Shown here in pieces: positions 1-54,251 of a stretch of DNA of 54,251 nt. Below the pieces are notes generated by a model. That model searched no databases. It was given only the letters and a program-made list of their open reading frames with translations, and was not told the DNA's origin. The position numbers and the translations under genes were made by a program. The stretch spans positions 1 through 54,251 of the forward strand of contig JANQQS010000144.1 of the NCBI GenBank assembly GCA_028284955.1, given 5' to 3'. This stretch comes from Myxococcota bacterium. GTDB taxonomy: Bacteria; Myxococcota_A; Polyangia; Polyangiales; Houyiibacteriaceae. Position 1 is the first letter of the stretch; the number at the start of each line of letters is the position of its first letter.

Positions 1-167
1 CCTCACCACACGCTCTCGGATTCCGTTGCTGATTGGTTTGCCCATGCGGTGCTTAGATCACAACATCCTCGATCAACGCAAGCAGGCACTGCTCTAGACT
101 AGTCTATGGCAGTGGTCAGTATGGTTGATCGAAATCCCTCAGAGGAAAGACATCCCGCGAACTCCTC
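1..167. other. left edge, no gene assigned
   Basis: Two + strand frames are open from the window edge to stops at 95-97 and 100-102, so the 3' end of a gene cut by the edge is possible, but neither short peptide is recognisable. CACTGCTCTA at 87-96 is a partial copy, on the minus strand, of the TAGAGCAGTG repeat seen at the ends of three genes. A segment at 105-128 (TATGGCAGTGGTCAG and what follows) recurs at 15222-15248 and, inverted, at 25853-25880. Confidence 0.3.
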
Positions 168-169
168 GG

Positions 170-256
170 CAACCATGTCACGTGCCTTCTGGCGGGGGAG
201 TTTGGGTGAATCGTCGGGGTTGTACCCCGACGAGAGGGTCTGGGTGCCAGACCCTC
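170..256 (+). repeat. double-hairpin repeat copy R1 (H1-H2)
   Basis: Conserved lead-in with CACGTG near 179-184 and GGCGGGGGAG, then TTGGGTGAA, then H1 and H2. H1 has arms TCGTCGGGGT (211-220) and ACCCCGACGA (224-233) around loop TGT, a perfect 10-base stem. H2 has arms GAGGGTCTGG (234-243) and CCAGACCCTC (247-256) around loop GTG, also perfect. The copy lies just downstream of the minus-strand gene ending at 275. Without a T-run it is not a classical terminator, though it may fold in RNA. Confidence 0.9.
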
Positions 257-277
257 AGTAAAACGACCACTGCTCTA
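247..277 (-). repeat. TAGAGCAGTGG stop-codon repeat, copy 1
   Basis: On the minus strand TAGAGCAGTGG begins exactly at the TAG stop codon of the gene at 275-637 and runs on as TCGTTTTACTGA. The same word starts at the stop codons of the EF-G gene (25337) and of the metallophosphoesterase gene (50967). Confidence 0.65.
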
Positions 278-637
278 GTGGTGTTCGGTGATCGATTCAC
301 CGTAGTGGTCGAGAAGAAAGTATCGGGTTGGCAATCGGTGCTCCAAGGCCCAGTTGATTTCGACCTGTACGCCATCCGAAATTTCTTCATCCTTTTTCGT
401 AAACACCCAAAGCTCATCGGACCGCATGAGTAGGTTGTTGTTCGCTGCGCGGACCGCGTCCTTGTCGACAAGGCCGTAGAGAAAATACCCTCCCATCATC
501 CACGGGTTCACTGGCACTGCGTGTTCGTTCAACACGAATGCGCATATGCGCTCACGCAGGTACGCCGTTTCCGCGGAGTGCGCGGTGAATACGAGCGGAC
601 GGCGCTGAAAGAGCTTGCTTGCGGGGTGGATTGCCAT
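275..637 (-). CDS. nucleoside deoxyribosyltransferase-like small protein
   Basis: This 120-residue soluble protein has no signal peptide. It resembles the small Rossmann-type nucleoside 2-deoxyribosyltransferase-like/DUF4406-like proteins. Visible parts are an AHSAETAYLRERI segment (19-31), an NPWMMGGYFLYGLVDKD segment (44-60), RSDELWVF (72-79) and ISDGVQVEINWA (86-97), where E93 sits at the usual position of the conserved acid. The family fold is known to handle nucleotides or bases; a specific activity here is inference. The gene starts only nine bases after the subtilase gene and is probably co-transcribed with it. Its TAG stop lies inside a dispersed repeat. The start has only a weak ribosome site. 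An unrelated hypothetical protein is possible. Confidence 0.7.
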   Translation of the reverse strand: MAIHPASKLFQRRPLVFTAHSAETAYLRERICAFVLNEHAVPVNPWMMGGYFLYGLVDKDAVRAANNNLLMRSDELWVFTKKDEEISDGVQVEINWALEHRLPTRYFLLDHYGESITEHH

Positions 638-646
638 TGCGTTCGC

Positions 647-3600
647 CTAGGGCACGCGAGCGGGGGTGATCCGAACCACCGCTTGCACTCCGTCGCCAAA
701 CTCCGCCCAGAGTGCGATTTCGCCGTTGGTGTTCACGGGGTCGTTCGAGAATACGTTTGTCACCCGGCCGGGCAGCAGCCCGACGCGGTCGCCACGCTCT
801 AGCAAGAGTCGCGGAGGCGCTACATCGATTTGTCGGTCGGGCTGCACGGAGAAGTCGCTCGAGTAGTAGCCAGGAACTTCTCCGAGTGTCGGGTCGTTTC
901 GAGCTGCGGCGTACGTCACGCGATAGCGGGGCGGCGAGGAGTTCGATAGCCGGTTGATGGCGACTCGGTCGTCGAAGGAAAACGCGCTGAAATCGTCAGG
1001 GCCGGCAATGGCGACGATCGAATCGACGCTGATGCCGGAGGGTGATTGGATGTCTTGAACGAATACGTGAATGCCGGTCGATGTCTGAGCCGTGAACGAT
1101 ACAAACGAGCCATCGTCGCTGATCCCTGGTCGCGCGCCGAAGCTTAGAAATTCGGGAGCGTCGTAGAGAACGGCTTCCGAGAGGTCTTCGTCCGTGAAGA
1201 GAATGAGCTGGGGGTTGGTACCGCTGCCTCGCACCACCGTTGCGCCGGTATCCGCAGTCATGGGGAAGAAGGTGCTGGCGCCGAGGTCGCCAGAGTCGGT
1301 ATGTTGTTCGGAGCCGTTGGATCGCGATGAAAGCCCTTGGGATGCGCTTCGAAGCGCATGAAACACCACCCGACCAGAGTTATCCAGAGTCGCGCCTGCG
1401 CCGAGACCGGTATACGAACTCACCCAGCGCGGCGTTCGGCTGCCCGCGCCAATGAGCGTGCCTTGGTCGAGTTCGAGTCTCTTGACGAAGTCAAGCAGGC
1501 CGTCGTTTGAACGTTCGATCCAGATGATTTGATTTCGGTCGTTTGTTTGCACGAGCGAATCGACCGAGAAAGGCACGCCTACGGGAAAGTCGCGCAACTC
1601 GGTTTGGGAATCGCTTTTCAGCACGATTCGATTTGAGGTTCGGTCTCGTGTGCGGGCCACGTAAGCGACGTGGCCGAGGTTGTTGATGGAAGGGCCACGT
1701 CCGATCTCGACCATGACGTTTTGTGCTGACATCACTGGGGTATGCGCAATGATTTCGTAGCGCGTTCGGCGGCACTGAAGAGCGTCGCGATTCGACGTGC
1801 CCGCCACCGGGTTGAAGAGCCCGGAATAAGCGTAGTAGCAAAGGACCTGCAGGTCGGTAAGCGCGTTTTCGTCGAAGGATACGGGCTCTCCCCCGATTTG
1901 CTGGACGACGTCGCTCGTGTAAAGGGTCGGGCCGAATCGCGCAGAACCTTCTCGGTTCAAATCGAAGCGAGTTCGACTTCCTCCTCCAGTAAACCCGTCT
2001 CCATTGAGGTCGTATCGGCCAAAATCACGATCCGTTGGCGAAACTTCGACGCCGCGTCCTTGTGAGTCGACGACGTAGGGGCCGCCGAACGTAGGCCCGC
2101 CGCTGGTTTCAAAATAGCGAACCAAGAACTCTCCTACATCGACATCGTCGAACCGATTCGAGTTGTCTACGTCGAGAAGTTCGGCTCTCATTGGTGATGT
2201 TGCGGCAGAGGTCGGCAACACCGCGCGATCCAAGGAAAGCGCCGCCGCGTACCCGTCAAGCACCACTTGGTCGCCGACGATGCGAGTGTTTGCAAGAATC
2301 GCACGGCGCGTGGTGGGGGGAGGCTCGTCGCGTAGACCGCTCGAAAGCAACCACAGATACGAAGCGAGCCCGGCGACCTGGGGCGCGGCATGGCTGGTGC
2401 CAAAAAGCGAAATACACGGGCCGCGGGCTGGGCAGTTCACGATAACCTCGCCAGGCGCGACGAGATCGGGCTCACGAAACGAGTAGGCGGCGCGAGCCAC
2501 GGCGTCAGGATCGCTCGGTGGAGGCCGGTTGGTCGCACCGACGACAAGCGTATTCGGCGTGGCGGGAGGCCCATCGGGGCCAAATCCGAGCAATCTCGAT
2601 TCACGTCGAAGCAGCCGTTCGTCGGTGGAGCTGAGCGTGATGTCGGGCACGTTGGGATCGGTCGAGCGCCAAAGGTCAGCGTCTGTGGCGAGGTCGAACA
2701 TGGTCCGCGGGCCGGCCATCCAGTTCGTGAAGATTGAGGAAAAGGCTCGACCCATCCCGGGGTAGAACGTCGCGTAGTCGTGCTGAGCGTTGTTCCCGGC
2801 CGCAGAAGTGACAAAAAAGTTGTCCCAGTGAGGGCGCGTCAGCGATGCCCAGGAAAGCGCATCTCGAATGCGCCAATTCAATGCACGGGAGCAACCAAAC
2901 GCGGTTCCGGCGGGTGTGTTGTCGATCGGGCAGGGTCGATAGCCAAGCGAGACATTGAGCAACAGTTGGTCTCCCGCGGGGAGACGGCCGTTTGATATGA
3001 GCTGCGATATGGCGCGAGAGGTTCGCGTGATGACCTGCGGCATGGTCACGCCATCGATCTCCACGGGCAAAATCGTCACACAATTCCATCCCCAGGGGTT
3101 GGTGCCCGCGATGCCCATCGAATCAAACGCCGCCGCAGCGATCGACGCCACCGCGAAGCCATGTTGGTTGGGTGGCGACTGCGATGGATTTGATGACGGT
3201 CGCGAATGAGCGGGGATGCTTCGTCTCGGAAGTTCGACTCTGGTGTTGGACAGGTACTCCACGAACGAATCTGGAATCATGACCAGCGCGGGCGAACAGG
3301 AGCTGCTGACCAGCTCGCGGAGGTTCCACGCTGCCGGCATTCGGGTGGGAAAGTGGTGATCGAGAACGGGTTGAGAGAAGTTTGTGTGTGGCAAGATCGC
3401 AGGAGCGGCGGTGCGACCAGGCGTGGCCGTCGAAAACCCAGACGATTCCGCGATCGCGTGGCTCATTTCTTCGAGCTCCGAGCGATTGGTGGCGCGCGGG
3501 ACCGAAAGCGTGGCGGCTGGGTTTTGAGGGTCCATCGTCACGATGCGGGCGTTCGATTGTTCGAGTGCCTCGTTGACGTCGCCGACCGTTGCATCGGGTG

Positions 3601-4225
3601 AAATCCATGCGTCGAGGCGAACCATGATCAAACCGTCGTCGACGTCGTCTGGCTCGACGCCAACAACGCTCATGTGCTTGAGCGCGTCACGTGCCGAGCT
3701 GTCGGTATCCCCATCGAGCAATACGCCGCCGCTGATGCGCGCGCTCAAGATGGACGCATCGATGGAGATGTCCTCGGGATGAACGATGTCGAAGGTTTGT
3801 TCCGCGTCTGCGTGTTGTCCTTGCGAGATATCCCCAAAACTCAGTCGTCCGTGTTCTACAGTGAGCTTGTCATTGCTCGATTCCCCACGGGCGAGCGCTT
3901 CGCCGGGAATGGTGGTGTCGCGACGCTCCACCCATGCCACCACGTCCCTTGCATCGCTTCCGATGTTGCGCACGCGAGCCGAGAATGATGTTCGCTGAAG
4001 CGCTTCGTTTTCGCCGCTGTCGCTGGTTCGAGGTTCTGCCTGTTCACGCGAGCGCTCAACCAGCTCGAGGATGAATTGGCCGTCCTCGAGTTCCAAAGCG
4101 GAGTTGGATTCAGTTGGATCCTCGCTTTTGCCGCATGCGGAACCAGCTACTCCGACGACGACTAGTCCCCAGTATGGGATGCCGGAGCGACGGGCACTGC
4201 GCCATGGGACCGTGGAGCGCACCAT
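647..4225 (-). CDS. S8 family serine peptidase lipoprotein (subtilase)
   Basis: A large exported subtilisin-like protease. The ATG at 4225 is preferred over the upstream ATG at 4291, because it puts a short basic N-terminus before a hydrophobic segment ending in VAGSAC, a lipobox (Cys at about residue 31 of this start). Counting from the longer 1214-residue frame, the catalytic residues look like Asp341 (MIPDSF), His377 (NQHGFA), oxyanion Asn500 (AAGNN) and Ser633 (GTSHAAP). About 340 residues of non-conserved prodomain precede them. After the peptidase domain there is a dockerin-like Ca-binding pair (DVDNSNRFDDVD near 707 and DLNGDGFTGG near 761). The C-terminus has tandem N-x-x-G-x-x-x-F repeats (NLGHVAYVA, NSGRVVFHA, TNGEIALWA). 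It is likely a surface-anchored protein degrader, and the deoxyribosyltransferase-like gene follows nine bases downstream. Confidence 0.88.
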   Translation of the reverse strand: MVRSTVPWRSARRSGIPYWGLVVVGVAGSACGKSEDPTESNSALELEDGQFILELVERSREQAEPRTSDSGENEALQRTSFSARVRNIGSDARDVVAWVERRDTTIPGEALARGESSNDKLTVEHGRLSFGDISQGQHADAEQTFDIVHPEDISIDASILSARISGGVLLDGDTDSSARDALKHMSVVGVEPDDVDDGLIMVRLDAWISPDATVGDVNEALEQSNARIVTMDPQNPAATLSVPRATNRSELEEMSHAIAESSGFSTATPGRTAAPAILPHTNFSQPVLDHHFPTRMPAAWNLRELVSSSCSPALVMIPDSFVEYLSNTRVELPRRSIPAHSRPSSNPSQSPPNQHGFAVASIAAAAFDSMGIAGTNPWGWNCVTILPVEIDGVTMPQVITRTSRAISQLISNGRLPAGDQLLLNVSLGYRPCPIDNTPAGTAFGCSRALNWRIRDALSWASLTRPHWDNFFVTSAAGNNAQHDYATFYPGMGRAFSSIFTNWMAGPRTMFDLATDADLWRSTDPNVPDITLSSTDERLLRRESRLLGFGPDGPPATPNTLVVGATNRPPPSDPDAVARAAYSFREPDLVAPGEVIVNCPARGPCISLFGTSHAAPQVAGLASYLWLLSSGLRDEPPPTTRRAILANTRIVGDQVVLDGYAAALSLDRAVLPTSAATSPMRAELLDVDNSNRFDDVDVGEFLVRYFETSGGPTFGGPYVVDSQGRGVEVSPTDRDFGRYDLNGDGFTGGGSRTRFDLNREGSARFGPTLYTSDVVQQIGGEPVSFDENALTDLQVLCYYAYSGLFNPVAGTSNRDALQCRRTRYEIIAHTPVMSAQNVMVEIGRGPSINNLGHVAYVARTRDRTSNRIVLKSDSQTELRDFPVGVPFSVDSLVQTNDRNQIIWIERSNDGLLDFVKRLELDQGTLIGAGSRTPRWVSSYTGLGAGATLDNSGRVVFHALRSASQGLSSRSNGSEQHTDSGDLGASTFFPMTADTGATVVRGSGTNPQLILFTDEDLSEAVLYDAPEFLSFGARPGISDDGSFVSFTAQTSTGIHVFVQDIQSPSGISVDSIVAIAGPDDFSAFSFDDRVAINRLSNSSPPRYRVTYAAARNDPTLGEVPGYYSSDFSVQPDRQIDVAPPRLLLERGDRVGLLPGRVTNVFSNDPVNTNGEIALWAEFGDGVQAVVRITPARVP

Positions 4226-4346
4226 GACGCGATCCGTTCGCGAGCGTCTCAGCAAATCACACGGCGTAGGTCGTCGAAGTAGGCGTGCCATCGGCAGCCA
4301 TCATACCTCAGGTGTGACGGGATCGATCGCGCGCGCTGCGATTCGC

Positions 4347-4868
4347 TCAGTCCGCAGTAAAGCTCTCCGAGCAAGATGCTCTGAGCTCGCATTCAGACTC
4401 GGTGTCGCAGATCGAGATGTCGGGGAGTCCTCGGCCGCATACCACGCTGAGCAAGCAGCTTGTTTCCGCAGGGCAGCTCAGCGTCGCGGAGCATCCGCGT
4501 CCTTGGCACGTGAACACGCATCTGCTGGATTCGCAACTGCAGGTTGCTCCCTCGGGACACTCGCAGACGCCTCCTGCGCACGGACACCCGTCGCCTCGGC
4601 ATGGTTCGGCGAGGGGGCCTCCGTCGGCGGCGGCGGATGCGTCGCCGGTTGTCGATGAGTCGGGGGTGGACGCGTCCCTCGCGCTGGCGTCGTCTGGCAT
4701 GCCGCTGTCGGAACGCGTCGTCGATTCGCCGGTACTCGGCGACGTGTCTGACGATGTCCCGGCGTCTGCGCCCGTCGCGGCATCGTCATCCCCGCATGCG
4801 CCGACCACCGCCAGCGCGGTGACAAGTCCGACCATCTCGAATGTCCGAACGGTTCTCGTTGACTTCAT
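4347..4868 (-). CDS. small Cys-rich lipoprotein
   Basis: A 173-residue lipoprotein. A strong ribosome site (AAGGAGGT, six bases before the ATG) supports the start at 4868. The signal peptide ends in VVGAC with the lipidated Cys at 25, followed by GDDDAATG. A Ser/Thr/Asp-rich linker runs to about residue 90. The C-terminal 80 residues carry about 20 cysteines in CxC and CxxxC spacing (for example CPCAGGVCECPEG), like a small disulfide-knotted extracellular domain. I do not recognise a named family. It probably sits on the outer membrane or cell surface. It is divergent from the cupin gene and lies upstream of the subtilase gene on the same strand. Confidence 0.8.
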   Translation of the reverse strand: MKSTRTVRTFEMVGLVTALAVVGACGDDDAATGADAGTSSDTSPSTGESTTRSDSGMPDDASARDASTPDSSTTGDASAAADGGPLAEPCRGDGCPCAGGVCECPEGATCSCESSRCVFTCQGRGCSATLSCPAETSCLLSVVCGRGLPDISICDTESECELRASCSESFTAD

Positions 4869-4978
4869 CGCGCGACCTCCTTACTGAGTGCTCCGGGAGC
4901 TAGCATTGTGTGCTCGCCAAGCTGATCTCGAAAACGGGAGTAAGCTTGCATCGGTTCCGTCCATGCCGCCACTCGACC

Positions 4979-5287
4979 ATGAATTCCACATCGATTCCTG
5001 AACGTATCGCTTGCTTGCCGCGTCACCCGGATCACCCTCGCGCGACGTTTCTCGCCGCTGAGCGGTGCGACGTGGTGTTTGCGAGCTACTCTGCTGGACA
5101 AAGCATCGCGCCGCATACGCACGAAACGATGAACTGCGGCGTGATCACGGCGGGTGAAATGATTCTGACGAAGAACGGAATCGAAGCGCGCTATACGCCC
5201 GGCGATTGGTACGAAATCCCGGCCGGTTGCGTGCACTCCAGCCGCTTCGAGGTGCACACCGCCAGCGTCGAGTTCTACTTCTCTTGA
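4979..5287 (+). CDS. cupin domain protein
   Basis: A 102-residue cytoplasmic protein consisting of one small cupin barrel. Cupin motif 1 is visible as HTHETMNCGVITAGEM (about 46-61), and motif 2 as PGDWYEIPAGCVHSS (about 73-87), giving the usual His/His/Glu/His-type metal site only in part. The start is placed at the ATG at 4979; the frame is open further upstream to 4910, but that extension has no cupin homology. The final stop lies 28 bases before the acetyltransferase gene, so the two may be co-transcribed. The ligand is unknown; the family includes metal-dependent enzymes and small-molecule sensors. Confidence 0.75.
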   Translation: MNSTSIPERIACLPRHPDHPRATFLAAERCDVVFASYSAGQSIAPHTHETMNCGVITAGEMILTKNGIEARYTPGDWYEIPAGCVHSSRFEVHTASVEFYFS

Positions 5288-5300
5288 TTTATCGGTCCGC

Positions 5301-5315
5301 GCGCTAAACTAGCGC
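5301..5315. promoter_or_regulatory. inverted repeat directly before the acetyltransferase start
   Basis: GCGCTA (5301-5306), spacer AAC, TAGCGC (5310-5315): a perfect six-base inverted repeat ending one base before the ATG at 5316. TAAACT within it resembles a -10 element only five bases from the start codon. This could mean a leaderless transcript or an operator. No experimental support is visible. Confidence 0.35.
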
Positions 5316-5867
5316 ATGCCCCCCAACTCGACACCGTGGGCTATTCGCATTGCGCGACCCGAAGATGCTGGCGCGATGTTGTCCATCTATGCGCCATTTG
5401 TTCGCGACTCCGCGGTCACATTTGAAACCGAGGTGCCAACCGAACGAGACATGGCGAGCCGTATCGAGGAGACACTTCGCCGGTTTCCATGGCTGGTTGC
5501 CGAGCGCGAAGGAAAGATCGTCGGCTATGCCTACGCGGGGCTTCATCGCGTTCGCCATGCCTATCGCTGGTCGTGCGAAGTCAGTATTTATCTAGACGCA
5601 GCCGTGCGGGGACGAGGACTTGGTCGGGCGCTTTATGAGCGACTCATCGAGCATCTGCGCGACCTCGGCTACCTCAACGCCTACGGCGGCGCCGTGCTGC
5701 CGAACGACGCCAGCGTGAAGCTACACGAGTCGCTGGGCTTCGAACCGGTCGGCGTGTACCGCAAAGTTGGCTACAAGCAGGGGCGTTTTTGGGACGTCGG
5801 ATGGTGGGCGCTCCGATTGGCGGAGCCGGAGGGAGTTCCCGCAGAGCCGAGAGCGTTCGGGGGGTAA
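5316..5867 (+). CDS. GNAT N-acetyltransferase, phosphinothricin-acetyltransferase-like
   Basis: A 183-residue GNAT-fold enzyme of the Pat/Bar/MnaT group, which transfers acetyl from acetyl-CoA to the amino group of small amino-acid-like substrates such as phosphinothricin or methionine sulfone. Family signatures are SAVTFETEVPT (32-42), the acetyl-CoA loop VRGRGLGRAL (97-106), and the C-terminal block SVKLHESLGFEPVGVYRKVG followed by GRFWDVGWW. Length matches the family. It follows the cupin gene by 28 bases and starts right after a perfect inverted repeat. The natural substrate cannot be told from sequence; general detoxification is the most likely role. Confidence 0.9.
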   Translation: MPPNSTPWAIRIARPEDAGAMLSIYAPFVRDSAVTFETEVPTERDMASRIEETLRRFPWLVAEREGKIVGYAYAGLHRVRHAYRWSCEVSIYLDAAVRGRGLGRALYERLIEHLRDLGYLNAYGGAVLPNDASVKLHESLGFEPVGVYRKVGYKQGRFWDVGWWALRLAEPEGVPAEPRAFGG

Positions 5868-5953
5868 ACGAAATCCTGAGTGGGAGTCTGTATGGCGCCC
5901 GCTGCGCACTTGAATGCCGTGGCGGTGTTCTTCTCGGTCGCCGTCGGTTGGTG

Positions 5954-8101
5954 TCACTCCGTCGCGAGGGCGAATCGGATGGCTTGGCCGCCACCAGGGG
6001 CGAGCGCGAGCTGTAGCGTGTCGTTTGCGGCGACGTTCTTCTCGGTGATTTCGATGGCGGTTGGGTTGCGCTCGAAGTGGGAGTTTTCGTCTTGGGTTGC
6101 CGCTTTGACTCGATGCCCTGTCTTGTCCCGGTATCCTGTCTTGTCCCGGTAGATGGTCGCGCGATACGTGGCGCCAGAGTCGAGGAACGAGAGCGGAACG
6201 GAAACTTCCCGTGCTTCGGCGTTGGTGATGCTGCCGAGGTACCAATCGGGCGAGTTGCGGTCTTTTCGCGCGACGGTGATGGTGGCGCCGATTTCGCCGT
6301 CCAGCACGCGCGTTTCGTGCCAGTCGACCGGTACTTCGCGAATGAACCGAAATGCGGGCTGCCCTTGGTAGTGCTCGGGGAGGTCGGCCACCATGTGTAG
6401 CGGGCTGTAGAGCACCACGTAGAGCGCGAGCTGTTTGGCCAGAGTGCTTGCCGGATATAGAGTCTTCCCGTTGCGGCGGTAGGGCTTGAAGATGCCGGGA
6501 GTGAAGTCGAGGGGGCCGGCGAGCATGCGCGTAAACGGCAGAATCGTAACGTGGTCCGGAGGATTGCCGCCTTCTTCGTTCCAACCCGCATTGTATTCCA
6601 TGCCGCGCATGCCTTCGCGCGTCATCATATTCGGAAACGTCCGCCGAATGCCCGTGTCCTTAATGGGCTCGTGTACATTGACCATGAGCTTGTGCTTGGC
6701 GGCCTCTTCCACCACGCGCCGGTAGTGGCGCACCATGAACTGGCCGTGGTGCCAATGTTCCGACCCATCGGTCCACCGCGTCTTGAGCTCGATGGCGTAG
6801 CCGGTTTTTACCACGCGCACGCCGTGTTTTTCGTAGAGGGCAAATGCGCCGTTCATTTGCTGTTCGTAGCGACCCACCGAACCTGCGTTTTCATGATGGC
6901 CGATCAGGTGCACGCCGCGCTTCTTTGCGTACCGAGCGACCTGCTCGAGGTCGAACCCTGGATGCGCTTCGGCGAACCGAAAGCGCTCCCCGGCTCCGAA
7001 CCATTCGCCTTCCCAGCCGACGTTCCATCCCTCCACCAGCACGCCCGAAAAACCGTGTTTGGAGGCGAAGTCGATGTAGCGTTTGGCGTTCTTGGTGGTG
7101 GCGCCGCGTTTGGGTCCAGGCCCCCAGGTTTCTTTGTCGGTGTGCAGCGACCACCAAATGCCCACGTATTTCCCCGGCTGCACCCACGACACATCGCCGA
7201 GCCGGTTCGGTTCGTTCAGATTGAGCAACATCGTCGATGTGATGAGGTCGCCGGGCCGCTCCGCAATATGGATGGTGCGCCATGGACTTGAGTGCGGAGC
7301 CTTGCCTTTGACGCGCACCCCGTCGGCCCAAGGCACCAGATCGGCTTCGAGCGCGTGTTGGCCATCAGGCTTTAGGGTCATGCTTGCATAATCGGTGAGG
7401 GCGGCTTCGTGAATGCTGATCGCGAGGCCTGGTGCCTCCACGGTGAGCGGGGTGTGGACAGGTTTGTCGAGCGAGCTCAGCGGTGACTTGGTGTAGAGAT
7501 ATTCGTAGCGGCGTGGCTGGTAGGCGGGAATCCACCACGCGTGGGCACCGCCGGCTGATTGAAAGGCGCTTCCGAGCCGAAACTCGGTGCGTTCGTCAGT
7601 GATTTGAAAATCACCAAACTGCGGCTGCTCGGGGAGCACGTATCGAAACGCCGCTCCGTCGTTGTAGGCGCGAAAGATGAGTTTCAGTCGTCCCGAGTGG
7701 GCGCTCGGGGGGTCGTTGCGGGCGATGCTCTGTCCCAAAAGGATGGTGGCTTCGGCATAGTGGTCGCGTACGAATCGCGTTTCTCCCCAGGGTTGCTCCC
7801 AGGTGGTGTTCTGGCGCCGTCGCTGCACGTGTTCGATAGCCAAATCTCGGTCGAAGTTGGCGGATCGGAATCGCAGCCCCAAGCGCGACCGTCCGACGAC
7901 CTCGCGGCCTCGTCTGCGCACGAGATAATAGGGAACGCCTTTGTCGACGGTGAACGATATTTCGATCGTGCCATCTGGGGAGATGATTTGAACGTCATCG
8001 CGGCTGGGTCGCGCTTGGCTTCGTGTCGGCGGTGCGGCGGGCGAACAGCTTGCCGTGATCAAGATGGCCGCGATGACGAATTCCTTAATGCGTTGGTCCA
8101 T
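5954..8101 (-). CDS. glycoside hydrolase family 97 lipoprotein
   Basis: A 715-residue exported GH97 enzyme; the family contains SusB-type alpha-glucosidases and alpha-galactosidases. The signal peptide ends ITASC with lipid-anchor Cys19. The N-terminal beta-sandwich covers about 35-300, and a TIM barrel starts near the GKYVGIWWSLHTDKETWGPG block. Family blocks follow: GFSGVLVEGWNVGWEGEW, a VNVHEPIKDTG block carrying the expected catalytic or Ca-binding Glu, REGMRGMEYN, and LPFTRMLAGPLDFTPGIF. Near the C-terminus an 18-base tandem duplication (6118-6152) repeats YRDKTG. The gene is divergent from the gene at 8145 with a short shared promoter region. It probably degrades alpha-glycans at the cell surface. 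Confidence 0.93.
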   Translation of the reverse strand: MDQRIKEFVIAAILITASCSPAAPPTRSQARPSRDDVQIISPDGTIEISFTVDKGVPYYLVRRRGREVVGRSRLGLRFRSANFDRDLAIEHVQRRRQNTTWEQPWGETRFVRDHYAEATILLGQSIARNDPPSAHSGRLKLIFRAYNDGAAFRYVLPEQPQFGDFQITDERTEFRLGSAFQSAGGAHAWWIPAYQPRRYEYLYTKSPLSSLDKPVHTPLTVEAPGLAISIHEAALTDYASMTLKPDGQHALEADLVPWADGVRVKGKAPHSSPWRTIHIAERPGDLITSTMLLNLNEPNRLGDVSWVQPGKYVGIWWSLHTDKETWGPGPKRGATTKNAKRYIDFASKHGFSGVLVEGWNVGWEGEWFGAGERFRFAEAHPGFDLEQVARYAKKRGVHLIGHHENAGSVGRYEQQMNGAFALYEKHGVRVVKTGYAIELKTRWTDGSEHWHHGQFMVRHYRRVVEEAAKHKLMVNVHEPIKDTGIRRTFPNMMTREGMRGMEYNAGWNEEGGNPPDHVTILPFTRMLAGPLDFTPGIFKPYRRNGKTLYPASTLAKQLALYVVLYSPLHMVADLPEHYQGQPAFRFIREVPVDWHETRVLDGEIGATITVARKDRNSPDWYLGSITNAEAREVSVPLSFLDSGATYRATIYRDKTGYRDKTGHRVKAATQDENSHFERNPTAIEITEKNVAANDTLQLALAPGGGQAIRFALATE

Positions 8102-8144
8102 GCCTCCCCCTTCTGTTCTTAAGGCGGTTTGACAGCTCCAGTTT

Positions 8145-8993
8145 TTGCCTCAAAACGCGAGGGTTGTGCCGGCTTCGGTTGCTGCAAAAATTCGTAGCTA
8201 CGCCCGATACGAACTTGAGTCAAACGTCGTGGACCAGGCGGCACGACTTGTCGCGCGTCACGTGGGGCGGCCGCTTTCTGCTGTGGAATCGGATATCGCG
8301 CGGTGCGACCAGTTGCTCGTCTATACCGACCCAGGCAGCCACCGGATTGTCGGGGCAAGCCCAGTACGGCGGGTGTCCGCAGAATATCGAGGGCGGCCGT
8401 GCAACGTGCTCTACACCAGCGACGTTGCGATTGAACCGGACTACCGCGGCGCGAACGTCATGCAGCGGTCCGGGATGCGTTGCTTTGTCGATACCAAACG
8501 ACGTGAGCCCAACGTACCCGTGGTTTGGCTATTTCTCGCATCGACGTATCGGAGCATGCTGGTGTTGACGCGCAACTTCGCCGAATACTGGCCCGCTCCG
8601 GGAGGAAACGACCCGGCTCTCGGGGAACTGGTCGGGTCTGCTGCGTCGCAGCTTTGGGGCAACGCTTGGAGTGCGCATTCCGGTACGGTCACCCTAAATG
8701 AGCCCAGCTGCGCTTCGCTTCTTGATGTGCCCGCGCGGTTTCGAGAACGGCCGGAGCTACGCGCCTTCATGACGCATACCGATTACACACGGGGTCGCTA
8801 CGTCGTGTGCGCGGCGCCTCTGCACGCTCGAAATTGGCTGGAGGTGGCTCGCCGAAGCGCGCTTCGGGCGGTCGCGCGTTCTCGGTCGCGAGCCATCGGG
8901 CGGACGGCTGGAGACCAAGAACCGCCGACGCTGTGGGATGCACTGGCGCGGACAGATGCGTTCGAAGCAACCATGATGGACGACGACGTCTAG
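8145..8993 (+). CDS. unrecognised GNAT-like protein
   Basis: A 282-residue soluble protein without signal peptide. The reading frame starts at a TTG (8145); a GTG at 8166 is an equally good start, and neither has a clear ribosome site. Residues 60-120 look like a divergent acetyltransferase core: LLVYTDPGSHRIVGASPVRR, then VLYTSDVAIEPDYRGANV, where the last part occupies the position of the GNAT beta4-loop-alpha3 acetyl-CoA motif. The C-terminal 90 residues are Arg-rich and unassigned. It sits between the divergent GH97 gene and the MFS gene 48 bases downstream, with which it may be co-transcribed. A TTGACA at 8129-8134 could be a -35 element. Function unknown. Confidence 0.6.
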   Translation: MPQNARVVPASVAAKIRSYARYELESNVVDQAARLVARHVGRPLSAVESDIARCDQLLVYTDPGSHRIVGASPVRRVSAEYRGRPCNVLYTSDVAIEPDYRGANVMQRSGMRCFVDTKRREPNVPVVWLFLASTYRSMLVLTRNFAEYWPAPGGNDPALGELVGSAASQLWGNAWSAHSGTVTLNEPSCASLLDVPARFRERPELRAFMTHTDYTRGRYVVCAAPLHARNWLEVARRSALRAVARSRSRAIGRTAGDQEPPTLWDALARTDAFEATMMDDDV

Positions 8994-9041
8994 CGGGCGG
9001 CGGCTTGACGTTTGGTGGTCCGCGTCCATGGATAGCCCGTC

Positions 9042-10349
9042 ATGGACCCTCGCCAACCCTTCGATCCCGCTCGCGTTCCCTTCTTCTACGGGTGGGTGAT
9101 CGCTGGCGTGAGCACGCTAGGGGTGCTGATGAGCATTCCGGGGCAGACCATGGGCGTCAGCGTGTTCACAGACCACCTGCTCGCAGCGCACGGCGTATCC
9201 CGACTTTCGCTCAGCAACGCGTATTTGATAGGGACACTGGCGAGTGGACTGACGCTTCCTCGTGGTGGCCGGTGGCTTGACCGCTGGGGCGCACGTCGGA
9301 CTGCGCTCGCCGCTTGTCTATTGCTTGCCGCAGCGCTTTGTTTCCTCGCTCAGAGCGACCGTCTGGCGACGTTTCTCGGAGGACAGAACGGGGGCGCGGC
9401 GTCGCTCGTTGCGCTCGCGTTGGGTTTTTTCGCGCTACGCTTCGGGGGGCAAGGCATGCTCACCATGGTGAGCCGAAACATGCTCGGCAAGTGGTTCGAT
9501 CGGAAGCGGGGCACGGTCGCAGGAATCTCCGGACTCTTCGTATCGTTCGGGTTCGCGGCCGCTCCGCTAGGGCTCAGCGAGTGGATTGGGGTCGCCGGGT
9601 TTCGGGGCGCTTGGCTCAGTATGGCAGCGGCCGTGAGTTTGGGCATGGGCGCCGTGGCATGGGTGTTTTTTCGCGACAACCCGGAAGAGTGCGGGTTGCG
9701 GATGGACGGTGCGGCAGTCGCAGACGGCGCAGGCGAATCAGTCGACAACCCGTCTGCCACAGACCTCGAGCGAGGCGACGCCATTCGAACGCTGGCGTTT
9801 TGGGCGGTCACGGGCGCTCTGGCCCTGCAGGGCACGGTGGTGACAGGGTTTACGTTTCACATCGTGGATATCGCTGCGAGCGTGGGGCTTTCTGAACGCG
9901 AAGGTGTCTCGCTCTTTTTGCCGATGGCGGTTGTGAGCACCAGTCTGGGCTGGATCGTTGGCATCGCCTCAGATCGAACCCAGATTCGCTACCTAGTGAT
10001 GGTGATGATGGCCGCGCTCTGCATCAGCACCTCGCTGGTGACGCAGTTTCATCACCTGCTCGGACGTTCGCTTGCGATCGGATGCATGGGAGTAAGCGGA
10101 GGATTTTTCAGCACGCTGGCGACGGTGGCCCTGCCGCGACTCTTCGGCCGAACGCACCTCGGCGCGATCAGTGGCGTGATGATGATGACGATGGTCCTCT
10201 CGACGGCCCTTGGTCCCTCTGTACTCGCGCTCGCCAAACACTGGATGGGCTCCTACGACGCCGGCTTCCTGCTCTACGCATCGCTTTGCCCAGTAGTCTT
10301 CGGAGTCGCGCTCGCGAGCAAGAACCCTCGCACCCGAACCGCGACATGA
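9042..10349 (+). CDS. MFS transporter
   Basis: A 435-residue integral membrane transporter of the major facilitator superfamily with about 12 hydrophobic segments in two halves. The loop between segments 2 and 3 has GGRWLDRWGARR (about 76-87), the MFS motif A type. The N-terminal FFYGWVIAG and the general layout are like the oxalate/formate-monocarboxylate antiporter branch. A polar cytoplasmic loop near residues 220-250 separates the halves. Substrate cannot be predicted beyond a small organic acid as a guess. It is preceded closely by the GNAT-like gene and converges on the DUF1552 gene, with hairpin repeats between them. Confidence 0.9.
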   Translation: MDPRQPFDPARVPFFYGWVIAGVSTLGVLMSIPGQTMGVSVFTDHLLAAHGVSRLSLSNAYLIGTLASGLTLPRGGRWLDRWGARRTALAACLLLAAALCFLAQSDRLATFLGGQNGGAASLVALALGFFALRFGGQGMLTMVSRNMLGKWFDRKRGTVAGISGLFVSFGFAAAPLGLSEWIGVAGFRGAWLSMAAAVSLGMGAVAWVFFRDNPEECGLRMDGAAVADGAGESVDNPSATDLERGDAIRTLAFWAVTGALALQGTVVTGFTFHIVDIAASVGLSEREGVSLFLPMAVVSTSLGWIVGIASDRTQIRYLVMVMMAALCISTSLVTQFHHLLGRSLAIGCMGVSGGFFSTLATVALPRLFGRTHLGAISGVMMMTMVLSTALGPSVLALAKHWMGSYDAGFLLYASLCPVVFGVALASKNPRTRTAT

Positions 10350-10357
10350 GAGTGTTG

Positions 10358-10518
10358 ACCCGCGCGGGTCCCCCTCCTGACTCCGGCCGCTGTCGCGTCC
10401 GCCTCACCGCTGCGCGGCGGGTCCCCAGCAGTAAACCAGATCACGTGCCTCCTGGCGGGGGAGCTTGGGTGAATCGGCGGGGTCGTACCCCGGCGAGAGG
10501 GTCTGGGTGCCAGACCCT
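10358..10518 (+). repeat. double-hairpin repeat copy R2 with core
   Basis: A left remnant (ACCCGCGCGGGT at 10358-10369), then the core words GACTCCGGCCGC and GGCGGGTCCCCAGCAG, then the lead-in with CACGTG and GGCGGGGGAG, then H1 and H2. H1 has arms TCGGCGGGGT (10474-10483) and ACCCCGGCGA (10487-10496) around loop CGT, with one mismatch. H2 spans 10497-10518 with loop GTG. This is the composite element seen complete at 25561-25771, with a decayed left end. Confidence 0.85.
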
Positions 10519-10599
10519 AAAACAACACAGCCTGGCGGGGGAGCTTGGGTGAATCGACGGGGTCGTACCCCGGCGAGAGGGTCTGGGTGCCAGACCCTC
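10519..10599 (+). repeat. double-hairpin repeat copy R3
   Basis: A shorter tandem copy starting after AAAACAACACAG. The lead-in is CCTGGCGGGGGAG, then TTGGGTGAA. H1 has arms TCGACGGGGT (10554-10563) and ACCCCGGCGA (10567-10576) around CGT, with one mismatch. H2 is perfect (10577-10599, loop GTG). It ends four bases before the stop of the convergent DUF1552 gene. Confidence 0.88.
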
Positions 10600-10602
10600 A
10601 AA

Positions 10603-12234
10603 CTAACCGAGACGAGGGAGGGGGCCGGATAGGTCGATGTTGCGCCCTTGGCCGGAGTTTGGTCCGGCTTGGACTTCGCCGCGGACGCTCGGAAAACCGA
10701 AGTGATCGATGTTCATGCCCATCGCTTGGCAGATTGACACTAGCAAATGGGTATGGCTCAACCCTGCGTATTGGTGGGAGTAGTTGCGGTTGGCGGGGTT
10801 CGGCGTGTTCATGGCGTATTTGACGTAGCGGCCTGCGCGAAACGCGCCGCCCATGCCGCCCACGATAGTAACAGGCCAGAGGATGTGTCCATGGTCGCCG
10901 TGGCCGATTTCGTTGATGAGCACGATGCTCGTATTGTCGAGCACGGTGCCGTTTCCTTCGGGGATGGAGTTGAGCTTGCGAGCCAGCGACGCCACCACGC
11001 GAGTTTGGTACTCCATGTGCTGCGTCATGACTTCGGTGCGCAAGTTGAATTCGTTGACGTCCGTGCCCTGCCCGAACTCTAGATAGGGGCCGGAGCCGTG
11101 CGCGTAGTCGTTGTGCAAGTCGCCGTTGGCGGTGCCGCCGCCGGGTTCGGTGAACATCTGCGGCGGAATGTCGGCGAGCTGAAGGGTCGCGATACGGGAG
11201 ACGCCGCACGAGAACGCGGACGCGATGAGCGAGGTAAACTCTTCTGCGTTGTGTTCGAAGATCTCTCGTTCGCTGGCACCATTCAGGCGCGTCGGGCGGT
11301 CGGGGCGAGAGCATGTGGTTTGGCTCAAAATCGCCATCCGGTCTCGCAGCCCTTGTACGAGCTCGCCGTGGTTGGCGATGCGAGGATTGATGGCTCGATT
11401 GGCCTCGTATTGCTGCTGTACGATTTGCAACATGCGGTCCTGTGCGGCGCGCACCGGATCGATCATTTGTCCGTCGTCTGGTGGCAGAAAGCCGAAGAGC
11501 TGGTCGTACGCGGAGAGCGGGTCCGCTTGGGCGGGTACGGTGACGATTCCGCTGGGGCTCTGGTCGTATATGAAATGGTGGAAGCGGCCGAACGAGTTGC
11601 CGTTGTACCTATGGGCACCGTATTCGATGGACGTCAGGTCGGTGGCGGTCGGGTCGCTGCTTCGAATATGGCGCGCGATAATCTGGTCGACCGAAGGTTG
11701 TGCGGCGAACGATTTGACGCCGTCGTAGGTATACGAGGCCGGAGCACCCGTAAGCGCGGAACAATGGCCTTTCGCGTGGTCGTCTCCTTCGGGGTCTGCA
11801 AGCGCGGTCACCAAGCCGAGCCCGTCGAGGGCGATCAGCTGGCTGCGGAACTCGTGCAAAGGCCGCAAGCCTCGGCTGAACGACGATGGATCGCTCAGAC
11901 TCGAATCGGTAAAAGAAAACTCCCACTCCTCCGCGTCAGGCCGGTTGTCGAAGCGGGGGTCGTAGGGGACATAGCCGCTCGATGGCGGGGTGAGCCCAGC
12001 CGGGCGCATCGACCAATTTTTGTGCACCCATCCTTGTTCGCCCACTACGAACACCACGCGTCGCGGCGCGGTGGGCGGTTGTGCGAGGAGGCTCCCGGTA
12101 CCCTTGGGAAGCAGGAACGTGCCGGCTGCGGCTGCGCCGCCTGCTTGCAAGAAGCGTCGCCGCGACACCCGTGAACGGGCGGTGCGCAAACCGGCAGCGC
12201 CCAAATGAGACATGCGATCGAGCTTGAGCTTCAC
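10603..12234 (-). CDS. DUF1552 secreted protein (pair A)
   Basis: An exported DUF1552 protein of about 543 residues. The GTG at 12234 is chosen because GAGAAG lies four bases upstream and it starts eight bases after the DUF1592 stop; an ATG at 12213 is the alternative. The N-terminus has a Tat-type signal (SRRRFLQAGGAAAAG), so it is probably exported folded. The family is related to DUF1501/alkaline-phosphatase-like proteins. Visible blocks include VVFVVGEQGWVHKNW near the mature start and, near the C-terminus, GNGTVLDNTSIVLINEIGHGDHGH, a typical metal-site-like Asp/His/Glu cluster. The biochemical role of DUF1552 is unknown. It pairs with the upstream DUF1592 gene; a paralogous pair lies at 32761-35726. 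Confidence 0.92.
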   Translation of the reverse strand: MKLKLDRMSHLGAAGLRTARSRVSRRRFLQAGGAAAAGTFLLPKGTGSLLAQPPTAPRRVVFVVGEQGWVHKNWSMRPAGLTPPSSGYVPYDPRFDNRPDAEEWEFSFTDSSLSDPSSFSRGLRPLHEFRSQLIALDGLGLVTALADPEGDDHAKGHCSALTGAPASYTYDGVKSFAAQPSVDQIIARHIRSSDPTATDLTSIEYGAHRYNGNSFGRFHHFIYDQSPSGIVTVPAQADPLSAYDQLFGFLPPDDGQMIDPVRAAQDRMLQIVQQQYEANRAINPRIANHGELVQGLRDRMAILSQTTCSRPDRPTRLNGASEREIFEHNAEEFTSLIASAFSCGVSRIATLQLADIPPQMFTEPGGGTANGDLHNDYAHGSGPYLEFGQGTDVNEFNLRTEVMTQHMEYQTRVVASLARKLNSIPEGNGTVLDNTSIVLINEIGHGDHGHILWPVTIVGGMGGAFRAGRYVKYAMNTPNPANRNYSHQYAGLSHTHLLVSICQAMGMNIDHFGFPSVRGEVQAGPNSGQGRNIDLSGPLPRLG

Positions 12235-12241
12235 GGTCTTC

Positions 12242-13876
12242 TCATTTCCTTTCAAAGAACTCTGGATGCGTGGCGATTGCGACCAACAGCTCGCGCAGAC
12301 GCAAGTCCGCCGAGGCAAAACGATCACTAAGGTCGGATCGAAGCGACCGACTGCGGGTTTTGTCTCCTCCGCCAAAGGCGTAGCGAATCCAGTGTTCGGT
12401 CATGCAGTCTGCAACTTCTGGGTCTTCACCAAACATGCTGGTGAGCGTGGTCGCGCCGTCGAATCCCCTTCCGTCGGGAAGCGCACCTGTCGCGTCGACG
12501 GGAGCCCCATTGTCGGTGTCTCGAAAGCGGCCCAGCGTGTCGAAGTTCTCGAATGCAAACCCAACCGGGTTGATGATCTGATGGCAGCTATTGCAAGGGC
12601 TGTTTGCGGTGGCGGCTTCGTATTCCTCACGATTGGTGACGGCTCCGCTGCCGTCCTCGCCCGGGATGCCCGCGGCTTGAGCTTCCGGAGGCGGCGCGCC
12701 GAGCGCCCGGCACATGACCCGGTCGAGCACGAATACGCCGCGCAATACGGGAGAAGGGTTGTTGGGGTGACCGTGCCCGGTAAGAAACGCGGTTTGCGTA
12801 AGAAACCCCCCGGCCCGCTGACCCCCGAGATCGACCTCCGCCCACTCCTGCCCGTCCGGAGCAGCGACTCCGTAGAGATCAGCGAGACGTGCGTTGACGA
12901 ACGTGGTGGTCGAGTTGAAGAGGTCCGAGAGCGAGCCGTCTCGCGCGAAGATGACGTCGGTGATGAAGCGGTGTGACTCTTCCATCATCGCGTTGCGCAG
13001 CGGCCGATCGAAGTTGTCTTGGGGAAGCTTGCTTACTTGGTCGACTCGGTCGACTTCCATCCACTGCTCGAAAAAGTGCAAGAACCCGCGCTCCGCCCTT
13101 GGATCGTCGAGCATGCGGCGTGCTTGCTGTTCGACTTGTTCAGCGGTTCCCAGTTCGTCGGCCGCGGCGGCGGCGAAGAGCTCATCGTCAGGCAGCGACT
13201 GCCAGAAAAAGTACGAGAGCCTCGATGCCACGTCGTAGGGCGTTAGCTCGTCTCCCTCCAAGCGGTAGAGAAACTGAGGCGACTGAAGCATGGCCTGCAC
13301 CGTCAGCTGAACGGCAGCGCCGAGATCGCCTTGCCCCGGAGCCGTGTCACAGAATTCGTAGAAAGCGCCTGACTCTTCAGACGTGAGCGGTCGCCGGAAC
13401 GCTTTGGCGCCAAAGCGGTCTACGAAGTCGTGGCAGCAGGCCGAATCCGCGTCGGCCGGCGTGCACGACAAGAACCCGTCCATTTGGTCGAGGTTGTCGC
13501 GAATGAGCTGGGCAATGTCCACTGCGGCGCTGAAGTAGTCGCCGATATGCGATGACGTGACCGCGAGCGCGTCCTGGTCGTTGTCGAATCCGTAAGGAAT
13601 CGGGTCGGCAACAAACTGCTGCCGCTGTACGTCGATGCCGGTGAACAGGTCGCGAACGGTGTGGTTGTATTCGGTGTGGCTCAGTCGGCGTAGTCCGTTG
13701 GCGAGCGATGCGTCTGCTCCATTGCCGTTGCCGTCCCCGTCGCCCCGCCCGTCTCCACCGCCCCGTCCGAGGATGTCGCCGCTGCATCCAGAGAACACGA
13801 CCACAAGAGAAAGCCCCAGTCCGAAGCGCCAGACGTTGCGTGCGTCGAGTTGCCTGGGTCGTTCGCTCGCGGACAT
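12242..13876 (-). CDS. DUF1592-family secreted protein with CxxCH motif (pair A)
   Basis: An exported lipoprotein of about 544 residues with the multi-domain layout DUF1587-DUF1595-DUF1592-DUF1588-DUF1585. Landmarks in order: GLRRLSHTEYNHTVRDLF (DUF1587), FGAKAFRRPLTSEE (DUF1595), YDVASRLSYFFWQSLPDDEL (DUF1592), RRGVFVLDR-like PVLRGVFVLDRVMC with CNSCHQIINPVGFAFENFD (DUF1588), and LRLRELLVAIATHPEF (DUF1585). CNSCH is a potential c-type heme site. The ATG at 13876 gives a signal peptide ending VVVFSGC, a lipobox; upstream extension is unlikely to be translated. The start codon lies in a 17-base palindrome (13873-13889). The gene is followed after seven bases by DUF1552. These pairs are known in Planctomycetes and Myxococcota, but their function is unresolved. 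Confidence 0.92.
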   Translation of the reverse strand: MSASERPRQLDARNVWRFGLGLSLVVVFSGCSGDILGRGGGDGRGDGDGNGNGADASLANGLRRLSHTEYNHTVRDLFTGIDVQRQQFVADPIPYGFDNDQDALAVTSSHIGDYFSAAVDIAQLIRDNLDQMDGFLSCTPADADSACCHDFVDRFGAKAFRRPLTSEESGAFYEFCDTAPGQGDLGAAVQLTVQAMLQSPQFLYRLEGDELTPYDVASRLSYFFWQSLPDDELFAAAAADELGTAEQVEQQARRMLDDPRAERGFLHFFEQWMEVDRVDQVSKLPQDNFDRPLRNAMMEESHRFITDVIFARDGSLSDLFNSTTTFVNARLADLYGVAAPDGQEWAEVDLGGQRAGGFLTQTAFLTGHGHPNNPSPVLRGVFVLDRVMCRALGAPPPEAQAAGIPGEDGSGAVTNREEYEAATANSPCNSCHQIINPVGFAFENFDTLGRFRDTDNGAPVDATGALPDGRGFDGATTLTSMFGEDPEVADCMTEHWIRYAFGGGDKTRSRSLRSDLSDRFASADLRLRELLVAIATHPEFFERK

Positions 13877-13889
13877 GGGTTTCCCATGT
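13873..13889. promoter_or_regulatory. palindrome over the DUF1592 (A) start codon
   Basis: ACATGGG (13873-13879), TTT, CCCATGT (13883-13889): a perfect seven-base inverted repeat that includes the start codon at 13876-13874 on the minus strand. It could be an operator or an RNA hairpin hiding the start. Confidence 0.35.
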
Positions 13890-14313
13890 GGTGGCGAGTG
13901 CGTCTGATGCGAGGTGGTCGAGTTCGGAGCGGTGTTGGTGTGGTGGTGTCGGCTAGTTACGAGCACGTTCATCAAAGAGCCCAAAGGTTATCGGTCAGTG
14001 ACCGGACTTCTTTAGAGGCCCCGTGCGCGACTGCTCAACACGTCACGGTCTCCCCTCCCTGCGAACGCGTACTGCAACCCCCGATCCAAGTTGAAGTGAT
14101 GAGTTTTCCGTCCCTAAACAGCGTTCATTGTGGGGTGGCGACCATGTGCGAGGACACCCTCTGTCGAAAAGATCCTCGAGGCACGATGCCACGAAATGGG
14201 GGATATAAGCCTCACATACACGGTCGTTGGGGGCAGCCAACCCCTGATGCTGTTGGATTGGGGAAGTTCGTGAAATTGTGCGATTTTCGCGCTGATCTGG
14301 CGCAGAACAAGGT
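13890..14313. other. divergent intergenic region
   Basis: About 420 bases between the divergent DUF1592 (A) gene and the GspE-N-like gene. The first hundred bases are open in the DUF1592 frame, but the codons (His/Thr/Ser-rich) do not look like a real N-terminus. An imperfect inverted repeat (TTGGGGGCAGCCAACCCC) lies near 14224-14245. No other gene or RNA is recognised. Confidence 0.5.
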
Positions 14314-15219
14314 ATGATGAACGTTCATCGGTTTGTTTCGATGTGTTCGGGAGACGCCCGACCCGTGACGTTTGACGAAGTGTTGATCAAGTCTGGCCTG
14401 CTCGAAGCGGAGCTGCTCGCTGAGTGGACCGAGCGCGCTTGGAAACGTGGGCGGCCGGTCGCTCAGCTGCTTGTCGATAACCGGGTCATCGCTGAGAAAG
14501 CGCTTGCAGCGTTGGTGGCCCGTGCACTTGGCGTAGGGGTGACCAATCTCGACAGTGTGGATATCGATCGGGACGCTTCCCGGCTCCTTCCTTCGGTGGT
14601 CGCGGAGCAACACTTGGTCGTGCCGCTGCGGATTCATCCGGAGAGCGGGACGCTCGAAGTGGCGTACGCCAATCCGTTCGATGATGCGGCGCTGCGCGCA
14701 ATCGACGACATCGCGGAGCAAGGGCAGAGAAAAATAGTCGCTACCGTCTCCTCGGTGCTACGCGCAATCGAGCGAGCCCACGGGCGGGCGGACACGAGCG
14801 TGATGCATGCGTCGGCAGGCATGCGCAACGATCCAACCCAGCAAATCGCTGATCGGTCTTCTTCGAACCGGTCCCCATCAAACAGACCGTCCTCGAATCC
14901 ATCTCCTTCAAACCGATCTCCGTCCGACCGCGCACTGCGCGAACGCCCCTCGACCGGCGAGGCCGCCTGCTCGGCACGAGCGCCAGATACCGCCACGGCA
15001 CTTGAGGCAGGAGGGGGCGACGCGGAATCGGGGATTGATTCGTTCGCCGCCACCACCGTGCCAATGCACCGCATCGAGCACGAAGCAACACTCGAACAGC
15101 GCTTGGATGCGTTGTTGCTTGCGGTGATCGAGTCGGGAGCGATTTCGAGGGCCGACTACACACGGGCGTTGCATCGTTTGTTGCGGCGCGCGCGAGATGT
15201 CGATTCGAACGACGCGTGA
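14314..15219 (+). CDS. orphan GspE/PilB N-terminal-domain protein
   Basis: A 301-residue soluble protein. Residues 20-155 match the N-terminal domain of type II secretion/type IV pilus ATPases (T2SSE_N, MshEN-like): TFDEVLIKSGLL, QLLVDNRVIAEKALAALVARALG, LPSVVAEQHLVVPLRIHPESGTLEVAYANPFD. The ATPase domain is absent. After it comes a Ser/Pro/Asn-rich repeat linker (about 180-210, repeated S-S-N-R-S-P units) and a 50-residue C-terminal helix-rich segment. In the full-length ATPases this domain contacts the inner-membrane platform or binds cyclic-di-GMP; here it probably serves as a stand-alone adaptor. Myxococcota encode several such domains outside secretion operons. No secretion genes are adjacent. 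Confidence 0.8.
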   Translation: MMNVHRFVSMCSGDARPVTFDEVLIKSGLLEAELLAEWTERAWKRGRPVAQLLVDNRVIAEKALAALVARALGVGVTNLDSVDIDRDASRLLPSVVAEQHLVVPLRIHPESGTLEVAYANPFDDAALRAIDDIAEQGQRKIVATVSSVLRAIERAHGRADTSVMHASAGMRNDPTQQIADRSSSNRSPSNRPSSNPSPSNRSPSDRALRERPSTGEAACSARAPDTATALEAGGGDAESGIDSFAATTVPMHRIEHEATLEQRLDALLLAVIESGAISRADYTRALHRLLRRARDVDSNDA

Positions 15220-15221
15220 AG

Positions 15222-15248
15222 TATGGCAGTGATCAGACTGGTCGATTG
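15222..15248 (+). repeat. short dispersed repeat related to 105-128
   Basis: TATGGCAGTGATCAG followed by ACTGGTCGATTG begins two bases after the stop codon of the preceding gene. It resembles 105-128 and the minus strand of 25853-25880. The rest of the gap to 15428 holds a GGGCCC pair flanking ten bases but no recognised gene. Confidence 0.4.
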
Positions 15249-15428
15249 AGGCTCAAGTCGCATCCCATAGCGGTAGCGTGGTGAGATGAACGCTGTGGTC
15301 GGACGAAGTGGTTGCGTGTAGCCTGCGCTCAGCGAACACTTAAGGAAGGTAAGTCCTTGCTGCGGCGGGCCCTTACTGCTTTGGGCCCTCACTGTAAGCT
15401 TCTAGTGCGGTGCCGCGGAGGCGATTGA

Positions 15429-16892
15429 ATGATTCGAGCAAGATGTTGGTGGACCTGGGGTTGGATTTGCGCATGTGCGGTACTCGGGGCGTGTAGCGGC
15501 GATGACGACGACGCGCCGACCGATGCCGGGGTAGACGGGCAGACCGCGATGGCCGATGCGGGTTCGGATGGGAGCACTCCTGCGGAGTGCCTCAACATTG
15601 GCGAACCTTGTGATGGAACGCGATGCGAGAGCGGCAGCGGTCGGTGTGTCGAAGCAGAAACGATTACGCTCGGCGGCGCCGAGGATCCGATATCCGGTTT
15701 GCCGGGCGGCGGAAACAGCATTGACATTCCACTCTTCGAGGGTGGCTACTGTTCTCCGGCGTGGCCAAATTCTGGGAATCGAGCCCCATGCAATCCCGGC
15801 GATCCGGACGAGAGCGTGTGCGGGCCTTGCGGTCGTTGTGTGGTCTTCGGTGGCCTTCCGGGATGCATGGCATCCTGCCAAGTCAGCATTGATGACGCGG
15901 GTGGGTGTCGCGAAGGCTACCAGTGTGACTTGATCGACGAGGTGTGTCAGCCGGGGTGTGCGACCGACGATGACTGCCGGGTGTCCCGCGAGGACACCAA
16001 CAGCAACGGCATGGTCAGCGCAGCCGACGGAGACCAACTGGTATATGACACGCGCTCCGCGGCCGTCTGCAGCCCGGAGACGCGACGATGTGAGTTTCCC
16101 GGACGAGCCGACGCGGAAACAGGAGATCGCTGTACTCGCAATGAAGACTGCGAGGCGAATGGCTTTTGCATCCCCGAAGGCGCAGACGGCGATGGCTCGT
16201 GGCCGGGGGGACATTGCTCGAAAGCGCGCTGCGATTTGGCGGGCAACGAGTGCGCGGGCGCGGGCGCGGTATGTGCTTCGCGAGGCTTTCCGTTCGACTT
16301 GTGTTTGCAAGGTTGCACCGTGGCCGAGGGGGCTTCCGATTCGGACGCTGCGGCGTGGCTGACCAATCGTGGTGGCTGCGCAGAAACCCTTCGCTGTCTA
16401 TGGAACGGTCAAGACGGAGTCGCGGCAGGAAATGGATTCTGTGAGTCGGGCAACTTCAACGCCGTGACGACGCCGAATCTGGGTGTTCCTTGCACCCAGG
16501 ATGACGATTGTTGGTCGCCTTTCGGTGTGGGACGCTGCATTCCAGAAACCGCACAGCGCACCGACGGGGCTACCGTCGAGACGGGATGGAACGAAGGATA
16601 CTGCGTGGTGGACGATTGCGCGGCTCCGGGGATGCCGACGACGCTGTGCGGAGACGACGCGGTCTGCGCGTCATTTGACCCGGAGAGCATTTGCTTGGCG
16701 CGCTGTTCCAGCGCTGACGACTGCCGTCCGGGCTATGGGTGCGTTCAAGTTCCTTCGCTCGCGACCACCCCGGAGATGGCGTGTTTTCCCGCATGTTTCC
16801 AAGACCAAGATTGCCGTACAGGTGAAACTTGCCAGGATTTGCAGCCCAACCCCGGAGGCGGGCAGATGGGCGTTTGCCGCCCCGCGACCTGA
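15429..16892 (+). CDS. large Cys-rich lipoprotein
   Basis: A 487-residue surface lipoprotein. The signal peptide ends AVLGAC with lipid Cys at 22, followed by SGDDDDAPTDAG, a typical myxobacterial acidic linker. The mature part has some 45 cysteines arranged in repeated modules of the C-x(4)-DDC type, for example CATDDDCR, CTRNEDCEANGFC, CTQDDDCW and CFQDQDCRTGETC. These modules resemble the small disulfide-rich repeats common in myxobacterial secreted proteins. There is no enzyme motif. Adhesion or structural roles are guesses. The gene stands alone; the next gene, for a small basic protein, starts about 100 bases downstream. Confidence 0.82.
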   Translation: MIRARCWWTWGWICACAVLGACSGDDDDAPTDAGVDGQTAMADAGSDGSTPAECLNIGEPCDGTRCESGSGRCVEAETITLGGAEDPISGLPGGGNSIDIPLFEGGYCSPAWPNSGNRAPCNPGDPDESVCGPCGRCVVFGGLPGCMASCQVSIDDAGGCREGYQCDLIDEVCQPGCATDDDCRVSREDTNSNGMVSAADGDQLVYDTRSAAVCSPETRRCEFPGRADAETGDRCTRNEDCEANGFCIPEGADGDGSWPGGHCSKARCDLAGNECAGAGAVCASRGFPFDLCLQGCTVAEGASDSDAAAWLTNRGGCAETLRCLWNGQDGVAAGNGFCESGNFNAVTTPNLGVPCTQDDDCWSPFGVGRCIPETAQRTDGATVETGWNEGYCVVDDCAAPGMPTTLCGDDAVCASFDPESICLARCSSADDCRPGYGCVQVPSLATTPEMACFPACFQDQDCRTGETCQDLQPNPGGGQMGVCRPAT

Positions 16893-16990
16893 TGCCTCGA
16901 TAGGGAAAGAACAGAAGATTGTCGAGAACGGCTTGCGAGCTCTAAACCTTTCCCATAGAACCGTCCCGGCTTTCGACCCAGGAGCACGCC

Positions 16991-17137
16991 ATGTACCTGC
17001 ACGTCACCAGAAATCGGTCCAAGAGCACGCGTCATAAGTCGAGTCGTTTGCGCGGCAAGCTCAAGGCGAAAAACCGCCGTCGCGTCAATCGGATGCACGG
17101 CCGCAAACTGGGCCGACGCTTGGTTCGAAACGGCTAG
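16991..17137 (+). CDS. 48-residue highly basic protein
   Basis: A short gene starting at ATG 16991 after a good ribosome site (CAGGAG, about five bases upstream) and ending with TAG at 17135-17137. The product has 48 residues, 19 of them Lys or Arg, three His and no acidic residue at all. It is spread evenly along the chain (for example SRLRGKLKAKNRRRVNR, 18-34). That composition suggests binding to RNA or DNA. The part KLKAKNRRRV recalls the KxKNGRRV stretch of ribosomal protein bL34, but the match is short and the context (no rnpA or rpmH neighbours) does not support that name. It lies 13 bases before ppsR and probably leads that operon. Confidence 0.72.
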   Translation: MYLHVTRNRSKSTRHKSSRLRGKLKAKNRRRVNRMHGRKLGRRLVRNG

Positions 17138-17150
17138 GGGCGGAGGCCCA

Positions 17151-18002
17151 ATGGAGCAGAAGCTCATAATCGTGGTCAGTGACTCGACCGGAGAAACGGC
17201 CGAGCGCACGGTGCGCGCGGCGCTTCTCCAGTTTCCCGACCATCGCGTGAGGGTTCGTTTGTTTACGCGCGTGCGCGACCGTGATGCAGTCAGCGAGGTC
17301 ATCAGCCGCGCGGTAGAGCGGTCGGCGATGGTCGTGTTCACGCTGGTTCGACCTGAACTGCGCGAATACGTGCACCGCGTGGCACGCGAGCACTCCATCG
17401 AAGCGGTCGACGTCATCGGCTCGCTGATTCACAAAGTGGGTACGTATCTCGAAGCCGACCCGCTCAATATTCCCACCGCTCAGCTGCCTCTATCAGAGGA
17501 ATACTTTCGGCGCGTGGAGGCCATCGAGTTCGCGGTGAAGAGCGACGATGGCAAAGAGCCGAGAAATCTGCGTCGCGCTGATCTCGTGCTCGTGGGGGTG
17601 AGTCGAACCAGCAAAACGCCCCTGTCTACGTATCTGGCGGGCCGAGGCCTCAAGGTGGCGAACGTTCCGCTCGTCCTCGGGGTAGAGCCGCCAAGCGAGC
17701 TCTACGAGGTGCCCGGTACCAAGGTGGTTGCGCTCACCATCGAAATCGACCTGCTGCAGGAGATCCGTAAGCAGCGGCTCCAGCAGCTTGGCATGCCCGG
17801 TGATGCCAACTACGGCATGCGGGATCATGTGCGCGCCGAGCTTGACTACGCGCACGGGATTTATCGCGCGCATCCGGATTGGATGGTGGTCAACGTAACC
17901 AACCGCGCCATTGAGGAAACCGCGACCATCATTCTTGAGGCCTACAAAGAACGCGAATACAGTCGGCAAGGAGCTTCGGCGCCCCCGCCGCGAGTTCTGT
18001 GA
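17151..18002 (+). CDS. ppsR: PEP synthase regulatory protein (DUF299)
   Basis: A 283-residue bifunctional kinase/phosphorylase of the DUF299 family. Such proteins use ADP to phosphorylate, and inorganic phosphate to dephosphorylate, a Thr of PEP synthase (or of pyruvate phosphate dikinase), linking gluconeogenesis to energy state. Family landmarks: IIVVSDSTGETAERT (6-20) at the start, the P-loop-like LVGVSRTSKTPLSTYLA (147-163), and the C-terminal DWMVVNVTNRAIEETA block. Full length. Starts 13 bases after the small basic gene and ends nine bases before the flippase-like gene, so it belongs to the operon. No PEP synthase gene is in the window. Confidence 0.95.
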   Translation: MEQKLIIVVSDSTGETAERTVRAALLQFPDHRVRVRLFTRVRDRDAVSEVISRAVERSAMVVFTLVRPELREYVHRVAREHSIEAVDVIGSLIHKVGTYLEADPLNIPTAQLPLSEEYFRRVEAIEFAVKSDDGKEPRNLRRADLVLVGVSRTSKTPLSTYLAGRGLKVANVPLVLGVEPPSELYEVPGTKVVALTIEIDLLQEIRKQRLQQLGMPGDANYGMRDHVRAELDYAHGIYRAHPDWMVVNVTNRAIEETATIILEAYKEREYSRQGASAPPPRVL

Positions 18003-18011
18003 GCTCAGTGA

Positions 18012-18986
18012 ATGAGCCGAGTGACCCCTAACGGTCCTTCCAAAACAAGATGGTTCGACTGGCGGATCGTTCCGATGTTTGCGGTCACCGCGCTGCTCAT
18101 GTGGGCGCTGGTGCGGCATTTTGCCGGCAGCGAGGAATTTTGGGGCGCCCTTCGACGCACCCGCGCAAGCTATGCGCCGCTGATTTTGCTGATGGTGCTC
18201 ATGAGCCTCACGCTTTCTATCGCGCGTTGGCGGCTGCTGCTCGCAGCGCTTGGGTACGCGGTGCCCTTCCGTCTTTGCGCGGAGGCGGTGCTCACGTCGT
18301 GGCCTCTCGCGTTGGTGGTCCCGGCGCGGGCCGGGGATGTGGTGCGAGCGGCGGTGATTCGGGAACACGTCCCGTTTTGGGAAGCCACAGGAAGCGTAGT
18401 CGCGGAGAAGGCCATCGACGTGCACAACCTCGCCATGATCGCCACGGTTGCCACCGTGGTCCACGGTTTCTACCTGTGGACGGGGGTCGCGGCATCGGTG
18501 GTGGTCGCAGAATGGGCGTTCGTGTTGCTCGTCGCCCGCTATCGGCACCGTCTGCGCGGGATTCGCCGGATCGACAAAATCGTCGATAAACTCGAGCAGC
18601 TGATTCGTGCGTTCACGGCGCTGTTTCGACAACCTCGGTATTTCTTTGGGGTTTCCGCGGCCTCGCTCCTTGCTTGGGCGCTGACGGTGAGCCTGGTGTA
18701 CGTGTTGTTCCTCAGCACGGATGCTCGGGTCAGCTTGGGTTTGTGTTTTTCGCTGTGGCCCCTCGCGATGTTCGCGGGCCTGCTTCCGTTCACGGTGGCG
18801 GGCATGGGAACCCGCGACGGCGCGTTTGTGTATATGCTCGACCACGCGACGGGCGCCGAGCCCCTCCGCGAAGGGGCGATTCTTGCCGCGACGTTTGGCT
18901 ACGCGTTTGTCGTGTCGTGGTTCTTTGCCGCGCTCGGCTTGCCGTTCGCGATGCGCTTCCTGTTGCGCAGCCGAGCGCGGTCATGA
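18012..18986 (+). CDS. flippase-like membrane protein (LPG synthase TM domain family)
   Basis: A 324-residue integral membrane protein with about eight hydrophobic helices, of the UPF0104/lysylphosphatidylglycerol-synthase transmembrane family (also called flippase-like domain). Visible landmarks are WRLLLAALGY (about 76-85), the PARAGDVVRAAVI block (about 107-119, matching the family R-x-G-[DE]-x-x-R pattern) and LLPFTVAGMGTRDG near 256-269. Such proteins are thought to move or recognise lipid-linked molecules. No aminoacyl-transfer domain is present. Its stop overlaps the next start (ATGA), implying coupled translation with the following membrane protein and a joint role in envelope lipid or glycan work. 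Confidence 0.88.
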   Translation: MSRVTPNGPSKTRWFDWRIVPMFAVTALLMWALVRHFAGSEEFWGALRRTRASYAPLILLMVLMSLTLSIARWRLLLAALGYAVPFRLCAEAVLTSWPLALVVPARAGDVVRAAVIREHVPFWEATGSVVAEKAIDVHNLAMIATVATVVHGFYLWTGVAASVVVAEWAFVLLVARYRHRLRGIRRIDKIVDKLEQLIRAFTALFRQPRYFFGVSAASLLAWALTVSLVYVLFLSTDARVSLGLCFSLWPLAMFAGLLPFTVAGMGTRDGAFVYMLDHATGAEPLREGAILAATFGYAFVVSWFFAALGLPFAMRFLLRSRARS

Positions 18987-20593
18987 GCGCGCATCAGCCT
19001 GATTCGGGTGGCCGCAGGTTTGATGGGTCCAGGTTTCGATTCCCTTGGCGGAGGCTGTCCGAGCTGAGTGTTCTGACCGTCGGCTGGGAAGCGGCCTTTG
19101 CGCTGGTGGCGGCAGCTGCGTCGGTTCCCTTGTGGGTCGTGTCGCGTCCGCCGCTGCAGGACCTGCCGCAACACCTTGCGGCGATTCGGATTCTCGTCGA
19201 CTACGCCGAGCCCGCGCTCCAGTTCTCGGAATACTTTACCGTCGAACTCGGGCGAACTCAGTACCTCGCCTACTATCTTGCCGCGCGCGTGTTGGCTTTG
19301 GTCGTCGACGTCGCGGTCGCCAACAATCTGCTGTTGACGGCTTCGATCGTAGGCCTGCCGTATGCGATGCGTTCGCTCCTGAGGTCACTGGGGCGCGACG
19401 AACGGTACGCGCTATTCGTCATTCCGCTCGCATGGAACGCCCATCTGATTCTCGGATTTTTCAACTTTGTGGCGGCGATTCCCCTCGCGCTTTGGGGCAT
19501 CGCGATCGCGGTTCGGTTGCGAGACAACTGGTCGCTCCCGCGGGCGGGGGCACTTGCCGCGATCGGTATCGCCACGTTCTACACCCACGTCGTCCCCTTT
19601 GCGTTTTGGGGTTTGGGGGCCGCGAGCGTGGCCGTCGGTGGCGATATCCGCCAGACGCTTCGAAGATGGCTTCCCTTGCTTCCCGCTGCAGTCTGCGCGG
19701 GGGTATGGAGTGGGCTGACTCCAGCCGGTCGCTCGACGCTGTCGGCAGCTGCGTTGTCTTCTGGCGCAGCGCAACCGAAGTTTTCCCCGGCCTCCGCATC
19801 GTTTCGCGAAGCCACTTCGTGGTTGACCGATATCTTGCCCAGCGAGGTAGACGACCGGCTTTTCGTTGCATGGATGCTGTGCGTGTTGGTGAGCTTGGTG
19901 CTCGGGCTGCAGCGTCAGCCAGGCGCGCAACCGGAGCATCTCGCATCGCCGGGCTGCACGTGGCGTGTCGCAATGCTGTCGCCTCTGGCCGCGCTCGCGT
20001 ATTTCGTAGCTCCCGCCAGCTACGATTGGATTTGGCCGATTCACGCTCGGTTTCCCGTTCTCGCGTTGATCTTCTTTGTCTTGGTGTTGCCGCGTCTGTC
20101 GAAGGTCGCGGCCGTGGGCATGGCAGCCTTGATGATGTCGATTTCCGTGGCTTCGTCGTTGGCCATCACGAACGCGTTTCAGCGGCATCAGGAGGAAGAA
20201 TTCGGAGAGTTCGACCGGGCGCTCGAAGCGATCCCTCGAGGAAAGCGTGTTGCCGGGTTGGTTTGGGATCGTGGCTCGCGATGGGTCCGCTTTTCCCCGT
20301 TCATACATTCCGCGGCTTGGTATCAAGCGGAGCGGGGGGGCGCGGTGATGTTTACGTTCGCTGATTTTCCCCAGAGCCCGATTCGTTTCCGGCCGCAGAA
20401 TCGACCCCCCGCGGTGGGCCCTCGATGGGAATGGATGCCCGAGCGAGTGCGCCTGCGTGACCTGGATTGGTATGATTACGTGATCTGTCGCGGCGGTCCG
20501 GGGCGCATCGCTTCGAGTAGAGGCCACTGGAGACCAACGTTTCGCTCGCGTCGATGGAGCGTGTGGCGGAAACACTCGGAGGCAGACCATTGA
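18983..20593 (+). CDS. polytopic membrane protein, GT-C glycosyltransferase-like
   Basis: A membrane protein of 536 residues with about ten hydrophobic segments. The ATG at 18983 overlaps the preceding stop; the frame is open further upstream only as an antisense-like overlap with the previous gene. After the first membrane helix comes PPLQDLPQHLAAIRI (56-70); an acidic residue in the first periplasmic loop (here D60) is the hallmark of GT-C transferases such as the ArnT/PMT type. Further segments include FFNFVAAIPLALWGIAIAV. The last 120 residues are soluble. It likely transfers a sugar from a polyprenyl carrier on the periplasmic side, but that is inference from topology. The next gene overlaps its end. 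Confidence 0.72.
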   Translation: MSAHQPDSGGRRFDGSRFRFPWRRLSELSVLTVGWEAAFALVAAAASVPLWVVSRPPLQDLPQHLAAIRILVDYAEPALQFSEYFTVELGRTQYLAYYLAARVLALVVDVAVANNLLLTASIVGLPYAMRSLLRSLGRDERYALFVIPLAWNAHLILGFFNFVAAIPLALWGIAIAVRLRDNWSLPRAGALAAIGIATFYTHVVPFAFWGLGAASVAVGGDIRQTLRRWLPLLPAAVCAGVWSGLTPAGRSTLSAAALSSGAAQPKFSPASASFREATSWLTDILPSEVDDRLFVAWMLCVLVSLVLGLQRQPGAQPEHLASPGCTWRVAMLSPLAALAYFVAPASYDWIWPIHARFPVLALIFFVLVLPRLSKVAAVGMAALMMSISVASSLAITNAFQRHQEEEFGEFDRALEAIPRGKRVAGLVWDRGSRWVRFSPFIHSAAWYQAERGGAVMFTFADFPQSPIRFRPQNRPPAVGPRWEWMPERVRLRDLDWYDYVICRGGPGRIASSRGHWRPTFRSRRWSVWRKHSEADH

Positions 20594-21549
20594 CCCGCTA
20601 CCGAGCCTGGACCAAGCGGAAAGCTGTTCATCTGGCAGCGCTTGCCCTGCTGCCGCTCGGGGTAGCGATTGGGGAGCTCGTGGTGCACGCGGGCTTCCGC
20701 GCGCAGACGGTTTCTTCAAGCGATTGGAAGGCGGCGTCGCGCTTGGTGCGGCGGCAATGGAAAAGGGGGGACCAGCTCTTGGTCGCGCCCCTTTGGGCCG
20801 AACCCGCCGCACGAGTGTTTCTGGGGGATTTGGTTTCACTCGCCGCAGCCGACCAAAGCGACCTTTCAAGGTTTCGCCGCGTGTGGGTGATGTCGATTCG
20901 GAATCGCGAACCCGCCCATCGTCTTTCAACACGAGCGAAACTTACGCTCGATCGTCACGTGCGCGGTGTGCGCGTGCGTCGCTTCGATCAGATTCCGCGC
21001 GTTCGCGCGTTCGATTTTACGGAACAGATCGAACGCGCGAAGGTCACCATCGGGGCGGGGCGCGAGATTCGTGATTGTCCGCTTCGGCCCCAGCTCGTTT
21101 CGCCGGGCGGGCTCGGCCGCGGTCCGATGCGTCCAAATCCGCGATTTGTTTGCGATCCTCGTCAGCGATGGTTGTGGGTGGGCGCCACGATTCTTACCGA
21201 TGGATCGTTTGCTCCGCGGAGATGTGTGTATACCCATCCCGCGGACGACAATACCATTCGGGTTACCTATTCCGATGTTCCTTTGGGGAGCGAGCTGGTG
21301 CTTGCAGGTGGGCTCTATTGGGAGCGAGAGCGGGAGCAGCCGGGGGCGCCGGTGCACGTTGACGTAGATGTCGGCGGGTCGCGGCTTGGTTCGCTGAGCC
21401 ATCGAGCCGGCGAGGGATGGAAGCGCGTGTCGTTTCCGCTTCGCGAGTCGCCGTCGGACACGGCCGAGGTCGCGTTCGCGATTCGCTCGCCGAAACCTCA
21501 TCTGCGTTGGTTTTGCTGGAGCGCTTTTCTCCGAGCGCGCGGCACATAG
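20590..21549 (+). CDS. membrane-anchored periplasmic protein of the glycan operon
   Basis: About 319 residues. The TTG at 20590 is chosen because GGAGG lies seven bases upstream and TTGA overlaps the previous stop; an ATG at 20554 has no ribosome site. One N-terminal hydrophobic helix (AALALLPLGVAIGELVVHA) is followed by a soluble domain. WKRGDQLLVAPLWAEPAARVF resembles the soluble region of GT39-type transferases, where a carrier is bound, so this may be a split partner of the preceding membrane protein. The C-terminal half looks like a beta-sandwich (carbohydrate-binding-like: ELVLAGGLYWER, VHVDVDVGG). Its 3' end overlaps the convergent transferase gene by 52 bases. No named family recognised. 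Confidence 0.62.
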   Translation: MTRYRAWTKRKAVHLAALALLPLGVAIGELVVHAGFRAQTVSSSDWKAASRLVRRQWKRGDQLLVAPLWAEPAARVFLGDLVSLAAADQSDLSRFRRVWVMSIRNREPAHRLSTRAKLTLDRHVRGVRVRRFDQIPRVRAFDFTEQIERAKVTIGAGREIRDCPLRPQLVSPGGLGRGPMRPNPRFVCDPRQRWLWVGATILTDGSFAPRRCVYTHPADDNTIRVTYSDVPLGSELVLAGGLYWEREREQPGAPVHVDVDVGGSRLGSLSHRAGEGWKRVSFPLRESPSDTAEVAFAIRSPKPHLRWFCWSAFLRARGT

Positions 21550-23126
21550 ACGATGCCTTCCGCAGCTCTCACGCCCGCCATACGCTGGGCGCGAGCGTAG
21601 CGCACAAACGACTTGGTATACTTTCGCTCGCCGCGCACAAAAATCGCCGCGGGTTCGATCGTTTGAAAACGCTCCGGGCAAGATTTCGGCCCAACGATAT
21701 GGAACGTGCGCTGGTCGGCTTTGGCAACGCGATCCGCGACGCGAAACGTAAACACTCCTGTCGCAAACTCGCGCAAGAACGGCCACCCTGCTTCGACTGC
21801 AAACTGGGGCTCAAGCGTGGCGATGGGACCGCTTACGTCGCGCTGTTCGAGGGCTTCGCGCAGCGATTGGCCGGTTTGATAAGTTTGCTCGGCGGTGGGA
21901 AGTAGGTTCGAGCGAAGGGTTCGCGCGTAGGAGAGAAAGAACGGCGACGCGTACATCAAAGATGCCGTCATGACAGCAATAACACCTCGCCGCGGCCAAG
22001 GTGTTGCGCCATAGGCGTGCATGGCGAGCGCAGCATACAAAAAGGGCAGAAAGAGCGACCCATATTGCATATGGCTCGGAACCGGAACGAGGGCGGAGAC
22101 AAAGGTCGTGAGCAACCCAAGCCACGTGAGGCTCAGGGTCGCGGGAATCTCGGCGAATGATCGTTTTTTGATTGCGCCCCAAATCAGCGGAAGTTGGAGG
22201 ACTACGATCGCGCCGCATACGAGAGAAAGGGTCGGCGAGCGCGGTCTCCGGATCGTGAACAGGAACCGCTCGGCGATGCTGGTCCGTTCTGAATCGGCGG
22301 CGATATAGAGCGCGTTGAGCTGGTGATACTCGATGTTGTTGAACCAAAACGCATCGGGATCTGTGGCCCACAAGAGCCCGAGTGGCGTGAGTCCGGCGAC
22401 GACGCCCGCGCCGTAGAATACGGTCCGTCTCCATCGGCCAGAATGACCCCAAAGCAAGCTTGCAAGTCCAAGCATCAGCAGCAAGGGAAGGGCGTAGAGT
22501 TTCACGCCGACTGCGACGGCCATCAGAAAGCCGGATCCAGCTGCGCGCCAATGTCCGCGGGAGGAGGTGAATGCGACGCCAAAAAGCAACGTTCCAGCGA
22601 GCGCCAGCGCAGCGCAGGGCATGTGATTGGATGGAATCGCCGCCACCCGGAGAAGAATCGGGTCGAGCCACATCAGCACCGCGATCGATCCGGCCAGCCA
22701 TGCCGATTTCGACTGTCGCCAGGCTGCGAACGCGACGCAAGCCACCATGAACGCGAACATGGTCAAGGTGGCGGCCTGGGCCGCGAATACGTGCCGGTCG
22801 ACGTCCAGGAGATCGAAAAGAGCCCCGTAGACGTAGGGCCAGTAGGGGGTTTGCACGTAGGCGAAGTCGATGTACGGCGTCTCACCGGCCGCGATGCGGG
22901 CTCCTGCCGCGAGATACATGGCTTCGTCGTGGTTGGGGGGCGTCCGGGCAATAAAATGGACCCGAATTCCCGCCACGACGCCGAGCAGCAGCCCGATGGC
23001 CAGCCAGCGGAATGCTCGCGGCCAGGGCAGTGTCTTCAGCCGGCGCGGCATCGTGAGCCAACGGGTTATTGTGAGCGACCCGGTGCGCCGGCCCGTCCGC
23101 CGCGGAGGCTGTTTCGCAGGGCGCAT
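21498..23126 (-). CDS. GT39/ArnT-like membrane glycosyltransferase
   Basis: A 542-residue integral membrane protein with about eleven helices. After the first helix (41-58) it has RTPPNHDEAMYLAAG (61-75), the catalytic Asp/Glu loop of GT-C (GT39/PMT/ArnT) transferases, then GETPYIDFAYVQTPYWPYVYG, a typical GT39 continuation. These enzymes take sugars from polyprenyl-phosphate carriers and attach them to proteins or lipids outside the inner membrane. The acceptor is unknown. The ATG at 23126 gives a basic 40-residue leader; ATG 23051 is an alternative. It is transcribed toward the flippase/glycan operon, with 52 bases of overlap at the 3' ends. Confidence 0.85.
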   Translation of the reverse strand: MRPAKQPPRRTGRRTGSLTITRWLTMPRRLKTLPWPRAFRWLAIGLLLGVVAGIRVHFIARTPPNHDEAMYLAAGARIAAGETPYIDFAYVQTPYWPYVYGALFDLLDVDRHVFAAQAATLTMFAFMVACVAFAAWRQSKSAWLAGSIAVLMWLDPILLRVAAIPSNHMPCAALALAGTLLFGVAFTSSRGHWRAAGSGFLMAVAVGVKLYALPLLLMLGLASLLWGHSGRWRRTVFYGAGVVAGLTPLGLLWATDPDAFWFNNIEYHQLNALYIAADSERTSIAERFLFTIRRPRSPTLSLVCGAIVVLQLPLIWGAIKKRSFAEIPATLSLTWLGLLTTFVSALVPVPSHMQYGSLFLPFLYAALAMHAYGATPWPRRGVIAVMTASLMYASPFFLSYARTLRSNLLPTAEQTYQTGQSLREALEQRDVSGPIATLEPQFAVEAGWPFLREFATGVFTFRVADRVAKADQRTFHIVGPKSCPERFQTIEPAAIFVRGERKYTKSFVRYARAQRMAGVRAAEGIVYVPRARRKALQQNQRR

Positions 23127-23178
23127 CTAGGCGGCCACCTTAATCCTTTCGCGTATCATTGGAAAGTTTGCTTGCTCC

Positions 23179-23206
23179 GACGCCGGTTGATGGTTAAGAC
23201 GGCGTC
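23179..23206 (+). promoter_or_regulatory. inverted repeat in the EF-G leader
   Basis: GACGCCG (23179-23185) and CGGCGTC (23200-23206) can form a seven-base stem about 35 bases before the EF-G start. It may be an mRNA leader hairpin; a chance match in GC-rich DNA cannot be excluded. Confidence 0.3.
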
Positions 23207-23239
23207 CAGCGGGCCCTAAACCGAAAATGATGAAAGTCC

Positions 23240-25339
23240 ATGCAAGCAACGCAAGAACTCAGTAAGTACCGCAACATCGGCATTTTTGCGCACGTAGATG
23301 CTGGGAAAACCACCACCACGGAGCGGATTCTCAAGCTCACGGGCAAGATTCACAAAATCGGCGAAGTGCACGATGGCGCGGCCACCACAGATTTCATGGA
23401 ACAGGAGCAGGAGCGCGGCATCACGATTCAGTCGGCCGCCACGACCTGTTTTTGGGACGACCATCGGCTCAACATCATCGACACCCCGGGCCACGTCGAT
23501 TTCACCATCGAGGTCTACCGCTCCCTGAAAGTGCTCGACGGCGGAGTGGGGGTCTTCTGTGGCTCAGGCGGCGTGGAGCCTCAGTCGGAGACCAACTGGC
23601 GCTACGCGAACGACTCGAAGGTTGCGCGGATCATCTACGTCAACAAGCTCGACCGTCTGGGCGCAGACTTCTATCGGGTTGTCGACCAGATCAAAACGAT
23701 TCTTGGCGCAAAGCCCCTGGTCATGGTGCTGCCGATCGGTGCGGAGGGAGACTTCGTCGGGGTGGTCGATCTCCTGACGCGCAAGGCGTACGTTTGGGAT
23801 GACTCGGGATTGCCGGAAAACTTCAAAGTCGAAGACGTTCCCGCAGACATGACCGAAGCCGTCGAAAAATACCGCACCGAGCTGATCGAAACCGCGGTCG
23901 AGCAGGACGACGACGTGATGGAAGCCTATCTCGAAGGCGACGAACCCGACGTCGACACAATCAAACGGTGCATTCGCAAAGGAACGATCGAGCTTGCGTT
24001 CTTTCCGACCTTTTGTGGCTCGTCGTTCAAGAACAAAGGCGTGCAGCAGGTGCTCGATGCGGTCGTCGCGTATCTACCGAACCCGACCGAAGTTCCTCCT
24101 CAGCCCGAGGTTGACCTCGAAGGCAACGAGACCGGCGAAGTCGCCGTCGTCGATCCGGAGCGCCCCGCGCGGGCGTTGGCGTTCAAGATCATGGACGACC
24201 GTTTCGGCGCCTTAACGTTCATTCGCTTGTACAGCGGGACCATCAAGAAAGGCGATACGCTGCTCAATACCGCCACTGGGAAAACCGAGCGCATCGGACG
24301 CATGGTGGAAATGCACGCCGACGACCGCACCATCGTGGAAACCGCGAAGGCGGGTGATATCGTGGCGGCGGTGGGGCTCAAGAACGTCCGCACGGGCCAT
24401 ACGCTGTGCGACGTCAACAAGCCCGCGACGCTCGAACCGATGGTCTTCCCAGACCCGGTGATTTCCGTTGCGGTGGTTCCTAAAGACAAGGCCAACAGCG
24501 AAAAACTCAGCGTGGCGCTCGGAAAGATGGTGGCCGAAGATCCTTCGTTTCATGTGGAGGTCGACCAAGAATCCGGAGAGACCATCCTTAAGGGAATGGG
24601 CGAGCTCCACCTCGACATCAAGGTGGATATCTTGCGTCGTACCCACGGCGTTGAAGCAGAGGTTGGCAAGCCGCAGGTCGCCTACCGAGAGACGATCACG
24701 CAGGCGGTGACCGACAGCTACACGCACAAAAAGCAGACCGGTGGCTCGGGTCAGTTTGCGAAAATCGACTACACCGTCGAGCCGCTCGAAGCGGGCGCGG
24801 GCTTTGTGTTCGAATCCAAAGTGGTGGGCGGGAACGTGCCCAAGGAGTTCATTCCCTCGGTCGAGAAGGGCTTCAAGCTCATGAAAGACAAGGGGCCGCT
24901 GGTTGGATTCCCCTTGCTTGATTTCAAGCTCACCCTCTTCGACGGAGGCTTTCATTCCGTAGACTCCTCGCAGATGGCCTTCGAAGTCGCCTCCAAAGCG
25001 GCCTATCGTCAGACCATGCCCAAAGCGGCTCCTCAGCTGCTCGAGCCGATCATGAAGGTCGATGTATTTGTGCCCGATGCCAACGTCGGCGATGTGATTG
25101 GCGACCTCAATCGGCGTCGCGGCATGATCAAGTCACAGGAGCCGGGGGCCACGGCGGTGCGCATCAAAGCCGACGTTCCGCTCGGTGAGATGTTTGGCTA
25201 TATCGGAGATCTGCGCTCTACGACATCGGGACGCGGTCAGTTTTCGATGGAGTTCAGCCACTATTCGCCGGTTCCCCGCAACGTGCTCGAAGCGGTGAAG
25301 GAGGAGGTCAAGGCGCGCGAGGAAGCAAAAAAGAAGTAG
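23240..25339 (+). CDS. fusA: translation elongation factor G
   Basis: A full-length 699-residue EF-G, the GTPase that moves tRNA and mRNA through the ribosome after peptide transfer. G1 is AHVDAGKT (17-24); the switch regions [10 protein letters not shown] and DTPGHVDFT follow; G4 reads NKLDR instead of the common NKMDR. Domains II, III ([11 protein letters not shown]), IV ([12 protein letters not shown], domain-IV loop region) and V are all present. The [16 protein letters not shown] region also differs from the canonical EF-G1 pattern. It stands alone, not in an rpsL-rpsG-fusA-tuf operon, so it may be a second EF-G paralogue. The TAG stop is the first three bases of a dispersed repeat (TAGAGCAGTGG). 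Confidence 0.95.
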
Positions 25340-25369
25340 AGCAGTGGCCTTTTGCTCTGACCGCGGCTG
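25337..25369 (+). repeat. TAGAGCAGTGG stop-codon repeat, copy 2
   Basis: TAGAGCAGTGGCCTTTTGCT begins at the stop codon of the EF-G gene and continues as CTGACCGCGG. It matches the start of the repeat at 50967 base for base over 18 positions. GAGCA and TGCTC inside it can pair. Confidence 0.7.
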
Positions 25370-25560
25370 GACTAGGGTCCTTCGGACCCGTACTGCGCCG
25401 AGACCTGTGCAGCTCCACGGACTTCGTCCGCTCCACCATGCACAGCTCCAGCCGCAACAACCTCCTCGCTCTCTCCCTGCGAAAGGCTCGGAGCCTTCCT
25501 CAGTCGTTCGCTGTGGGGGCGCTCGCGCTCAGACCAAAATTCCACTGCTCTATATTGATT
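25370..25560. repeat. repeat-rich spacer with small hairpins
   Basis: Contains short TTC-loop hairpins (GGGTCC-TTC-GGACCC at 25375-25389; CGGAC-TTC-GTCCG near 25419-25431), a hairpin AAGGCTC-G-GAGCCTT near 25483-25497, and a 43-base segment at 25441-25483 repeated at 25877-25919. An orphan minus-strand copy of the TAGAGCAGTGG repeat lies at 25521-25552. No gene is supported. Confidence 0.6.
25521..25552 (-). repeat. TAGAGCAGTGG repeat, copy 3 (orphan)
   Basis: On the minus strand, TAGAGCAGTGGAATTTTGGT followed by CTGAGCGCGAGC. It shares both the start word and the CTGAGCGCG tail with the copy at 50967. No minus-strand gene ends here, so this copy is not attached to a stop codon. Confidence 0.65.
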
Positions 25561-25771
25561 GAGGGTCTGGCACCCAGACCCTCTCGTCGGGGTACAACCC
25601 CGCCGATTCACCCAAACTCCCCCGCCAGGAAGCACGTGACCTGGTTGCGTGAGTAGTGAACTGCCGGGGCCCCGCCGCCACGCGGTGGGGCGGCGGCGAC
25701 AGCGGCCGGAGTCGGGAGGGGGACCCGAGCGGGTCGTATCCGCGCGGGGGAGGGTTTGCTTCAAACCCTCC
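25561..25771. repeat. composite element: inverted H2-H1 / core / H1-H2 (R4 and R5)
   Basis: Left end, minus orientation: H2 at 25561-25583 (perfect, loop CAC) and H1 at 25584-25606 (arms TCGTCGGGGT and ACCCCGCCGA, loop ACA, one mismatch). Right end, plus orientation: H1 at 25727-25745 (arms GAGCGGGT and ATCCGCGC, loop CGT, one mismatch and one wobble pair) and H2 at 25750-25770 (GAGGGTTTG, loop CTT, CAAACCCTC, perfect). The core between them has CACGTG, GGTTGCGTGAG, CTGCCGGGGCCCC and GGCCGGAGTCGGGAGGGG. The layout resembles a small non-autonomous mobile element of about 211 bases. No coding capacity. Confidence 0.8.
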
Positions 25772-25876
25772 AAACAACACAGCTCCCCCGCCAAGAGGCA
25801 TGCGAAGTGCTCGCGTTGGAGTTCGGCAGTTGTCCCAGCGTTTCACGTTTTCGATCCGCCATACTGACCACCGCTC

Positions 25877-25919
25877 TCCACAGCTCCAGTCGCAACAACC
25901 TCCTCGCTTTCTCCGTGTG
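25877..25919 (+). repeat. second copy of a 43-base direct repeat
   Basis: CACAGCTCCAGTCGCAACAA and the following 20 bases match 25441-25483 with only a few differences. The segment lies between the composite element and the desaturase gene. The rest of 25772-25964 is noncoding and includes an inverted relative of the segment at 105-128. Confidence 0.55.
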
Positions 25920-25964
25920 AGGTACGTTGAACCTGGTTGATCTTCGCCGTATATTGGCGCGCTG

Positions 25965-27227
25965 ATGTCCGATACCGACGAAGAGCCTCAGATCATTACT
26001 TATCGGGCGCGCCGGTATGACATTCGTCGATGGATGAGCCGGCATCCGGGCGGGGACATCATCCGTCGCTACGTTGGATGGGATGTGACGTGTTTGATGC
26101 ACATGATGCACGACATGCGGCATGCAGGGATTCAGCGAATGCTCAAGCGACTCGATTGTGGTGCCGGTGAGCCCACGCGAGCGTTCGATAGGGACTATCT
26201 CGAACTCGAAGAGCTATTTGTTGAGCGCGGCTGGTTTCGACCGAGCCCGTGGTGGTACGCCTACAAAATCGCGTGGCTGGTGGTGTTTTTGGTGGGGGCG
26301 TATCTCGTCCCCGGCCCGTGGCTGACAGGATTGCTGTTTGGGCTGTTCGTACAGCAGTCGGCCTTCGTGGCCCACGATGTGTGTCATGGCGCGGTATTTC
26401 CCAAGCGATGGCGGCGACGCATGTCGTGGCTATTCGGTAGCGTCTGCTTTGGGTTGAGCCACGAAAAATGGGTGCGCGAGCACAACATTCATCACGCACT
26501 GATCAGCCGGCCGATGGCCGATCCGCAGATGAACACCATGCCGCATCTGATGTATTCGCGGCGAGAAGGGGATTTGTTTGAGCAAACGAATCGCAAACTG
26601 ACGGATGCGGACAAAGCGAAGATCGGGTTTCAACACATTTGGCTTTTACCCGTGCTTTTTCTCTACGGCCGCATCAACGTCGCGCGCGGCGATATTCGAT
26701 TAGCCTGGAACGCGCGCGATTGGCATCACCTGTCGGCGTACGCGATTCATTACGCGCTCTGGCTTTCGTTCTTAGTTCAAGAAGGCATTCGTGGAGGCCT
26801 AGTTCACGCACTCTTGTTTGCCGGGCCGTTCGTACTGACCACGCTGGTTGTTTCCAGCATCATTCATCTGCAGCTGATTCTGTCGCACGCGTATTCGCCT
26901 CGATTGCTCGAACACGAGCAGCACGAACTCGGCATGGCAGTGCAAATCACCTCGAATCAAAACGTCACCACGACGCTGCTCGACGACTGGCTCCACGGCG
27001 GGCTGCAACACCATATCGAGCATCACCTCTTTCCGCGATTGCCTCGCCACAGCTTGCCCAAAGCCCGACCTTACGTCCGAGAGCTCTGCCGCAAACACGG
27101 CTTGGAATACAAAACCGACCCCTTCCTGGTCTGCGTGGCCGCGCTCCTCTCCTCGCTCAAGCGCAACGGCGCCGACTACCGACGAGAACTTCTGGCACGC
27201 TACCGAAAGCCTGCCAAGTCATCGTAG
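25965..27227 (+). CDS. cytochrome-b5-fused fatty acid desaturase
   Basis: A 420-residue membrane desaturase. The N-terminus (about 10-65) is a short cytochrome-b5-like domain with the HPGGD heme motif (27-31) and a second His cluster (MHMMHDMRH, 45-53). Then come the three histidine boxes of membrane di-iron desaturases: HDVCH (137-141), HNIHH (173-177) and HIEHH (350-354), with four hydrophobic segments. Front-end (delta-5/6) desaturases usually have Gln at the first place of box 3; here it is His. It probably introduces double bases-style unsaturation near the carboxyl end of membrane acyl chains or sphingolipids, that is, makes polyunsaturated lipids. The gene stands alone, flanked on both sides by hairpin repeat clusters. 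Confidence 0.9.
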   Translation: MSDTDEEPQIITYRARRYDIRRWMSRHPGGDIIRRYVGWDVTCLMHMMHDMRHAGIQRMLKRLDCGAGEPTRAFDRDYLELEELFVERGWFRPSPWWYAYKIAWLVVFLVGAYLVPGPWLTGLLFGLFVQQSAFVAHDVCHGAVFPKRWRRRMSWLFGSVCFGLSHEKWVREHNIHHALISRPMADPQMNTMPHLMYSRREGDLFEQTNRKLTDADKAKIGFQHIWLLPVLFLYGRINVARGDIRLAWNARDWHHLSAYAIHYALWLSFLVQEGIRGGLVHALLFAGPFVLTTLVVSSIIHLQLILSHAYSPRLLEHEQHELGMAVQITSNQNVTTTLLDDWLHGGLQHHIEHHLFPRLPRHSLPKARPYVRELCRKHGLEYKTDPFLVCVAALLSSLKRNGADYRRELLARYRKPAKSS

Positions 27228-27274
27228 TTGACCTTTTTTTTCGGAGGGTCTGGCCGCAGCCGCTGTTTTTTTTG
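27228..27274 (+). other. spacer with T-runs before the repeat cluster
   Basis: Right after the desaturase stop there are two T8 runs (27233-27241 and 27266-27273) each followed by GGAGGGTCTGGCCGCAG, a degenerate H2. The T-runs are not preceded by a stem, so a standard intrinsic terminator is not supported. Confidence 0.4.
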
Positions 27275-27321
27275 GAGGGTCTGGCCGCAGCCCCTCCCCC
27301 CGCGGAATACGATTCCGCGGG
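27275..27321 (-). repeat. double-hairpin repeat copy R6
   Basis: Minus orientation. H2 27275-27296 (GAGGGTCTG and CAGCCCCTC around GCCG, one mismatch). H1 27299-27321 with arms CCCGCGGAAT and ATTCCGCGGG around ACG, perfect. The same H1 arms recur in the next copy. Confidence 0.85.
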
Positions 27322-27345
27322 TCCCCCCACCCGGCTGTGTTTTTG

Positions 27346-27580
27346 GAGGGTCTGACCGCAGCCCCTCCCCCCGCGGAATACGATTCCGCGGGGCCCCCCA
27401 CCCAACGCCGCTTCGCGCTGCGCGGGGGCCCCTACGCCCCCTTGCTCTCTTCGTGCAGCGCTCGTGGTGAACTGCTTTCTCTGTGCTGTTTGCGGTGAAC
27501 TGTAGTCGGGCGAGCTATTCCGACTGTGTCGTTGGAGGGTGTGACTGTGTCCAAGTCCGGCCGCTTCGCGTCCGCCCCAC
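27346..27580 (-). repeat. double-hairpin repeat copy R7 with long tail (copy A)
   Basis: H2 at 27346-27367, H1 at 27369-27393 with arms CCCCGCGGAAT and ATTCCGCGGGG around ACG (perfect, 11 bases). A tail of about 190 bases follows (CGCTTCGCGCTGCGCG, CTTGCTCTCTTCGTGC, GTGAACTGT and others) to CCGCCCCAC at 27580. Positions 27356-27580 match 27743-27968 nearly base for base except in the H1 arms. Confidence 0.88.
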
Positions 27581-27661
27581 TGCTTCGCGGCGGGGGCCCC
27601 AGCAGCACACTACTCGCGCAACCAGGTCACGTGCATCGTGGCGGGGGAGCTGTGTTGTTTG
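27581..27661 (+). repeat. repeat core linking copies A and R8
   Basis: Core words shared with the composite elements: TGCTTCGCGGCGGGGGCCCC, AGCAG, a GCGCAACCAGGTCACGTG lead-in and GGCGGGGGAGCTGTGTTG. The lead-in here runs into an inverted H2-H1 instead of H1-H2, showing recombination of modules. Confidence 0.6.
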
Positions 27662-28092
27662 GAGGGTTTGAAGCAAACCCTCCCCCGCGCGGGTACGACC
27701 CGCTCGGGTCCCCCACCCGACTCCTTGCCTAGGAGGGGCTGGCCGCAGCCCCTCCCCCACGCGGGTACAACCCGCGTGGGGCCCCCTCCCAACGTCGCTT
27801 CGCGCTGCGCGGGGGGCCCTACGCCCCCTTGCTCTCTTCGTGCGGCGTTCGTGGTGAAGTGCTTTCTCTGTGCTGTTTGCGGTGAACTGTCGTCGGGCGA
27901 GCTACTCCAACTGTGTCGTTGGAGGGTGTGACTGTGTCCTAAGTCCGGCCGCTTCGCGTCCGCCCCACCGCGAAGCGGCGGGGCCCCGGCAGATCGACCT
28001 CAACGCAACCCGGTCACGTGGTTCCTGGCGGGGGAGTTTGGGTGAATGGCTGGGATCGTATCCCAGCCAGAGGGTCTGGGTGCCAGACCCTC
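27662..28092. repeat. composite element with a nested copy (R8, R9, R10)
   Basis: Left end minus orientation: H2 27662-27682 (loop AAG, perfect) and H1 27687-27705 (one mismatch). Right end plus orientation: H1 28047-28069 with arms TGGCTGGGAT and ATCCCAGCCA around CGT (perfect) and H2 28070-28092 (perfect, loop GTG). The core includes the third hairpin H3 (GCCCCACCGC, loop GAA, GCGGCGGGGC, 27962-27984, one mismatch) and CACGTG near 28015. Between GACTCC (27719) and GGCCGC (27947) a second unit, copy R9, interrupts the core. The element ends eight bases before the tonB stop. Confidence 0.82.
27732..27968 (-). repeat. double-hairpin repeat copy R9 with long tail (copy B)
   Basis: H2 27732-27755 (GGAGGGGCTG, loop GCCG, CAGCCCCTCC, perfect) and H1 27755-27781 with arms CCCCACGCGGGT and ACCCGCGTGGGG around ACA (perfect, 12 bases). 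The tail is the same as in copy A, with about a dozen differences by eye. Confidence 0.88.
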
Positions 28093-28099
28093 AAATTAA

Positions 28100-28912
28100 C
28101 TAGTCCCGCACGCGGAAGGTGCAGCGGTAGGGGACGATGGTGGCTACGGGGCGGCCGGTGCGGCTGCGGGGAGGGCTCCAGCGCTGTCCTTGCAGGGTGC
28201 GCACACACGCGTCGCCGAAGCCTTGTCCGCGTACGCTTTCCGAGGCAACGCGCAGGTTGGACACGCTGCCGTCCGCGTTGATGCGCAGGCGAACTACGGC
28301 GATTCCTTCAATGCCTTGCTGGCGGGCGCGGGGCGGGTAGTTGCGTTCGAGACGCTGGGCCATCGAGCTCGGAGGTTTGGGTTTGCGCGCGAGGCTGCTG
28401 AGCGGCGCGACCGATGTACCGCGACCGCCTGAGCCGGTTCCTCCCGGAGCGGTGATTTTTCCAGTGGGTCGCCGGCCGGGGTTCGAGATCGGTCCTTTTC
28501 GATCGATGCCGCTTGATTGCTGCACGTTCCACGATGAACCGGAGCCTTCGTTGGTGAGTACGACGTTGTCGAAGGCTACCGGAGGGGGTTCAGGAGCTTC
28601 TTCCGGGGCAGGCTTTTCCGCCGCCGGAGCAGGCTCTGGAGGGAGCGAATCTGCCTTTGGTGGCTCAGGGGGGGCGGGCTCGGGCTCCTCTTCGATTTCC
28701 TCGACCTCTTCCTCGACCGGCTCCTCTTCGATCGGCGGAGGCTCTTCGGCGGATGGCTCGAGCAGCTCCATATCGACCGTCGCGATTTCGGGCGCGCTGA
28801 GGGTTGCGCGCGCGGGGAGCAGCGCGGTCAGCGCGACGTGCAACCCTATCGCCAGCACCAGGGCGATGACGAACGTTCGGGGATCTTCGGTCGCTGCGGG
28901 TGAAGGGGTCAC
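28100..28912 (-). CDS. tonB: TonB family energy-transducing protein
   Basis: A 270-residue protein with the TonB layout: a short cytoplasmic N-terminus, one membrane helix (FVIALVLAIGLHVALTALL, about 14-32, including the conserved His after the start of the helix), a long Pro/Glu-rich periplasmic spacer (about 50-120, EEEPVEEEVEEIEEE), and a C-terminal TonB domain (about 185-268) with YPPRARQQGIEGIAVVRLRI. TonB carries proton-motive energy from ExbB-ExbD to outer membrane receptors. The start is a GTG at 28912. It is the last gene of exbB-exbD-tonB. No receptor gene is adjacent, so a TolA-like or gliding-related use is also possible. Confidence 0.88.
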   Translation of the reverse strand: MTPSPAATEDPRTFVIALVLAIGLHVALTALLPARATLSAPEIATVDMELLEPSAEEPPPIEEEPVEEEVEEIEEEPEPAPPEPPKADSLPPEPAPAAEKPAPEEAPEPPPVAFDNVVLTNEGSGSSWNVQQSSGIDRKGPISNPGRRPTGKITAPGGTGSGGRGTSVAPLSSLARKPKPPSSMAQRLERNYPPRARQQGIEGIAVVRLRINADGSVSNLRVASESVRGQGFGDACVRTLQGQRWSPPRSRTGRPVATIVPYRCTFRVRD

Positions 28913-28965
28913 GAGCCGGTCGCGTTCGCTGGGGTTTTCGGGACTGCGCTGTGGGCGGCCTCGGG

Positions 28966-29391
28966 CTAGCGCTCCAAATCTTGAGGTCGCACGTTGATGG
29001 CGAACTTGGTGACTTTTTCTTGTCGCAAGATATCGATCACTTGCACAACGTTGCGGTGGGCGATGCGCCCGTCGGCCGCGATGATGGCGCGGAGGTCTTC
29101 GTTCTTGGCCCGCGCCGCGCGAATCTGGAGGCGAAGCTGTTCCGGCGTCACTTCTTCAAGGTCGAGAAAGAGCTTCCCGTCTTCTTGAATCGAGACGGAC
29201 ACCGTTTCCGGAACCGCATCGGTCTCCGCGGTTTTGGCTTCGGGAAGCTCGACAGGAATGGTTTTCGATACGATCGCGGTCGCCGTCACCATGAGAATGA
29301 TGAGCAGCACCAACACAATGTCCACCAGCGGCGTGACATTGATATCGGTGATCATCCCGTCGTCATCACCCCCTCGCGTTCCACCCGCCAT
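28966..29391 (-). CDS. exbD: ExbD/TolR biopolymer transport protein
   Basis: A 141-residue ExbD/TolR protein. The N-terminus is short, followed by INVTPLVDIVLVLLIILMV (17-35) in which D24 is the conserved membrane Asp that carries protons. The C-terminal periplasmic domain (about 55-140) includes VSIQEDGKLFLDLEEVT and NVVQVIDILRQE. It forms the proton channel with ExbB/TolQ. A ribosome site (GGAG) precedes the start. It lies between exbB (34 bases upstream) and tonB (53 bases downstream), clearly one operon. ExbD and TolR cannot be separated by sequence alone; the TonB partner favours ExbD. Confidence 0.92.
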   Translation of the reverse strand: MAGGTRGGDDDGMITDINVTPLVDIVLVLLIILMVTATAIVSKTIPVELPEAKTAETDAVPETVSVSIQEDGKLFLDLEEVTPEQLRLQIRAARAKNEDLRAIIAADGRIAHRNVVQVIDILRQEKVTKFAINVRPQDLER

Positions 29392-29425
29392 GCGCTGCTC
29401 CTAGGCCTTCTAAGTTGTATCGTTC

Positions 29426-30079
29426 TTACTCTGCGGGGTCTGGTGTGCCGGATGCGTCTTTGCCCTTGAGGTAGGCCATCAGGTCACTCCCCAGTGCGTC
29501 GACCCAGGTGAGCCGATACTTGATCACGCGCTGGTAGTAGTTGAAGAACGCGACCGCGGGCAGGGCTACGAGAATGCCGATGGCCGTAGCCACGAGCGCC
29601 TCGCCGATTTCGCGCATCAAGCTGTCGGTGACTTGTCCTGCGCTATCGCCGAGCGCCTGAAAGGCACGAATGACGCCGATGACGGTACCGAGTAGGCCGA
29701 CGAAGGGAGCGTTGTTTCCCACCGTGCCGAGGAACACCAAGTTGCGCTCCATGCGCTGCTTGGCGAGCGCTGTTTCTCCGCGCATGCGTTCTTCCACCGC
29801 GGCTGCGCCGTCGGTTGCGACCTCGAGGCCTGAGCCGACGACTCGCGCCTCGAACGATTTAGAGCTCGCGAGGTGTTTTTCGGCTTCGGCGATGTCGCCT
29901 TTGCGCAGAAGCTTTCGAAGCTCGGCCTGCAGCCGGATGGGGTTCTCTTTGATCGCGAGCAAGTAGTACGCGCGCTCCAAAATGATCGCGAGACCAATCA
30001 CCGAGAGCGCGATAAGCAACCACATGACCCACTCTGCGCCCAGCATCGCGAACGCGGTCATTCTTTCCTGAATATTCAT
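29426..30079 (-). CDS. exbB: MotA/TolQ/ExbB proton channel protein
   Basis: A 217-residue inner membrane protein of the MotA/TolQ/ExbB family. Helix 1 is about 13-37 (WVMWLLIALSVIGLAIILERAYYL), a cytoplasmic domain follows (about 40-120), then helices 2 and 3 with the family signature LGTVGNNAPFVGLLGTVIGVIRAF and EIGEALVATAIGILVALPAVAFFNYY. With ExbD it uses the proton gradient to drive TonB. It is the first gene of the operon; GAGGA precedes the start. TolQ is the alternative name. Confidence 0.93.
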   Translation of the reverse strand: MNIQERMTAFAMLGAEWVMWLLIALSVIGLAIILERAYYLLAIKENPIRLQAELRKLLRKGDIAEAEKHLASSKSFEARVVGSGLEVATDGAAAVEERMRGETALAKQRMERNLVFLGTVGNNAPFVGLLGTVIGVIRAFQALGDSAGQVTDSLMREIGEALVATAIGILVALPAVAFFNYYQRVIKYRLTWVDALGSDLMAYLKGKDASGTPDPAE

Positions 30080-30100
30080 TCAGTCCTCGTTCTTCAGAAA

Positions 30101-31204
30101 TCAGCTCCTCGGAAACTCCGAGACGTGCGTGCTTGCCGGGGTGTAGCCCGGTTCAGGGAGGCTCGCATCCTCCTTCAACACTTCGCGCATCGCAGCGGTG
30201 GCAAAGGCCCCTTTCGGCAGGAGAAAACGCACGACCACGTCCTTGGCGCTGCCTGTTTCGATGTCAAGTTCCTCGAGCTTCACCCGCAGCGGGCGGCGTG
30301 TTCCTTCCCCGAGACGGCCGAGACGCTTGAGGTCTTGTTCCGACAGCCCCGCGCCCGTCAGTATGTCGCGCTCGAGCGCGGCGGCATCGGATTCAGGCCA
30401 TCGCATACGTGGGCCGAACATGGGTCCAGTGGGGCTGATCAAAAATCGCGCGGCGCGATCGTTGGCTTCATCGACATCATGAGCGACGAATATCCCTCCG
30501 CTGTCTTCTTTCTTCATCAAGTCGCCAGGTACTGCCGCGCTGAAGAGATTGCGGCGAACCCGCTCTGCAAGGCACTCGTTGAACAGCTGGGATTGAAACG
30601 CCGACACCAGAAACTTTTTTTCAAACCGACCTCTTGGCGCGGGCCCATCGCTGAAAAGCCAATCGCGCGCGCGCTGCGCGTTCTGGCCGTCGCGACCGAA
30701 TCGCTGCGCGCCAAAATAGTTGGGAACGCCTTCCCGCGCGAGGCGCTCCAGCACGGCGACAAAGTCCGCATGTCGCGCGGGCGGAACTCCGGCTATCCGA
30801 AGCTGAAAACGGTTCCCTCGAGTATGACCATTCTTGAGCTTTCGCGGGTGCGCCGTGACATCAAGCACGCGGGCGTCGGGCACGGTGATGGTGCGCGCGC
30901 GGTCCGCCACGGTTTTGCTGCCTTGAGAAAAAAAACTTGCCCATTGGGTGGTTACCGCGCGCTTGTCTTTGAGCCCGGCGAACCCGCTTTGTCGCGGGTC
31001 GAGCTCGAGCGCGCGGGCAATCTCGCGAACCGTGTCGGGTGTGGTTCGGTTTCGTTTTTCGAAACGAATCCACAAGTGGTCGCCATGCCCTTCGGGTTCG
31101 TAAGGAAGTACTTCGTCGACTTGAAAGTCTTCAAGGTTTGCGCGCAGCTGTCCGGGAATCGGAGCAATCTCAGGAGTGAGGTAGGGCAGCGCGGCGAAGT
31201 TCAT
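30101..31204 (-). CDS. truD: tRNA pseudouridine(13) synthase TruD
   Basis: A TruD-family enzyme of 367 residues that converts U13 of certain tRNAs to pseudouridine. The ATG at 31204 is chosen over one at 31231 because it puts the ANLEDFQVDEV block at residue 22, as in E. coli TruD. The catalytic motif is GFAGLKDKRAVTTQ, whose Asp is the nucleophile. NRFQLRIAGV and the VPNYFGAQRFGRDGQN block (the usual TruD signature) follow, and the insert domain is present. It ends 21 bases before the exbB start and may be transcribed into that operon. The upstream region has two copies of GAATGGCGC followed by T-runs. Confidence 0.93.
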   Translation of the reverse strand: MNFAALPYLTPEIAPIPGQLRANLEDFQVDEVLPYEPEGHGDHLWIRFEKRNRTTPDTVREIARALELDPRQSGFAGLKDKRAVTTQWASFFSQGSKTVADRARTITVPDARVLDVTAHPRKLKNGHTRGNRFQLRIAGVPPARHADFVAVLERLAREGVPNYFGAQRFGRDGQNAQRARDWLFSDGPAPRGRFEKKFLVSAFQSQLFNECLAERVRRNLFSAAVPGDLMKKEDSGGIFVAHDVDEANDRAARFLISPTGPMFGPRMRWPESDAAALERDILTGAGLSEQDLKRLGRLGEGTRRPLRVKLEELDIETGSAKDVVVRFLLPKGAFATAAMREVLKEDASLPEPGYTPASTHVSEFPRS

Positions 31205-31535
31205 AGGGACTTTGTGTCGAAAAAGCGCCATTCATGCTAAAAAGGCGCCATTCGTGCGATTGGCTTGGGGAGACGTTTCGCTTTTGAGGACGAAACATGA
31301 CGGCTTGGGGCGCGAGGCGCCAGTGCACGGGTACGGCGGACCGTGAGCGGGACGCTGGCGGCAATGCGGAAGGCTGATCGGGATCGGGATCAGGAATGGG
31401 ATCGGAATCAGGAACGGGATTGGGTTCGGCGTCGGTTTCGGGATCGGTGTCTGCGTCGGCGTCAGCATCTGTTTCGGCGTCAGCATCTGTTTCGGCGTCA
31501 GCGTCGGCACCGGGGTGAGCTGCTATCGTTCTTGC
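31205..31535. other. divergent spacer with hexamer/18-base minisatellite
   Basis: About 330 bases between truD and the beta-lactamase-family gene. From about 31374 to 31505 it is a degenerate hexamer repeat (GGATCG, GTCGGC and relatives). Its best part is an 18-base unit (TCGGCGTCAGCATCTGTT) at 31456-31473 and 31474-31491 with a partial third unit to 31500. Read on the minus strand it would encode Asp/Ala/Glu/Thr dipeptides, as in lipoprotein linkers, but no gene uses that frame. Confidence 0.6.
31456..31500. repeat. 18-base tandem repeat, array 1
   Basis: Two perfect 18-base units and a half unit inside a longer hexamer-biased tract. Its style matches the array at 36163-36234. Confidence 0.8.
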
Positions 31536-32726
31536 ATGGCGCGCCCGATAAGACCCCTCGTCACCCCGATGCAGCTCAAGAGTCTACTCGAAGCAGGGGT
31601 GCGCGACGGCGTGTTTCCGGGGGCGGTCGGGTGCGTCGCGCAAGCGAACGAAACTCAAACATCCGAGGCTGGATGGGCGTTTGCTGAGGCGGGCGCAGGA
31701 GTCACCGTACTCGAGAGTCTCGGTTCTTCGGCGCCCGAACCAGTCCAGCCGACCACGATCTACGACTTAGCGTCGCTTACTAAGCCGCTCGTCGCGACGG
31801 CCGCGTTGCGCTTGGCGGCACGAGAAGACCTTGACCTTAGCGAACCGGTTGCGCGGCGCATGCCCGAGCTGGCGGCAACAATCGCGGGTCGAGCGACGGC
31901 GGAACAACTGCTGCGCCATCGTGGTGGCCTCGCTGCATGGAGCGACTTGTACCGTCAGGTACCGCATGCTGCGGCCACCACGGAGGCGCGGAATTGGATT
32001 GTGCTTGCCGCGGCGAATCAACCAAGCGACGGCTCAACGGCGAAGGCGGTGTACAGCGATTTGGGCTACATCGTGGCGGGCGCGTGGCTCGAACGCGTGG
32101 CTTCACGACCGCTGGATCAACTCGTGCGCGATGAGGTGACCGCTCCGCTCGGCATCGATCGTGACGTATTCTTCGCAGCGAGCCTTTCCGAAACCGAACG
32201 CAATGCGATTCGCACGGTCGCGGCGCCGACCGAATGGTGTTCGTGGCGCAAGCGTCTCCCTCACGTCGAAGTTCACGACGAAAACTGCGCCGCCCTCGGC
32301 GGCATCTCCGGCCACGCGGGAACCTTTGGCCCCGCGCGGTCCGTCGCCCGCTTCGGCACCGAAATGCTCGACGTGCTTCGTGGACGATCGAGCTTCTTGC
32401 CGGCCGAGCTTCTGCGAGATGCGTTGGCGCCGGTCGATGGCACAGAGGCCGACGAAAAGGCAGGCGACGGCCACTGCTATCGGCTCGGCTGGGACACCCC
32501 ATCGCCCAAAGACGGACCGGTAGTGAGCTCAGCGGGCCCTCACATGAGCGACCGCGCCTTCGGCCACCTCGGCTTCACCGGAACCTCCATCTGGTGCGAT
32601 CCCGAAGCCAACTTCGTCGCGGTGCTGCTCTCCAATCGCGTGCACCCCACGCGCGACAACATCAAGATCCGCGCCTTCCGTCCCGATTTTCATCGAGATA
32701 CGCATCCCTTTCGCACCACTATTTGA
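31536..32726 (+). CDS. beta-lactamase-family serine hydrolase
   Basis: A 396-residue class-C-beta-lactamase/DD-peptidase/esterase-family protein. The ATG at 31536 is used; a GTG at 31515 is in frame but lies within the repeat tract. Motifs: S80-x-x-K83 (ASLTKPL), the second catalytic motif Y173-S-D (AVYSDLGYIV; Asp replaces the usual Asn, as in many esterase-type members), and HLGFTGTSIW near the end in place of the KTG motif. There is no clear signal peptide, so a cytoplasmic or periplasmic site is open. The substrate may be an ester or a peptidoglycan-derived peptide. It converges on the DUF1552 (B) gene. Confidence 0.88.
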   Translation: MARPIRPLVTPMQLKSLLEAGVRDGVFPGAVGCVAQANETQTSEAGWAFAEAGAGVTVLESLGSSAPEPVQPTTIYDLASLTKPLVATAALRLAAREDLDLSEPVARRMPELAATIAGRATAEQLLRHRGGLAAWSDLYRQVPHAAATTEARNWIVLAAANQPSDGSTAKAVYSDLGYIVAGAWLERVASRPLDQLVRDEVTAPLGIDRDVFFAASLSETERNAIRTVAAPTEWCSWRKRLPHVEVHDENCAALGGISGHAGTFGPARSVARFGTEMLDVLRGRSSFLPAELLRDALAPVDGTEADEKAGDGHCYRLGWDTPSPKDGPVVSSAGPHMSDRAFGHLGFTGTSIWCDPEANFVAVLLSNRVHPTRDNIKIRAFRPDFHRDTHPFRTTI

Positions 32727-32760
32727 AGGGGCTTGCTGGGAGATATCGAGTTGGTGCTGG

Positions 32761-34089
32761 CTACGCGCGCAGCTCGTTCATGAGCCCGGTGTTGAATTCC
32801 TTTTTGCCGAATGTATTCCCGGGAGCGCCCATCGCGTTTGCGATGGTGGCGAGCAGGTCGTTGTGGGGCCGGTTTGAGTATTGAAAGTAGCGTCCGGTTC
32901 GGAAGTAGCCGTCGACGTTTCCTGCCAAGAGGAAGGGCACGTCGGTGAGTTTGTGGTCGTCTCCATCTCCGAGTTCGTTGCCCCAGAGGACGAGGGTGTT
33001 GTCCAGCATGGTGCCGCTGCCTTCTCGAATGGCGTCGAGTTGGCCCAGGAGATACGCAAACTGCTCAGCGTACCAGTGGTTCACCCGAATTAGTTTTTCT
33101 TTCGAATCGGCGCTGGTGTTTGCGGTGTGAGACAAGCTGTGATGGCCTTCGCTGATGTCGAGCCACGGCGCTGGACGATCGCCTACCGAGTTGGTCCACA
33201 TCAAGCTTCCCACCCGCGTCAGATCGCAGGCGAACGCTTGCACCAAAATATCCATCTGAAGCCGGCCTACGGCTGGATAGTTCGCGACGCGTCCAATGTC
33301 GATGCGGTTGCCCTGGCCTTGCGGGTCGCATTGCGCGCCGACCGACACGGCGCCGAGCCGTCGTTCGATATCGGCGAGCGATTCGGTGTGCGCGTCGAGC
33401 CGCGCGCGGTCTTCGGAGCCCAACTGAGACCGCAACGCGGCAAAATCTTCTCGCGCGAAATCGAGCACGCTTTGGCCCAGCGCGCGTCGTTTTTCGCGCT
33501 CCGCGGGATCGAGCTTGAGGTCTCCGAATACATCTTGGTAGACGAGATAGGGGTCACGCCGAGGCGGCAGGGGTTGGCTTGCCCCTCGATAACTCATGCG
33601 CGTCCACACATGTTCAATGTTGTCGGGCTGCACGCCGAGCTCGAGCGAACGAAACTTTCGGTCGCTCGAAATGTGATTCGCTACGTGCTGATCAAGGGAT
33701 ATTCCGCCTGACCAGCTCACTGGCGCGCACGGCTCGCATCCGCCTTTCACGTCTCCAGCCAACAATTCGGTTCCCGTGAGGAGATGGCCTATGCCTTTTT
33801 GATGATCGTCGCCCGGGCCACTCTTGCCCGACACCATGTCGAGCCCTTTGAATATCAGCAATCGATCACGAAACGGCTCGAGAGGTTTCAGAATGCGGCG
33901 GAAGCGAAAGTCGGTTTCGCCGCCGTCCGGAAACCACTCCTTTTGAATCGTGCCGTTGGGAGTAAATACGATGAGCAGTCGCTTCGGAATATTGGTTTGG
34001 GCGCGCGTTCCGAGCACGCTCCAGAAGGGAGCGACCGCTGCGGCAGCGCCTAGGCCATATAAGAAATCGCGGCGACCTGATTTGCTCAT
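32761..34089 (-). CDS. DUF1552 secreted protein (pair B)
   Basis: An exported DUF1552 protein of 442 residues. The ATG at 34089 overlaps the DUF1592 stop (ATGA). The N-terminus GRRDFLYGLGAAAAVAPF is a Tat-type signal. Conserved blocks shared with pair A: RLLIVFTPNGTIQKEWFP near the mature start, FRDRLLIFKGLDM, DLTRVGSLMW, and GSGTMLDNTLVLWGNELGDGDDH near the C-terminus, where Asp/Glu/His residues resemble a metal site of the alkaline-phosphatase superfamily. It is about 100 residues shorter than its paralogue at 10603-12234. Function unknown; coupling with DUF1592 suggests joint work in the envelope. Confidence 0.92.
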   Translation of the reverse strand: MSKSGRRDFLYGLGAAAAVAPFWSVLGTRAQTNIPKRLLIVFTPNGTIQKEWFPDGGETDFRFRRILKPLEPFRDRLLIFKGLDMVSGKSGPGDDHQKGIGHLLTGTELLAGDVKGGCEPCAPVSWSGGISLDQHVANHISSDRKFRSLELGVQPDNIEHVWTRMSYRGASQPLPPRRDPYLVYQDVFGDLKLDPAEREKRRALGQSVLDFAREDFAALRSQLGSEDRARLDAHTESLADIERRLGAVSVGAQCDPQGQGNRIDIGRVANYPAVGRLQMDILVQAFACDLTRVGSLMWTNSVGDRPAPWLDISEGHHSLSHTANTSADSKEKLIRVNHWYAEQFAYLLGQLDAIREGSGTMLDNTLVLWGNELGDGDDHKLTDVPFLLAGNVDGYFRTGRYFQYSNRPHNDLLATIANAMGAPGNTFGKKEFNTGLMNELRA

Positions 34090-35726
34090 TTCGATACCTG
34101 TCGATGAAGGAACGCCCGACTTTGCGACACGGCCACCACGAGCTCGCGAATGTTGAACCCGGTGTCCGCGAACTTTTCGAACGAAGCAGCCACGGAGCAC
34201 CCGTCATCGTTGGCTTCGACCCGTTGCATCGCGAAGCGGAAAAACTGCCGCGCGGCGCATTGCTGTACTTCGGGGTTTTCGGCCAATGCTTCGGCGAGCT
34301 CGCGCGCGCCGTCGACCGTAACGTCCGAGCCCTGCGTGTTGGTGAGCGACCCGGATGCATCGACAGGTTGTCCCTGGTCGGTATCGCGCCAGCGCCCGAC
34401 GCCGTCGAACTGTTCAAACGCGAAACCGATCGGGTCGATGAGTTGGTGGCATCCCGCGCATGCCGCATCCGCGGTGTGCGCAGCGAATCGTTCGCGGGTC
34501 GATGCGCCCGGTTTCACTTCGGACACGGTGAGATCGACGTCATCCGGGGGCGTGGGCAGGTGTTGGCAGAGAATCTTTTCTCGTACGAAGAGACCTCGCC
34601 GGATGGGGTCGCTTTGGTCGTGTTTGGCGGCCGCCGCGAGCACTGCGGGATGAGTGAGCAATCCGGCGTAGCGATCGGGCGGCAGCTCTACCCGTACAAG
34701 CTCTGGCCCGCGAACGTCGTCGACCCCGAACCACGGCGCGATATCTTCATTGACCCATGCGAACGCGCCCGTGAGCAGCGTGTTCAGACTTCCATCACCA
34801 GACCAGATGACTTCCTCCACAAACGCGTCAAACGAACGCAGCAGCGTGCGTGCGATATCTTGGCTGAACGCGGGATAGACAGACGAGTCTTTCTCGAGCG
34901 CGACCAGGTCTGCGACGCCAAACCATTGGCGCACGAGATCCAGGACTCCGTCGCGCGCGCGCTCGTCATCGAGCATTCGTCGAACATGAGTGGCGACGCC
35001 TTCTGCGGTGTCCAGCTCGCCGGACGCTGCGGCATCAAGAAGCTCGTCGTCTGGCGAGGAGCTCCAGAGCATGAAGGAGATTCGGCTCGCCATGGCGAAA
35101 GAATCCATGGGCACGACATCTCCATCGGACGACTCGGCCGGGGTCGGCTCCACGTGGTAGAGAAAGTGGGGCGATGAAAGGGTGGCGCGAATGACGAGCC
35201 GAATCGCGTTTTCGAATCCGGCGCCCGCGCTGCCGCGATGCAGGGTGAGGAGACGTTCGCGTTCGGGTTGCCGAAGGGGTCGCCGGTAGGCGCGACGGCC
35301 AAACTGATCAATGAAGCGCGCGGCGCAGGCTTCGTCGGCTTGGTTCAAGTCGCAGGGTAGAATCTGGCTCAAGTCGGCTTCCTGAGCGAGGCTCTCCGCG
35401 GCGTCGAAGTATTGCGACGCGAGTGCTGGCGAGACAAAGGCTCCTACGAAGAACCCATCGGTGTTCTCGTCAGGCGCGAACGCAGTCGCGATCGCTCGCG
35501 TGTCGCCCAAGAGGTCTCGAACCACATGGTTGTATTGAGTTCGGGTGAGTCGCCGAAGCGACGATGCGCCCACCGCGTCTTTGTTGTCGCAGCGAAGCGA
35601 TGCGGCTTGGAGCACGTCGTCATTCTCCGAGCCTTGGGTGTCGATGACCCCGGTGCATCCTCCCGCACAAAAGGCCCACAGGCAGCAACCCACCAATCTG
35701 CGCGGCGTCGTACAGCGATACAGCAT
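34086..35726 (-). CDS. DUF1592-family secreted protein with CxxCH motif (pair B)
   Basis: An exported protein of about 546 residues with DUF1587-DUF1595-DUF1592-DUF1588-DUF1585 order. Landmarks: SLRRLTRTQYNHVVRDLLG, FGRRAYRRPLRQPERER, AMASRISFMLWSSSPDDELL, RRGLFVREKILCQ, CAGCHQLIDPIGFAFEQFD (CAGCH is a potential heme c site) and FNIRELVVAVSQSRAFL. The ATG at 35726 is chosen because it gives a signal peptide ending FCAGGC (lipobox), and because a 17-base palindrome then lies just upstream, where an operator is expected; the alternative ATG at 35756 lies within that palindrome. Coupled by ATGA to DUF1552. Confidence 0.92.
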   Translation of the reverse strand: MLYRCTTPRRLVGCCLWAFCAGGCTGVIDTQGSENDDVLQAASLRCDNKDAVGASSLRRLTRTQYNHVVRDLLGDTRAIATAFAPDENTDGFFVGAFVSPALASQYFDAAESLAQEADLSQILPCDLNQADEACAARFIDQFGRRAYRRPLRQPERERLLTLHRGSAGAGFENAIRLVIRATLSSPHFLYHVEPTPAESSDGDVVPMDSFAMASRISFMLWSSSPDDELLDAAASGELDTAEGVATHVRRMLDDERARDGVLDLVRQWFGVADLVALEKDSSVYPAFSQDIARTLLRSFDAFVEEVIWSGDGSLNTLLTGAFAWVNEDIAPWFGVDDVRGPELVRVELPPDRYAGLLTHPAVLAAAAKHDQSDPIRRGLFVREKILCQHLPTPPDDVDLTVSEVKPGASTRERFAAHTADAACAGCHQLIDPIGFAFEQFDGVGRWRDTDQGQPVDASGSLTNTQGSDVTVDGARELAEALAENPEVQQCAARQFFRFAMQRVEANDDGCSVAASFEKFADTGFNIRELVVAVSQSRAFLHRQVSK

Positions 35727-35741
35727 CAACGGGTGGCGAAC

Positions 35742-35758
35742 GTGTGCAATTTGCACAC
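35742..35758. promoter_or_regulatory. perfect palindrome upstream of pair B
   Basis: GTGTGCAA (35742-35749), T, TTGCACAC (35751-35758): a perfect eight-base inverted repeat 16 bases before the DUF1592 (B) start. Its size and position suit a repressor or activator site. Pair A lacks this sequence. Confidence 0.5.
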
Positions 35759-36246
35759 CAGTGGATTCCGAGCTGCCGATTCAAGCCAAAACTGGCTATT
35801 TTCCCGCGTTTGCTCGCGTGTTGCCGGGACCCCACATGTGCGTAACTGTCCTCGAACTTGGACTCACCCTATAGGCTGCATGCCACAGCGCGGATTCGAT
35901 CGCGAGAGCCACGATGAGTCCCACGCAAACTACTGCGCGCCTTCTTTCTTGAGGGGGCGCTGAAACCGTTGCTGAAACGGACGCGGAACCCGAGGCTGAA
36001 TCCGATATGGAACCTGGTGCGGATGCCGAACCGGATGCAGTTTCCGAAGCCGGTCCCGACGCGGCGCCCGAGGCTGATGCCGATGCGGCCTCAGACATCG
36101 ATTCGGGTTCAGGATCGGGAGCTGTTTCGGGTTCAGGATCTGTTTCAGGATCGGCGTCAGGTTCGGTATCGGGTTCCGCGTCGGTATCGGGTTCCGCGTC
36201 GGTATCGGGTCCCGCGTCGGTATCGGGTTCCGCGTCAGATTCTGCT
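35759..36246. other. spacer with degenerate acidic-codon tract and minisatellite
   Basis: Between metG and the DUF1592 (B) promoter. From about 35957 to 36240 the sequence is built of hexamers that on the + strand read as Ala/Asp/Glu/Pro and then Ser/Gly dipeptides. The frame runs on into antisense of metG without a stop, so it is not accepted as a gene. Four 18-base units lie at 36163-36234. Confidence 0.6.
36163..36234. repeat. 18-base tandem repeat, array 2 (four units)
   Basis: Units TCGGTATCGGGTTCCGCG at 36163, 36181 and 36217 are identical; the unit at 36199 differs by one base. The array follows directly after the metG stop. Confidence 0.92.
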
Positions 36247-38286
36247 CTAGCTCACGCGAGTTCCTGGCTTGATTGGCTTCTCCACTCGGAGGACGCTGAA
36301 GGCTTGTTCGTCGCTTCCCGCGAGGACCATGCCGTGGGACGTGAGGCCCATCATGGTTCGAGGTTTGAGGTTGGCAACGACTACCACCTGGGTGCCCGCG
36401 AGTTGTTCGGGGGCGTAGTGCTTGGAGATTCCGGCGAGCACTTGTCGAGGTTCGGGTTCGCCGATGTCGATCAAGAGGCGCAGGAGCTTGTTGCTTTTTT
36501 TGACTGGCTCAGCGCTCTGAATAGTTCCTACGCGAAGGTCGACTTTGAGGAAGTCTTCGAACTCAATGGCGCCGGATTCGATGGCGTTGCCGTCGGCTTT
36601 CTTGGCGGTTGATTTCGATGGCGTAGCCGCGCTCTTGTCGGCGCTCGCGTTCTCCCGAGCGCGATCGTCCTTCCGTTTGTCTCCATCTATGCCAAGTTTG
36701 ACTCGGATGTCGCGCTGTTGTTTTTTGTCGAATCGCGGAAAGAGCGCGTCGCCGGGTGCGGTTTGGGTGCCCGCGGGGAGCTGCCCCCATTCGGCAGGCC
36801 AAAGGTCGGCGCCTGCGGCGGGGGAGAGGGCTGGGAGGCCGAGCTGGGCCCGCATCATGTCGCTTTTATCGGGCATGAAGGGCCAGACCATGATCGAAAG
36901 CCAGCGGAGCGATTCGAGCACGGTGTAGGCGACTTGGGCGAGGCGTTCGGTGTTGCCTTCCTTAGCGAGCGCCCACGGCGCGGTGCGGTCGACGTAGCGA
37001 TTGGCCACCGCGACAAACTCCCAAATGGCGTCGAGCGCTTTTTGGGGGGCGACCGCAGTCAAGCGTTCGGCGGTTTTCTTGGCGGCGGCCTGCGCGGCTT
37101 CGATGACCACGTTTTCTTCTTCCGTATTCGGGAGCGAAGTCACATCGGGCACGGTTCCGCCGAGGTTGTTGGCGACGATGCTGGCCACCATGCGCCGCAG
37201 CAGATTGCCGAGGCCGTTGGCGAGCTCGCCTTGATAGCGCGCGAAGAGGTTATCGTGGCTGAAGTCGCCGTCCTGGCCGAACGCGAGCTCGCGCATCAGG
37301 TAGTAGCGCAACACATCCGCGCCGAACGCGTCGACGAGGGGTTCGGGAGGAATGAAGTTGCCGAGGCTTTTCGACATTTTTTCTCCGTCTACGGTGAGCC
37401 AGCCGTGGGCCCAAATCCGAGTCGGCAGAGGTAGCCCCGCGCTCATCAGAAATGCCGGCCAGTAGACGGCGTGAAAGCGCAAGATATCTTTGCCGACGAT
37501 GTGGGTGATTTCTGCGTTCTCGCCCCAGAACTGATCGAAGAGCGGCGCCGAACCCGGCTCGGTCGGTCCCCCCAGCGCGCTCATATAGTTGGTGAGCGCG
37601 TCGAGCCAAACGTACATCACGTGGTCGTTCGCCGAGGGCACGGGAATGCCCCAGCGAAAGCTGGTGCGCGAGATCGACAAATCGCGCAGCCCGCCCGCCA
37701 CAAAGCTTTTCACTTCGTTGAAGCGACCCTGGGGCTGGACGAAGCCCGGATGCGCGTCGTACCAGGCGAGCAACCGATCAGTGTACTGGCTGAGCCGAAA
37801 GAAATAGCTTTGCTCGCGAACCTTTTCGACGGGCTTTTTGGAGATGGGGTCGAGATTTCCGGGGAGCAGTTCTTTTTCGGTGAAAAACTGCTCAGACGAG
37901 ACCGAATACCAGCCTTCGTATTCGCCGAGATACACGTCGCCCGCTTCCTCCAAGCGGCGCCACAGCGCCTGCGCCTTTTCTCGATGGCGCGCCTCGGTGG
38001 TGCGAATGAAGTCGTCGGGCGCGCAGCGTAGATGCGTCCATGCGTCTTGGAAGGGCGCGGCCATGCTGTCGACAAACGCCTGGGGCTCTAGGCCCTTTTT
38101 TTGAGCCGCGCGCTCGACCTTGAGCCCATGCTCATCGAGCCCAGTGAGCATGCGGGCAGGCCGGCCGCGCAATCGGGCAAAGCGCGCCAGCACATCGGTC
38201 GCGACCGTGGTGTAGGCGTGACCGATATGGGGACGGTCGTTGACGTAGTAGATCGGCGTGGTGATGTAGTAGGCCTGATCGCTCAT
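36247..38286 (-). CDS. metG: methionyl-tRNA synthetase
   Basis: A 679-residue class I aminoacyl-tRNA synthetase that charges tRNA-Met. HIGH is HIGH (20-23, in NDRPHIGHAYTT) and KMSKS is at 303-307. The connective-peptide region GYSVSSEQFFTEKEL-like (EGWYSVSSEQFF, 124-135) lacks the zinc-knot cysteines, so it is the zinc-poor bacterial type. A Lys/Ala/Ser-rich linker (about 540-575) leads to a C-terminal OB-fold tRNA-binding domain (FLKVDLRVGTIQSAEPV to the end) as in dimeric MetRS. Full length. It is monocistronic as far as can be seen; an 18-base minisatellite follows its stop. Confidence 0.97.
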   Translation of the reverse strand: MSDQAYYITTPIYYVNDRPHIGHAYTTVATDVLARFARLRGRPARMLTGLDEHGLKVERAAQKKGLEPQAFVDSMAAPFQDAWTHLRCAPDDFIRTTEARHREKAQALWRRLEEAGDVYLGEYEGWYSVSSEQFFTEKELLPGNLDPISKKPVEKVREQSYFFRLSQYTDRLLAWYDAHPGFVQPQGRFNEVKSFVAGGLRDLSISRTSFRWGIPVPSANDHVMYVWLDALTNYMSALGGPTEPGSAPLFDQFWGENAEITHIVGKDILRFHAVYWPAFLMSAGLPLPTRIWAHGWLTVDGEKMSKSLGNFIPPEPLVDAFGADVLRYYLMRELAFGQDGDFSHDNLFARYQGELANGLGNLLRRMVASIVANNLGGTVPDVTSLPNTEEENVVIEAAQAAAKKTAERLTAVAPQKALDAIWEFVAVANRYVDRTAPWALAKEGNTERLAQVAYTVLESLRWLSIMVWPFMPDKSDMMRAQLGLPALSPAAGADLWPAEWGQLPAGTQTAPGDALFPRFDKKQQRDIRVKLGIDGDKRKDDRARENASADKSAATPSKSTAKKADGNAIESGAIEFEDFLKVDLRVGTIQSAEPVKKSNKLLRLLIDIGEPEPRQVLAGISKHYAPEQLAGTQVVVVANLKPRTMMGLTSHGMVLAGSDEQAFSVLRVEKPIKPGTRVS

Positions 38287-38364
38287 GGGCGGCTAGCCTA
38301 CTCGAGCCCCGCCGGGCTCACAAATACGGGGGTCAACGGCTAGTGAAGGCGGGCTGAGTTATCG

Positions 38365-38898
38365 CTAGGGGATGCATTGAATTGGGTCACGGCCAGGGAT
38401 GGAAGCACGAGGCCAGAGCGTGATGTCCTTTTCGAGTGGAATGCCTTCGAACTCTAGCGTGACGTTGGCGCTACCCAAGGACGCCTTGATGGTTCCCCTA
38501 CCATCCAGGCGGCTCCAGTGTTCGGCGATAACGACCCATTCGCTTTTGCGACCCAGGTTGAGCGCGTTTTCCATTCGGAAAGCGATTTTTTTTTGAAATC
38601 GTTTCGGGTCTAGAACGTGCGCCGGGTCGTGGCACAGCAGGTTGTTAGGAAAACGCGTTGCACATTGAGGTCCGAATCGCCACTCGACGACGAGCGGAGT
38701 GATTTGTCGGGCGATGCGTGGCCATTTTCTGCAGATTTCTTCGCGAGCTGCGTCGTTGTGGGCGCCGTCCCATCGAATCTTTACTTGTTTTGTCTGTTCA
38801 GCTGCATCGTCGTAAACATCGGCCGCGCAACTGCTTCCGAGTGAGGTCGCTGCGAGGGCTCCAAGACCAAACACACGCAGACGCTGCCTACGATTCAT
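38365..38898 (-). CDS. small exported protein of the hydrolase cluster
   Basis: A 177-residue exported protein. The ATG at 38898 overlaps the preceding minus-strand stop (ATGA) and gives a signal peptide MNRRQRLRVFGLGALAATSL ending GSSC, a likely lipobox (Cys24). The mature part has conserved-looking pieces (WRFGPQCATRFPNNLLCHD, EWVVIAEHWSRLDG, NVTLEFEGIPLEKD) and four further cysteines, but I recognise no family. The end, SANVTLEFEG, resembles the LRFEFEGEGSAI strand of the two neighbouring C-terminal domains. It may be an accessory of the secreted hydrolases beside it. Confidence 0.65.
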   Translation of the reverse strand: MNRRQRLRVFGLGALAATSLGSSCAADVYDDAAEQTKQVKIRWDGAHNDAAREEICRKWPRIARQITPLVVEWRFGPQCATRFPNNLLCHDPAHVLDPKRFQKKIAFRMENALNLGRKSEWVVIAEHWSRLDGRGTIKASLGSANVTLEFEGIPLEKDITLWPRASIPGRDPIQCIP

Positions 38899-39206
38899 GG
38901 TCGACCGAAACCTGCACTGGAAATACGTGAGGTACGAACCAAACACTTCGATTCTGCTTCGCGGAGCCAAATGTCTCCCAAAATCGCGCTGCCTTCGCCT
39001 TCGAACTCGAATCGGAGGGTGGTAGGGAGTTGTCCTTCAGCACCGCGGACCACAACGCCTGATACGGCTGGCGACGAGATCTCACGAGCTTGCGTATGGA
39101 AGAAAAAATCCCGGAACTCAACCGAAACGCGCGGTTTTGCCGCGGCGAGAAACCGATGTTGTGAAACACACAATGGTGGCACGGTTTCTGCCTCTACGGG
39201 CCACAT
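38895..39206 (-). CDS. truncated relative of the secreted hydrolase C-terminal domain
   Basis: About 103 residues. Its last 60 residues match the C-terminus of the alpha/beta hydrolase at 40584-42641, including AEGQLPTTLRFEFEG and GSAILGDIWLRE. The DNA match (about 38976-39040 against 40605-40670) is high, so the duplication is fairly recent. The frame is open up to 39419, but that part is antisense to the protease gene and has no homology, so the ATG at 39206 is proposed. That ATG and the protease ATG on the + strand share the palindromic tetramer CATG (39204-39207). Its stop overlaps the next start (ATGA), which argues for translation. It may be a remnant. Confidence 0.45.
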   Translation of the reverse strand: MWPVEAETVPPLCVSQHRFLAAAKPRVSVEFRDFFFHTQAREISSPAVSGVVVRGAEGQLPTTLRFEFEGEGSAILGDIWLREAESKCLVRTSRISSAGFGRP

Positions 39207-40587
39207 GCCGGGTCGCCAGTCACCAGTTGCATCGCTGAAACGCGCATCGCAAACACTGCCGCGGCGCCAAAGATGGGTTGGCGCGTTGATCTGCTTGGTC
39301 GCCACGGGTTGCAGCGCGACGAGCAGGGTCGACGACGGGACAAATGGATCGAGAGAACAATCCAAGCTCGTCGGAACGCCCGATGCTCGATTCCTGGCCG
39401 TCGGTGCGCTGGTCGACACTGCTCAGTCGGTCGACACTGCTCAGCCGGTCGACATCGCAGTACCCGCCGCGAGCCCGGGCGCCGAATCGGCGAGCGGAAG
39501 CCGGTTTCATTCGTTTTGTACAGCGACCGTGTTTCGATGTGGAGACTTCCACGGAAGGCGCGTCGGGTGGGCGGTGACGGCGGCGCATTGTCTTTCTCAG
39601 GAACGCGCTCCGGCGGACGCACCGCTCGCAGGTCCCGGGGCTTCGCCGGTGGCGCGAGCGATGGTGTTTGGCGCTTCGGTGAACGCGCCGGATCGAGTGG
39701 TCGTTCCGTTGGCAGAAGATAGCGTGGCGTCACATCCGCATGGGCTCGTGACCAGCAAAGTGCTTCGCTGGCGCGGTGATGGGGATCGCGTAGGTGCTCA
39801 CTACGATGACATCGGCGTGGTGCGGCTCGCGCACTGCCCAGACGAGATGATAGACGGCTTTGAGCCAGTACCACTGGCTTCCACGGAGGTGTTCGCGGAG
39901 TTGTCTCAAGAGGTTGATCGCGTTCGGCGCGGTGAGAGAATAAGCGGACTCAGCGAAGTTCGGATGGTCGGTTTTGGTGACGTCACGGGTCTCCGCCAGA
40001 GTTCTGAAACCGAAAAAGGACTCGGTATTCTGCCTCCTGCGGCCCTGTCGGACGAGTCAGCGCCTAGCGAATCGGCGCCTGGCGAATCGGCGAAGCCCGG
40101 CATGCGGCAGTCCGCCGCAGCTACGGTGACTCAGATCTATGCCCGCACCTTCGCGACCGACAGCGCAGACACGCGAATCGGCGATTCGGGTGGTCCCAAT
40201 ATCTTTGTGCGTGGAGGCATGTTCGAGCGCGGCGGCCAGCCGTACATCGTAGGCGTGCACTCCTTGGGCGATGCGGCGCACTATAGCGTGGCGTTTCGAG
40301 TGGATGCGTACCGAACGTTCCTCGATGCGGCGCAACGCGAGGAAGCGGCCGGTTTGGCTGGGCGGCTGCTCCCGGACCCTTGCAGCCCTGCGTCAATCCT
40401 CGCGTGCCCGAGCCGATCGTGCGCCGCAGCCACGTTTCGAACGGTGTCGTTGCAGCGTGCTCCCGGCCGATGCGTTCCCGATGGACGATGTACGCTGGAC
40501 TGTGAGGTGATGGACCCAGATTGTGCCTACGTTCCGGGCGTCTGCGGTCCCATTTGGCGGGCCTATGCTTCGAGAGGGGGTTCCTAA
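39205..40587 (+). CDS. chymotrypsin-like (S1) serine protease lipoprotein
   Basis: About 460 residues. The ATG at 39205 gives a basic start, a hydrophobic stretch and ATGC as lipobox (Cys36). The frame is open upstream to 38971, but antisense to another gene and without signal-peptide character. S1 triad: His128 (VTAAHC), Asp202 (HYDDIGVVRL) and Ser328 (RIGDSGGPN). A tandem 18-base unit (39411-39446) duplicates VDTAQ, and a 15-base unit repeats SAPxE near 286-296. The C-terminus is Cys-rich (CPSRSC, CVPDGRCTLDCEVMDPDC). Its TAA stop interlocks with the TAG of the convergent hydrolase gene. A secreted or surface protease, probably predatory or scavenging. Confidence 0.82.
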   Translation: MPGRQSPVASLKRASQTLPRRQRWVGALICLVATGCSATSRVDDGTNGSREQSKLVGTPDARFLAVGALVDTAQSVDTAQPVDIAVPAASPGAESASGSRFHSFCTATVFRCGDFHGRRVGWAVTAAHCLSQERAPADAPLAGPGASPVARAMVFGASVNAPDRVVVPLAEDSVASHPHGLVTSKVLRWRGDGDRVGAHYDDIGVVRLAHCPDEMIDGFEPVPLASTEVFAELSQEVDRVRRGERISGLSEVRMVGFGDVTGLRQSSETEKGLGILPPAALSDESAPSESAPGESAKPGMRQSAAATVTQIYARTFATDSADTRIGDSGGPNIFVRGGMFERGGQPYIVGVHSLGDAAHYSVAFRVDAYRTFLDAAQREEAAGLAGRLLPDPCSPASILACPSRSCAAATFRTVSLQRAPGRCVPDGRCTLDCEVMDPDCAYVPGVCGPIWRAYASRGGS

Positions 40588-42641
40588 AGCCCAGGCGGGC
40601 GGAGCCAGACGTCTCCCAAAATCGCGCTGCCTTTGCCGTCGAACTCGAATCGAAGAGTGGTGGGGAGTTGTCCTTCGGCGTTTGGCGTGACGGTGGTCAC
40701 CGCGCTGTCATAGACCAGGGATCGCCAGCGCGCGTCGTTGCCCTGTATAGACCAGTACGACGGCGCGACGCGTGCGCGGAGCTCGAGCGGATTCGGGAGC
40801 AGCGGCTTGGATGTGGTTCCGTCTGGGTACACCCATCGCAACTGCGTTCGGACCGGCGGAGGACGGCAAGGGTCTTGTTCGGGAGCGCAAAGCTCGCGAC
40901 GCGTCAGCGTGACGTAGAGAAGCTCATTGGGCGCTACCTCGGTAGCGAGCGGGAGATCGAAACTTCCTGCCGCGCCTTCCCACGTCAACCGTTCGGCAAA
41001 GGAGTTGCTCGACGGAAGGATCATAAGTTCTGAGGTTTTTTTCTTGAGCCGTGTTCCGATGAACAGCCGACGCGCATCACTAGAGAACTCGTGAAGCGGC
41101 GCCACTCGCGAGCCAGGACGTGGTTGAATGCGTCCTTCCCGTCGCGGCCACACAACGCGTTCTTGGTCTAGCGCGCGATGTTCACGACTGATGGACCCGG
41201 CGAAGGTGGCAAGGCTTGGAGGCAAAGGAAATCTTGGGTCGAATATCTGGGCCAGCGCGGGTGATCCGTTTCCGACGTGGGCGCGAACAAACGACGCGAT
41301 CACAGCGGCACCCAGCTTTGTCTGTACTTCCCGATTACGCGATTTGCTGACACGAAACCCTTCATTGTAGGCGCGCCGTGAAGCCTCTCGGGTTTCTGGA
41401 TCTTCGACCGATGACAGAATTTGCTCGATCAACTCGGGCGCGAGTTCGCCGAGCTGGCGGGTCTTTCCTTCTTGAGTCCAGAGCGCGGGTTGGTCGCCGC
41501 CGCAAGTGTCTGTCGTATCCGAGTTTTGCCAGGTTTCATTAAAGAAATCGTGGTTTGCGCCCCACATGGCAAACACGGCTTTGTCTCTTGAATCCGCGGT
41601 TCGCGCGGGGTTGGTCACATTCGCGAACAATCGGTGTGTGCGCGTCGAATCGAACATCGACGAACTTCCGTCACAGCCCGCGATCAGGGTGAGCAACGCG
41701 GTGTTGGGCATGGAAAGAAAAGAACTAACCCCATCTCCAAATCCCGATGCGGCGATGCGCACCACGGCTTGGAAGTTCGTGCGATACATTGCATTGAACC
41801 AATGATGCCCTCGGTGCGGCATTGGCGATTCGGTTCGGAGCTCGCTTTGGAACTCTGCGGTGCGGAGAACTGCGTCGCCGCCTCGAGAGTGGCCGACCAA
41901 CCCCACCTGGTTGAAGTCGATGCGGTGACGAAGAACTGGAAGAGGTGTGCTCGGATTGTTCACTCCGCGTGCTTGAATTTCCTCTCGACGCCAGGCCGAC
42001 ATGGGGACGCCATCGCGATCCCATGCATGGAGTTGCTCCAAGGTTTTGAATATCAAGAACGCTCGCCGATTGATGTGCCCCAGGTCTTCTTCGGGGCGAG
42101 CCGCCCGCCGGCCGATGCTCCGGTTCGCGTTGATCGACACCACCACGAAACCATGGCTCGCGAGCAATCGAGCCAATCGGTCAAAGCCGCGCCAATGGGG
42201 CGCTTCGAACATCCCTTCGGGACAGTCCTGGTCGAAGCCCAAGTGGTCCGTGGGCTCTACCCGCGGCCACCCGTCGCCTAGCTCGACTGAACAGGTCTCT
42301 CTGCCGCCGTGCAGGATGACCACGAGCGGCAGAGGCCTAGGATCCGAGGCAGACTTCTGATCCGAGCCCGGAGCGAAGATGCGGCCGGCAAGCTGCGTGC
42401 GCTCGACCTTAATTGTGGGTTCCGCAAGGCCCGCTGGATCCACGATGTTCGGGTCTGCTTCCGGCGGCAGTTCGTAGCCGCGCTCGTGCACCGTCCACGG
42501 ACCGTGGTCCAGTAGACTGCCCAAGTCTTCGGTCGACTTCGGTCCAGTCGGAGCATCTTCAGTTGCCGATGCTGCGCAGGCGACGAAGAACGCGGCGTAG
42601 CACATCGTGACTGAGGCGATTTTCTTTTCCGTGATGATCAC
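40584..42641 (-). CDS. secreted alpha/beta hydrolase with C-terminal beta domain
   Basis: A 685-residue exported hydrolase. Start is a GTG at 42641. The signal peptide ends FVAC (Cys22), a likely lipobox. The alpha/beta hydrolase core has the oxyanion strand VVILHGG (107-113), nucleophile Ser252 (GLVGHSRGG), Asp324 (IAGCDGSSS) and His364 (WGANHDFF), an order typical of acetylxylan-esterase/PET-hydrolase-like lipases. The last 180 residues form a separate beta-rich domain ending AEGQLPTTLRFEFDG and GSAILGDVWLR; this end is duplicated at 38895-39040. Esters of polymers or lipids are plausible substrates. It converges with the S1 protease, with interlocked stops. Confidence 0.85.
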   Translation of the reverse strand: MIITEKKIASVTMCYAAFFVACAASATEDAPTGPKSTEDLGSLLDHGPWTVHERGYELPPEADPNIVDPAGLAEPTIKVERTQLAGRIFAPGSDQKSASDPRPLPLVVILHGGRETCSVELGDGWPRVEPTDHLGFDQDCPEGMFEAPHWRGFDRLARLLASHGFVVVSINANRSIGRRAARPEEDLGHINRRAFLIFKTLEQLHAWDRDGVPMSAWRREEIQARGVNNPSTPLPVLRHRIDFNQVGLVGHSRGGDAVLRTAEFQSELRTESPMPHRGHHWFNAMYRTNFQAVVRIAASGFGDGVSSFLSMPNTALLTLIAGCDGSSSMFDSTRTHRLFANVTNPARTADSRDKAVFAMWGANHDFFNETWQNSDTTDTCGGDQPALWTQEGKTRQLGELAPELIEQILSSVEDPETREASRRAYNEGFRVSKSRNREVQTKLGAAVIASFVRAHVGNGSPALAQIFDPRFPLPPSLATFAGSISREHRALDQERVVWPRREGRIQPRPGSRVAPLHEFSSDARRLFIGTRLKKKTSELMILPSSNSFAERLTWEGAAGSFDLPLATEVAPNELLYVTLTRRELCAPEQDPCRPPPVRTQLRWVYPDGTTSKPLLPNPLELRARVAPSYWSIQGNDARWRSLVYDSAVTTVTPNAEGQLPTTLRFEFDGKGSAILGDVWLRPPGL

Positions 42642-42665
42642 GTGGTGTTCCCAACTGATTGACGG

Positions 42666-44054
42666 CTACTCTAAGTTCGCCGGCCCTAGCCAATGAAGCG
42701 TACGAGCCGGCTGATCGCAGTGAGGTTGCGTGTATATGCACTCTGTGTCCGCGCCAACACACTCGCGGTCACACACTCCATCGCCGCGGACGCAGGTTCG
42801 TTCGAACGCTCGTACTCCGAGCGATGCGTAGCAGGCTGCACACAACGCCGATTCGGGTGCGCGCTCGGCCATGAATATGAGAGAGTCAGGTGGCTCGAGG
42901 CAGTCTTCTATCACGGCGACACATTCTTTCGGGAAACATGCCGCGACGGCCTGGGTTTCGCATTGTTGTCTCTCGTTGCTGAGACTCTCACAAAGGTCTT
43001 GCGGGGTCATCGTGCCGCAGCCTGGGGTGCATTTGTTTCTTTGCTGACTCAGACATCGCTGTGCTTGACGAATGCGACCAGCCGGCGGATGGGGATCGGC
43101 GCCTTGGCACAAGTTCGGCTGCGATTGAATGTTCGGTTGGCCATGAATGACGCTCCGCACCCAGGCGCCATGGCTGCTTTGGTCCACCCGCATGCCAACG
43201 GAGAACCGATAGGGGACTCCGGTCGACAGCAGGCCCAACTGTTCCCAACCGTTTGCCCCTGTCGGTACCCAGACGGATGGGGACCCGGAGTCACCCGGAT
43301 GAGCTCCGCGTTGTTCGTCTCCAATCGTTTGGTGGTTTTTGATGAATGCCTGCGGATAGACGGTATCGAGCGTTTGGGCGAGGGACGAAGCGCCGTACGT
43401 TAGGTTGTCGTGATCAGCCAGCGGATCATTTGACGAAAAGGAGATCCAGCTCGCTGTTCGAAGCGGCGTTGGATCATTTGGCGCGGCGTGTGACGAGGCT
43501 AGCTGCGACGCGGGTATCCGCGATAGAGGTATCGGAGTGAAGTGCGCGAAGCGCTCGACTGGATGCTGAGGAAAGCACGTGCGAACCACGGCCACATCGT
43601 TCAGGAATGGCCATCTGGTTCGCGCTAGGGGATGCAGGTTCCAGTCGGAAGCTCGAATGTTGGCAACCAAAGCGTCGTCGAGAGAGCCCCATTCGTTGAG
43701 CATGAAGCGGGCATCGATGGCTTTCGCTTCTGTTTCACCGGGCTGGACAAAACTGGCGCGCGCCTGGCAGTGAGCTGCAGTGAGCACCCATCCGCAATGT
43801 CCCCGTGGACTTGGTGACGAGCCGTCGGGCGAATCCATCGCGACGACGGTTCCGACGCAGGAAATCTGTTTGGAGAACTGTTCGTCGTCATGAAAAAAAC
43901 CGCCGACGGCGGGAAATTGGAAGGTTTTTCCTCCCCCGAACAGTTTTTCTCTTTCCTCTTCGAACGCGATGTCGGGTGCGCATCCCCAGAAAACAGCGAT
44001 TAGGAAGCATTCGAACGTGCTTCGACCAAACGTGCCAAGGGGCTTGGAGCGCAT
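42666..44054 (-). CDS. chymotrypsin-like (S1) serine protease with Cys-rich tail
   Basis: About 462 residues from the ATG at 44054, which gives a signal peptide ending VFWGC (Cys25, lipobox-like). S1 triad: His95 (GWVLTAAHC), Asp153 (FLNDVAVVRT) and Ser256 (HPGDSGSPS). After the protease domain, from about 300, there is a Cys-rich tail (CQGADPH, CLSQQRNKCTPGCGTM, CDRECVGADTEC) similar in style to the tail of the protease at 39205. It lies 24 bases upstream of the hydrolase start on the same strand (minus), so the two are probably co-transcribed, and it is divergent from the peptidase at 44155. Confidence 0.85.
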   Translation of the reverse strand: MRSKPLGTFGRSTFECFLIAVFWGCAPDIAFEEEREKLFGGGKTFQFPAVGGFFHDDEQFSKQISCVGTVVAMDSPDGSSPSPRGHCGWVLTAAHCQARASFVQPGETEAKAIDARFMLNEWGSLDDALVANIRASDWNLHPLARTRWPFLNDVAVVRTCFPQHPVERFAHFTPIPLSRIPASQLASSHAAPNDPTPLRTASWISFSSNDPLADHDNLTYGASSLAQTLDTVYPQAFIKNHQTIGDEQRGAHPGDSGSPSVWVPTGANGWEQLGLLSTGVPYRFSVGMRVDQSSHGAWVRSVIHGQPNIQSQPNLCQGADPHPPAGRIRQAQRCLSQQRNKCTPGCGTMTPQDLCESLSNERQQCETQAVAACFPKECVAVIEDCLEPPDSLIFMAERAPESALCAACYASLGVRAFERTCVRGDGVCDRECVGADTECIYTQPHCDQPARTLHWLGPANLE

Positions 44055-44154
44055 GCTTTCGAGTTGACGCAAATAGCGCGCCAAGTGATGTAGCTTGACA
44101 TGACAGCGCATGAGAGTTCACGGCTCGAGGTCCTAACGTTGGAGCGACTTTTGC

Positions 44155-45831
44155 ATGGTCGAACACGCAATGATGTTTCGTTCGTATATTTTCTCAGTAG
44201 CTTGTCTGGCGTTTAGTTCAGCATGCACCGCTGCGACTCCGGAAGCAGGAGCGGTGCAAGCCAAGGCTTTGAACACCAAAACGGTTCCTTGCTGGTTCGA
44301 CACCACACGCATTCCGACATCTCGGACGCTGGTGTGTCGCTACGTGACGGTCCCTCAGTGGCACCCTGGGATCACGGGTGGTCTCGCTGGCAACGCGCAG
44401 CCTGGACTTAGGCCACTTCAGATTGCGGTGGTCGTGGCCGAAAGCGCCACCGCGTCAAGCGAACCTCCGCTATTCGTGCTGGGCGGGGGACCTGAGGCGA
44501 CGACGCCCAAGCTTTGGTGGCAGATGCCCTACTGGGAGTCGATGGCTGGTGATCGGGACATCGTGGTGCATGACTACCGTGGGGTTGGCTATTCGAAACC
44601 TTCGATTTCGTGCGACGTGGCTGAGCGCGACGCGAGGCGGCTCGAGACAGAGTTTTCCGTCGACCGAGATACCGTACGCGCCGAGGATTTCTTGGAACAT
44701 CCAAACGCGCGGAAGTTGCTGGGTTCGCTCTACGCGACCTGTGCCGCGCGCGGTAAATCTCAAGGCGTCGACTATCGAGCGTTTACCGCACGGCAGATTG
44801 CAGCCGACGTCGACGCCATCGCGGGCGCGCTCGGATTCACTGGAGCAGTCGATCTCGTGGGCGAATCGTACGGAACGCGGCTCGCCCAGGTCGTCGCGAT
44901 GCAGCATCCTGCGCGGGTTCGTCGCGCGGTCGTCGACGGTGTGAGTGCGTACGGGCTGGACTACATCGGGCAACAACATGCGTCGTTGAGTGCGGTATTG
45001 GACCGCATTTCTAGAGCTTGTTATGGCCAACCGGCGTGTCGTGCTGCTTACTGTGGCTCAGATTCTGATTCGGTTGCGGGCAACTGTGAGTTGTTTGAGC
45101 AGCACATCAACGAGGTCGCAGAGCGACTCCATGCGAAGCCCGTCGAGGTGACGTGGGGTGGTGTCGCGGGCGGCTCGATGCTCACGCAGACGTTGTATCC
45201 GACCGCCATCTTGAGTCTATTGGGCTTGGTCTCTCAGACGCCGACCGCATATCATGTTCCTGCGTTGGTGCGTGCCTTCCACGATGCGACGGAAGGTCGA
45301 ACCGAACGGCTCGCAAGACTGATGGGATTGTTTGGTGGACTGGAACTCACCGATCAGGACGCAGCATCGAACGAAACCTTAGATGCGGGACTGGTGCTCA
45401 CTTTCGCGGCGTATTGTGCCGATTACCGTACTCCCCAGGTCCGAATCGCGCATCAGGGACGGTTTCGTAGTATCGAGAGTATTTTTCTCGAACACACGCG
45501 AGAGTTCTATGAAACATGCGGACACCTCGGGATTACCGAGACCGATGCTGGGCTCTCGCCTTCGGAGCGTTTCTCTGGAGCGTTCCTTACGATATCGGGT
45601 GAGTTCGATGCGATCACCACCATGGAAAGTGCGGCGCTTGTCCGAGGGCTTTTTGGCGCAGACCGTGTGCAGCAGCGAGTCCTTACCCACGGTCCACACG
45701 TTGCCACTCTTGCGAACAGCGGAGACTGCGCGCGGAGTATGGCGCGGGAGTTCCTGGCCACCGGAAACGCTTCGCACTGCACCACGCCGCCGTTGACGTT
45801 CGACTCGAGTGAACCACCCGCATCCAATTGA
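44155..45831 (+). CDS. S33-type alpha/beta hydrolase lipoprotein (prolyl/tripeptidyl aminopeptidase-like)
   Basis: A 558-residue exported hydrolase. GGAG lies ten bases before the ATG at 44155; ATGs at 44170 and 44173 are alternatives. The signal peptide ends FSSAC (Cys24). Motifs: LFVLGGGPEATTP (oxyanion region, typical HGGPG-like block of proline iminopeptidases), DIVVHDYRGVGYS, nucleophile GESYG (Ser238), Asp485 (SGEFDAITT) and His515 (THGPHVATL), then the C-terminal Cys pattern seen in TAP-like proteins. It probably removes N-terminal residues from peptides made by the neighbouring proteases. Followed by the remnant of a metallopeptidase gene. Confidence 0.88.
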   Translation: MVEHAMMFRSYIFSVACLAFSSACTAATPEAGAVQAKALNTKTVPCWFDTTRIPTSRTLVCRYVTVPQWHPGITGGLAGNAQPGLRPLQIAVVVAESATASSEPPLFVLGGGPEATTPKLWWQMPYWESMAGDRDIVVHDYRGVGYSKPSISCDVAERDARRLETEFSVDRDTVRAEDFLEHPNARKLLGSLYATCAARGKSQGVDYRAFTARQIAADVDAIAGALGFTGAVDLVGESYGTRLAQVVAMQHPARVRRAVVDGVSAYGLDYIGQQHASLSAVLDRISRACYGQPACRAAYCGSDSDSVAGNCELFEQHINEVAERLHAKPVEVTWGGVAGGSMLTQTLYPTAILSLLGLVSQTPTAYHVPALVRAFHDATEGRTERLARLMGLFGGLELTDQDAASNETLDAGLVLTFAAYCADYRTPQVRIAHQGRFRSIESIFLEHTREFYETCGHLGITETDAGLSPSERFSGAFLTISGEFDAITTMESAALVRGLFGADRVQQRVLTHGPHVATLANSGDCARSMAREFLATGNASHCTTPPLTFDSSEPPASN

Positions 45832-45866
45832 AAGGGCAGCTCCATCACCGAATCGTCTGGGACTAA

Positions 45867-46250
45867 GCACTAGGGGACAGCACGAGGACGACGCTCTCCT
45901 TTGGAACGCCCTGGGTGCGCAAGACGCCGGACCAGGCATACTCGGTTGGCGCGTCGCTGTTTGCTACGCTCGCCCGGCGCGTCGGGCACGACAAACTCGT
46001 GCACGCGATGAGTCAGTTCTACCAGCGCAATCGCTGTGCGCGCGTCACCACCGAAGCGCTCGAGCGTTTTCTGCATTGCACATTGCCCGATGCACCCGAT
46101 TCGCCTCATCCCGACGTGCGATTTTGTTTCATCGCTTCGTCTACGGCCGAGAAGGCACCCCGCCGAGCGTTCCAGGAGACTATTGTCGCTAGTGTTGCGG
46201 GATGGTTCAGACAATCGACCGCAGTCGGAAGAGGACCGAGTCCATCATGA
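45867..46250 (+). pseudogene. remnant of an M1-type aminopeptidase-like gene
   Basis: An open frame after an in-frame TAA (45864-45866), without a plausible start. The part FGTPWVRKTPDQAYSVGASL and the following FATLARRVGHDKLVHAM, then FYQRN and TTEALERFL, resemble the C-terminal half of the catalytic domain of M1 metallopeptidases (the Y-x-x-G-x-L helix and the following F-x-x-Y-x-x-x-x block). The zinc-binding HExxH part is missing. Its last 40 bases overlap the 3' end of holB. Either a decayed gene or a small unrelated protein. Confidence 0.4.
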
Positions 46251-47223
46251 TTTGGGGGTTGGCGTTGCGGCGAAGGAGCTCGACGGTTTCTTCGAGCAGC
46301 TGGACGCGGGAGGCTGCGCCGTAGGGGCCCAGCTCTTGGGCTCGTTGACGGACCGTTTCTTTGGCGCCTTGGAAGGCCCATTGGAGTTCGTCGACGCCGG
46401 CCGCGGCGCAGGCAATGTCTCGGTAAAAGGCTTGCAGGGTTTCGATGAGAAGCTGCGGGTGGTCGTGTTTGGCGAGGCGTTCGGCGGCCGCGACGGCGGT
46501 TCCGGGTTGGGGGCGCTGGGTGGCCTGGTCGATGTGGATCGCTTCTTGGACTAGGGCTTTGCCAAGCCCTTGTTCGGCGAACGTGAGGGCGCGATCGGCG
46601 CGTCCGTCGGCGAGCGCGATCGCCGCGGCGCGCTCGGGTTCGGGCACCTCGTGGGCGGCGAGGATTTCATGGATGAGGCTCGCGGGCAGGCGCTGGAAGC
46701 GGACGCTTTGGCAGCGCGAGCGAATGGTTGGCAGGAGCTGGTCGGGGCGTTCGGCGAGCAGCAAGAAGTGCACGCCGGGACGGGCTTCCTCGAGCGTCTT
46801 GAGCATCGCGTTGGCGCCTTCGGGATGAATCTCAGGAAAGCTCACGTCGGCTTCGGGGAATATCAAAAATGTCGCGCAGGCTTCGAAGGGCGCGTATTGC
46901 GCGACGGGGAGGATCTCCTCGCGCAGCGTTTCCACGTTGATGTTTCGGTGCCCTTCGTTTCGCGGAAGAAACACGCGTACGTCGGGGTGGGTGCCGGCGT
47001 CGATTCGGGCGCTGCAGTTTGAGGTCGCGTCGCGATCCGTTGCGCTGCGATCCACTGGGTTCTGGGCGATGACGTAGCGCGCCAGCGCGAGGGCGGCTTT
47101 TTGTTTGCCTACGCCGCTCGGGCCTTGGAATAGGTAAGCGGACGCCAACCGCTGCTCGTCGGCCGCGCGCTTGAGCGTGCGCACCGCGGTGTCTTGAGCG
47201 CGAATGTCATCGAGCGTGCTCAC
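46207..47223 (-). CDS. holB: DNA polymerase III subunit delta-prime
   Basis: A 338-residue clamp-loader subunit of the replicative polymerase. The AAA+ core shows the P-loop GPSGVGK (34-40), NVETLREEI, the LFPEADVSF-like IFPEADVSFPEIHPEGANAM region followed by LKTLEEA, and SRCQSVRF with the SRC motif of delta-prime. The C-terminal domain is the helical collar. It opens the sliding clamp together with DnaX and delta. The ATG overlaps the TetR stop (ATGA), making a fabH-tetR-holB transcription unit, an unusual company for holB, which more often follows tmk. Confidence 0.93.
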   Translation of the reverse strand: MSTLDDIRAQDTAVRTLKRAADEQRLASAYLFQGPSGVGKQKAALALARYVIAQNPVDRSATDRDATSNCSARIDAGTHPDVRVFLPRNEGHRNINVETLREEILPVAQYAPFEACATFLIFPEADVSFPEIHPEGANAMLKTLEEARPGVHFLLLAERPDQLLPTIRSRCQSVRFQRLPASLIHEILAAHEVPEPERAAAIALADGRADRALTFAEQGLGKALVQEAIHIDQATQRPQPGTAVAAAERLAKHDHPQLLIETLQAFYRDIACAAAGVDELQWAFQGAKETVRQRAQELGPYGAASRVQLLEETVELLRRNANPQIMMDSVLFRLRSIV

Positions 47224-47858
47224 GAGGGCGAGGGGGGTTCGGAGGCGGATTGAATCGCCGGGGAGCCGAGCTCGAACATGGATTGGGCCATGGTTTCGAT
47301 GGCGTAGACCACGTCGCCCGGCTGCAGCGCTTCGGGGTCGGCAAACGCTTGCATGACAAGTCCATCGAGCAGGCCGATGACCAGCCGGGGGAGTAGTTCG
47401 ACGCGGATTTTTGGTTTGATGCCGATCGCGTAGAGGTGGGTGGATAGGTAGTCGTGAATCTGCGCGGCGGCGAGGCGGTAGTAGTCGGCGAGTTGTGGGC
47501 GAAGTTTTTCTTCGTAGAGGCTTTGGGCCAGGAGGTCTGCAACGACGAGCGCTTCATCGGTTCGCTCCGCTCGCACGCGCCAGAGTTCCTCGAGGGACGC
47601 ATGGAGCGACTCAAAGGGGTTTCCCCCAGTGGACCAGGCATCGATGGTTCGTTGTTGCACCGCGTCGCATGCGGTCTTGAGCACCACGAAGATCAGCGAT
47701 TCCTTAGTAGGGTAGTGGTAATGCACGGCCCCTTTGCTCATGCCCGCTTCTCGCGCGATGTCCATCAAGCTGGTGCGGGCGTAGCCTTGACGCGCGAGCA
47801 CGCGAATCGCGGCTTGCACGATATGCGCGGTGCTAATCTCCGACTTCTTGTAGCCCAT
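47220..47858 (-). CDS. TetR/AcrR family transcriptional regulator
   Basis: A 212-residue repressor-type protein. The DNA-binding domain (about 8-58) has the helix-turn-helix TSLMDIAREAGMSKGAVHYHYP (29-50) typical of TetR; the rest is an all-helical ligand-binding and dimer domain. It begins 27 bases after the fabH stop and overlaps holB. By position it may control fatty acid synthesis, as FadR/FabR-like TetR members do, and acyl-CoA or acyl-ACP is a likely ligand; this is inference. Confidence 0.93.
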   Translation of the reverse strand: MGYKKSEISTAHIVQAAIRVLARQGYARTSLMDIAREAGMSKGAVHYHYPTKESLIFVVLKTACDAVQQRTIDAWSTGGNPFESLHASLEELWRVRAERTDEALVVADLLAQSLYEEKLRPQLADYYRLAAAQIHDYLSTHLYAIGIKPKIRVELLPRLVIGLLDGLVMQAFADPEALQPGDVVYAIETMAQSMFELGSPAIQSASEPPSPS

Positions 47859-47885
47859 GCGTTTGTTCGCGCCCGCGTGCTTAGC

Positions 47886-48941
47886 CTAGAGCTGCATCAG
47901 CGCCGCGCCCCAATTCAACCCTGACCCGAGCGCCAAGAAACACACCAGGTCGCCTTCTTTCATTTTGCCATCACGCCGCAGTTCGTCGGTCAAGATGCCT
48001 ACCGTCGCAGCGGAGGTGTTGCCGAAGCGGGCAATGTTGCTGGGGACCTTCTCCGGGGGCAGTTTGAGCTGCTGGCGAACGGCGTTGTTGATGCGGTCGT
48101 TGGCTTGGTGGGCCACGAACCAATCGACGTCTTCGAACGTGACGCCATGTTTTTCGCAGAGCTGCGTGACGACGCGAGAGAGCTCGGTGACCGCCGTTTT
48201 GAAGAGGTCACGCCCTTGCATGCGGGGAATATGCTCCTCTCGTTCGAACATTTCAGGGGTGAAGTAGGGGCGGCTGCGAAATCCTCCGCTGGGAATGAAG
48301 ATGCGGTCGTACATGCGGCCGTCCGTGTGCACCTGGGCTCCGATGAAGCCTTTTTCGCCTTCACCTTTGCGCATCACCATAGCCGCCGCGCCGTCGCCGA
48401 AAAGCACTGCCAGCCCCCGATGTCGGGTGCCTTTCTCGAAGGCTTCGGGGCGCACCGCGCGATCGCTTTCGCCGGAGAGGACGTCCCAATCTTCCCACGG
48501 CATGAATCCGGCGTGTGCATCTGCGCCGACGATGAGCACGGTCTTGGCTTGGTCGCTGAGCACGAGACCGTTGGCCACCTGGAGCGCGAACGGCATTGCG
48601 GCGCACTGCTGCCGAATGTCGAGCGCGGGAACTCGAGGGATGCCTAGTTTTGCCCCGAGGAGGCCTCCCGACCCAGGAAACACAAACTCCGGGGTCATGG
48701 TGGCGAACACGATATAGTCGATCTCCTTGGGGTCGATGTTTGCATCGGCGCAAGCCAAGCGCGAGGCCTCGGCAGCCAGATCGCTGACGCCTTCGCCCTC
48801 GGCCACGTAGTACCGCTGCTCGATCCCCGTCCGCTGACGAATCCACTCGTCGCTGGTGTCCATCACTTTGGCGAGCGCCGAGTTGGAAACGGGTTTTCCG
48901 GGCACGTAGTGTCCGGTTCCAATGATGGTGATGCCCGCCAC
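47886..48941 (-). CDS. fabH: 3-oxoacyl-ACP synthase III family protein
   Basis: A 351-residue thiolase-fold enzyme of the FabH family, which condenses an acyl-CoA with malonyl-ACP to start fatty acid chains. AGGAG lies eight bases before a GTG start at 48941. Triad: Cys113 (IRQQCAAM), His278 (VAHQAND) and Asn308 (FGNTSAA). The C-terminal GSGLNWGAALMQL is typical. The insert FMPWEDWDVLSGESDRAVRPEAFEKG lengthens it relative to E. coli FabH (317), so it may be a KASIII-like enzyme of another branch (for example long-chain head-to-head condensation or secondary metabolism). First gene of the fabH-tetR-holB unit. Confidence 0.88.
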   Translation of the reverse strand: MAGITIIGTGHYVPGKPVSNSALAKVMDTSDEWIRQRTGIEQRYYVAEGEGVSDLAAEASRLACADANIDPKEIDYIVFATMTPEFVFPGSGGLLGAKLGIPRVPALDIRQQCAAMPFALQVANGLVLSDQAKTVLIVGADAHAGFMPWEDWDVLSGESDRAVRPEAFEKGTRHRGLAVLFGDGAAAMVMRKGEGEKGFIGAQVHTDGRMYDRIFIPSGGFRSRPYFTPEMFEREEHIPRMQGRDLFKTAVTELSRVVTQLCEKHGVTFEDVDWFVAHQANDRINNAVRQQLKLPPEKVPSNIARFGNTSAATVGILTDELRRDGKMKEGDLVCFLALGSGLNWGAALMQL

Positions 48942-49122
48942 GGGTTGTTCTCCTGAAGGCCTCTGCGGGCCGCGTTCGAGTCGAAAAAGCGTCTAGCATC
49001 GGCTGTGCCGGAAGTCACGGCGGCGCCCGGGCTCCTCCTTCTCGGGGAGCTTTCCGAGAATCAGGCTCTTCCCCGGCGGGAGGATGCGAGCGATACAAGG
49101 TCGGATCTGGTAGGCTGATGTC

Positions 49123-49851
49123 GTGCGTTTCGCGTTCATTGCTGTGAGCATGCCGCTTGTTTGGCTGGGCGGCGTGGGTCTAGGCTGCACATTGGACGAG
49201 ACGGGGTTGCGGGAAGCCGCGGTGATCGACGGGGGTACGCGTCGGGTGGCTCCGCAGGGTGATGCGATGGCGGACGCCTCCGGTTGGAACGATGGCGGCG
49301 CGACGCTGGATGGTGGGGGCTCGGATGGCGGAGGCACGCAAGACAGCGGTACGGACACTGGGCCCCCGTGCCCCGACCCGCAGCCCGAGCGCTGCGACGC
49401 GATCGACAACGATTGTGACGGGGACATCGACGAAGAAACCTGCAGCGAATGCGTGCGCGCAGTGATTTCGGGTCGCGTGTACCTTCTATGCGCCAGCGAA
49501 ATGAATTGGTCGGATGCGCGCGCGTTTTGCTTGAATCGCGGGTACGATTTGGTGGTGCTCGATACCCTCGCTGAGGATCGGGCGATTTGGGAGCGGGCCA
49601 AATCGATCAGTGCGGAAGATTGGTGGATCGGCATGACCGATGCGATCACCGAAGGGACGTATTTGTGGGTCGACAGTCGTGTGGCGTGGACCAACGGCAT
49701 GGCGTCGACGTTCACCAACTGGCGCGATGGAATGCCCGAGAATGTCGATGAAGAGGACTGTGTTGAGTTTGACGAAGACCTCTCCGACGGGCTCTGGGCG
49801 GATAATGGCTGTGCACGTCGCTCGCCTTTTGTCTGCGAGATCGGTCGCTAG
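49123..49851 (+). CDS. C-type lectin-domain exported protein with MopE-like motif
   Basis: A 242-residue exported protein starting at GTG 49123. The N-terminus is a signal peptide (VSMPLVWLGGVGLGC, possibly lipidated at Cys22), followed by a Gly/Asp/Thr-rich linker to about 85. Then ERCDAIDNDCDGDIDEETC (87-105), the Asp-rich putative metal-binding motif of MopE-type proteins. From about 105 on, a C-type lectin-like domain: WSDARAFCLNRGYDLVVLDT, WWIGMTDAITEGTYLWVDS, TNWRDGMPENVDEEDCVEF and WADNGCARRSPFVCE, with the conserved Cys pairs and the WxD..P-E-N type Ca site. Probably binds surface or prey glycans. Confidence 0.9.
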   Translation: MRFAFIAVSMPLVWLGGVGLGCTLDETGLREAAVIDGGTRRVAPQGDAMADASGWNDGGATLDGGGSDGGGTQDSGTDTGPPCPDPQPERCDAIDNDCDGDIDEETCSECVRAVISGRVYLLCASEMNWSDARAFCLNRGYDLVVLDTLAEDRAIWERAKSISAEDWWIGMTDAITEGTYLWVDSRVAWTNGMASTFTNWRDGMPENVDEEDCVEFDEDLSDGLWADNGCARRSPFVCEIGR

Positions 49852-49862
49852 AGCACGGACCC

Positions 49863-50969
49863 ATGAAGCTTATTCGAATCGTGCTCAGCGATTTGCATTT
49901 GGTCACGGGCGTGCGCCCCGGCAAGCTCAACCCGCTTGAGGATTTTTTTCACGACGATCGCTTCGCCGAGCTGCTCGCGCACTATGACGAGGCAGCAGGC
50001 GAACAGGGTGAAGTCGAGCTTATTCTCAACGGCGACATTTTCGATCTGCTCAAAGTCAAGATTGGCGGCGCGTGGCCTACCGAAGTCACGGACGAAATCG
50101 CCACCGAGAAACTGCGTCAGTGTTTGGAGGGACATCCGCGATTCGTGCACGCGCTCAAAGAATTTTTGGGGAAGAAAAATAGGAGGGTGACTTATCTTCC
50201 CGGCAACCACGACCTCGACATGCTGTTTCAGGGGGCGCAAGAGTTGTTCCGACGCTACGTCGCTCCTGGCAAGGCAGGCGAGCAAGTTCGTTTTGTGACT
50301 AGTTCGGATACCTACTACTTGCCGGAAGGCATTCAGATTCGTCACGGCCACCAGTTTGAGCGCGTACACCGCGTCGACTACGGAGCGCTTACCGAAAAAC
50401 GTCGCGACGGTACCCCCGTCTTGGTGCTGCCCTGGGGGAGCTTGTGGATTTTGGAGGTGATGAATCCGCTCAAGGAGCTCCGTAGTCATATCGATCGAAT
50501 TCAACCGCTCGGAAGGTTTCTTATCGCATCGCTGCTGTTTGATCCGGGGTTTGTGGTGAAGTTTCTGTGGCGCTCTACGCTGTACTTCCTCAAGCACCGC
50601 GTGTTCGCGTTTCAGGCGTGGCGCCAACGAATTCGAAACTTGCCGCGATTGTTGCGCGAAGAAGTGATCGAGCTGATCGGTGGCTACGACGAGCGCGCGG
50701 CCCGAGCGCTCAATCGAACACGCGGCGCGCATACGCTGATTGTGGGACACAGCCATGGGCCACGTTTCCGGCAGCTGCCAAGCGGTAAGATTTTGGTGAA
50801 TACCGGTACCTGGATCAGCATGATCAATCTCGATCTTCAATACCTTGGCCAAGATAGCGGCTTGACCTATGCGCTCATCGAGTATTCAGACGAAGGCCGA
50901 CCGCAAACCAGGCTCATGAGATGGTACGGTGCGAGGACGCCTTGCGAGGCCGTCCCCTACGCCGACTAG
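49863..50969 (+). CDS. calcineurin-like metallophosphoesterase
   Basis: A 368-residue cytoplasmic protein. It has all metal motifs of the family in order: SDLHL (9-13), NGDIFD (56-61), GNHD (114-117), HGHQ (161-164) and GHSHG (295-299). The order and length resemble UDP-2,3-diacylglucosamine hydrolase-like and related phosphoesterases. A middle segment (about 185-275) is helical and has hydrophobic stretches (FLIASLLFDPGFVVKFLW), which may associate with the membrane. It starts 11 bases after the lectin gene, so they may be co-transcribed. Its TAG stop is the first part of a dispersed repeat shared with EF-G. Substrate unknown. Confidence 0.9.
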   Translation: MKLIRIVLSDLHLVTGVRPGKLNPLEDFFHDDRFAELLAHYDEAAGEQGEVELILNGDIFDLLKVKIGGAWPTEVTDEIATEKLRQCLEGHPRFVHALKEFLGKKNRRVTYLPGNHDLDMLFQGAQELFRRYVAPGKAGEQVRFVTSSDTYYLPEGIQIRHGHQFERVHRVDYGALTEKRRDGTPVLVLPWGSLWILEVMNPLKELRSHIDRIQPLGRFLIASLLFDPGFVVKFLWRSTLYFLKHRVFAFQAWRQRIRNLPRLLREEVIELIGGYDERAARALNRTRGAHTLIVGHSHGPRFRQLPSGKILVNTGTWISMINLDLQYLGQDSGLTYALIEYSDEGRPQTRLMRWYGARTPCEAVPYAD

Positions 50970-51000
50970 AGCAGTGGCCTTTTGGCCTGAGCGCGCGACC
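50967..51000 (+). repeat. TAGAGCAGTGG stop-codon repeat, copy 4
   Basis: TAGAGCAGTGGCCTTTTGGC begins at the stop codon of the phosphoesterase gene and continues CTGAGCGCGCGAC. GGCC-TTTT-GGCC can pair. It resembles the copies at 25337 (+) and 25521-25552 (-). Confidence 0.7.
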
Positions 51001-51068
51001 GACTCTTCCTGCGCTTTTGAGCTTCCGATCGTCTACACTGGCTCGTCGGGATGCGACTGGATCTTCAT

Positions 51069-51524
51069 ATGGCCAAACGGCGCGGGTGGTTGGTGTGTGC
51101 GATGGCGTTGTGGGTCTACGGGTGGGGAGCGTCGGAGGTGGCGGGGCAGAGTTCTGAGGCGGCAAGAGCGCCAGCGGTGGGGATTGTGCTTCATCCACCG
51201 AAGGATTTGCGGGCTGGCGATCGGCGGCAGTTGCTGGTGGACGTGACGGTGCGGCCGCGGCAAGGGCACCCACTGTTGTTTACCCCGAGCAGTGAAGGGA
51301 CTGCGATCGAAATTGTTCGTGGACGGCTGCTGCGTTCGGATGCGGATGATCCGGAAGCCGCGGTGCTTCGATTTCGGGTTCCGATGATCGCTCACCACGC
51401 CGGGACGTCGATCGTCCGGGTTCATGTGCTTGGCTACGTGTGCAAGAGCACTTGCCGGTCAGTGGAGGCTGAAGGCTCGCTCGTGGTGCGCGTTCGGCCG
51501 TCGATCGAAAGCGCCGCGGATTGA
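51069..51524 (+). CDS. small exported protein, unknown function
   Basis: A 151-residue protein from the ATG at 51069 (an upstream ATG at 51051 is in frame). Signal peptide: basic MAKRRGW, hydrophobic LVCAMALWVYGWGAS, cleavage near VAGQ. The mature part (about 120 residues) is beta-rich: GIVLHPPKDLRAGDRRQLLVDV, LRFRVPMIAHHAGTSIVRVHVLGYVCKSTCRSVEAEGSLVVRV. It looks like an immunoglobulin-like periplasmic domain with one Cys pair. I recognise no family. It converges on the outer-membrane protein gene. Confidence 0.7.
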   Translation: MAKRRGWLVCAMALWVYGWGASEVAGQSSEAARAPAVGIVLHPPKDLRAGDRRQLLVDVTVRPRQGHPLLFTPSSEGTAIEIVRGRLLRSDADDPEAAVLRFRVPMIAHHAGTSIVRVHVLGYVCKSTCRSVEAEGSLVVRVRPSIESAAD

Positions 51525-51545
51525 CTGCGACGTCGATGATGCCTC

Positions 51546-52406
51546 CTAGTTGAATGTCGCCGAGAACATGAGGCTGGCGCCCAACACGGTGAGCCGAGTT
51601 CCGTCCAGATCGGGGACCCAGCCAATCAAGAACTGAGGCGCGACACCGAGGCCCCATTCCGGGCCAACCCACCATTCTTTGCCGCCCACGATGTTGATGC
51701 CGACTCCGGGGTCGCTTTCTGCGACGGCTACTCCGCCATCGTCTAAAGAGACGCTGAGCAGCGCGATGGATCCGCCAAGGAACATGTTGATGGGGGTGAA
51801 GTAGCCACCGAACCCGAGGCCAAGCCCTCCCGCGCTGAACGACAAGTCATCACGAACCCGTGTGGTGGTCCCGTCGATGTCTTCTCGAGGATCGGGCGCG
51901 ATAAACGAGAAGAAGTCTGCGTAGATGATGAAGTTCTCGACCGGGGCTCCCCCCACCGCGATATTGATGCTCAGCGCGCCGCCGAAGATTCGAAACTCGC
52001 CGAGTTCGTCGTCCGCCGATGCTTGGGTGTAGCCTGCGCCGACGGCGAGGCGAAGGAAGAAGCCGGTGTGCCGGCGTCCGGGTTTTCGAAATAGCGAGCT
52101 GGCTCGCCCTGTGCCGGTGTATGGAACGATCGCGGGGATGTCTCCCGTGTCGGGAGGCGGCGGTTTGGCGTACTCGTAACCCGGCGGAGGATTCGACGGT
52201 GGAGGGCTCGCGGGCTCCTCCGTCGCCGGGGGGCTCGACGTTTCTGGTGTCGTCGCAGGAGGCGGTTCAAGCGTCGAAGGACTGTCCTGAGCAAATGCGT
52301 GCGAAGCGGGTAGTGCGATGGCGAGCGCGTACGAGACGAGCGTTGCAATTCGGAGTTCTGGTCTGGGATCGCACGGCGCTCCGGTGCTGAGTTGCCGAAT
52401 CGTCAT
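51546..52406 (-). CDS. outer-membrane beta-barrel protein
   Basis: A 286-residue protein. The ATG at 52406 is chosen as it leads to a signal peptide ending ALPASHAFAQ; upstream extension to 52469 lacks one. A Pro/Ser/Thr/Glu linker (about 45-110 of the longer frame, PPPATTPETSSPPATEEP) precedes a transmembrane barrel made of alternating strands (GFFLRLAVGAGYTQAS, LSINIAVGG, IIYADFFSF, FSAGGLGLGFGGYF, MFLGGSIALLSVSL, GVGINIVGGKEWWVG). The chain ends in LGASLMFSATFN, the usual terminal aromatic-ending strand. Porin or surface protein; no specific role. It is divergent from purH. Confidence 0.83.
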   Translation of the reverse strand: MTIRQLSTGAPCDPRPELRIATLVSYALAIALPASHAFAQDSPSTLEPPPATTPETSSPPATEEPASPPPSNPPPGYEYAKPPPPDTGDIPAIVPYTGTGRASSLFRKPGRRHTGFFLRLAVGAGYTQASADDELGEFRIFGGALSINIAVGGAPVENFIIYADFFSFIAPDPREDIDGTTTRVRDDLSFSAGGLGLGFGGYFTPINMFLGGSIALLSVSLDDGGVAVAESDPGVGINIVGGKEWWVGPEWGLGVAPQFLIGWVPDLDGTRLTVLGASLMFSATFN

Positions 52407-52544
52407 TCTCACGGAAGCTTGTAGCAGAAAAGCGTGCCCGGGCTTGTCGAAGACCCTCTCGTGAGGCACGACACGCGCATTGACGGGCCGGCTTTGCCGC
52501 GTTACGCGGCAGTTTGGGTCTCGTGGTCGGGAGGTATCGGTCGG

Positions 52545-54110
52545 ATGAAGTGTGCGTTGATCTCGGTGTCAGACAAACAGGGCGTGGTGGAGTTTGCGCG
52601 GGGGCTGCACGCTGCCGGGGTGGAGATTTTGTCCACTGGCGGAACCGCACGCACGCTGCGGGACGCCGACATCGCGGTGATCGATGTGTCGGAGTACACG
52701 GAATCGCCGGAAATCATGGATGGGCGCGTCAAGACGCTGCATCCGCGGGTGCATGGCGGAGTCTTGATGCGGGATCGCGAGAGCGATCGCGAGGCCATCG
52801 CGCAGATCGGCGGAAGGCCTATCGACCTCGTGTGCGTCAACCTCTATCCCTTTCGCGATACGGTGCAGCGCGGCGCTGCGCACGAAGAAGTCATCGAGAA
52901 CATCGACATCGGTGGCCCGTCCATGTTGCGGAGCGCGGCAAAGAACCACGCGCGGGTAACCGTGGTTTGTGATCCCGGCGACTACGCTCAAGTTCTGGTG
53001 TCGGTGGAAGCTTCTGGAACCACCGATGCGGCGCTTCGAGCCAAGCTGGCACAGAAGGCGTTTTCACATACCGCCGCCTACGACGAGGCCATCGCCGAAT
53101 ATTTGCAGCGTGCACAAGATGAGCAGCACAAGGGGGAAAGCGCCGCGCGCGAGTTTCCCGACGTCCTGGAGCTTCGTCTCAGCAAGGCCTACGATCTTCG
53201 CTACGGCGAGAACCCACACCAATCTGGCGCGTTCTACGTCGACCCAGATGCTGAGGCCGGTAGCTTGGCGCGCGCTCAATCCGTGGACGAAGGGAAGAAA
53301 CAACTGTCGTTCAACAATCTTGTCGACGTAGACGCAGCGCTTGAAGCCGTGCGCGAGTTCGAAGAGCCAGCGGCGGTTGTGGTCAAACACACGAATCCTT
53401 GCGGGGTGGGGCGCGCGGCAACGTTGGCCGACGCGTATCGTTTGGCTCGTGAGGGTGACCCGGTGAGCGCGTTCGGAGGCATTGTCGCGCTCAATCGCGA
53501 AGTCGACGCCGCGACTGCGGAAATCATCGCCGAAACGTTCATTGAGTGCGTGGTTGCTCCTGCGTTCTCAGATGAAGCGCGTCAGCGCCTCGGCCACAAG
53601 AAGAACCTGCGGCTGCTCGCAACAGGGGCGTGGCTTTCCTCGGCCCATCCGGCCATGCATGCAAAGAAAATAAGCGGCGGACTCGTGGTCCAGCAGCGCG
53701 ACGCGACGGGGTTCGGCGAAGTTCAACGTGGTCGAGTGGTTACCTCGCGAGCGCCATCCGCCGAGGAGCGAGAAGCGCTCGATTTTGCGTGGCGGGTATG
53801 CAAACACGTGAAATCGAACGCCATCGTGTTGGCCAAACCGAACTGTACGGTGGGCGTTGGGGCAGGGCAGATGTCCCGGGTGGTGAGCGTGCGCCTGGCC
53901 GCTCAAAAGGCTGGAGATCTGGCAATGGGCTCGGTCATGGCGTCCGACGCGTTCTTCCCGTTCGCCGACGGTCTTCAAGCGGCTGCGGAGGCGGGCGTCA
54001 CAGCGGTGGTTCAGCCAGGTGGTTCGAAACGCGACGAAGAAGTGATCGCCGCCGCGAACCAAGCAAACGTGGCGATGGTGCTCACCTCCATCCGCCATTT
54101 TAGACACTGA
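52545..54110 (+). CDS. purH: bifunctional AICAR formyltransferase / IMP cyclohydrolase
   Basis: A 521-residue enzyme that performs the last two steps of IMP synthesis. The ATG at 52545 is supported by GGAGG ten bases upstream; the open frame reaching back to 52434 is not conserved. N-terminal MGS-like domain (about 1-195): LISVSDKQGVVEFARGL, STGGTARTLRDA, GRVKTLHPRVHGG. C-terminal AICAR formyltransferase domain (about 200-521): LRYGENPHQSGAFY, VVVKHTNPCGVG (Lys-His catalytic motif), AFGGIVALNREVD, and the SDAFFPFADGL end block. Full length. It is followed by a hairpin repeat eight bases after the stop. Confidence 0.97.
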   Translation: MKCALISVSDKQGVVEFARGLHAAGVEILSTGGTARTLRDADIAVIDVSEYTESPEIMDGRVKTLHPRVHGGVLMRDRESDREAIAQIGGRPIDLVCVNLYPFRDTVQRGAAHEEVIENIDIGGPSMLRSAAKNHARVTVVCDPGDYAQVLVSVEASGTTDAALRAKLAQKAFSHTAAYDEAIAEYLQRAQDEQHKGESAAREFPDVLELRLSKAYDLRYGENPHQSGAFYVDPDAEAGSLARAQSVDEGKKQLSFNNLVDVDAALEAVREFEEPAAVVVKHTNPCGVGRAATLADAYRLAREGDPVSAFGGIVALNREVDAATAEIIAETFIECVVAPAFSDEARQRLGHKKNLRLLATGAWLSSAHPAMHAKKISGGLVVQQRDATGFGEVQRGRVVTSRAPSAEEREALDFAWRVCKHVKSNAIVLAKPNCTVGVGAGQMSRVVSVRLAAQKAGDLAMGSVMASDAFFPFADGLQAAAEAGVTAVVQPGGSKRDEEVIAAANQANVAMVLTSIRHFRH

Positions 54111-54117
54111 TTTTTTT

Positions 54118-54251
54118 AGGGTTTGGCACCCAAACCCTCTCGTTCGGGATACGATCCCGAACGATTCACCCAAGCTCCCCCGCCAGGAGGCACGTAACCT
54201 GGTTGCGTGAGGGTAAACTGCCGGGGCCCCATCGCGAAGCGATGGGGCGGC
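54118..54251 (-). repeat. double-hairpin repeat copy R11 with core, cut by the window edge
   Basis: Minus orientation. H2 54118-54138 with arms AGGGTTTGG and CCAAACCCT around CAC (perfect; changed from the TCT/AGA of other copies to TTT/AAA on both arms). H1 54140-54164 with arms TCGTTCGGGAT and ATCCCGAACGA around ACG (perfect, 11 bases). The core follows with GGTTGCGTGAG and H3 (GCCCCATCGC, loop GAA, GCGATGGGGC, 54226-54248, perfect). The element continues beyond the window. A T-run at 54111-54117 sits before H2, next to the purH stop. Confidence 0.9.

Follow-up and report, generated by a model that had tools for sequence, protein, structure and literature searches.

The two near-identical copies A and B are probably tandem units of a dispersed REP/BIME-like repeat family at gene ends, whose central palindrome, H1, is exchanged between copies by short-tract gene conversion. 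This reading rests on comparison between loci within one genome, the 6.07-Mb, 223-contig draft of a Myxococcota bacterium whose contig 115 is the source of the stretch analysed here (the window, 54,251 nucleotides). Across this genome, H1 was shown to differ blockwise between classes, to be conserved within a class and to be reassorted independently of the preceding hairpin (H0) and of the tail that follows.

The array between the desaturase and TonB_C genes

Copies A and B lie in an 870-bp gap between convergent desaturase and TonB_C genes. The array fills this gap. From left to right, an H0 fragment and an H0-H1 doublet precede unit A, and a second such doublet separates it from unit B, which has an inverted type-2 end:

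25965..27227, + strand: flanking gene for a fatty acid desaturase that has a cytochrome b5 domain, its end marking the left border of the array
27243..27262, + strand: H0-only fragment GGAGGGTCTGGCCGCAGCCG, about 15 nt past the desaturase stop codon, recognised by sequence and repeat match
27274..27321, + strand: tail-less H0-H1 doublet (stub), H1 class GGAAT, its H1 identical to that of copy A
27345..27368, + strand: H0 hairpin of copy A, GGAGGGTCTG-ACCG-CAGCCCCTCC, with a single T/C mismatch
27369..27393, + strand: H1 palindrome of copy A, CCCCGCGGAAT-ACG-ATTCCGCGGGG, class GGAAT
27394..27648, + strand: long tail of copy A, with H2 region CCGCTTCGCGCTGCGCGGGGGCCCCTACGCCCCC, spacer, H3 CCCCACTGCTTCGCGGCGGGG and H4 region, without a type-2 end
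27661..27708, + strand: H0(TTTG)-H1 doublet, H1 GCGCGGGT-ACG-ACCCGCTC, of the same H1 class as copy B
27732..27755, + strand: H0 hairpin of copy B, GGAGGGGCTG-GCCG-CAGCCCCTCC
27755..27781, + strand: H1 palindrome of copy B, CCCCACGCGGGT-ACA-ACCCGCGTGGGG, class GCGGGT
27782..28036, + strand: long tail of copy B, with H2, H3 CCCCACCGCGAAGCGGCGGGG and H4, the H3 loop reverse-complemented relative to A
28047..28069, - strand: type-2 H1 TGGCTGGGAT-ACG-ATCCCAGCCA, the inverted right end of unit B
28070..28092, - strand: type-2 H0 GAGGGTCTGG-CAC-CCAGACCCTC, separated by 7 nt from the TonB_C stop codon
28100..28912, - strand: TonB C-terminal domain protein (flanking convergent gene), its end marking the right border of the array

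The first-pass annotation had placed two 225-base copies at 27356-27580 and 27743-27968, with about a dozen differences outside H1. Both were present there, and in an alignment of about 230 bases outside H1 they differed by about 15 substitutions and by 2 indels of one base each. The full units proved longer, with H0 beginning at 27345 in A and 27732 in B and the match reaching about 27600 and about 27987. With the H1 loops as anchor, 12 of 16 arm positions differ between A and B (0.75), against 0.115 in the tails (about 88% identical), and this tail pair is within the ten closest of 527. Such a contrast of divergent arms and similar tails cannot be chance. The H3 loop reads TTC in A (27577-27595) and GAA in B (27965-27983).

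A repeat family at gene ends

Genome-wide, the H0 hairpin matched about 210 times, whereas its control matched once, and H1 cores numbered about 450 (244 GGGTACRACCC, 103 GGATACRATCC and 101 GGAATNCGATTCC), with 0-3 matches to the reversed control patterns. The catalogue comprised 142 type-1 and 152 type-2 candidates from 768 kb fetched around matches, a sample element-enriched by design. A unit has the order H0-H1-H2-H3-H4, is often ended by an inverted type-2 end, and spans 260-350 bp with 5-7 hairpins. There were 32 inverted H1 pairs at a spacing of 130-149 bp and further ones at 170-219, and tail-less H0-H1 doublets stood directly upstream of full units in 15 tandem cases, A and B among them. 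The loops of H2 and H3 are highly variable family-wide; the H1 loop keeps a single orientation and almost invariably reads ACG or ACA, rarely GCG. Many contig ends of the draft fall within or near repeats (for example in C8, C37, C71, C103, C112, C121, C163, C171 and C196), so the true number of copies is probably higher.

Gene positions were taken from a simple hexamer gene caller, and no H1 cluster fell inside a called gene. An element was present in 33 of 98 convergent gaps, 27 of 282 codirectional gaps and 5 of 94 divergent gaps (p 5e-10). In 145 of the 157 stop-side copies H0 faces the stop codon, and the H1 loop lies mostly 40-60 nt beyond it. The T-rich lead of type-1 H0 contains TGA or TAG, and type-2 H0 frequently overlaps the stop codon itself (TGA|GGG). 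The repeat may thus supply the stop codon of the neighbouring gene, because type-2 H0 stems overlap or abut it (28070-28102 and other loci), a habit also described for REP ends, which are able to provide a stop codon (PMC3733652). As in intrinsic terminators, GC-rich hairpins follow directly after genes. However, the T-rich tract of the family precedes H0 instead of trailing a hairpin, and a scan for a stem followed by a T tract gave 2 hits against 1.7 expected, neither on H0 or H1, so the terminator reading was rejected. The Rfam scan gave no match at gathering score under both thresholds (best chance match E 0.33), and the tRNA and tmRNA scan gave no match. By analogy with REPs, the hairpins would likely act at the 3' end of the mRNA, on its stability or on ribosome release, or serve as a DNA site for a protein.

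The scaffold GGGGCTG..CAGCCCC-TCCCCC-(14-32 nt)-GGGGCCCCC was recovered in 8 of the 184 genomes of the order, in three families, with zero control matches. The stretch between the clamps varies by genus and forms a hairpin in each (ATCGCGGC-AAA-GCCGCGAT, ACGGGGC-GTAAA-GCCCCGT, CACGCGA-GTGAA-TCGCGTG). These relatives have different yet paired arms, which means that over long times, too, the arms change under a preserved structure. Cross-genome pairing of arms at a fixed offset gave 3.76 of 7 for own arms against 2.68, a weak test with arms of differing length. The long-tail core GCTGCGCGGGGGCCCCTACGCCCCCTTGC is identical or nearly so, without the H0-H1 part, in G035, a genome in one contig of 10.3 Mb from a different family of this order (L102, L111, L117).

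Ends of an insertion sequence (IS) adjoin H1 at several loci:

L229-L236 (contigs C71, C24, C26, C25, C50, C47, C143, C142): IS end TGTCAAACCGGGACATGGG... at one fixed point in the H1 3' arm, in 8 of 8 copies, on GGAAT and GGGT arms alike
L237, L238 (contigs C213, C170, and also C130, C129, C3): related end ATGAACCGGGCACATAGG..., probably the other IS terminus, adjoining an apparent leftover H1/clamp half in the five contigs read

These junctions suggest IS insertion with a 6-7 bp target duplication, and the H1 palindrome looks like the target. The readable IS fragment resembles integrase-core transposases (45% identity). Since the IS inserts in H1 only, at least one enzyme is suggested to recognise this palindrome.

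Arm classes and the exchange of H1

Type-1 H1 falls into two classes, GGAAT and GGGT, which split 85 to 54 at pairs 2, 3 and 5 with zero intermediates among 139 copies. Stepwise single changes, which the first-pass annotation had named as evidence against replacement of whole arms, do occur within each class (CGCGGAAT/ATTCCGCG, CACGGAAT/ATTCCGCG, CACGGAAT/ATTCCGTG), and none connects the two classes. Within a class, distances are 0.05-0.09 for arms against 0.26-0.33 for tails. The two halves of the tail correlate with each other (r about 0.6, p 0.0005), whereas H1 and tail correlate at r -0.13 to 0.20, the link being absent in LONG and S2 units and weak in S1 (r 0.20, p 0.005). The linkage phi was 0.93 for H0-tail, 0.64 for H0-H1 and 0.67 for H1-tail. 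The proposal that arms were replaced together was thus borne out, with no intermediates between classes, an H1 class unlinked to tail ancestry, and an H1 independent of flanks that are linked to each other.

H0 and the tail are linked more tightly to each other than either is to H1, which indicates block-wise swapping of H1 over no more than about 60 bp, an upper bound read off the sequences from the last distinguishing H0 base to the first distinguishing tail base. Among the haplotypes of 121 copies, 17 had H1 alone swapped (a double exchange) and 4 were single-exchange. On the S2 tail tree, 11 H1 class changes were counted for 11 minority copies and 1 change for H0, counts that are upper estimates because tail trees are short and weakly resolved. 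A further tail-tree signal, from C220 copies 99 bp apart, was set aside owing to the overlap of their tails. Copy B is itself an H1-only swap (H0 GCTG, H1 GCGGGT, long tail), and its upstream neighbour doublet has the same H1 class. Doublet and unit shared the H1 class in 12 of the 15 tandem cases, against 7 expected (p 0.01). Assembly misjoins were rejected as the source of the mosaics, as they should weaken the linkage of H0 and tail no less than that of H1 and would yield single-exchange rather than double-exchange haplotypes. Both H1 classes could have been present in the two old subfamilies, TTTG/S2 and GCTG/LONG, ever since these arose.

Considering these results, we have proposed a model for the family. 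A unit would open with H0 a few bases past a stop codon, followed by the clamped H1 and the H2-H4 tail, and an inverted type-2 H1-H0 end would often serve the convergent gene. H1 would be exchanged by short-tract gene conversion from dispersed or tandem donors, over no more than about 60 bp, a step deduced from the mosaics. Its probable seeds are G/C runs that every copy has, CCCTCCCCC ahead of H1 and GGGGCCCCC behind it. Within classes, arms would change by point mutation, with most pairs, though not the pair 7/8 mismatch, maintained by selection. Short-tract conversion would account for the linkage pattern, the homogeneity of tandem doublets and the persistence of mismatches.

The annotation had further described H1 as perfectly paired, which is true of A and B but not general. 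Stems are fully paired in 42 of 139 type-1 and 38 of 125 type-2 copies, a minority of which A and B are merely two examples. In the other 97 type-1 and 87 type-2 stems a mismatch is present, as a rule at pair 7 or pair 8; at pair 7, A.C predominates in type 1 and T.C in type 2, each copied to about 50 loci. Watson-Crick pairing is above shuffles at all informative pairs, by a wide margin at most variable ones, and is raised yet incomplete at pair 7 (and at pair 8 in type 1). Either strand also folds better than its shuffled versions (z -4.3 and -4.0). The mismatch types have no G-U bias on either strand, so that selection at the level of RNA and of DNA are both possible. E. coli REPs also retain a stem mismatch, which is required by their transposase (PMC8266576).

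This excess of pairing, the stepwise states within classes and the different paired arms of other genera would all be expected if a structured RNA or single-stranded DNA hairpin had evolved by compensatory change alone, each substitution followed by its partner under selection for pairing, without exchange. We consider this unlikely, as type-1 units have no GGAAT-GGGT intermediates, the same class arms stand on tails that have diverged by 30%, H1 is unlinked from tail and H0, and drift is unable to yield one multi-base arm repeatedly. It is similarly improbable that the H0-H1 doublet is a mobile or duplicating module, new doublets landing upstream of a tail and old ones being deleted between direct H0 repeats. 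The 15 tandem cases, including A and B, fit such a module, yet H0 should then accompany H1, and its linkage is stronger with the tail (0.93) than with H1 (0.64); the module would explain a part of the swaps only.

A dedicated recombination system seems quite unlikely, in which, for example, a nuclease or transposase would cut the H1 hairpin and repair from another copy would follow, making H1, genome-wide, an address that can be exchanged inside a fixed scaffold at gene ends. The G/C runs flanking H1 in all copies supply homology for short-tract conversion, which makes a palindrome-specific machine unnecessary. The annotation had offered hairpin-templated repair among the processes that could rewrite the palindrome as a unit. 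Such repair, or template switching, would copy one arm from the other and so change the palindrome in perfectly paired form. It agrees with the perfect stems of A and B and with paired double changes (GTGCGGGT/ACCCGCAC versus CCGCGGGT/ACCCGCGG) on 93% identical tails, but it is very improbable and already largely refuted, because about 70% of stems retain a mid-stem mismatch that repair would erase and that was instead inherited at dozens of loci, and because it would not give unrelated loci the same new arm sequence.

Relation to REP-like and other repeats

REP, BIME and REPIN elements of E. coli, Pseudomonas and Stenotrophomonas are short imperfect extragenic palindromes that occur in hundreds of copies downstream of coding regions, between convergent or codirectional genes, often at most 15 nt from the stop codon or overlapping it, and form mosaics with inverted partners (PMC3733652, PMC3116915, PMC8266576). 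The present family resembles them in being made of high-copy extragenic palindromes (more than 200 H0 and about 450 H1 cores, against 0-3 in controls) located downstream of genes near stops in convergent and codirectional gaps, in its inverted partners in composite arrays, and in conserved stem mismatches as in E. coli. REPs are also IS targets (PMC1525189), and gene conversion of REPs had already been proposed, as indicated by the title of Higgins 1988 (cited in PMC12306157 and PMC3116915).

The family differs in its 260-350 bp chain of 5-7 hairpins and in an H1 with a fixed loop and swappable arm classes. No GTAG/CGTC tag was found at the hairpin foot, where the leads before H0 are T-rich and end in G or T and where CCCC precedes H1. 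No RAYT (Y1 HuH transposase) was found beside the repeats; the sole PF01797 match in the draft genome is surrounded by 3.3 kb without an H1 unit or such a hairpin. We therefore did not assign the family to REP/BIME, as the tag and a neighbouring RAYT are lacking. RAYT was also rejected as the mobiliser, the lone Y1_Tnp-like gene being distant from the repeats; a mobiliser of another kind is conceivable, as is a gene that the draft lacks.

ERIC, BOX and Correia (NEMIS) elements are intergenic repeats of 100-300 bp with several paired stems and a MITE-like architecture. Compared by description, they share with the present family an intergenic, multi-stem form that keeps its pairing. No sequence relation to it is known, and a position abutting the stop codon together with block exchange of an inner palindrome is outside their usual description.

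As far as we know, REP-type repeats have long been suspected of gene conversion, and a clean signature is rare; the signature of exchange found here is unusually clear for REP-like repeats. The linked flanks around a swapped palindrome would provide a natural assay of short-tract exchange (at most 60 bp) at hundreds of loci. Our literature search found no description of REP-like repeats in a Polyangiales-like lineage. The family would add to this lineage a REP-like class in which the loop is fixed, stem mismatches are tolerated and all IS copies lie in H1.
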